Positions 1-36,821 of a stretch of DNA of 36,821 nucleotides are shown here, piece after piece; the first letter of the stretch is position 1, and every line of letters begins with the position of its first letter. The stretch is from Woeseiaceae bacterium. GTDB lineage: Bacteria > Pseudomonadota > Gammaproteobacteria > Steroidobacterales > Woeseiaceae. The translations under genes were made by a program, and so were the position numbers. Location: contig JAQWSV010000100.1 of assembly GCA_029243005.1 (NCBI GenBank), positions 1 to 36,821 on the forward strand. The letters run 5' to 3'. The notes under the pieces were generated by a model. The model ran no database searches. It was not told the origin of the DNA and saw only the letters and a list, made by a program, of their open reading frames with translations.

Positions 1-976
1 CGACGCCGCGGCGGCGCAATGCAGAGGTTGGTCTCTCGCCTGAGCGAGCGACACGCTTGGGTCGTATCGGACTATAAAACTCGTTCTCAATCTGTAGCTG
101 GCTGGCCCGAAGCTGACGATACTCACCGTCAACCTTGACGCCAATCTCCTCAAACTCGGGCGCCGTTTTGCAGATTGCCCGAGTTAGGTCATCGATGTAC
201 TGGTCGACGGAATTCACGGATATCTTCAGTTGCGCCTGCGAGTTGTTGCTATAGCCGAGATCGCTCATCCGCAACGATGTCGCGAACGGGCGATACAGGG
301 TATTTTCATTGAAGAACTCGAGATCCGACGCCTGTCCTCCAAGGAACGACTTGCACAATGCCGGTGATGCGCCAAACAAATACAGAATCAGCCACCCGTA
401 ACGACGGAAGTTCCTGACCAAGCCCATATAGGCCGCCGATCGAAAATCGTCGACGCTAGCGGTGGACCCTTCGAGCTCAGCGAACTCCGACCAGAACTGC
501 TCGGGCAAGGAATAGTTGTAGTGGATGCCGGCGATGGTTTGCATACGTTTGCCGTATCGATGGCCAAGACCCTTTCGATAAACGGTCTTCATACGGCCGA
601 CATTGGATGTGCCGTATTGTGCCAGCGGGATATCATTATCTTCCGTCATCAGGCACGGCATACTCGTCACCCACAGCAGTTCGTCGTCCATACGATCGTA
701 AGTGAACTGGTGAATCTCACAGAGTACGCGCAGCGTTTCCCAAGTATTGGCGTACGCGGGCGTCACGAACTCCAGCAGCGCTTCCGAAAAGTCTGTCGTG
801 ATATAGCTGTTGGTCAGCGCAGAACCCAGCGCGCTCGGGTGTGGGGTGTCGACCAGGCGGCCGTCCGGCAAGACGCGGAGAGATTCCTTTTCAATGCCTT
901 TTCGGCCGCCCGAAATTATGTCCCTGGAACCCTGCTCCGAAAGCCGGTGGATTCTTTCTCTGACCACCTGATTCAA
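1..976 (-). CDS. gshA: Glutamate-cysteine ligase, 3' end truncated at left window edge
   Basis: Manual minus-strand translation (absent from ORF track because no stop lies in the window): ...GGRKGIEKESLRVLPDGRLVDTPHPSALGSALTNSYITTDFSEALLEFVTP...MQTIAGIHYNYSLPEQFW...MSDLGYSNNSQAQLKISVNS...QLQIENEFYSPIRPKRV. Typical proteobacterial GshA motifs. Likely non-ATG start (TTG at 976 or GTG at 967) because an in-frame TGA lies just upstream with no ATG between. Confidence 0.92.
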   Translation of the reverse strand, partial: MNQVVRERIHRLSEQGSRDIISGGRKGIEKESLRVLPDGRLVDTPHPSALGSALTNSYITTDFSEALLEFVTPAYANTWETLRVLCEIHQFTYDRMDDELLWVTSMPCLMTEDNDIPLAQYGTSNVGRMKTVYRKGLGHRYGKRMQTIAGIHYNYSLPEQFWSEFAELEGSTASVDDFRSAAYMGLVRNFRRYGWLILYLFGASPALCKSFLGGQASDLEFFNENTLYRPFATSLRMSDLGYSNNSQAQLKISVNSVDQYIDDLTRAICKTAPEFEEIGVKVDGEYRQLRASQLQIENEFYSPIRPKRVARSGERPTSALRRRGV

Positions 977-1374
977 CTTAGTGGCTCCGGGATGTTCTGC
1001 ACTCGGTCGTCATGCCGGGACTATACAGACCACCATCAGGCGTGCCAATCAACCTAAACAACTGTTTCAATTATTGCTTTTCAGATGCCTGCGCTCGGCC
1101 CATCCAGCCTACGCTACACAGGCGACACCGAATAGAAGACTTAATGCCCAAGTTTCCCAATTATGTAACGAGATTCGTTCAATTACTTGAAAACTGTCAG
1201 GTTTTTTGACGGTTTGAGGCAGATATTCCATCGCCTCTACCTTAACTTGGGTGGTAAACTATAGTCATGTCAAAGACCGTGGCCGGAGCGTCGGCAGTGC
1301 CTGGCCGCGGATCCAAAATAATAATAAGTTGGCTGGCGCTGCAATATTAGGTGACCGCCCGAGTCGAATTAAAT

Positions 1375-3822
1375 ATGGCCGGCAGAATCCTCTCCAGATA
1401 CCTGGTCCTGGTGTCGATCATTGCGCTGATCGGCATTGGCGTCATTTTGGCCTTGTTCTACGGCCAGTATCAGTGGATGGCGTCCGGAATCGTCACGAGC
1501 AGTGTCGAACAACATGGCGAGAGCCTGGCGGGCAGCTTCGAACGTCGGGCGCGCGGACAGTTATACCGAATCGCCGATGCAGTATTGGAGGCGGATGCCG
1601 ACACTGGCACAGCGGTGCGCACCATTCTCGACCAAGCAATCATCGATAACGAAACACTGATCGGTCTTCGCTACACGCACGCCGATGGTTTCGCCATCGA
1701 ATCAGGCCCCGTCGCTGAGGAGGCGATCGCAGAGAACGTCCTGTGGCGACCCGAGCGCATGTATATGAAATTCCCGATCATCCGCGACGGTGACAACATC
1801 GGCTCATTATTTGGGAGTTTTGACCTCGCAACATTAGCCAGCGAATCAGAGGCGTTCGAGGAGCAACTCGTCGAACTGGGGACACAAAGCCGCCAAACGA
1901 GTTTTCTCTGGGTCGGGGCGGCAACGTTGATAACTATCGTCCTCTGCGGATTTGTCATCTGGCTGATCGCGAAACTACAGGCTGAGCGAATTCGTGCGCT
2001 AAAAGTACAGGCCGAGAAACTGAGCGACGCAGACTACGGCGAGCCGCTCATGGTTCGCGGCGGTGATTTGCTTGCAGATCTCGCGGCAGTCTTTAACGGC
2101 ATGCGAGAGAAACTGAAGCGAACGACGATTTCGCGCGACTACGTCGACAGCGTACTTTCCAGTATGAACGAAGCCATCATCGTGACATCGCCGGAAGGGA
2201 TGATCACCCGTGTGAATGCGGCCACCACTCGCATGCTCAAGTACACCGAATCGGAGCTCGTTGGAAACCACATTCGGCTGATAGTTGATCAAAAGAAAGG
2301 CGGCTCACTGGCCACAGATACACATACCGGTGTTCCCCGCGAAGCGTTCCTACTGTCGCATTCCGATGAGAAAATCCCGATCTCGTACACGAGCTCGTCC
2401 ATCAAAGCTGAGGGCAATTTTCTCGGGCACCGCATTTATGCAGCACAGAACATCACCGAGCGCCGCAAGGCCGAGAAACGCATCCGGTACCTAGCCAGAA
2501 TTGACCCGCTGACAAAAGTCCCTAACCGCATGCAATTTCAGCACCTGCTGCAGCGTACGATCGCGCGGGCAAAGCGCCGGGAGAAGTCGGTTGCACTGTT
2601 TTATATCGACATCGACAACTTCAAGGAAATCAACGACACGTTCGGTCATCTCGCTGGCGATGCCACACTGGAAACCGTTACTGAGCGACTGAAAGACACA
2701 TTACCAGACAAGTCGGTGATTGGCCGCCTGGCCGGAGACGAGTTTGCAGTCATTGTTGATAACGGTGCCGCTAATCCTGACGACCGATCCGCGCTCGACA
2801 AGATCGCGCGCGAAGTGCTGGATCAACTTGCGGAACCGTTTTTCGTGCAGGGTCACGAAGTGTTTATGACAGCTAGCATGGGCATCGCTTTCTATCCGGT
2901 TGACGCGCCCAACGTTATCGATCTCATCAAGAATGCCGACGCGGCGCTTTACCACGCGAAGAAATCAGGCGGCAACATGCATTCTTATTATATCCCCGAA
3001 ATGAACGAAGCCGTGGTTGAACGACTGATGACCAAAAGCAAGCTGAAGCGGTCCTTTGAACGCGATGAACTGCTTGTCCACTATCAACCCAAGTACAACC
3101 TGCAAACCGGTGCCGTAATTGGCGCGGAAGCACTGGTTCGATGGGAGTTGCCGGAACGGGGCATAATCCTGCCATCGGACTTCATACCACTGGCAGAAGA
3201 GACCAACCTGATTATCGATATCGGCGAATGGGTCCTAGAACGGGTTTGCGAGGATTTTCGACGCTGGCAGAAAACCATGTCGTCGCCGGGACGAGTATCC
3301 GTAAACCTGTCTCTGAAGCAGCTGCGGCAACCCAACTTCATCAATCGGATCAGCGCCATTCTGCAAAGATATGAAGTGTCACCAACCTCCCTAGAGCTTG
3401 AAATTACGGAAACGACGCTGATGGAGAATCCTAATCGAACCATCAAGATTCTCGATCAGTTGTACGCACTGGGTCTTCACCTTGCGATTGACGACTTTGG
3501 CACAGGGTATTCGTCCCTAAGTGCGTTGCAGCAATTTCCGATCAGTACGCTGAAGATCGATAAATCCTTCGTGCAAGACATCGCTGTCAATGCAGATGAC
3601 GCGACTATCGTCGGCACGATCATCCACATGGGGCAAAGCCTGAATATGGATGTCGTTGCGGAAGGCGTCGAGTCCGAGGAGCAACTGGCATTTCTCCAGT
3701 CACATGACTGCACCTATGTGCAAGGCCTATTATTCGGTGACCCCATGAGTTCAGACAACTATCTCGACTTACTCATGGCACAAACGGATGGTACCGATCA
3801 ATACAGAGCTCTGTTTGCATAA
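1375..3822 (+). CDS. Membrane-anchored sensor with PAS, GGDEF and EAL domains (c-di-GMP turnover); alternative GTG start at 1351
   Basis: N-terminal TM (YLVLVSIIALIGIGVILALF), second TM (FLWVGAATLITIVLCGFVIWLI) with HAMP-like segment, PAS (NEAIIVTSPEGMITRVNAATTRMLKYTESELVG), GGDEF domain with RLAGDEFAVIVD, EAL domain with GAEALVRWELPE and DDFGTGYSSLSAL. Confidence 0.93.
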   Translation: MAGRILSRYLVLVSIIALIGIGVILALFYGQYQWMASGIVTSSVEQHGESLAGSFERRARGQLYRIADAVLEADADTGTAVRTILDQAIIDNETLIGLRYTHADGFAIESGPVAEEAIAENVLWRPERMYMKFPIIRDGDNIGSLFGSFDLATLASESEAFEEQLVELGTQSRQTSFLWVGAATLITIVLCGFVIWLIAKLQAERIRALKVQAEKLSDADYGEPLMVRGGDLLADLAAVFNGMREKLKRTTISRDYVDSVLSSMNEAIIVTSPEGMITRVNAATTRMLKYTESELVGNHIRLIVDQKKGGSLATDTHTGVPREAFLLSHSDEKIPISYTSSSIKAEGNFLGHRIYAAQNITERRKAEKRIRYLARIDPLTKVPNRMQFQHLLQRTIARAKRREKSVALFYIDIDNFKEINDTFGHLAGDATLETVTERLKDTLPDKSVIGRLAGDEFAVIVDNGAANPDDRSALDKIAREVLDQLAEPFFVQGHEVFMTASMGIAFYPVDAPNVIDLIKNADAALYHAKKSGGNMHSYYIPEMNEAVVERLMTKSKLKRSFERDELLVHYQPKYNLQTGAVIGAEALVRWELPERGIILPSDFIPLAEETNLIIDIGEWVLERVCEDFRRWQKTMSSPGRVSVNLSLKQLRQPNFINRISAILQRYEVSPTSLELEITETTLMENPNRTIKILDQLYALGLHLAIDDFGTGYSSLSALQQFPISTLKIDKSFVQDIAVNADDATIVGTIIHMGQSLNMDVVAEGVESEEQLAFLQSHDCTYVQGLLFGDPMSSDNYLDLLMAQTDGTDQYRALFA

Positions 3823-3836
3823 GGGTGTTTTTGGAA

Positions 3837-3870
3837 CTGCTAATTATCTGATTTAAACGTAATTTAGCAG
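3837..3870 (+). other. Inverted repeat downstream of GGDEF/EAL stop (stem CTGCTAA/TTAGCAG)
   Basis: 7-bp perfect stem 3837-3843 / 3864-3870; no clear U tract, so terminator function uncertain. Confidence 0.35.
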
Positions 3871-3980
3871 GGACTTTCACTCACTCCGGTCGATGTGCTT
3901 AAATAAGCCGGCGTCTCCAGAGGCATAACTATCAGGGCGGCAACGAACTGCAGGCCGCCGTAAACTAAGAAGCTAGGAAA

Positions 3981-4337
3981 ATGAACAGACTAATCAAGAT
4001 TGTGCTGAGTACCACCCTCGTGTTTTCAATCGGACAGGCGTTTGCCTGTGACTACCCGGAGCGAGTATTGATTCCGAATGGCAACACTGCCACGAGGGAA
4101 GAGATGATTGAAGGTCAACGCGGCGTTAAAACTTATGTAGCCAATATGGAAGTCTATCTTGAGTGCATAGTGGAAGAAGCAACGCAGGCTGGTGATGCTA
4201 TTGCCGACCCTCAGCAGGAGCAGGAACGCGATGAAATGTTGAACAAAAAATACAATGCGGCCGTTGACGAAATGGAAAGACTCGCCGCCCAGTTCAATGC
4301 AGAAGTTCAAGCATATCGCGCAAGGGACGACGGCTAA
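3981..4337 (+). CDS. Small exported hypothetical protein (signal peptide, coiled-coil-like)
   Basis: 118 aa; N-terminal MNRLIKIVLSTTLVFSIGQAFA signal peptide, acidic helical remainder; AGGA-like RBS (ctaggaaaATG). Confidence 0.7.
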   Translation: MNRLIKIVLSTTLVFSIGQAFACDYPERVLIPNGNTATREEMIEGQRGVKTYVANMEVYLECIVEEATQAGDAIADPQQEQERDEMLNKKYNAAVDEMERLAAQFNAEVQAYRARDDG

Positions 4338-4353
4338 ACGTAAGATTCATGCA

Positions 4354-4388
4354 ATAAAACACTCGTTTCAGTACGGGCGTTGTTTTAT
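4354..4388. terminator. Possible bidirectional hairpin/terminator after the small exported protein
   Basis: Inverted repeat ATAAAACA (4354-4361) / TGTTTTAT (4381-4388), A-tract on one arm and T-tract on the other. Confidence 0.45.
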
Positions 4389-4666
4389 GTGCCTATTTTC
4401 CGAGCCTTAGAGTGCGTCTATTTCCCTTTTGAGATCGTACCGGTTCTCGGTGACGATTCGTTCAAGCACTTTAACAAGCTCCTCGATTTGTTCAGATTGA
4501 GCTATAGCCGGCTACTCGGCAAGATCCGCGAGCACCGCTTGGATACTCACCGCAGTAATCCATACCGACGAATACGGGTTTTTGACGGGTGCCGGAGCGT
4601 GCTCCGGATGCTAGAATCGCGCGCGCGATCCAAAGATTATGCCCTCGAATCAAAGGTCCGTTGCCA

Positions 4667-5644
4667 ATGAAAAACCCCGTCCGCGTTACGATCACCGGTG
4701 CTGCCGGTCAGATCGGTTACCAGCTTGCGTTCCGCATCGCCTCCGGCCAAATGCTTGGAAAGAACCAGCCGGTCATTCTCCAGCTCCTGGAAATCACCCC
4801 TGCATTGCCGGCGCTGGAGGGCGTTGTCATGGAGCTCGACGATTGCGCTTTCGACACGCTCGCTGGCATCGAAGCAACGGACGACGCGAACGTCGCCTTC
4901 CGCGACAGCGAATATGCACTGCTGGTGGGTGCCCGACCACGCGGACCCGGCATGGAGCGCAATGATCTGCTCGAAGCCAATGCAAGAATATTCTCGGCGC
5001 AGGGCAAGGCAATGAATGAACACGCGAGCAGCAATATTCGCGTCCTCGTGGTTGGTAATCCCGCCAATACCAATGCGCTGATCGCCAGCAGCAATGCGCC
5101 GGACATCGACGTCTCCCGATTCACGGCGATGACGCGTCTCGATCACAACCGGGCAATGGTGCAACTGGCTGCCAAAACCGGCAACCATGTGAACGACGTG
5201 CGACGGCTGACCATCTGGGGCAACCACTCAGCGACACAATATCCCGACCTGTTTCATGCCACGGTCGACGGCACCTCCGCGATGGACTTGGTGGACAAGC
5301 GCTGGCTGGCCGACGAGTTTATCCCAACTGTACAACAACGAGGCGCTGCCATTATTGCCGCGCGAGGTGCCTCATCGGCAGCATCAGCTGCCTCCGCTGC
5401 CATTGATCATATGCATGACTGGACGCTGGGCACGCCCGACGATGATTGGGTCAGTATGGCGATCCCGACCGATGGCAGCTACGGTATCGGCGAGGGCATC
5501 ATCTATTCCCATCCGGTTCGTTGTCGCGACGGTGAATACGAGATCGTCCAAGGCCTAAACGTGAACGAATTTAGCCGTGCCCGCATGGAAGCCACCGAGG
5601 CGGAGCTGCGCGAAGAGCGTGCCGCCATCGAGTCGCTCTTATAG
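4667..5644 (+). CDS. mdh: Malate dehydrogenase (ORF track start 4589 is likely too far upstream)
   Basis: [31 protein letters not shown]..., [35 protein letters not shown] motifs of the cytosolic-type MDH family. Confidence 0.95.
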
Positions 5645-5659
5645 CGTTAGAATCAGATC

Positions 5660-8311
5660 ATGGGCGATATCGTCCTGATCTGGCACGATGTTCTGACGGG
5701 TGTTAGCCTGCGGACCGGACCTCGGTCCTACCGCATTATTGAGGAATTTTCGGTGTCCGAATTTCTGATGAGCCTCGCCTGGTTACTGCTTTTCACTGGC
5801 AGCGCAATTTACCTGGCCTATAACCGGGTCAGCCTGCTTTCATCGACAGTCACAATGGGCGCAATCCTAGTCGCCTACCTTATATACGGGGACTGGCATC
5901 CACTCTGGGCCTTGGTATTGATCATTGCGTTCGGTGCGCTGGTTGTGCCCAACCTCCTCGAATTCCGCCGGGAAAAGATCACACGCCCGGCACTGGACAT
6001 CTACCGGACCATGCTGCCGTCGATGTCCGACACTGAGAAGGAGGCACTCGAAGCCGGCAATACCTGGTGGGACGGCGAACTATTTTCCGGCATGCCGCAG
6101 TGGGACAAACTCATGTCCTTCCCGGCACCCGCGTTGTCGGTCGAAGAACACGCATTCCTCGACGGGCCCTGCGAAGAACTCTGCTCTATGCTGGATGACT
6201 GGGATATCTCGCACGTGCGCGGTGACATGCCGCCCGAAGTGTGGGAGTTCATGAAAAAGCACAAGTTCTTCGCCATGATTATCCCCAAAAAGTACGGCGG
6301 TCTCGAGTTTTCTGCCTATGCCAACGCGATGGTCATCGCAAAACTGGCCAGCCGAAACTCAACCGCGTCTTCCACGGTCGGTGTCCCGAACTCGCTGGGA
6401 CCGGCCGAGCTCCTGCTGCATTACGGCACGGAAGAACAAAAAGATCACTGGCTACCCGGGCTTGCCTCGGGTAACGAAATTCCCTGCTTCGCGCTGACAT
6501 CACCGCAGGCAGGCTCGGACGCCGCTGCGCTGATCGACAGCGGCGTGGTCTGCAAAGGCACATTCGAAGGCAAACAAATCGTCGGTATCAAACTCAACTG
6601 GGAAAAGCGTTACATAACGCTTGCGCCGGTCGCGACCGTGCTCGGGCTCGCCTTCAAACTGTATGACCCCGATCGCCTGATCGGTGAAAACGATGAATAC
6701 GGCATCACGGCAGCGCTAATTCCGACAAACCTGCCAGGCATCAAGATCGGCCGCCGGCACAACCCGCTGACCATTCCTTTCCAGAACGGACCGACTTCCG
6801 GCACCGACGTGTTCGTGCCCCTCGACTTCATCATTGGCGGCCAGAAGATGGCCGGCAAAGGCTGGAAGATGCTGGTCGAACTGTTGTCCGTTGGCCGGGC
6901 AATCACATTACCGTCGACGGCTGCCGGTGGCGGACAGGCTGCGGCCTACTCCGCAGGCGCGTACACACAGCTACGCCGACAATTCGGCTTTCCGATTGCG
7001 CAGTTTGAAGGCGTTGGCGAAGCGCTCGCGAGAATTGCCGGACACACATATATTATGAACGCGGCGATTTCGGTCACCTCAGGCGCGATCGACCAAGGAG
7101 AAAAGCCGGCGGTACCGTCTGCCATTTTGAAGTACCACTGCACCGAACTTGGTCGCAAGGTCGCCAATGACTCGATGGATGTGCATGGTGGCAAAGCCAT
7201 CATGATGGGTCCGAACAACTACTGCGGCCGAACCTACATGGCGACGCCGATTGCGATCACGGTGGAAGGTGCCAATATTCTTACCCGCAGCCTGATCATT
7301 TTTGGGCAGGGCGCTATGCGATGTCACCCGTATGTCCTCAGAGAATTGCAGGCAGCCGATGACCTGGATACGGAACGCGGCCTGATGCAGTTCGATGATG
7401 CGCTCTTCTCGCATATTGGCTATGCCATCAGTAACGCGGCGCGCGCATTCTTTCTAGCCCTGACACACGCCAAGTTTTCTGACGTGCCGTTGAATACCCC
7501 AACGCGCCGTTACTACCAGAATGTCAATCGGTACAGCGCAGCATTCGCATTGACCACGGACTTCGCGATGCTGACGCTGGGTGGCAAGCTCAAAATCAAG
7601 GAGCTCCTCTCCGCGAGGCTTGGCGATGTCCTGAGCTCGATGTACCTCGCGTCGGCGGTCCTCAAGCATTTCGAAAACCAGGGAAGGCGCGCGACCGACA
7701 TTCCGCTCGTTGAATGGTCTGTCCGGACGCTCATGTATAACGCGCAGGAACAACTGCACAGTTTCCTCCGCAATTTCCCGAATCGACCTATTGCGTTCCT
7801 GCTGCGGTGCATCATCTTCCCGCGCGGAAGAACATATTCATCGCCCTCCGATGAGCTCGGCAGGAAACTCGTTTCCCTGATCACGGAGACCGGCGAAGCC
7901 CGAGAGCGTCTGAGCGCGCAGGCATTCAAGGCCTGCGAACCCGGCGGCCCGCTTGGCCAGCTTCAGGAAGCGCTGGAACTCTCGGAAAAACACCTCCCGC
8001 TGGAGAAGAAACTCAAGCAGGCGCGCCGTGAAGGCCTAATCAAGTCAGAATACCTAGGTCACCAGATCGACGAAGCCGAGCATGCTGAAGTCATAGGCAC
8101 ATCGGAAGCGGCAGCACTCAGGGACTATCATGAGAAGTTGCAGTTCCTGATGTCGGTCGACGACTTTTCTCCGGACGAGATGGGTTGCCACACCGGTGCG
8201 TCAGAGACTGCTGCGGCGAAAGTCGCTAGACCAAAAGCACCGGCCTCACCGAAGAAAGCCGCAAAGACAAAGAAGAAGACGCGCAAGAAGAAAAGCAGAG
8301 CCAAAAAATAG
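5660..8311 (+). CDS. fadE: FadE-type membrane acyl-CoA dehydrogenase with Lys-rich C-terminal tail
   Basis: N-terminal TMs; EKEALEAGNTWWDGELFSGMPQWDKL, GVPNSLGPAELLLHYGTEEQKDHWLPGLASGNEIPCFALTSPQAGSDA, ITVEGANILTRSLIIFGQGAMRCHPYV closely resemble E. coli FadE. A later GTG start (5753, VSEFLMSLAW) is possible. Confidence 0.93.
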   Translation: MGDIVLIWHDVLTGVSLRTGPRSYRIIEEFSVSEFLMSLAWLLLFTGSAIYLAYNRVSLLSSTVTMGAILVAYLIYGDWHPLWALVLIIAFGALVVPNLLEFRREKITRPALDIYRTMLPSMSDTEKEALEAGNTWWDGELFSGMPQWDKLMSFPAPALSVEEHAFLDGPCEELCSMLDDWDISHVRGDMPPEVWEFMKKHKFFAMIIPKKYGGLEFSAYANAMVIAKLASRNSTASSTVGVPNSLGPAELLLHYGTEEQKDHWLPGLASGNEIPCFALTSPQAGSDAAALIDSGVVCKGTFEGKQIVGIKLNWEKRYITLAPVATVLGLAFKLYDPDRLIGENDEYGITAALIPTNLPGIKIGRRHNPLTIPFQNGPTSGTDVFVPLDFIIGGQKMAGKGWKMLVELLSVGRAITLPSTAAGGGQAAAYSAGAYTQLRRQFGFPIAQFEGVGEALARIAGHTYIMNAAISVTSGAIDQGEKPAVPSAILKYHCTELGRKVANDSMDVHGGKAIMMGPNNYCGRTYMATPIAITVEGANILTRSLIIFGQGAMRCHPYVLRELQAADDLDTERGLMQFDDALFSHIGYAISNAARAFFLALTHAKFSDVPLNTPTRRYYQNVNRYSAAFALTTDFAMLTLGGKLKIKELLSARLGDVLSSMYLASAVLKHFENQGRRATDIPLVEWSVRTLMYNAQEQLHSFLRNFPNRPIAFLLRCIIFPRGRTYSSPSDELGRKLVSLITETGEARERLSAQAFKACEPGGPLGQLQEALELSEKHLPLEKKLKQARREGLIKSEYLGHQIDEAEHAEVIGTSEAAALRDYHEKLQFLMSVDDFSPDEMGCHTGASETAAAKVARPKAPASPKKAAKTKKKTRKKKSRAKK

Positions 8312-8314
8312 CCT

Positions 8315-8584
8315 ATGCAGCAACACTTCGGGCCAGTCTGTGAATTCACGCATCACGTCGATCCAGGAATCATTGAGGCGTTCGATGCCTGGGTGGCACA
8401 GCATGTCGGGGAAATGCGCGAGCTGCCCGGTATTGTTCGCGCCAGCACCTATACCGCAGACGACGATGACCCAGGCCGGCCGCGCGGTTCACCCTGTACC
8501 TGTTCGACAGCGATACGACAACAGGCAAATACCCGATCGGGGCCGCGGTCAATCGGCCTTGAGCGCAGGGTCCACTGCCACTAG
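8315..8584 (+). pseudogene. Small ORF (DUF4286-like/antibiotic-monooxygenase-like start) apparently frameshifted near 8475
   Basis: MQQHFGPVCEFTHHVDPGIIEAFDAWVAQHVGEMRELPGIVRASTYTADDDDPGRP is protein-like, then the frame turns into low-quality RGSPCTCSTAIRQQ. Another frame continues with RFTLYLFDSDTTTGKYPIGAAVNRP*. Family assignment from memory only. Confidence 0.4.
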
Positions 8585-8640
8585 AATTTGTTGGCCGGGC
8601 AAATCTCGGCCACGAACACGAGATTCTTCGACCACCTAAA

Positions 8641-10113
8641 ATGGACATAAAACGCATAGGAATCAGTGGCCTCGCCGCCTACATACCGCCATATCGCGTG
8701 TGGCTGGAGGACTGGTGTCAATGGAGTGACAACCAGTGGCCGAAGATCCGTGAGGTCGTCGGCCGCAGCTTCCGCGTTCGCGGTCCAGACCAAAGTGTCT
8801 ACACGATGGCCGCAACCGCGGTCATGCGGCTGATCGATCAATACGACATTGACCCGGCGCGGGTGAAGTTCCTAGGCCTCGGAACGGAATCCAGCACCGA
8901 CAATTCAGCCGGTGCCATCATCGTCAAAGGCATGGTGGATCAGGCGTTGATTGCGCAGGGCAGGCCGCCTATCTCGCGCAGCTGCGAAGTGCCCGAATTC
9001 AAACATGCCTGTCTGGGCGGCGTGTATGGAATGAAGAGCGCGATCCGCCACCTTGCACTGGACGGTGCCGGGGGCCTGGCCATCGTCGTCTGCGCAGACA
9101 TCGCCGAATACGCGCGTGGCTCGAGTGGCGAACCGACCCAAGGCGCTGGCGCTATCGCCATGCTGCTGGAGGAAGACCCAGCTCTTGTTGAAGTGGACTT
9201 GGTGAAGTCTGGCTCTGCCTCCGATTACCGCATCATGGACTTTCGAAAACCAATGTTGCGTCTTTGTGACCAGGACCGCACAGAAAGTCACCAGGTGCGG
9301 GACTTTCCCGTTTTCAATGGCAAGTACTCGACCACCTGTTACATCGACGAGACACTGCACGCGCTTAGCGACATGTATGAGAAACGTGGACTCAGTGCGG
9401 CCGAGTATCTGCGTTCACTGAAAACCGTATTCATGCATCGGCCCTATCGGCGAATGCCGGAGACCGGCTATGCGATCGCCTACCTGTTTGCCCTAGGCAG
9501 TGGCTCGCCGGCAGACCGGGCAGAGCTCGCGTCCTATTGTTATGAGGCCGGCTTCGAGCCTGACGCATTGCTTGCCGAAATGAGCAGCAAGCGGGAGATC
9601 GCTGCACTGGCCGATCCCGAGCGACTGAATCTCGAAGCCTATCCACTGACGATGGCCGTGTTCCGAATTTTCCGCGCCGCACGACGCTACCGTCGTGAGA
9701 TTCTCGACAAACTGGCGCTGGGCAGTGACACGATGCTGGATCTCGGCAACCTGTACACAGCAGCATTGCCCGCCTGGATCGCCGCAGGCTTCGAGCAGGC
9801 GCTGGATGAAGACCGTGAGTTTACGGGCGAAGAACTACTGACCTTGGGCTATGGCAGCGGCGATGCAGCGGAAGTTATCCCCTTCACGGTTGCCCAGAAC
9901 TGGCGTGAAGCAACGGCAAAGATCGGCTTCGGGAAGGCAATGGAGTTTGCCGTCGACATCGACGAGGCGCAGTACTCGGCCCTGCATGCCGGGCGACGCG
10001 CAACCAACCTCGGCTATCTTCCACGGCAGGAGTTTGTCATCGACAAGGTCGGCCGAAACGATGAACGTCAGTTCCAGGACGTCGGTATCGAATACTATCG
10101 CTACGTCAGTTAG
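8641..10113 (+). CDS. Hydroxymethylglutaryl-CoA synthase family protein
   Basis: 490 aa thiolase-fold protein: GISGLAAYIPPYRVWLEDW, LGTESSTDNSAGAIIVKGMVDQAL, EFKHACLGGVYGMKSAIRHLA (Cys nucleophile region), MHRPYRRMPETGYA (His region). Genomic context is mevalonate pathway genes. Confidence 0.85.
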   Translation: MDIKRIGISGLAAYIPPYRVWLEDWCQWSDNQWPKIREVVGRSFRVRGPDQSVYTMAATAVMRLIDQYDIDPARVKFLGLGTESSTDNSAGAIIVKGMVDQALIAQGRPPISRSCEVPEFKHACLGGVYGMKSAIRHLALDGAGGLAIVVCADIAEYARGSSGEPTQGAGAIAMLLEEDPALVEVDLVKSGSASDYRIMDFRKPMLRLCDQDRTESHQVRDFPVFNGKYSTTCYIDETLHALSDMYEKRGLSAAEYLRSLKTVFMHRPYRRMPETGYAIAYLFALGSGSPADRAELASYCYEAGFEPDALLAEMSSKREIAALADPERLNLEAYPLTMAVFRIFRAARRYRREILDKLALGSDTMLDLGNLYTAALPAWIAAGFEQALDEDREFTGEELLTLGYGSGDAAEVIPFTVAQNWREATAKIGFGKAMEFAVDIDEAQYSALHAGRRATNLGYLPRQEFVIDKVGRNDERQFQDVGIEYYRYVS

Positions 10114-10688
10114 CCGACTTTCGTATAGGTTGTCAGCAGTTCGCCGTACGCCTCTTTCAGATGCTGCCATTCCATTTTGAACCACGGTGTAAAAGCATCA
10201 GGCGACGCTTCAAATTCACGCTCCAGTTCTTCCGCCGACAGGTATCGCATGGCTTCTATCTCCGTGTCGTTGGCTGAAGGCTCATCAGTGACCCGGCCGA
10301 GGAACACATGGCACAGCTCATGTTCGGCGCCGATATGACCGAAATTTGCCTGGTAGATAAACTTGTAAACGAACTGCAGGGCGCAGCCCGTGTGTAACTC
10401 ATCCTCGAGCCGGCGCTTAACGGCGACGTCGAGCGTTTCACCGTCGCGCGGATGGCTGCAGCAACTGTTCGACCAGTAACCCGGCCATAGGCGTTTGCCA
10501 GGCGCTCTCTTTTGCAGGAGTAGATTCCCCTGATCGTCGAATAGGAAGATCGAAAAGGCACGATGAAGTGTGCCGCCACCATTATGGCATTCGGCCTTGT
10601 TTAGTCGGCCAGTTTGCCGATCGTAGGCGTCTACCAGAATTAATTGCTCGTCTTCCGACGAGACGATTCTTGAAGTCGTGCTTGTCAC
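10110..10688 (-). CDS. idi: Isopentenyl-diphosphate delta-isomerase, type I (Nudix)
   Basis: LHRAFSIFLFDDQGNLLLQKRAPGKRLWPGYWSNSCCSHPRDGE, ELHTGCALQFVYKFIYQANFGHIGAEHELCHVFLG; GTG start. Confidence 0.93.
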   Translation of the reverse strand: MTSTTSRIVSSEDEQLILVDAYDRQTGRLNKAECHNGGGTLHRAFSIFLFDDQGNLLLQKRAPGKRLWPGYWSNSCCSHPRDGETLDVAVKRRLEDELHTGCALQFVYKFIYQANFGHIGAEHELCHVFLGRVTDEPSANDTEIEAMRYLSAEELEREFEASPDAFTPWFKMEWQHLKEAYGELLTTYTKVG

Positions 10689-10689
10689 G

Positions 10690-12912
10690 CTATTCCTTGC
10701 GGGATTCCAATCTTATGATTTCGTAGCCAGCGCCGGACAATGCCGCGGCAACCGCATCTTCATTGCTAGGACAGAGGGCAACGATGGATCCACCACCGCC
10801 AGCGCCCGTCAGTTTTGCACCGCTGGCGCCAGCATCGCGCGCGATCCGGATCATTGTCTCCAGCTGCGGCGTCGAAACTTCAATCGCGTTGAGCAATCCA
10901 TGACATACATTCATCAACGAGCCCAGCAGCTCGTAATCTTCTTCGCGCAGTGCGGTAGCGCCGGCCTCACTAATTTCATCGATCTCATCGAATATCGTTT
11001 TGTACAACACTTCGCTCTTCTCGTAACGCTCCCGAACTCCTGCCACCATGTCACGCGTACTACCGCGCACACCGCTTGACGCAATAATCAGGGGCGGCGT
11101 TTCGCCAAGGGGAAGAGGGCACGTGCGGGTACTATTGCCTTTCGAGAAAAGTACAGGCTGACCGTACACTGCCAGATTGTTGTCGACGCCGGATGGTGTC
11201 CCATGCGTCAATTCCTCACAACGGAATGCAAGTTGGTCAACACATGTATCGGTCATGCCGGTGCCGAGTAATGTGTCGAACGCCCGAATCGCGGCCACAG
11301 CAAAAGCCGCCGAGGAGCCCAGACCCATACCGATCGGAATTCGTGATCGCGCACGGATATCGAAGCCACCATCGGCGACGTCCAGCTCAGCCATGATAAG
11401 ACTGATGACAGCAGCCACACCACCAGGAATATCGCTGCCAGTTTCCCATTGATCCTGGATCTTCCAACCTGGGATTGAAAGGCTGACGCCACCATCCCGT
11501 TTCAACACCTGCACCATGACCGCATCGTGAATTGGCAGCGCCAGTACCTTGCGGTCATAAACGGCTGCGTGTTCACCCAGCAGAATGACTTTTCCGGCAG
11601 CCCGCCCTGTCGCGGCCGTTTCGTCAATGAAATCCGCCGAATCGTCAGTAAGTTCTTCAGCTTTCCACATTTTGATATCGCCGCTTTCGATCATCGTCTC
11701 GACGACGGAGTCGAATTTCGAAGCGGGGACATCGACTGCGGCAGCTACGCTGCGCGCATGCAGGCGCATGTGACCATGCTGAATCCCCGTGGAAACCAGC
11801 GCTCGCAATGCCGCAAAGTTTTGTGCAAGGCCCACCGCCGCCATCAGCTCGCCAAGTTCCTTCGCAGACTCGACACCAGTGATCTGCAAGCCCGCACGGG
11901 CACCCGGATTCGATGTCAGCGCGCCGCCGACGATACCGACTTTCAGCGGAATGGTCAGTGTCCCCTGCAAATCACCATTCTGTGAGACCGCCCAGGAGGT
12001 CAGTGAGCGATATGCACCTGACCTACATGCGAATGCATGCGCGCCCGCCTCGATTGCGCGCCAGTCGTTGCCAGTCGCCAGCGCGACGGCATCGACACCG
12101 TTCATGATGCCCTTATTGTGTGTCGCTGCCCGATAGGGGTCGGTGATCGAAACATCATTCGCCAACACGATTCCGTCACGAACAAACTCGGCGCTGTAGT
12201 CTTCCGTAGCCAACGAGGACATGTTTATGCTTGCCGTTGCCGTGACGAGTGACTTGTCAGCGAGATTGGAAAGAATTCTCAATATGACGTTGCCGCTGCA
12301 AATTTCCTCAACGCGCGATGTCAGGCCCTCGCACATCGTATTGACGATGTTTGCGCCCATTGCGTCGCGCGTATCAACCAGCAAGTGCAAGACGACAGTC
12401 CAGCCGCCATCGGGTAAGCGATACTTAAAGTATTCGACCGCGCGCGCGCCACCGCCCCGCTCAACGAGTCTAGGGTGCAAGCTGTTCGCAAGGGCGAGCA
12501 GCTCAGACTGCTCCGCGGACAAAGCCTGCACGGCTTTGTCCGGATTGTCGATGCCAACGATTTGTACCTGGCCGATCAAAATCGGGTCCATCGACGTCGC
12601 TTTGAAGCCGTCGTTGTCACGCACCAGCTTCGCGGCACTGCTCGCACCCGCGACGATCGATGGTTCTTCCACCACCATCGGCACGAGGTAGTCCTTTTCG
12701 TTGACGACGAAGTTGGGTGCAATGCCGAAAGGCAGGCCGAAAACGCCAATGACATTCTCGATCATCCGGTCTGCGACCTGCTGTGGCAGCAGCGCTTCTC
12801 CCCGAGCCAGTAACCTGGCGCTTTCCGGATCGAGGAAACTACGATCCCTAAGTGTGTCGATGCGATCCCCGATGGACAGGCGATGTAGCCATTTGATGCG
12901 CGAACTCTTCAT
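10690..12912 (-). CDS. Bifunctional fusion: class II HMG-CoA reductase (N-terminal, about 11611-12912) plus mevalonate kinase (C-terminal, about 10690-11610)
   Basis: 740 aa single ORF. HMGR: ENVIGVFGLPFGIAPNFVVNEKDYLVPMVVEEPSIVAGASSAAK, DTRDAMGANIVNTMCEG, ATHNKGIMNGVDAVALATGND, GIQHGHMRLHARS. MVK (GHMP): GRAAGKVILLGEHAAVYD, IPIGMGLGSSAAFAVAAI, THGTPSGVDNNLAVYG, GAKLTGAGGGGSIVAL. Confidence 0.93.
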   Translation of the reverse strand: MKSSRIKWLHRLSIGDRIDTLRDRSFLDPESARLLARGEALLPQQVADRMIENVIGVFGLPFGIAPNFVVNEKDYLVPMVVEEPSIVAGASSAAKLVRDNDGFKATSMDPILIGQVQIVGIDNPDKAVQALSAEQSELLALANSLHPRLVERGGGARAVEYFKYRLPDGGWTVVLHLLVDTRDAMGANIVNTMCEGLTSRVEEICSGNVILRILSNLADKSLVTATASINMSSLATEDYSAEFVRDGIVLANDVSITDPYRAATHNKGIMNGVDAVALATGNDWRAIEAGAHAFACRSGAYRSLTSWAVSQNGDLQGTLTIPLKVGIVGGALTSNPGARAGLQITGVESAKELGELMAAVGLAQNFAALRALVSTGIQHGHMRLHARSVAAAVDVPASKFDSVVETMIESGDIKMWKAEELTDDSADFIDETAATGRAAGKVILLGEHAAVYDRKVLALPIHDAVMVQVLKRDGGVSLSIPGWKIQDQWETGSDIPGGVAAVISLIMAELDVADGGFDIRARSRIPIGMGLGSSAAFAVAAIRAFDTLLGTGMTDTCVDQLAFRCEELTHGTPSGVDNNLAVYGQPVLFSKGNSTRTCPLPLGETPPLIIASSGVRGSTRDMVAGVRERYEKSEVLYKTIFDEIDEISEAGATALREEDYELLGSLMNVCHGLLNAIEVSTPQLETMIRIARDAGASGAKLTGAGGGGSIVALCPSNEDAVAAALSGAGYEIIRLESRKE

Positions 12913-13874
12913 AGGCCACTATTGTCGCTTTCAATGTCCAACGATACAAAACCGTGGGAAGACGCGACCCGATCAAATGCATCAAGCTTCCCGATATCCG
13001 TCGACAACGCTACACCGCAATCTCCGCCACCCGCCCCGCTGGGTTTGTAAACGACTCCCACCTTGTCGCCCTCTTTGCACATTTCGGCATGCCCTGCGGC
13101 AAAAATCCCTGCAGACGTTGCCTCGTCGAAGTCGCGCAATCGACTCGTGTAAGCCTGAACCGACCCCAGAATTTCGGCGGACTCTCCTGACTCCCATGCA
13201 GCCGCGGCTTCATATGCTGCGGCAACGAGCGCATCTCGGGAAGCATCCACCGATCTGACCCGATCGATCGCCGCAGGCGTGCTCGCGGATACACCGCTGA
13301 AATAGACGCGACAAACGAGTGACGCCGGCCAATTGAGGAACATCGGCACCGCCTCAGCAGATTGCCGATAGCCAAGCAGGCCGCCAAAACAACTGGCCGC
13401 GATATCGACGCCGCTGCCACCCTGCATTTCGCCATGCGCGCGACGGGCCATCTGCCAAATCTCTTCGTCCGTACGTGATTCGCTCAATACCGCTGTCAAT
13501 GCCACTGTCGCGGCGGCGCTCGAACCCAATCCCAGTTTCTGCCCACTCGCACTATCGAAAAAGCCCCGCGTATCGACGTTTACGCGGACCGGCGACGTCG
13601 GCCGAAAATCGGTTTGTAGAGCAACAGCCTCCAACAAGGTGGAACCCGGCGCCTTCGTTTCATCGAACCAGCGTATGGCGCCGCCGTCATCGACGTCGAA
13701 ATGCCATACGCCCTCCGCAAGACCAGGAGTCTGCAGCACGCTATGCGAGTCGTCATGCCGGGTAATAGATGCGCGAGCCCGGCGATTGACTGCCATGACA
13801 ATCGCAGGTGCATCATGCAGCACGGCGTATTCGCCGGACAGAATCAATTTGCCAGGCGCAGTCGCATCCGTCAT
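12909..13874 (-). CDS. Phosphomevalonate kinase (GHMP family)
   Basis: ATAPGKLILSGEYAVLHDAPAIVMAVNRRA, KLGLGSSAAATVALTAVL, HGEMQGGSGVDIAASCFGGLLGY, VYKPSGAGGGDCGVAL; 4-bp overlaps with both neighbours in the mevalonate operon. Confidence 0.87.
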   Translation of the reverse strand: MTDATAPGKLILSGEYAVLHDAPAIVMAVNRRARASITRHDDSHSVLQTPGLAEGVWHFDVDDGGAIRWFDETKAPGSTLLEAVALQTDFRPTSPVRVNVDTRGFFDSASGQKLGLGSSAAATVALTAVLSESRTDEEIWQMARRAHGEMQGGSGVDIAASCFGGLLGYRQSAEAVPMFLNWPASLVCRVYFSGVSASTPAAIDRVRSVDASRDALVAAAYEAAAAWESGESAEILGSVQAYTSRLRDFDEATSAGIFAAGHAEMCKEGDKVGVVYKPSGAGGGDCGVALSTDIGKLDAFDRVASSHGFVSLDIESDNSGL

Positions 13875-14827
13875 TTCGGAATCAACCTGGCCCCGTCGCC
13901 AACACCGGTTCGCAGCATACGTAACACGCCGGGCGTCTTTCGCAGCACCTCTTCGACAATGTCGACGGCGTCCGGCATAGAGAACACCTTGACCTGAGGT
14001 CCAGCGTCAATCGTGAAAAAGGCATGGTGACCGTTTTCCCGAAGCAACCGCACCGATTCCATGCAGGCCAGCGTCGCCTGGTTCCAGTAGACTATCGGCG
14101 GTCGACTGCTCCACATCACCGAATGCATCTTGAGACAGTTGTGCTCGGCCACTTCGCCGAGCGCAACGAAGTCTTTTACTGCGACTGCGTCACGCGCCAG
14201 TGCCAAATCGTCATCCTGACGTTCGATCCAGCTTGAATAGAACGGCGACGTTTCCGCGCTGCGAATCATCGCTGCACCGGATCCCAACGGTTTCTCTTCC
14301 TCAGCGGTGATCGCGACAACCACCTGTAGCGGCCACTCATCCGCTTCGGCAAGCTGGGTCAGGTCGATCTCGTCGTCGCCTGCGCTGAGCTCGACCACAC
14401 CCCCATACAAGGAGCGCGCCGCGGAACCAGAAGCCGCACCGGCTATTTTCGCGAGTACGAGCGCCTCATGGCCGGTCTCGGCCGCTGCATTAGCGGCCAC
14501 CGTCAGCGCAGCAAATGCGGAGGCAGAAGAGGCCAGCCCTGCACCAATCGGGAAGTTGCATTGGCTTTCTACAGTCGCGCACGGCCTGTCGACGCCGGCT
14601 ACCAAGTCCAGGCAACGTGTTACCCGACTGAGCATCGCCGGCGCCTCCTGACCATTGATAATAAGCCTGTCGCTGTCACCCGCGTCGAAGTCCACGGTCA
14701 TCTGGGTACAGAGATCGGCCAATGTGACCGACAGCGAACCGACGGCCGGAAGATTACGCGCGAGGTCACGCTTGCCCCAATACTTGACCAAGGCGATGTT
14801 GGGATGTGCCTCTGCGCTTGCTGTCAT
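13871..14827 (-). CDS. mvaD: Diphosphomevalonate decarboxylase (ORF track start 14896 is probably too early)
   Basis: MTASAEAHPNIALVKYWGKRDLARNLPAVGSLSVTL, NFPIGAGLASSASAFAALT, GAASGSAARSLYGGVVEL, FFTIDAGPQVKV, TGVGDGARLI. Confidence 0.93.
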   Translation of the reverse strand: MTASAEAHPNIALVKYWGKRDLARNLPAVGSLSVTLADLCTQMTVDFDAGDSDRLIINGQEAPAMLSRVTRCLDLVAGVDRPCATVESQCNFPIGAGLASSASAFAALTVAANAAAETGHEALVLAKIAGAASGSAARSLYGGVVELSAGDDEIDLTQLAEADEWPLQVVVAITAEEEKPLGSGAAMIRSAETSPFYSSWIERQDDDLALARDAVAVKDFVALGEVAEHNCLKMHSVMWSSRPPIVYWNQATLACMESVRLLRENGHHAFFTIDAGPQVKVFSMPDAVDIVEEVLRKTPGVLRMLRTGVGDGARLIPK

Positions 14828-14936
14828 TTTCTGTCGGGTCGTTGTCTCACCGGGAGCGAGATTATAGGACACCTGCTCAAATCTCGCCCTGACCACGGCC
14901 GGGCTCGCGTCTGATTAATCGTGTACGCTTGCGTGG

Positions 14937-15845
14937 ATGACGCGCCTAGACTTGGAAGACACGAATTTCTCCATGAGAATACCTGACTATGTCAGCCGGG
15001 TTGAGCGCTACATGGATGCCGCGCTGCCGGCCCAAAACATGGCACCCGACCGATTGCACAGTGCAATGCGCTATGCGGCATTTTCTGGCGGCAAGCGCAT
15101 CCGGCCATTACTGGTCTATGCAACGGGCGAATGCCTCGACATCGATCCGGATCGTCTGGACATGCCGGCGACCGCAATCGAATTCATCCACGCCTTTTCG
15201 TTGGTCCACGATGATTTGCCGGCAATGGACGACGATGACTTGCGGCGCGGACGACCGACTGTGCACCGTCAGTATGACGAAGCGACCGCCATCCTAGCCG
15301 CTGATGCATTGCAGCCGCTTGCCTTCGAAGTCATTGCAACTGCGGATCAACTCACAGACTCTGAGTCGCGCCAGCTCATCGCACTGATTGCGCACGCCTG
15401 TGGTTCTCTCGGCATGACGGGCGGCCAGGCAATCGATCTCGAGTCGGAAGGTCGTGCTCTGTCCGTCGGCGAACTCGCCACAATGCACGGACTGAAGACC
15501 GGCGCATTGATCAGCGCCTCCGTCATGTCAGCCTGCTGCCTGGCGCCGAATCTGCAGGGATCCAGTTTCGATGCAATGGAACGTTTTTCGCGTAAGATCG
15601 GGCTCGCGTTCCAGATTCGTGATGACATTCTCGATGTCGAGGGCGAGACAGACGTAATCGGCAAACCGTCGGGATCGGACGAAGCGCTCAATAAAGCGAC
15701 CTGGCCCGCCTTGTTCGGGATGGATAAAAGCAAGCGCCGCTGTCGGGAACTGTACGAATCAGCGAGCGATTCCCTTGACGCATTCGGCGAAGCCGCAGAT
15801 TCACTACGCTTCCTCGCAACCCTGATCGTCAACCGCGTGCAATGA
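14937..15845 (+). CDS. ispA: Farnesyl/geranyl diphosphate synthase (polyprenyl synthetase family)
   Basis: FSGGKRIRPLLVYATGECL, FSLVHDDLPAMDDDDLRRGRPTVHRQYDEA (first Asp-rich motif), GGQAIDLESEG, AFQIRDDILDVEG (second Asp-rich motif). Confidence 0.94.
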   Translation: MTRLDLEDTNFSMRIPDYVSRVERYMDAALPAQNMAPDRLHSAMRYAAFSGGKRIRPLLVYATGECLDIDPDRLDMPATAIEFIHAFSLVHDDLPAMDDDDLRRGRPTVHRQYDEATAILAADALQPLAFEVIATADQLTDSESRQLIALIAHACGSLGMTGGQAIDLESEGRALSVGELATMHGLKTGALISASVMSACCLAPNLQGSSFDAMERFSRKIGLAFQIRDDILDVEGETDVIGKPSGSDEALNKATWPALFGMDKSKRRCRELYESASDSLDAFGEAADSLRFLATLIVNRVQ

Positions 15846-17017
15846 CAACCCGGCGCAATATTCTCCATGTCGACATGGATGCGTTTTACGCATCGATCGA
15901 GCAGCGCGACGATCCGTCGCTGCACGGTAAAGCGATTGTCGTCGGCGGCCTGACCCGCGGTGTCGTGGCCGCCGCCAGCTATGAAGCCCGCAAGTTCGGC
16001 GTTCGGTCGGCAATGCCAATGCGCGATGCGATGCGCCGCTGCCCAGACCTCGTCCGCATCCCGCTGCGAATGTCGCATTACCGATCCGTATCGAAGGAAA
16101 TATTTTCCATATTTCATGAGTTCACGCCGCTCGTAGAAGGTCTGTCGCTGGACGAGGCCTTTCTCGATGTGACCTCGAGCCTGCATTTATTTGGCGACGA
16201 CGTGAGCATTGCACGAGAGATCAAGACTCGTATCCTGGATCGCACATCTTTGACGGCGTCGGTCGGCGTAGCACCAAACAAACTCGTCGCGAAGATCGCG
16301 TCGGATCTCGACAAGCCAGACGGCCTCACCGTTGTAACCACAGCCAATCGGCAGGAAGTGCTCGACCCCTTGACCGTACGAGTCATTCCTGGAATCGGGC
16401 CCGAAACACTCAGCAAACTGAATCGCGTCGGCATTTTCACGATCGCTGATCTGCGGCTTGCGGCAGATCGGGAGCTCGATTCGATTTTTGGCAGATTTAC
16501 GGAAAGAATGCGCGGCCGCGCCGCCGGCATCGATGACCGTCCGGTCGAACCATCACGCGCTGACAAATCGATCAGTGCCGAGGTCACCTTCGATACAGAT
16601 CTTGCGGAGCATAAGGAGATGCGGCGCGAATTGCTGCGTCTATGCGAACGTACCGCGAGCCGAATCCGTTCCAAAGACCTCGTCGCCGGTACCGTAAAGA
16701 TTAAGGTCAGACAGGCGGACTTCACGACCTTTAGCCGACAGTGTGCTCTGCGGCCGCCCGGCAACACCGCTGACAAAATATATGCCTGCGCCCTGCGCCT
16801 GTTGGATGCGTGGCTTTCCGAGTATCAGGGGGCAAACGTCCGTTTACTCGGCGTCGGTGGCAGCGATCTCAACAAGAACACGCAGCCGGATCTGTTTGCA
16901 CCACAGGAAGCGGAGGGGACCTCCCCGCTCGACCAGGCAGTGGATGACATTCGCGACCGCTTCGGTGACGAATCGCTGGCTCGCGCCGGCGCGATGGTTA
17001 CTGATCAAATAAGGTAA
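15842..17017 (+). CDS. dinB: DNA polymerase IV (Y-family)
   Basis: RNILHVDMDAFYASIEQRDDPSLHGKAIVVGG, SLDEAFLDVT, TASVGVAPNKLVAKIASDLDKPDGL; ATGA overlap with ispA stop. Confidence 0.94.
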   Translation: MTTRRNILHVDMDAFYASIEQRDDPSLHGKAIVVGGLTRGVVAAASYEARKFGVRSAMPMRDAMRRCPDLVRIPLRMSHYRSVSKEIFSIFHEFTPLVEGLSLDEAFLDVTSSLHLFGDDVSIAREIKTRILDRTSLTASVGVAPNKLVAKIASDLDKPDGLTVVTTANRQEVLDPLTVRVIPGIGPETLSKLNRVGIFTIADLRLAADRELDSIFGRFTERMRGRAAGIDDRPVEPSRADKSISAEVTFDTDLAEHKEMRRELLRLCERTASRIRSKDLVAGTVKIKVRQADFTTFSRQCALRPPGNTADKIYACALRLLDAWLSEYQGANVRLLGVGGSDLNKNTQPDLFAPQEAEGTSPLDQAVDDIRDRFGDESLARAGAMVTDQIR

Positions 17018-17049
17018 AATCAGGCGCACCAGTCTTTCGGTTCCGCAGA

Positions 17050-18702
17050 ATGTACACGAATTTCTTTGGTATCAACGAAAAGCCGTTCACGATAACGCCT
17101 GACCCGCGTTACCTATTCATGAGCGAACGGCATGGTGAGGGATTGGCACACCTAGTCTATGGCGTCACTGAGAGTGGCGGCTTCATCCAGCTGACAGGCG
17201 AGGTTGGCACCGGCAAAACCACGCTGGTGCGCACCCTCCTCGGGCAAATTCCGTCCGAGGTCGACATCGCGCTCATACTCAATCCGCAACTCACCGCGAT
17301 CGAATTCCTGATGGCCATCTGTGAGGAGCTGGGTATCGAACGGCCCAAGGAACGTTACAGCGCCAAGGCACTAATTGATGCGCTGAACCGCCACCTTCTG
17401 GAAGCACACTCGCAGGGTCGGCGCACCATCCTGTTGATCGACGAAGCGCAAAACCTTTCCGAGGACGTGCTTGAGCAGTTGCGACTGCTGACCAATCTCG
17501 AGACTGCCCGCCAGAAATTGCTGCAGATCATCCTGATTGCTCAACCCGAATTGCGCGAAAAACTCGCGCAGGAAAATCTTCGCCAGCTTGCTCAACGGGT
17601 CACGGGACGGTATCACCTCGAGCCCCTGTCCAACGAAGAAACCTTCAACTACATCGATCACCGGCTTCGGGTTGCGGGCGCACTAATCGAAATTTTCGAC
17701 AGTGCAGCCAAGCGCGAAGTCTATCGCCTGTCCGGTGGCGTACCGAGGATCATCAACGTGATTTGCGATCGTGCGCTGCTTGGCGCCTATAGCCAAGAAT
17801 CACGCACAGTAGACAAGACGCTGGTTCGCAAAGCTGCGTCCGAAGTGTCAGGCCAAAAAGTTAGGCCAGGCGCGATGCGCTGGCTGATGCCGGCACTCGG
17901 CGTTACCAGCCTGATATTCACAGGGGCAGTTCTGTGGGACAACGTTACCGGCAACACGCCGTTAACAGAATCAGCCACGATTACGGTTCCGATCGAAGAA
18001 CCTACCCAGACAGAAGCCGAGCCCGACGAGCCAGTACTGGAGGCAATACCCGAAGAGGCACCGGAGGAAGCGGACGCACCGGCGTTGGCAGATATCGATC
18101 AGCTATTCGCGAACTACCAAGGCTCGACGGGTTATACAACTTTGCTCGGATTGTGGGGTGTCGCCTATGATTCCGCCGCAGGTTCGGCCTGTGCGCAAGC
18201 CGAAGCGGCCGGTTTGCGCTGTTACTTCCAGCGCGGAAGCTGGGGAAACCTGCGGCAACTCGATCGACCTGTCGTGCTCACACTGACGAGCAGCGTTGGC
18301 GAGTCCTTCGATGTTGCGTTGACGGGGATTGACGATCAGTCGGCTCAGCTGGCCGTTGCCGATGGATACATCAACGTTGGCCTCGATGCGCTCACCAACT
18401 ATTGGCTCGGCCAGTTCCTGTTGCTCTGGCGTCCAGCCAATGACAACGACCAGCCCATCGGCCCCGGCATGGAGAGCGAGAACGTCCGCTGGCTTCGACA
18501 AAGCCTCGCGACTATCGACACCGGCTTCAATTCAACGAGTGGCAATCCCGACGTGTTTGACGCAAAACTCGAAGAACAGCTGATCGCCTTCCAGCGACAG
18601 CACCGCCTCCAAGCGGACGGGGTCGCAGGACAAAAGACGATCATCATCATCAATTCACTGCTGGCGGTCGACGACACGCCGCGACTCTCGTCGAACAACT
18701 GA
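17050..18702 (+). CDS. gspA: General secretion pathway protein A / ExeA-like AAA ATPase with C-terminal peptidoglycan-binding domain
   Basis: MYTNFFGINEKPFTITPDPRYLFMSERH, Walker A GEVGTGKTTLVRTLL, Walker B ILLIDEAQNL, TM at about residue 280, C-terminal PG_binding_1-like VRWLRQSLATIDTG...LEEQLIAFQRQHRLQADGVAGQKT. Confidence 0.9.
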   Translation: MYTNFFGINEKPFTITPDPRYLFMSERHGEGLAHLVYGVTESGGFIQLTGEVGTGKTTLVRTLLGQIPSEVDIALILNPQLTAIEFLMAICEELGIERPKERYSAKALIDALNRHLLEAHSQGRRTILLIDEAQNLSEDVLEQLRLLTNLETARQKLLQIILIAQPELREKLAQENLRQLAQRVTGRYHLEPLSNEETFNYIDHRLRVAGALIEIFDSAAKREVYRLSGGVPRIINVICDRALLGAYSQESRTVDKTLVRKAASEVSGQKVRPGAMRWLMPALGVTSLIFTGAVLWDNVTGNTPLTESATITVPIEEPTQTEAEPDEPVLEAIPEEAPEEADAPALADIDQLFANYQGSTGYTTLLGLWGVAYDSAAGSACAQAEAAGLRCYFQRGSWGNLRQLDRPVVLTLTSSVGESFDVALTGIDDQSAQLAVADGYINVGLDALTNYWLGQFLLLWRPANDNDQPIGPGMESENVRWLRQSLATIDTGFNSTSGNPDVFDAKLEEQLIAFQRQHRLQADGVAGQKTIIIINSLLAVDDTPRLSSNN

Positions 18703-18712
18703 GCAGACGCAG

Positions 18713-19345
18713 ATGTCATTTATCCTCGACGCGCTGAAAAAATCAGAAACCGAGCGGCAACGACGGGATACGCCGGGTATCGCCAGTATTCCGGAGACCA
18801 GTCAGAAACCGAGCAATGCGCGTTGGCCATGGATCGTTGGGGGATTGCTCGTCATCAATCTCGTCGTTCTCGCGGCCATCATGATGCAGCCCGGACCGAC
18901 GCCCAGTCAGTCGGCCACGCTGACTGCCATACCAGCACCAGCACCAGCACCAGCACTGGAGACATTTCCGAATACCATCCGTGCAGCCAATCGCAGCACA
19001 CCGCCGTCGGTCACCGAACCCGCCGTGCGCAAAGTCAGTGAAGCGGAGGCGGTTGTCGAGATACAGGTGGGGACCGTCGCGGCACTGCCCGCGCCTGCCC
19101 AGCCCGTGATCGAGGGCTTGCCTACCTTTAACGAGCTACGGGTAAACGGCCAGTTACAGTTGCCGGACATGCACCTCGACATACATGTGTACAGTGATCA
19201 ACCCGCGGACCGCTTCATATTTGTCAACATGTCCAAGTACAAGCAATCCACGACTTTGAGCGAAGGACCGCATGTCAGCGAGATCGTGCCGGACGGCGTC
19301 GTGCTCGACTACATGGGAACGCGTTTCCTGCTGCCGCGCGAGTAA
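18713..19345 (+). CDS. gspB: General secretion pathway protein B / ExeB-like
   Basis: MSFILDALKKSETERQRRDTPGIAS, single TM, Ala-Pro linker, C-terminal domain (LPDMHLDIHVYSDQPADRFIFVNMSKYKQ); directly follows gspA. Confidence 0.88.
   Translation: MSFILDALKKSETERQRRDTPGIASIPETSQKPSNARWPWIVGGLLVINLVVLAAIMMQPGPTPSQSATLTAIPAPAPAPALETFPNTIRAANRSTPPSVTEPAVRKVSEAEAVVEIQVGTVAALPAPAQPVIEGLPTFNELRVNGQLQLPDMHLDIHVYSDQPADRFIFVNMSKYKQSTTLSEGPHVSEIVPDGVVLDYMGTRFLLPRE
18931..18956 (+). repeat. Short tandem hexamer repeat (accagc) encoding PAPAPAPA linker in gspB
   Basis: accagcaccagcaccagcaccagcac visible in the sequence. Confidence 0.8.
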
Positions 19346-19354
19346 CGGACCAGT

Positions 19355-21187
19355 TTGACGGCCGACCCGGCAGCGCAATTTCCCCTGGGCGTCAGTGAGC
19401 TGGCCTCCGGGCTACGTTCCGGCATCCATCGCGTAATCCACCAGCAGGAGTTGCTGAACCAAATCAACGTTTTTCCTGTTGCCGATGGCGACACCGGTAC
19501 CAATCTGTGCCTGTCGCTGCGCGCAGCGCTCAACATGCTATTGCAACCCGGCAGCCATCAAATGGGACACTTTCTGGCTGGACTCGCCGATCAGCTGCTC
19601 GACAACGCCCGGGGAAATTCAGGCGCAATCGTCGCGCAGTTCTTCCAGGGACTGAGCGACTCGTCTGAAGATCTTGCCGAATTCACCGCGCAAAGCTTGT
19701 CTAACGCCGTCATCAACGGCAGTCGGTATGCGCGCGACGCGCTGACCACACCCCGGGACGGTACCATTCTATCTGTCATAGATGTATTTGCCCGCAGCCT
19801 TCATGCTCACGTACGGGAAGATCCGGGCACATCTCCGGGCGCCTCGTTCAAGCGGGCATTATCCGCAACGAAAAAAGCGCTGGCGCGGACGGAGTTTCAG
19901 CTGGACGTGCTAAAGAAGGCCGGTGTGGTCGATGCGGGCGCACAAGGCTTCGTTACGCTGATAGAGGGTGTGACGGAATATCTCGTCAACGGCGAGATAA
20001 CGGTGGCGCCGGACAGCGCCGCGACCATCAAAAGTACGATCATGAGCGACGCCGAAGTGCCCGCCGAACTCACATTCAGATACTGCACCGAGTGCGTCGT
20101 CACCGGCGATAATATCCATCGCCGCAAGCTTCGCGAACAATTATCCGTACATGGTGACTCGCTGGTACTTGCCGGCACTAAGCGCAAGGCGAAGATTCAT
20201 ATCCATGTGAATGAACCCGATGTGGTCTACTCGCTGGCAGGACAGCACGGCGAACTAAGTCATGTGAAGGCCGATGACATGCATCGCCAACGCGCCAGCA
20301 CCCGGGATCGACGACAGGGATTCGTAATCATTACCGATTCCGCTGCCGACATCCCTGACGAAGACCTAGAACGCCTGGACATTCACATGGTGCCCTGTCG
20401 CGTCCAGTTGGGTGAACGTAGCTACCTCGACAAGGTCAGCATCTCGACAGAGGAGTTCTTCGAAAAACTCGCGCGAAGTGCCGAACCCGCCACGACCTCA
20501 CAACCTACGCCTGGCGATTTTCGACGGCAATTCCAGTATCTCGCCAGTCACTTTGACGACGTCATTTCGATCAATCTCAGCTCGCAGGTCAGTGGCACCT
20601 TCCAGGCTGCAGAATCCGCTGCGACGAGAACCGACGCCAACGGGCGAATCCATGTGATCAATTCGCACAATGCCTCCGTCGGACAGGGCCAGCTCGCGGT
20701 CTTTGTCGCTGAATGTGCCGAAGCCGGCCTGGATGTCGATGCAACGATTGCCATGTTGAACAAGATCATTCCGCGAACCACCACCTATGCGCTCGTTCGA
20801 GATCTGCAATACGCTGTGCGCGGCGGCAGGGTTTCGTCAAGCCGCAAATGGTTCGCCGACTGGCTTAAGCTGACACCGATATTGCGTACGACCACTGATG
20901 GCCGCATCGTAACCAGCGGTGTTTTGCTGGGCCGAAAGGATGTGTTACCGGGGTTCGCGCGCTACGTCGCGCGACATGCCGGGCAGAATGGTCCGAAGCG
21001 CTTATCGATAGCTCATGCGGTATGCAAGGACGATGCTTTGGCCCTGCAGTCCATGTTGGAAGAGGTATTCCCTGAAATCGAGCGTTGCCATGTCACAGCG
21101 ATGGGTTCAGCAATTGGGGCACACGGCGGTCCGGGCAGCCTCATCCTATCGGTCCAGGACGCCCTGAACCCGAAAGCCACTACTTGA
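19355..21187 (+). CDS. Fusion of DAK2/FakA-like (N-term) and DegV/FakB-like (C-term, from about 20310) domains
   Basis: N-term: INVFPVADGDTGTNLCLSLRAAL, DNARGNSGAIVAQFFQGLS, GAQGFVTLIEGVTEYL. C-term: GFVIITDSAADIPDEDLERLDIHMVPCRVQLGERSYLDKVSISTEEFFEKL, ATTSQPTPGDF, INLSSQVSGTFQAAESAA, VRGGRVSSSRKW. TTG start. Confidence 0.88.
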   Translation: MTADPAAQFPLGVSELASGLRSGIHRVIHQQELLNQINVFPVADGDTGTNLCLSLRAALNMLLQPGSHQMGHFLAGLADQLLDNARGNSGAIVAQFFQGLSDSSEDLAEFTAQSLSNAVINGSRYARDALTTPRDGTILSVIDVFARSLHAHVREDPGTSPGASFKRALSATKKALARTEFQLDVLKKAGVVDAGAQGFVTLIEGVTEYLVNGEITVAPDSAATIKSTIMSDAEVPAELTFRYCTECVVTGDNIHRRKLREQLSVHGDSLVLAGTKRKAKIHIHVNEPDVVYSLAGQHGELSHVKADDMHRQRASTRDRRQGFVIITDSAADIPDEDLERLDIHMVPCRVQLGERSYLDKVSISTEEFFEKLARSAEPATTSQPTPGDFRRQFQYLASHFDDVISINLSSQVSGTFQAAESAATRTDANGRIHVINSHNASVGQGQLAVFVAECAEAGLDVDATIAMLNKIIPRTTTYALVRDLQYAVRGGRVSSSRKWFADWLKLTPILRTTTDGRIVTSGVLLGRKDVLPGFARYVARHAGQNGPKRLSIAHAVCKDDALALQSMLEEVFPEIERCHVTAMGSAIGAHGGPGSLILSVQDALNPKATT

Positions 21188-21848
21188 TCGGTTCGCCCGC
21201 GGGGTCATTCAGGTCCGGCGATTCATTGCGGGCGTTATTGACTTTTCTACCCACCGGCCAGGCCTGGAACGCCGGCGCATTAGTCGCGACTTCCTCGATC
21301 AGTTCCATGTCGCCTCCCAACCAACGCAGCGCATTGTCGGGCTGCAGCACGACCGGCATCCGATGATGCAATTGCGACAGGTAGTCGTTGGCCGCCGTGG
21401 TCACTATCGTCGTCGTCTCCAATATCTCACCGGTTTCCTCGCTTTGCCAGTTTTCCCAGAGGCCCGCAAATGCAAACGGCTCACCGCTCGCGAGTGAAAT
21501 GAAGTATGGAATCTTGACGCTGCCCTCAGTGTGCCACTCATAGAAACCGTCTGCCAGAATCAGACAGCGGCGCTTGCGATACGCATTTCGGAAGGAAGGT
21601 TTCTCAGCGACGGTTTCCGCACGCGCATTGATCATGCGATTGCCAATCGAGGGATCCCTGGCCCAGAATGGCACAAGTCCCCAACGGAAACTCATTAGCT
21701 CCGCCTGCGCCTCTTCATCGTTCCGGATCGCTGCAATGTACTGGATTGGCGCAATGTTGTAGCGCGGTTTAACGTCGAGTGAACCACTGACGCCGAAGAG
21801 CGCCGCGGTCACCGCGGCCGGTGAATAAAAAGCGAATCGTCCACACAT
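21180..21848 (-). CDS. SOS response-associated peptidase / HMCES family (SRAP, YedK-like)
   Basis: Begins MCGRFAFYS (catalytic Cys2), RYNIAPIQ, RWGLVPFWARDPSIGNRMINARAETVAEKPSFR, CLILADGFYEW, HHRMPVVL. Confidence 0.94.
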   Translation of the reverse strand: MCGRFAFYSPAAVTAALFGVSGSLDVKPRYNIAPIQYIAAIRNDEEAQAELMSFRWGLVPFWARDPSIGNRMINARAETVAEKPSFRNAYRKRRCLILADGFYEWHTEGSVKIPYFISLASGEPFAFAGLWENWQSEETGEILETTTIVTTAANDYLSQLHHRMPVVLQPDNALRWLGGDMELIEEVATNAPAFQAWPVGRKVNNARNESPDLNDPAGEPIK

Positions 21849-21849
21849 A

Positions 21850-22623
21850 TTACTCGCGAATTCCCACGCCGCGATTGAGCAGGGCTAAGTTCAGCGAGAA
21901 TAGCCCGACCACGAAGACGCTGACCAGCAGGTAGGCCCAGCCGATACTGATATCCGACGTACCGAGGATGCCGTAACGAAACGCATTCACCATGTAGAGA
22001 ATAGGATTACCGAGAGACACCTTTTGCCAGAACTCTGGCAACAGGGAAATCGAATAGAAAACGCCGCCTAGGTAGGTCAGCGGCGTCAGGACGAAAGTCG
22101 GGATGATGGAGATATCATCGAACTTCTTGGCGAATACGGCATTCATGAAGCCAAACAGCGCAAAAACGATAGACGCCAGGATCACCATCGAAAAGGTGAT
22201 CAGCGGATTTGCGATAGACAGCCTCGTAAAGAAGAGTGCGATGGCGGTCACTAGTGCGCCAACCATGAGGCCGCGCATGACGCCGCCAGCGACATGACCG
22301 ATGATAATGATGGCGTTCGACATCGGCGATACCAGCATTTCCTCGACATGCTTACCGAACTTGGCGCCGAAAAACGAAGACACAACATTGCCATACGAGT
22401 TTGTAATGACTGACATCATGATGAGTCCGGGCGCGATGTACTGCATGTAGTCGAAGCCGTCCATTACGCCGATACGGCGACCGATCAGGTTGCCGAATAT
22501 GATGAAGTAGAGCGTCATCGTGATCGCCGGCGGCACGATTGTCTGTACCCAGATTCGAACAACGCGGATGACTTCCTTGCGGACAAGTGTCTTGAAGCCA
22601 ATCCAGTTCACTCTGAAGTCCAT
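21850..22623 (-). CDS. ABC-2 type transporter permease (YadH-like)
   Basis: Multi-TM protein, RVWVQTIVPPAITMTLYFIIFGNLIG-like N-term and GGVFYSISLLPEFWQKVSLGNPILYMVNAFRYGILG signature; adjacent ATPase. Confidence 0.9.
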   Translation of the reverse strand: MDFRVNWIGFKTLVRKEVIRVVRIWVQTIVPPAITMTLYFIIFGNLIGRRIGVMDGFDYMQYIAPGLIMMSVITNSYGNVVSSFFGAKFGKHVEEMLVSPMSNAIIIIGHVAGGVMRGLMVGALVTAIALFFTRLSIANPLITFSMVILASIVFALFGFMNAVFAKKFDDISIIPTFVLTPLTYLGGVFYSISLLPEFWQKVSLGNPILYMVNAFRYGILGTSDISIGWAYLLVSVFVVGLFSLNLALLNRGVGIRE

Positions 22624-22626
22624 GGC

Positions 22627-23559
22627 TCAGTTCCCGGTCCTGTTCGGCTGCTTGGCTTCGACGAGGCCCATGAACAATTCCTCAAGCCGGTTTGCCTTGT
22701 TGCGCAGGCTCAATACATTGATGCCTTTCTCATTCAGTGCATCGAAGAGCCCGTTCAGATCATCTCTCGCGTTGACGGTCACCTCGAGTTCATACGCATC
22801 AATAAGGCTGGTATCGAATCCATTCAAATCAGGCACTGCCGACAGCGGTTCACGAAGGCTCAGGACAAAGACCTCCCGCTCGAGCTTGCGTAATACAGTA
22901 CTCATACGCGCGTCCTCGATGATGCGACCTTCATCGATGATCGCCACGTGACGACAGAGATTCTCGGCCTCTTCCAAGTAATGCGTTGTCAGGATGATCG
23001 TCGTACCGGCTTTGTTTGTCTCTCGCAGAAATGCCCACATCGAACGCCGTATCTCGATGTCTACACCCGCGGTCGGTTCATCGAGTATCAACAGCCTGGG
23101 TTCGTGAATCAGCGCACGAGCGATCATGAGGCGTCGTTTCATACCACCGGACAGGCCACGGGCATCATTATTTCGCCGATCCCACAACCGAAGCTCTGTC
23201 AGGTACTTCTCTGCCCGCTGGAGTGCCGTTTTACGCTCAATGCCATAGTAGCCGGCCTGGTTGACGACGATATTTAGAACGGTGTCGAACTGATTCATGT
23301 TCAGCTCCTGCGGGACCAGACCGATGCAGGCCTTGGCCGCTTCCAGTTCTTTATCGATATCATGGCCGAATATCTCCACCTTGCCCGACGTCTTGTTGAC
23401 GAGCGATGTGATGATGCCGATGGCGGTGGTCTTACCGGCGCCATTCGGGCCGAGCAACGCATAGAAGTCGCCTGCCTCGACACTGAAGTTGATACCTTTC
23501 AGTGCTTCGATTCCACCTTCGTAGGTTTTTGCCAAGTTTTTTATGGACAGCGCGAGCAT
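22627..23559 (-). CDS. ABC transporter ATP-binding protein (YadG-like); ORF track start 23715 likely too early
   Basis: MLALSIKNLAKTYEGGIEALKGINFSVEAGDFYALLGPNGAGKTTAIGI, signature ARGLSGGMKRRLMIARAL, Walker B LLILDEPTAGVD. Confidence 0.92.
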   Translation of the reverse strand: MLALSIKNLAKTYEGGIEALKGINFSVEAGDFYALLGPNGAGKTTAIGIITSLVNKTSGKVEIFGHDIDKELEAAKACIGLVPQELNMNQFDTVLNIVVNQAGYYGIERKTALQRAEKYLTELRLWDRRNNDARGLSGGMKRRLMIARALIHEPRLLILDEPTAGVDIEIRRSMWAFLRETNKAGTTIILTTHYLEEAENLCRHVAIIDEGRIIEDARMSTVLRKLEREVFVLSLREPLSAVPDLNGFDTSLIDAYELEVTVNARDDLNGLFDALNEKGINVLSLRNKANRLEELFMGLVEAKQPNRTGN

Positions 23560-23769
23560 GACGTCGCGTATTGTATACAAAGGTCGCCCGGCTAGCGCCT
23601 GGAACTTTCCATACTGTCCGCAACGTGAGGTTCGGGCACCGACGAGGTCTCTGCCGCGAGCTGCCAGTTGCCACTGGCCACTGGCCACCTTTGGAGAAAC
23701 CGGTTCTGTCAGCACGAGCTGGCGGAATGTGCCGTTGGCAGTAGACGATTTCGGTACACTCTAAAGTAC

Positions 23770-24651
23770 ATGAAGAACTTCAACGTTTTTGCCGGCGCCT
23801 TCGTGGATCGCTCCGGTCACCGACGACACGACCCGGACTGGCTGGCTCGCACGTTAAGAAGTCCGAACGCGCGCTTTGCGCCCGTCTGGTATGACAAGTG
23901 TCTGGTTGACGGCGATCCCCCTGGCGTGGCGCTGTTGCCACACGCAAAAGTCGATCCAGTGCTAGCGCCCGAGGAGTCGGTATTTCTTGGTATATTCGAA
24001 GGAAAGCCGGCGTTTGCTTTCGACATCGATTGCGAGAAGCCACCCTTCCCGGACAATGGCCAGTTCCACGATCTCCGATACCTCGGTAACGTGTTGCCGG
24101 TCGAACAGGCCAACCTCGTTGCCCATGCGATTGCACTGATTAACTGGCACCGACTGCAGAAGTTCTGTGGCTTGTGTGGCGAAGCGACTTTCGCCGTTTC
24201 GGGCGGCAATACCCGCCGATGTTCCGGTAAAGATTGCGGGGAGCAGATTTTTCCGCGTGTCGATCCGGCAATCATCGTGCTCGTGTCCCATGGTGAATAC
24301 TGCCTTCTCGGACGACAGGCGAGCTGGCCGGAAGGACGCTATTCAACGATCGCAGGATTCGTCGAGCCCGGTGAGAGCCTCGAGGACGCCGTCCGTCGCG
24401 AAGTTGACGAAGAAACAAACGTCGACGTGGATGCCGTGCAATATCACAGCTCACAGCCCTGGCCATTTCCCTCATCGCTAATGCTCGGCTTCACGGCCGA
24501 AGCCACATCGCGGGATATTCAGCTGAAGGATGGCGAATTGGAGGATGCGCAATGGTTCACGCGCAAGGAATTGCGATCCGGTTTTCCGAAACTGCCGTTC
24601 CGACTCTCCATCGCACGGTGTCTGGTCGACGGCTGGCTCGACGAGCATTGA
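23770..24651 (+). CDS. nudC: NAD+ diphosphatase NudC-like (zinc ribbon + Nudix); ORF track start 23668 likely too early
   Basis: CGLCGEATFAVSGGNTRRCSGKDCGEQIFPRVDPAIIVLV, Nudix box GFVEPGESLEDAVRREVDEETNVDV, YHSSQPWPFPSSLMLGF. Confidence 0.92.
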   Translation: MKNFNVFAGAFVDRSGHRRHDPDWLARTLRSPNARFAPVWYDKCLVDGDPPGVALLPHAKVDPVLAPEESVFLGIFEGKPAFAFDIDCEKPPFPDNGQFHDLRYLGNVLPVEQANLVAHAIALINWHRLQKFCGLCGEATFAVSGGNTRRCSGKDCGEQIFPRVDPAIIVLVSHGEYCLLGRQASWPEGRYSTIAGFVEPGESLEDAVRREVDEETNVDVDAVQYHSSQPWPFPSSLMLGFTAEATSRDIQLKDGELEDAQWFTRKELRSGFPKLPFRLSIARCLVDGWLDEH

Positions 24652-24660
24652 GCAAACACG

Positions 24661-25434
24661 ATGTGCCTGATTGTTTTTGCGTGGCAGTCACATCCAGGCT
24701 ATCGCTTGGTGCTTGCCGCCAACCGCGATGAGCTTCACGCGCGCCCGACCCGGGAATTGCACTGGTGGCCAGACCGACCAGAGATTCTCGCAGGTCGGGA
24801 CCTTGAGGCCGGCGGTACCTGGCTTGCCGCCAGTCGACTGGGGCGCTTTGCCACCGTGACCAATTACCGCGAAGGCCGGCCAAACAAGGTCGGCCTTAAG
24901 TCCCGAGGTGCATTGGTCACGGACTTTGTCACCGGTGACGGCTCACCTGAAGCGTTTGTCCGCCAGATCGAGGATAAGCGATATGCGGGCTTCAGCCTAC
25001 TCGTGGCATCGGGCGACGAGCTCTGGTACATCTCGAATCGTGGCGACGGGCCGGTCCGGCTCGCGCCGGGAATCTACGGACTCAGCAATGCCGCACTCGA
25101 CACGCCATGGTCAAAGCTCGTTCGCAGTCGTGATCGCCTGACCGAAGTTCTCGAAACCAGCGAGGTCGACGACGACGCTTTGATCGGGATTCTGTCCGAT
25201 CGGGAGCCCGTGCTGGTAACCGATGTGAAAGATGACTCCCTGCCGTTCGAACTGGCACCTACCGTGACAGCGCCATTCATCGTAGCGCCCGACTACGGCA
25301 CCCGATGCACCACCGTCGTGCGCTGGCACAACGACGATATAGTGGCAGTGACCGAGCGCCGATTCGATGCTGACGGCGAAAACACCGGCGAGGAAATGTA
25401 TCGATTTGGGATCGGTGGTCAGGACGACCGGTAG
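24661..25434 (+). CDS. NRDE family protein (TANGO2-like)
   Basis: MCLIVFAWQSHPGYRLVLAANRDELHARPTRELHWWPDRPEILAGRDLEAGGTWLA...FATVTNYRE. Confidence 0.92.
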   Translation: MCLIVFAWQSHPGYRLVLAANRDELHARPTRELHWWPDRPEILAGRDLEAGGTWLAASRLGRFATVTNYREGRPNKVGLKSRGALVTDFVTGDGSPEAFVRQIEDKRYAGFSLLVASGDELWYISNRGDGPVRLAPGIYGLSNAALDTPWSKLVRSRDRLTEVLETSEVDDDALIGILSDREPVLVTDVKDDSLPFELAPTVTAPFIVAPDYGTRCTTVVRWHNDDIVAVTERRFDADGENTGEEMYRFGIGGQDDR

Positions 25435-26102
25435 ATCGATCCCAGCCAGTTGCGAATATGCGTAATCTCCTCCGTGCACACTGCATGTGCCATCGGGTAG
25501 TCACGCCACTCGACCGAAAAACCGCTGTCCTGCAGCAAGTCCCTAGAGCTCTCACCCAGTCCCACGGGGACAACGGGGTCAAACGAACCATGGGCCATGA
25601 AGATCTTCATATCGCGGGATTGTGACTGCGCATTGTTAAGAACTTCGGCGTCCAGGGTGTCACGCAACGGTACGTAAGTAGACAGCGCCATCAGGCCGCC
25701 CAGCGGCTCGCTGAATCGCGTCGCCGTATGCAATGCAATCGCGCCGCCCTGAGAAAAGCCGGCAACCACGATCTTCTTACAGGGGATACCACGCTCGTAC
25801 TCCTGCTTGATCAACCCCTCTAGGATGTCACCGCTGGCGCGAATACCTTCCTCATCCTGCGGCCCGCCGCGTTCTAGCGTCAGGATGTCGTACCACGCTC
25901 GCATACTCGTGCCACCATTGATCGTAACCGGACGAACAGGGGCGTGCGGAAACACGTATCTCAGCCGGACCTCATCACCAAGATCGAGGTCGGGCACGAT
26001 CGGCTCGAAATCGTGTCCATCGGCGCCCAGCCCGTGAAGCCAGATGACCGAACCATCCGGATCCGGGCCCGGATCCACTTCAACAACCCCCGTTTTCCCC
26101 AT
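25419..26102 (-). CDS. Carboxylesterase/phospholipase, alpha/beta hydrolase
   Basis: VIWLHGLGADGHDFEPIVPDL, KIVVAGFSQGGAIALHTATRF (GFSQGG nucleophile elbow), FMAHGSFDPVVPV, WRDYPMAHAVC. Confidence 0.92.
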   Translation of the reverse strand: MGKTGVVEVDPGPDPDGSVIWLHGLGADGHDFEPIVPDLDLGDEVRLRYVFPHAPVRPVTINGGTSMRAWYDILTLERGGPQDEEGIRASGDILEGLIKQEYERGIPCKKIVVAGFSQGGAIALHTATRFSEPLGGLMALSTYVPLRDTLDAEVLNNAQSQSRDMKIFMAHGSFDPVVPVGLGESSRDLLQDSGFSVEWRDYPMAHAVCTEEITHIRNWLGSIYRSS

Positions 26103-26234
26103 GCGTCGCTATTCCTACCAAAAAGGCGTGCAGTGTAATGGAAATACGCTTACTTCGGTCAATTCCGGATACGGATCCGGTGCGCTGCATCGCGGTTTTG
26201 CAGGGCGATGTGGTATACCATCCCGATAATTGTC

Positions 26235-26435
26235 ATGGATAATTTAGTGAAACGTATCGCCGTTGCGCTGTTGGCGACCTTTGTTCTTGCCGGTTGTGGT
26301 CAGAAAGGGCGATTGTTTCTGCCAGGCGGCCCGAATACGGTGCAGCTAGCCACGCCGTTGCAGGAGAATGCCGAGGCCGATGAAGATCGTGGCGAAGACG
26401 ATGACGATGAAACTCTGATAACAATCCAGAACTAA
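26235..26435 (+). CDS. lptM: LptM/YifL-like small lipoprotein
   Basis: MDNLVKRIAVALLATFVLAGCGQKGRLFLPGG lipobox plus CGQKGxLxLP signature. Confidence 0.82.
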   Translation: MDNLVKRIAVALLATFVLAGCGQKGRLFLPGGPNTVQLATPLQENAEADEDRGEDDDDETLITIQN

Positions 26436-26466
26436 AACGGGAGCGGGACTGCCCGCCAACAAGCTG

Positions 26467-29166
26467 ATGAGCGACGGCAAAATCGTCCTGGTGGACGGTT
26501 CCTCTTATTTGTATCGCGCATACCACGCGCTACCGAAACTGACCAGTTCACGTGGCGAGCCCACCGGCGCCATTCATGGCGTACTGAACATGATCGCCAA
26601 GTTGATGGCGGAAGAGAACACCGAGCATTTCGTCGTGGTATTCGACGCGCCAGGCAAGACCTTTCGGGACGACCTCTATCCGGAATACAAGGCGAACCGG
26701 GACGCGATGCCCGACGACCTCCGCGAACAGATTCAGCCCCTGCTGGATACGATTCCTGCAATGGGCCTGCCGCTTTTATATATCGGGGGGGTCGAAGCCG
26801 ATGATGTAATCGGCACGCTGAGCCGACAGGCTGCAGAAGCCGGGATGGACGTCCTGGTATCGACCGGCGACAAGGACATGACACAGCTCGTCAATGACCG
26901 GGTGACGATCGTCAATACGATGACCGGCGCCGTGCTTGATCGCGACGGTGTCAAAGAGAAGTTTGACGTGTTTCCCGAACAGATCATCGATTGGCTCGCA
27001 CTCGTGGGCGACTCATCGGACAACATTCCGGGTGTGCCGAAGGTCGGCGCCAAAACCGCAGCCAAGTGGCTCAATGAATACGGATCGGCCGACGGCATTG
27101 TCAAGAACGCAGAAGCCATCAAGGGCAAAGTTGGCGAGAGCCTGCGCGACAACCTGGAACAGTTATCCCTATCACGCGAGCTCGCCACCATTCGGCAGGA
27201 CGTTGAACTGGACGACCAACCTGCAGAACTAAAGCGGGCGGCGCCGGACACTGACACCCTTCGAGAGATCTTCACCAGGCTCGAATTGAGGCGCATGCTG
27301 AGCCAGCTTGATGAAGCCGAGGACGCTGAAGAGGAGTCCGGGCCGGCCACCAATGACAAGGTCGACTGCGAAACCGTGCTGACCTGGGAGGCTTTTGACC
27401 GATGGTTGGAGAAGATTGAATCAGCGGCGCTGGTCGCAATCGATACCGAGACTACGAGCGTCAATTACATGGAAGCCGAACTGGTCGGTATCTCATTGGC
27501 CATCGAAACCGGTGAGGCAACTTACATTCCGGTTGCCCACGATTATCCCGGCGCACCCGATCAGCTCAGGCGCGATGACGTGCTAACCGCAATGAGGTCG
27601 TTTTTGCAGGACCCGGACAAAAAGAAAGTCGGTCACCACCTTAAATACGACGCACACATCTTCGCGCGCTACGACATCTCTCTTCGCGGTATGGCATTTG
27701 ATTCGATGCTCGAGTCCTATGTACTGAACAGTGTCGCTACGCGTCATGACATGGATTCAGTCGCAGGCTTCTACCTGAACATCAACACGATTCACTACGA
27801 AGATGTAGCCGGCAAAGGTGCCAAACAACTCACCTTCAACCAGGTCGACCTAGAACAGGCGGCACCCTATGCGGCGGAAGACGCAGATATCACGCTCAGA
27901 CTCCACGAGCACCTTTGGGGCGAATTACAGAAGGAGCCATCGCTCAGGTCCATCTACGAAGACATCGAGCAACCGCTGGTTCCCGTCCTCCTCGGTATGG
28001 AAGAAACCGGCGTATTACTCGATCGCAACATGTTGAAAAAGCAAAGCGGCGCACTCGCGGAAACCATGGCCGAATTGGAAGCGTCGGCTCACGAGCAGGC
28101 CGGTGGACCATTCAACCTCGGCAGCCCGAAGCAACTGCAGGAAATTCTGTTCAGCGAACTGGGATTGCCCGTCATTCGCAAGACGCCCAAGGGTCAGCCG
28201 TCCACGGCAGAAGATGTCCTCCAGGAACTAGCTGTCGACTACGATCTGCCTCGTATCATCCTGGATTACCGCAGCGTCAGTAAGTTGAAGAGCACCTATA
28301 CCGACAAGCTGCCGCTGCAGATTTCGGAGACCACCGGTCGCATTCATACCTCCTATCACCAGGCAGTCGCGGCAACCGGACGACTCTCGTCGACCAACCC
28401 GAATCTGCAGAACATCCCGATTCGTACGCCGGAAGGCCGCAAGATTCGCCAGGCATTCGTTCCCCCCGACGGCACCGTTTTGCTCGCTGCAGACTATTCC
28501 CAGATCGAGTTGCGCATCATGGCACACCTGTCCAGGGACAAAGGTCTACTTGCCGCCTTCGGTGATGACCGCGACGTGCACGCGGCGACCGCAGCCGAGG
28601 TATTCGAGTTGGACCCGGACGATGTCACAGCTGATCACCGACGTTCGGCGAAGGCTATCAACTTCGGCCTGATGTATGGCATGTCCGCTTTCGGTCTGGG
28701 GAAGCAACTTGGTATCGGTCGGGGCCAGGCCCAAGAATACATGGATCTTTATTTCGACCGCTATCCCGGGGTCAAACAATTCATGGATGACATTCGCGAC
28801 CGGGCTCGCCAGGAAGGCTACGTCGAGACCGAGTTCGGCCGTCGTCTGTACCTGCCGGAGATTACCGACCGCAACGTGCAGCGACGCCAGTACGCCGAGC
28901 GCAGCGCAATCAACGCACCCATGCAGGGGACAGCGGCCGACATCATCAAGCGCGCGATGATAACGGTGCAGACCTGGCTTGAAGACAGCAAGGCACCGGC
29001 GAGAATGATCATGCAGGTACACGACGAACTCGTCTTCGAGGTGGCGGAAAAATCGATCGATGATGTGCGCGAGGAAATCATCGCCCTGATGAGTGCCGCC
29101 GCCGACCTAGCAGTCCCGCTGAAAGTCGACGCTGGGGTCGGATTCAACTGGGACGAAGCGCACTGA
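26467..29166 (+). CDS. polA: DNA polymerase I
   Basis: 5' nuclease (KIVLVDGSSYLYRAYHALP...DVLVSTGDKDMTQLV), 3'-5' exonuclease with VAIDTETTSV, polymerase motifs ADYSQIELRIMAHLS, RRSAKAINFGLMYGMSAFGL, MQVHDELVFEV. Confidence 0.97.
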   Translation: MSDGKIVLVDGSSYLYRAYHALPKLTSSRGEPTGAIHGVLNMIAKLMAEENTEHFVVVFDAPGKTFRDDLYPEYKANRDAMPDDLREQIQPLLDTIPAMGLPLLYIGGVEADDVIGTLSRQAAEAGMDVLVSTGDKDMTQLVNDRVTIVNTMTGAVLDRDGVKEKFDVFPEQIIDWLALVGDSSDNIPGVPKVGAKTAAKWLNEYGSADGIVKNAEAIKGKVGESLRDNLEQLSLSRELATIRQDVELDDQPAELKRAAPDTDTLREIFTRLELRRMLSQLDEAEDAEEESGPATNDKVDCETVLTWEAFDRWLEKIESAALVAIDTETTSVNYMEAELVGISLAIETGEATYIPVAHDYPGAPDQLRRDDVLTAMRSFLQDPDKKKVGHHLKYDAHIFARYDISLRGMAFDSMLESYVLNSVATRHDMDSVAGFYLNINTIHYEDVAGKGAKQLTFNQVDLEQAAPYAAEDADITLRLHEHLWGELQKEPSLRSIYEDIEQPLVPVLLGMEETGVLLDRNMLKKQSGALAETMAELEASAHEQAGGPFNLGSPKQLQEILFSELGLPVIRKTPKGQPSTAEDVLQELAVDYDLPRIILDYRSVSKLKSTYTDKLPLQISETTGRIHTSYHQAVAATGRLSSTNPNLQNIPIRTPEGRKIRQAFVPPDGTVLLAADYSQIELRIMAHLSRDKGLLAAFGDDRDVHAATAAEVFELDPDDVTADHRRSAKAINFGLMYGMSAFGLGKQLGIGRGQAQEYMDLYFDRYPGVKQFMDDIRDRARQEGYVETEFGRRLYLPEITDRNVQRRQYAERSAINAPMQGTAADIIKRAMITVQTWLEDSKAPARMIMQVHDELVFEVAEKSIDDVREEIIALMSAAADLAVPLKVDAGVGFNWDEAH

Positions 29167-29185
29167 TCTTCGCGCACCTGGACCG

Positions 29186-29243
29186 TTATCAGTCCTTTGG
29201 AGGTGCCGTCCTGTCTGTCGAGCAGCAAGAATCGGACTGATAA
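29186..29243. other. 10-bp perfect inverted repeat just downstream of polA
   Basis: TTATCAGTCC (29186-29195) and GGACTGATAA (29234-29243) are exact reverse complements. Confidence 0.75.
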
Positions 29244-29259
29244 ATCAAGTAATTGAAAA

Positions 29260-29405
29260 CGAGGGAACTTGTCGGGTAGATACGGTTCAAAGTATCTGAG
29301 TGAGTTGGTCACTTTCCCGCTTACCTCCCTAGACGGGGTAGCAACACGGCCACCCCAAACCGGTTGCCTATATCAACCCCGGTTGTTCGCAACCGGGCGG
29401 GGGGG
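29260..29405 (+). ncRNA. Candidate structured small RNA in polA-engB intergenic region (positional counterpart of Spot 42/ErsA); boundaries approximate
   Basis: Series of potential hairpins: AGATAC(29278-29283)/GTATCT(29292-29297), GGGGT(29335-29339)/ACCCC(29352-29356), CCCGGTTG-TTCG-CAACCGGG (29378-29397). Location between convergent polA and engB matches the Spot 42/ErsA locus. No sequence match claimed. Confidence 0.35.
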
Positions 29406-29993
29406 TTTCATCTCGCCGAGAAAGCGGTTCAGAACCTCACGCGCCTCGTCCACTCCCTTGCGATTCAGCGCTGAGAACAACTGGACTGACACGCGGTCGG
29501 TCAGCGCTCTGGCCACCTCGAGATGCGCGGTCGCAGCCTGCCCCCTTTTCAATTTGTCTGCTTTGGTCAGCAGCAAGTGCACCGGCAGTGAGACAGACTC
29601 CGCAAAGGTAAGCATCTGCTCATCGAAGGCTGTCAGTCTGCGACGGATATCGACAACCAGCAATAAGCCCGCCAGGCTCTCGCGCGACTCGAAGTACTCC
29701 TGTAGCAACCGCCCCCAATGATCCCGGACCTTGTCGGAGACCCTGGCGAAACCGTAACCTGGGAGATCGACCAGACGCTGGTCCGGGCGCAATTCAAAAA
29801 AGTTGACGAGCTGGGTACGGCCGGGTGTCTTGCTCGTCCGGGCGAACTGCCGCCGATTCACGATGACATTGATCGCACTGGATTTGCCGGCATTCGAGCG
29901 GCCGGCGACGGCCACTTCCGAGCCTCTGTCAGGCAGGAACTGCGCAGGCGCATTAGCGCTCAGAATGAAGCGTGCATCCGGGAATTGCGACAT
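29373..29993 (-). CDS. engB: Ribosome biogenesis GTP-binding protein EngB/YsxC (YihA); ORF track start 30083 likely too early
   Basis: [67 protein letters not shown]. Confidence 0.94.
29378..29397. terminator. Strong GC hairpin with TTCG tetraloop overlapping the 3' end of engB
   Basis: CCCGGTTG TTCG CAACCGGG, perfect 8-bp stem; lies inside the last codons of engB (PVANNRG*). U-tract weak (GGGGGTTT on plus), so terminator role is uncertain. Confidence 0.5.
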
Positions 29994-30135
29994 AGGAACG
30001 GCCCACGATGTGTGTATAATTTGGGGCTTGCTGGCCGAAGGGTCCTCGATTCTGACGGCTCCGGCGGCCGGCATCAAGGCCACCGGCCGATTCTGAGATC
30101 GTCGCCATACAGGCGCGAATCCGCGGAATCACGAA

Positions 30136-30163
30136 TTGACGTGACGTCCCTTATCGGTTTAAT
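30136..30163 (+). promoter_or_regulatory. Putative sigma70-like promoter for cytochrome c4 gene
   Basis: TTGACG (30136-30141), 16-nt spacer, TTTAAT (30158-30163). Confidence 0.45.
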
Positions 30164-30221
30164 TGCAATGAAATTTTCGCGGCAGTTGACCTGACGCACG
30201 ATTGAGTACGGTTTTAAGGAT

Positions 30222-30842
30222 ATGACGAACAAATTTGCGGCTCTGGCCACCCTCGTTTTTTTCTCCGGCACCGTCCAGGCAGATGGCTTTGTGGAAGGCG
30301 ACGCCCAGGCTGGCCAGGCCAAGTCGATTACCTGTGGGGCCTGTCACGGGCAGGACGGCAACAGCGTGAACCCGGTATGGCCCAGCATCGCAGGGCAGCA
30401 CGCGACCTACATGGTCGAGCAGCTGCTGGCATTCAAGAACGGTACCCGTTCCGCGCCTCTGATGCTCGGTCAGGTCATGACACTGACCGAAGAGGATATG
30501 CGCAACCTGTCCGTGTACTACGAAGGCATGTCGCCGGCAGCAAAATCGGTGGCCGACCCGTCCGCCATCAGCCTCGGCCAGCGTCTCTATCGTGGCGGCG
30601 ATCGTGAGTCGAGCGCCAGCGCGTGCAGCGCGTGCCATGGCCCGACGGGGCGTGGCAATCCGGCGAACTCCGTACCAGCCATTCGCGGTCAGTATGCCGT
30701 TTATGCAGCGGCGCAACTGCGCGCTTATGCCAGTGGTGCCCGCAAGTCCGACGGCCCGACACGCGTAATGCGTGATATCGCTGCGACATTAAGTGAAGAA
30801 GAAATTGTCGCCGTCACCTCTTACATGCAAGGTTTGCAGTAG
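30222..30842 (+). CDS. Diheme cytochrome c4
   Basis: Signal peptide; two CXXCH sites CGACHGQDGNS and CSACHGPTGRGNP; repeated PAIRGQYAVY-type motifs typical of c4. Confidence 0.93.
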   Translation: MTNKFAALATLVFFSGTVQADGFVEGDAQAGQAKSITCGACHGQDGNSVNPVWPSIAGQHATYMVEQLLAFKNGTRSAPLMLGQVMTLTEEDMRNLSVYYEGMSPAAKSVADPSAISLGQRLYRGGDRESSASACSACHGPTGRGNPANSVPAIRGQYAVYAAAQLRAYASGARKSDGPTRVMRDIAATLSEEEIVAVTSYMQGLQ

Positions 30843-30912
30843 ATTGTTAAACCAACCCCGGGAAATTCGGTCACAGGTACTGATCTGGACTTTCCCTGCC
30901 GGAGTAATTCTG

Positions 30913-31749
30913 ATGAAGCGTTTTAGTATTCTCGCATTCTTTACATCTTTCCTGATTGCAGCCTGTGGCGACAGTGACGTGCATGTCGCAGAGCAACCCG
31001 TTGTGGCAGAGCCGGCTGCGCCCACGGTCGTCAAAACGCCTGCGCTGGTGGCTGACGATACGCAACCAGAAATGGTCGAGGAATCGGCGGCAGAAGAGGA
31101 AGAACTCCGGGCTACTGATCGGCCTATCATCCTGGCGCAGGAGCAACCGCAAGCAGCGACACGCGACTGGAAGTATGAAGAAGGCAGGCATTTCGCCCGG
31201 ATGGTGCCAGCTCAACCGACCGTCGGTGGTGCCGACAAGATCGAAGTCGCTGAAGTCTTCTGGTACGGCTGTAATCACTGCTATACCTTCGAGGAGTTCA
31301 TCAATCGCTGGAAAGAGGACATCCCGGCTAATGTGCGCTTTGTCCGCATTCCTGCGACGTGGAACCCACTGGTACAGCTTCACGCACGACTCTACTACAC
31401 GGAAGAAGTCCTCGTGAACAACGGCAAAATTGCCGATCCGGCAACCTTCCGGAATGCGGTATTTGCCGAGTATCACCGTCGTGGCAACCGACTGGCCTCG
31501 GTCGAGTCCATCGAGGAGTTGTTCGGAAAGCACGGTGTCAGCTCCGCTGACTTCAATAGCACCTGGAACTCCTTCGAGGTGTCGCAGAAACTGCGTGTCG
31601 CTCAGGACCTTGCTCGCCGCTACAGTATTTCCAGCGTTCCGACAATGGTCGTTAACGGCAAGTACCGGACGGGCGCAGCAGAGGCGGGTGGTTACCCGCA
31701 GCTCCTAGAAATGATCGACGAACTCGTCGAACGCGAAACTATTCGCTAG
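30913..31749 (+). CDS. dsbA: Lipoprotein DsbA-like thiol:disulfide interchange protein with CNHC active site; ORF track start 30793 likely too early
   Basis: MKRFSILAFFTSFLIAACGDSD lipobox; EVFWYGCNHCYTFEEFINRWK thioredoxin-fold active site; SSVPTMVVNGKYRT cis-Pro region; follows cytochrome c4 as in pseudomonads. Confidence 0.9.
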   Translation: MKRFSILAFFTSFLIAACGDSDVHVAEQPVVAEPAAPTVVKTPALVADDTQPEMVEESAAEEEELRATDRPIILAQEQPQAATRDWKYEEGRHFARMVPAQPTVGGADKIEVAEVFWYGCNHCYTFEEFINRWKEDIPANVRFVRIPATWNPLVQLHARLYYTEEVLVNNGKIADPATFRNAVFAEYHRRGNRLASVESIEELFGKHGVSSADFNSTWNSFEVSQKLRVAQDLARRYSISSVPTMVVNGKYRTGAAEAGGYPQLLEMIDELVERETIR

Positions 31750-31755
31750 AAACCG

Positions 31756-32685
31756 CTAGCCGGAATCTTCCGAAACTATCTGCCAACGCTTGCCTTCCGT
31801 ACGGCGCCAGTAGAGACGCTTGGTCGTGCGGACCGGACCGTCACTGGTCGCAAGCACCTGCGTGAATCGACTGAGGTAAAGGCCGGGGACTTCGGGATCG
31901 CCGACCAGCATGACGTCTTCGAGTCCAACGGACGCCAGTTGCCGCGCCTCGAATACGTTCATGCGATATGCGGCCCATTCACTTCTTTCCATGTCCCGGT
32001 ACCGGAAATCGTCCGCATACTGTGACAGGTAATCTAGGACATCACCGCGGGCGAGGCTGTCCCGCCACTGATCCAGGGCCAGCCGGAACTCGAGGCGCAG
32101 CGCATCAACTTGGGCTGCCGGCGCCCATCGGATCTCCCGGGCCACGATTACCGGTGTGACCAGCGGTTCAAGGCGACCGACAAGTTTCAGGATTTCTTCG
32201 TTGGGCAACGCCAGGCAGCCATCAGTGTCCAGCGGCGGTCGGTCGGGATTATTGTGGTCGACACCGTGCAACCAGATTCCGTAGCCTGTCCGCTCGTTGA
32301 AACGGTCCCAGGCATTCGGGTAATCCAGTGGAAACGCAGCAACACCGTACTTGTCGTGCAGCTTGCTCGTATCGAGGCTTTCCGTAATGAAATAAACGCC
32401 GAGCGGCGTGCGACGGTCCCAGGCTTTTTCCTTACCGGGCCCGTTGAGTCCAATCGACATGTAACGCTGGTCGATCGCGACGATATCCTCGCCAGCGCGC
32501 GCGAATCGATGCATCGTCGCCGAATTCGTTTCGGCAATCAGAATATCGGTAACGTTGTCGGGTACCTCGAGGAGCCAGGCCGGACGACGTTCGGCCGAGT
32601 CCACGACGACGCGTGAACTGTCATCCGCGACCGCATTGATCGCAAACAACAAGCCAGTAATCGTGGTGAACAGTGGAGCTTTCAT
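31756..32685 (-). CDS. Exported L,D-transpeptidase (YkuD/YafK-type) with C-terminal SnoaL/NTF2-like domain
   Basis: Signal peptide MKAPLFTTITGLLFAINAVA; TPLGVYFITESLD, YGIWLHGVDHNNPDRPPLDTDGCLALPNEEI (His/Cys catalytic region); C-term RDSLARGDVLDYLSQYADDFRY...KRLYWRRTEGKRWQIVSEDSG. Confidence 0.85.
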   Translation of the reverse strand: MKAPLFTTITGLLFAINAVADDSSRVVVDSAERRPAWLLEVPDNVTDILIAETNSATMHRFARAGEDIVAIDQRYMSIGLNGPGKEKAWDRRTPLGVYFITESLDTSKLHDKYGVAAFPLDYPNAWDRFNERTGYGIWLHGVDHNNPDRPPLDTDGCLALPNEEILKLVGRLEPLVTPVIVAREIRWAPAAQVDALRLEFRLALDQWRDSLARGDVLDYLSQYADDFRYRDMERSEWAAYRMNVFEARQLASVGLEDVMLVGDPEVPGLYLSRFTQVLATSDGPVRTTKRLYWRRTEGKRWQIVSEDSG

Positions 32686-32755
32686 GTGCTCAATTGCACC
32701 GTGAGCTGGCCGAAAATACAAGCAGCTTTTTCACAAGTGCTGACTTGCGATCTCA

Positions 32756-33790
32756 TCAGGATGACTCGAGGCCATCGAGAAACTGCACGGTGTTTTCACC
32801 GATCCAGTCGACAGAGTAGCCGCCCTCCAGCACGACAAGCGTTTTCAGGCCCAGGGCGCCTATCGCCAAACCCATATGGGCAAACTCTTCCGTCGCAATG
32901 TTGAAATAGGTCGTAGGGTCGCCGACAAAGGTATCAAGCCCCAGCGCTACGACAAGCGCGTCAGGCGAAAACCGGCTGATTTGCGCGATCGCATCGTCAA
33001 GGGCTGGTGCGTAGGTGTCCCAGCCCGTGCCGAAAGGCAACGGAAAATTGACGTTGAAGCCGTGCCCCGGCCCCTCACCAGGCTCATCGGCATAGCCGAG
33101 AAAGTACGGGTACTCGACAACAGGGTCTGCATGCAACGAAATTGTCAAAACATCGTTCCGGGCATAAAAGAGACTTTGCGTGCCGTTGCCGTGGTGGTAA
33201 TCGACATCGAGAATCGCTATGCGGGAGGCCCCACTATCGAGCAAGGACTGGGCGGCCAGCGCATTGTTATTCAGGTAGCAGTATCCACCACAGTAGGTTT
33301 CAGTCGCATGATGCCCCGGCGGACGGCAGGCCGCGAAGGTGGAACGATCGCCCCCCTTGATGATCTCGGCACCGGTCAGCGCGATATTCGCCGATGTCCT
33401 AATCGCCTCCCAGCTGCCCTCGACGAAGGGCGAGGTTGCATCAAACGAGTAACGACCGAGCTTGCCGACGACGCAGGTCGTGTCTGCGTTGTGCCGCATG
33501 CCGGCACCGACGAAAGTATCCGGGCGCGCGTTTTCGCCAAGCTCATCGGAGGCCTCCCACTCCTGCCAGACCGTTTTGAGGAATTCGAGATAGTCCGGTG
33601 CGTGCAGGCGCAGGTATTTTTCCTCGGGAAACTCGTCCGGCGTGATGATCTCCGACGCGCCCGCGCCCCGGATAGCGGCTTCGACGTTGTTTGCCCGTGC
33701 CGGGCACTCTGCGCTTTCCCGCCACTCGATTCCACGAAGATCCAACAGTCCGCTGTGGCCGTTATGTAGGTCGCTGTAGACTGTTTTCAT
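32756..33790 (-). CDS. Histone deacetylase / acetylpolyamine amidohydrolase family protein; ORF track start 33865 likely too early
   Basis: CRPPGHHATETYCGGYCYLNNNALAAQ, IAILDVDYHHGNGTQSLFY, VVALGLDTFVGDP, LEGGYSVDWIGEN. Confidence 0.92.
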   Translation of the reverse strand: MKTVYSDLHNGHSGLLDLRGIEWRESAECPARANNVEAAIRGAGASEIITPDEFPEEKYLRLHAPDYLEFLKTVWQEWEASDELGENARPDTFVGAGMRHNADTTCVVGKLGRYSFDATSPFVEGSWEAIRTSANIALTGAEIIKGGDRSTFAACRPPGHHATETYCGGYCYLNNNALAAQSLLDSGASRIAILDVDYHHGNGTQSLFYARNDVLTISLHADPVVEYPYFLGYADEPGEGPGHGFNVNFPLPFGTGWDTYAPALDDAIAQISRFSPDALVVALGLDTFVGDPTTYFNIATEEFAHMGLAIGALGLKTLVVLEGGYSVDWIGENTVQFLDGLESS

Positions 33791-33794
33791 TGCA

Positions 33795-34613
33795 TCAACT
33801 CTCCGCACCTTGCGGCAAACGTGCCGCACGCCACGCGATGGCAGCCTTCGGCCCGTCTTTATCAAGAATGCGATTGAACTCCATAGACTCCGGCGTCTCC
33901 GTCATTTCAATCTCGACGAGCAGGTCCAGTGCCTGCGCCAGCGCCGTGCGAAGCCCTGCGCTTTCAAGACCCAGGTTTACGGCTTTCTTGGTCAAGCGCA
34001 CAGACACCGGGTCATTGAGCGCGATTTCCCTTGCCGTTGCCATCGCCTCATCGAGCAACGCCTCCGGCGATACCACACGATTGGCGAGACCGATCGAAGC
34101 GGCATGCGTCGCGTCCACTCTGTCACTGCCGACCAGTAGCAACTCCCGGGCATGTTTCTGCCCGATGATCCATGGTAGGAGCATGCAGACGATACCGCTG
34201 CCAAATCGAGCTTCCGGCGCACCGAAGCGACATCCCTCGGCGGCTATTGTCATGTCACAGGCTGCGGCAATCTCCATCGCATAGCCGAGGCAAAACCCAT
34301 GTACGGCACAGATGACAGGCTTCGGGAAGTCCCAGAAGCGCATAACGGCATCGAAGTCCTGCTGGAGTTCCGCGCGCAGACGCGCTTCCTTATCGCCCGC
34401 GCCCGTGTCTTCGAAGTCGAGATCGTAGCCGGCCGAGAACGCCCGGCCCTCGCCGTGCAGAACGACTACTCGCACGTCCTCGTCGCCTTCGGCACGATCA
34501 AGATGTCCGCCGATCTCATTGAGCATCTCACGATTGATTGCGTTCAGTTTGTCCATCCGCGCAAGGGTCAGACGGACAATGCCACCCTCCCGCCGGTATT
34601 CAACGAAACTCAT
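33795..34613 (-). CDS. Enoyl-CoA hydratase/isomerase (crotonase) family protein
   Basis: VRVVVLHGEGRAFSAGYDLDFED, PKPVICAVHGFCLGYAMEIAAACDMTIAAEGCRFGAPEARFG. Confidence 0.92.
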   Translation of the reverse strand: MSFVEYRREGGIVRLTLARMDKLNAINREMLNEIGGHLDRAEGDEDVRVVVLHGEGRAFSAGYDLDFEDTGAGDKEARLRAELQQDFDAVMRFWDFPKPVICAVHGFCLGYAMEIAAACDMTIAAEGCRFGAPEARFGSGIVCMLLPWIIGQKHARELLLVGSDRVDATHAASIGLANRVVSPEALLDEAMATAREIALNDPVSVRLTKKAVNLGLESAGLRTALAQALDLLVEIEMTETPESMEFNRILDKDGPKAAIAWRAARLPQGAES

Positions 34614-36127
34614 TCTGACAGTCGAAGCCAGGCAGACTTCTGCTGTGTGTAGCTGATCAAGCTATCGATGCACTTATCGCGCGCATTGCCCGACTGTTTA
34701 TAGCCGCCGAAAGGCTGCGTCATGTCACCTTCATCGAAAGAGTTCACCCAGATAACACCCGCTTCGATCTCCTTGATCAGCTTGTGCGCCTTGTTAAGGT
34801 CGCTGGTCCAGACGCCGGCGGCAAGACCGTAAATCGTATCGTTTGCGATGGAGATGCCCTCCTCGATACCATCGAACGGCAGGATGGAGGCTACCGGGCC
34901 GAATATCTCCTCACGTGCGATTTGCATATCGTTGTTCACGTCAGTAAAGAGCGTCGGATTGACATAGGCACCGTTGATATCGGGAGCGTCGCCACCAAAC
35001 TTCAGCTGTGCACCCTCTTGCTTGCCGATGTCGATATAGGACAGCACCCGGTTCTGTGCATCGTCTGTGACCAGCGGCCCCAGGTTGGTTTGCGGATCCA
35101 GGGGGTCGCCTGGAACGTAAGCGTCCTTGCCGTCCGCGATAAAGCGGTCGATGAATTCATCATAGATTGGTCGCTCCACCAGCACGCGGGAACCCGCGTT
35201 ACAGACTTCGCCCATGTTTGCGTAGATGCCGTGATAGGCCGCCGAAACAGCTCGATCCATATCGCCAACATCCGCCATGAAAACCTGTGGAGACTTGCCA
35301 CCACACTCGAGTGACACACGTTTCATGTTCGACTGGCCGGCATACTGCAGCATGAGCTTGCCAACCTCCGTGGAGCCTGTGAACGTCACCTTATCGACGT
35401 CATTGTGCAGTGCGAGTGCCTTGCCGGTGATCTCACCGACACCATTCACGACATTGAAGATTCCCGGCGGACCGCCCGCCTCAACGAAGAGCTCGGCAAG
35501 CTTGAGGCAGGAAAGTGGCGCCTGTTCTGCGGGCTTCAGAATGACGGCGTTACCGGCCGCCAGCGCCGGTGCGATCTTCCAGACCGCCATGAGCAACGGG
35601 TAATTCCAGGGTGATACCGCGCCGACCACACCGATCGGCTCACGCAAGACCATGTGCATGACATCGCTCTCAGTGTTCGTGACACTGCCCTCCATCTTGT
35701 CGATGTATTCAGCCATGAATTGAATCGTCTCGACCGACGCCGGAACGTCGACCGCCAGCATGTCGCTGATCGGCTTACCCATATCCAGCGTATCTAGGAC
35801 CGCGAACTGCTCGGCATGCTCGTCGATCAACTTCGCATAGAGGTAAAGTATTTCCATCCGGTCACGGGGCGCCATGCGCGACCAGCTCCCGCTTCGAAAA
35901 GCACTGCGCGCTGTTTGAACGGCCACATCGACGTCGGACTCGTCGGCAGACACGACTGACGCAATAACCTCACGATTCGCCGGATTGATCGTGTCGAATC
36001 GACCACCGCTTTTTGAGTCGCGATAGTCCCCATCGATAAACAGTCGCGTCTCAACGGACTTGAGCGCACGTGCTGCGACGTCCTGCCATTGATCATGGGT
36101 ATAGTTGGATAACGCTTCGCTACTCAT
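34610..36127 (-). CDS. Aldehyde dehydrogenase (PuuC/betaine-aldehyde-DH-like); ORF track start 36193 likely too early
   Basis: REPIGVVGAVSPWNYPLLMAVWKIAPALAAGNAVILKPAEQAPLSCL, TFTGSTEVGKLM, SLECGGKSPQVF, GEVCNAGSRVLVE (catalytic Cys), EEIFGPVASILPF. Confidence 0.95.
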   Translation of the reverse strand: MSSEALSNYTHDQWQDVAARALKSVETRLFIDGDYRDSKSGGRFDTINPANREVIASVVSADESDVDVAVQTARSAFRSGSWSRMAPRDRMEILYLYAKLIDEHAEQFAVLDTLDMGKPISDMLAVDVPASVETIQFMAEYIDKMEGSVTNTESDVMHMVLREPIGVVGAVSPWNYPLLMAVWKIAPALAAGNAVILKPAEQAPLSCLKLAELFVEAGGPPGIFNVVNGVGEITGKALALHNDVDKVTFTGSTEVGKLMLQYAGQSNMKRVSLECGGKSPQVFMADVGDMDRAVSAAYHGIYANMGEVCNAGSRVLVERPIYDEFIDRFIADGKDAYVPGDPLDPQTNLGPLVTDDAQNRVLSYIDIGKQEGAQLKFGGDAPDINGAYVNPTLFTDVNNDMQIAREEIFGPVASILPFDGIEEGISIANDTIYGLAAGVWTSDLNKAHKLIKEIEAGVIWVNSFDEGDMTQPFGGYKQSGNARDKCIDSLISYTQQKSAWLRLSE

Positions 36128-36821
36128 TACTTGTTCCTTCTTGTTTATTTCCAACGACCAGCGCGTCGACGGCAATACTCTGATTCGGCCCAACGATAAC
36201 AGGATTCAGATCGATCTCGGTGAGCGCGCTGCCAAGCGCGTCGGCCATGCTGGAAAATCGCGCTGCCATCTCGCAGAATCCGTCAATATCCGCCGCGGGT
36301 GCACCGCGAACACCGTCTAGCACACCCCTGAATCTTAGCCGATCCAAGAGGCGCCGCGCCCAAGTCGCATCGAACGGTGGCAGGGCGAACTGCACATCAT
36401 GCACCGTCTCGGACAGCACCCCACCCATACCGATAACCACGACGGGTCCGAACTGCGGATCCTGACGTGCACCCAGAATCATTTCTACGCCGGTGTCCGC
36501 CATCGGTGCGATTGTGACTGAAGGCCCCAACCTCTCCGTCATCGCCCGGTAGGCCTCGCTCAATGCGGCCTCATCGGCGATGTCGAGCACGACACCTTGC
36601 GCTTCAGTCTTGTGAGCAATATCGGGCGCTGCCGTTTTCAGCACCAAGGGATAGCCGAGGTGCATCGCCGCCGATAAGACCTCGTCCTTTGAGCCCGCCG
36701 CCACGGCATCGGAGGCAGTTATGCCAAAGTCCTGCAGCATTTGCATGGTCTCGGCCTCACTAACGGAATCGGCAGTCACCAGACGCTCGCGCCAGCGTTC
36801 AGAAGTGTCGCCCGGCCCTTC
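36120..36821 (-). CDS. NDP-forming acyl-CoA synthetase-like protein, ATP-grasp C-terminal part; truncated at right window edge
   Basis: Reading frame stays open to 36821 (EGPGDTSERWRERLVTADSVSEAETMQMLQDFGI...). HLGYPLVLKTAAPDIAHKTEAQGVVLDI, VIGMGGVLSETVHDVQFALPPFD, LTEIDLNPVIV are typical of ACS/Pat-type ATP-grasp domains. Confidence 0.88.
   Translation of the reverse strand, partial: EGPGDTSERWRERLVTADSVSEAETMQMLQDFGITASDAVAAGSKDEVLSAAMHLGYPLVLKTAAPDIAHKTEAQGVVLDIADEAALSEAYRAMTERLGPSVTIAPMADTGVEMILGARQDPQFGPVVVIGMGGVLSETVHDVQFALPPFDATWARRLLDRLRFRGVLDGVRGAPAADIDGFCEMAARFSSMADALGSALTEIDLNPVIVGPNQSIAVDALVVGNKQEGTSNE

Follow-up and report, generated by a model that had tools for sequence, protein, structure and literature searches.

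A Fused HMG-CoA Reductase-Mevalonate Kinase Gene in the Mevalonate Operon of a Woeseiaceae Bacterium and Its Occurrence in Other Bacteria

The hmgR-mvk Gene and Its Operon

The DNA analyzed (hereafter the window) is a stretch of 36,821 nucleotides from a Woeseiaceae bacterium. In the order of transcription, mvaD, pmk, hmgR-mvk and idi follow one another; the first two junctions are overlaps of 4 bases each and the third is a gap of 1 base, and the genes for HMG-CoA synthase and farnesyl diphosphate synthase lie on either side of this operon (Table 1). The third operon gene is a single open reading frame of 740 codons with 0 internal stops, in which Pfam recognized HMG-CoA_red at residues 17-386 (347 bits), GHMP_kinases_N at residues 501-583 and GHMP_kinases_C at residues 653-726. 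Against NCBIfam, the HMG-CoA reductase (HMGR) half scored 367 bits with TIGR00532 (cut-off 260) over the full length, while the mevalonate kinase (MVK) half scored 245 bits with TIGR00549 (cut-off 163) and covered positions 1-276 of the 276 in the profile. Neither Pfam nor NCBIfam detected a thiolase domain in the fusion, whose residues 1-421 are occupied by HMGR.

In an alignment of 42 fusions, residues E83, K267, D283 and H381 of HMGR were invariant, as were K441, S534, E566 and D577 of MVK and its glycine-rich loop G705-G708. We take the former to be catalytic from what is established for Pseudomonas mevalonii HMGR and the latter from what is established for GHMP kinases. The original prediction, in which one 740-residue frame encoded a class II HMGR and a complete GHMP mevalonate kinase, joined near residue 435 and with their catalytic motifs intact, is thus borne out: both NCBIfam cut-offs were passed in addition to the Pfam matches, the motifs that it quoted are present, the key residues are invariant and the junction was placed at about residues 422-435.

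The window HMG-CoA synthase scored 155 bits against the 360-bit cut-off of the bacterial family in NCBIfam, and the phosphomevalonate kinase 107 bits against a cut-off of 166, though its place in the operon is conserved. Promoter and terminator scans gave scores near shuffled expectation, and PADLOC returned no matches.

TABLE 1. Genes and features of the fusion locus, with two class I-like HMGR genes of other genomes (positions in the window unless another locus is named)
Feature	Position	Strand	Remark
hmgR-mvk fusion gene, 740 aa	10690..12912	-	ATG start; stop codon included
Class II HMGR part, residues 1-421	11650..12912	-	E83, K267, D283, H381 present
Inter-domain linker, residues 422-435	11608..11649	-	model confidence low at 424-427
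MVK part, residues 436-740	10693..11607	-	GKVILLGEH, GLGSSAA, GTPSGVDN, GAKLTGAGGGG
Cofactor helix H146-P-R-L-V-E-R152	12457..12477	-	similar to NADPH-type motif
Diphosphomevalonate decarboxylase (mvaD)	13871..14896	-	first operon gene
Phosphomevalonate kinase (pmk), divergent	12909..13874	-	below NCBIfam cut-off; 4-base overlap with fusion start
Type 1 isopentenyl-diphosphate isomerase (idi)	10110..10688	-	1 base after fusion
HMG-CoA synthase, divergent, 490 aa	8641..10113	+	convergent with operon
Farnesyl diphosphate synthase	14937..15845	+	divergent from operon
Class I-like HMGR, locus L117	3971-5233	-	from G029
Class I-like HMGR, locus L119	2617-3915	-	from G062

Distribution of the Fusion

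In a scan of GTDB species genomes, 41 of the 80 best loci carried a further fusion in a single frame. According to the record titles, which may mislabel metagenome-assembled genomes (MAGs), the hosts are Woeseiaceae, Rhodanobacteraceae (Dyella), other Gammaproteobacteria, Cryobacterium (Actinomycetota), Calditrichota, Acidobacteriota and Planctomycetota. The fusion is present in at least five bacterial phyla and is widespread, not rare, and the gene order mvaD-pmk-[hmgR-mvk]-idi was found in most fusion loci, across several phyla.

Within the Woeseiaceae, a joined frame was found in 99 of the 107 genomes searched; 84 of these gave one alignment over both domains, 9 gave two pieces in one open frame, and 6 were cut by contig ends, yet crossed the junction. 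The fusion is present in a Woeseiaceae genome that consists of a single contig of 4.06 Mb and is rated 100% complete (G105), and it was not found in another that is 94% complete (G010). Among the Calditrichota, 39 of 40 genomes matched, 32 of the 40 at full length, and the carriers include a genome assembled as a single 4.98-Mb contig (G492). Outside these two groups the fusion occurs patchily: it was found in 9 of the 370 genomes sampled from the class (including 2 Woeseiaceae), in 7 of 200 genomes in the family of Cryobacterium, and in 3 to 4 of 247 genomes in the phylum of an Acidobacteriota MAG (L034). Spread by plasmids was considered and set aside, as no plasmid record covered 80% of the fusion. 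A fusion-like frame of 810 codons in genome G671 was also rejected: its HMGR stands alone, the frame is long by chance, and catabolic genes lie next to it.

Given that the window belongs to a fragmented assembly of 326 contigs, a missed stop, a frameshift or a mis-assembly might have merged two separate genes. The junction is, however, open in roughly 100 independent genomes, two of them assembled as a single contig (G105 and G492), so that a frameshift or missed stop near position 11610, at which the original prediction had placed its own doubt, is excluded for practical purposes, and the chance of an artifact is negligible. The suspicion that this architecture was already in databases proved correct. 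The fusion is indeed common, and no paper describing or characterizing an HMGR-MVK fusion was found in the literature covered, which included few subscription papers and yielded MvaE and IspDF as known fusions, and the genome paper of Caldithrix abyssi does not mention mevalonate. As far as could be seen, the HMGR-MVK architecture is present in public genomes yet undescribed.

Isoprenoid Route of the Hosts

The window genome and the Woeseiaceae members that are at least 90% complete, 49 genomes in all, were searched for Dxr (TIGR00243) and IspH (TIGR00216). Dxr exceeded its cut-off in 0 of the 49 and IspH matched in 0 of the 49, while the expected control genomes were positive for both. On this gene content, which includes a window genome that is 85% complete, the fusion should be essential here, and it appears to be its owner's sole route to isoprenoids. 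The fusion had one further match in its own genome, on contig C120, which was considered as a second MVK and rejected as a galactokinase; because this genome is 85% complete, a second copy could be missing from it. A Dxr gene is found alongside the fusion in Cryobacterium (L030), the Acidobacteriota MAG L034 and a proteobacterial MAG (L016).

Cofactor Type

In NADH enzymes the sequence of the cofactor helix is Dx(V/L)xxxL, whereas NADPH enzymes carry (H/Y)xSxxxR (PMC13370337, citing Miller and Kung). Among the 42 aligned fusions, H146 was found in 41, residue 148 was mostly K, R or N, and R152 was nearly invariant. The His at position 1 and the Arg at position 7 of the NADPH-type motif are therefore present, with K, R or N in place of the Ser at position 3. 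A degradative, NADH-type HMGR was rejected, as the window helix does not fit Dx(V/L)xxxL. Its HxRxxxR pattern, in contrast to DxLxxxL in P. mevalonii HMGR, is closer to that of NADPH enzymes than to that of NADH enzymes, from which NADPH use and with it the biosynthetic direction are predicted. A caveat to the cofactor prediction is position 3, which is Ser in the described NADPH enzymes, the residues seen in the fusions being unusual.

Origin of the Fusion

The HMGR tree comprised 92 sequences, and the 49 fused ones, 2 of which were cut by contig ends, all fell on one side of a branch with support of 100/99. A tree of 66 MVKs, in which unfused sequences were thinly sampled (17 rows), likewise placed the 49 fused sequences on one side of a branch (support 92/86). 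The pairwise distances of the two halves were correlated with a Mantel r of 0.86, and 0 of 2000 permutations reached a value as high. The simplest reading is that there was probably a single fusion event, followed by vertical and horizontal spread within a conserved operon; neighboring hmgR and mvk genes would have been joined once, and the fusion would then have traveled with the operon.

Unfused neighbors were also observed. At a Myxococcaceae locus (L039, 4720-4960), a single stop codon separates hmgR from mvk, which share one reading frame, and the HMGR of this locus stands beside the fused group in the HMGR tree with support of 96/72, which is not firm. In Bacillaceae, hmgR and mvk overlap in different frames.

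Structural Models and Linkers

The AlphaFold2 model of the fusion had a mean pLDDT of 88 and a pTM of 0.60, with linker residues 424-427 below 50, which means two confident domains whose mutual arrangement the model does not settle. In Foldseek searches, the HMGR half was matched to P. mevalonii HMGR with a TM-score of 0.91 by target, and the MVK half to Methanosarcina mazei MVK with a TM-score of 0.88. The closest solved chains were stand-alone enzymes in both cases, namely 9V7Y, 6P7K and 1QAX for HMGR and 8TEB, 6MDE and 2X7I for MVK, and no PDB chain spanning both HMGR and MVK was among the matches listed. Across the fusions the linker varies from 9 to 72 residues and its composition is unconserved; the shortest linkers, of about 9-17 residues, are those of the Woeseiaceae and their neighbors.

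In seven Woeseiaceae species (G054, G056, G057, G060, G066, G081 and G090; loci L107-L113), most of the HMGR C-terminal bundle is lost. In these fusions HMGR ends soon after the helix with the catalytic H381, and MVK begins about 30 residues past that His. In the model of the shortened fusion of G060 (L004), the HMGR core and MVK are confident and the link at residues 385-399 is disordered.

Proposed Function and Alternatives

We consider it well supported, with a probability of about 0.85, that the fusion is a genuine bifunctional biosynthetic enzyme with flexibly tethered domains, which holds the sole copies of both steps and has one origin followed by spread with its operon. With NADPH as its most likely reductant, the N-terminal class II HMGR would convert HMG-CoA to mevalonate, which the C-terminal GHMP kinase would then phosphorylate at the expense of ATP. 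The two domains would be the only copies of their steps, encoded in a complete mevalonate operon of hosts that lack the MEP pathway. As the domains are expected to fold independently and to be tied by a flexible linker, the gain would most likely lie in equal dosage and proximity, that is, in tethering, and not in a physical tunnel.

The original prediction had gone further in proposing that mevalonate could be channeled. In such an arrangement the two active sites would be positioned so that mevalonate reaches MVK directly from HMGR and does not enter the bulk. Two consecutive steps in one polypeptide, conserved over phyla, would fit this proposal, as would the short linkers of the Woeseiaceae and their neighbors. 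The sequence lends it no support, however: the length and composition of the linkers vary freely, which favors a flexible tether over a rigid channel, and the low-confidence linker and pTM of the model give no fixed arrangement of the domains, which are placed independently. Monomer models cannot show an oligomer, and the oligomeric state of the fusion is presumptive. For these reasons proximity and fixed stoichiometry are the likelier benefits, and channeling is considered unlikely. It is very unlikely that MVK now functions as an integral piece of HMGR, replacing the C-terminal bundle in closure of the HMGR active site in the seven species that have lost most of this bundle, and handing mevalonate over directly.

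Separate HMGR and MVK proteins could also arise from the one gene, by internal initiation or proteolysis. An in-frame ATG at residue 415 would suit such an outcome, but Met415 is not conserved, most of the other fusions having Val or Ile at this position, and the window has no other start codon at residues 411-450; two proteins from this gene are thus highly improbable. It is possible, though we doubt it, that the fusion brought no catalytic benefit and was a neutral join that fixed stoichiometry and was kept since the operon travels as a unit. The one origin, the patchy spread and the adjacent unfused pairs of Bacillaceae and Myxococcaceae, overlapping or one stop codon apart, agree with a neutral join, whereas re-splitting was seen in none of the approximately 99 family members with a joined frame, though few changes would be needed.

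Comparison with Known Systems

Like the fusion described here, MvaE of Enterococcus faecalis (acetoacetyl-CoA thiolase/HMG-CoA reductase) is a natural bacterial fusion of a class II HMGR with a second mevalonate-pathway enzyme. MvaE combines non-consecutive steps, whereas the window fusion combines the consecutive steps of HMGR and MVK and has no thiolase domain; the contrast drawn at the outset between the two was apt. IspDF of the MEP pathway is also a bifunctional fusion for isoprenoid precursors (PMC13001223); it differs from the HMGR-MVK fusion in its pathway and in joining non-consecutive steps.

The fold and catalytic residues are shared with the stand-alone class II HMGRs of P. mevalonii (1QAX) and Streptococcus pneumoniae (5WPJ), at approximately 48 and 41% identity, respectively, from which the fusion differs by the added C-terminal MVK and some of its relatives by the loss of most of the C-terminal bundle. 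The stand-alone MVKs of M. mazei (6MDE; approximately 30% identity) and Staphylococcus aureus (2X7I) share the GHMP fold and motifs, and the fusion differs from them in that its MVK is placed behind HMGR. A match to the family model "HMG-CoA reductase, degradative" can be biosynthetic and bifunctional, as is predicted here. With the HMGR-MVK fusions, tethering could be tested against channeling in natural bifunctional enzymes of diverse phylogenetic origin, and the fusions are also ready parts for mevalonate-pathway engineering.

A class I-like second HMGR of 420-432 residues, approximately 27% identical to the fusion, was not found in the 85%-complete window genome and was observed in several other genomes of the family. 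Its gene neighbors there encode a prenyltransferase-like or dolichol-kinase-like membrane protein.
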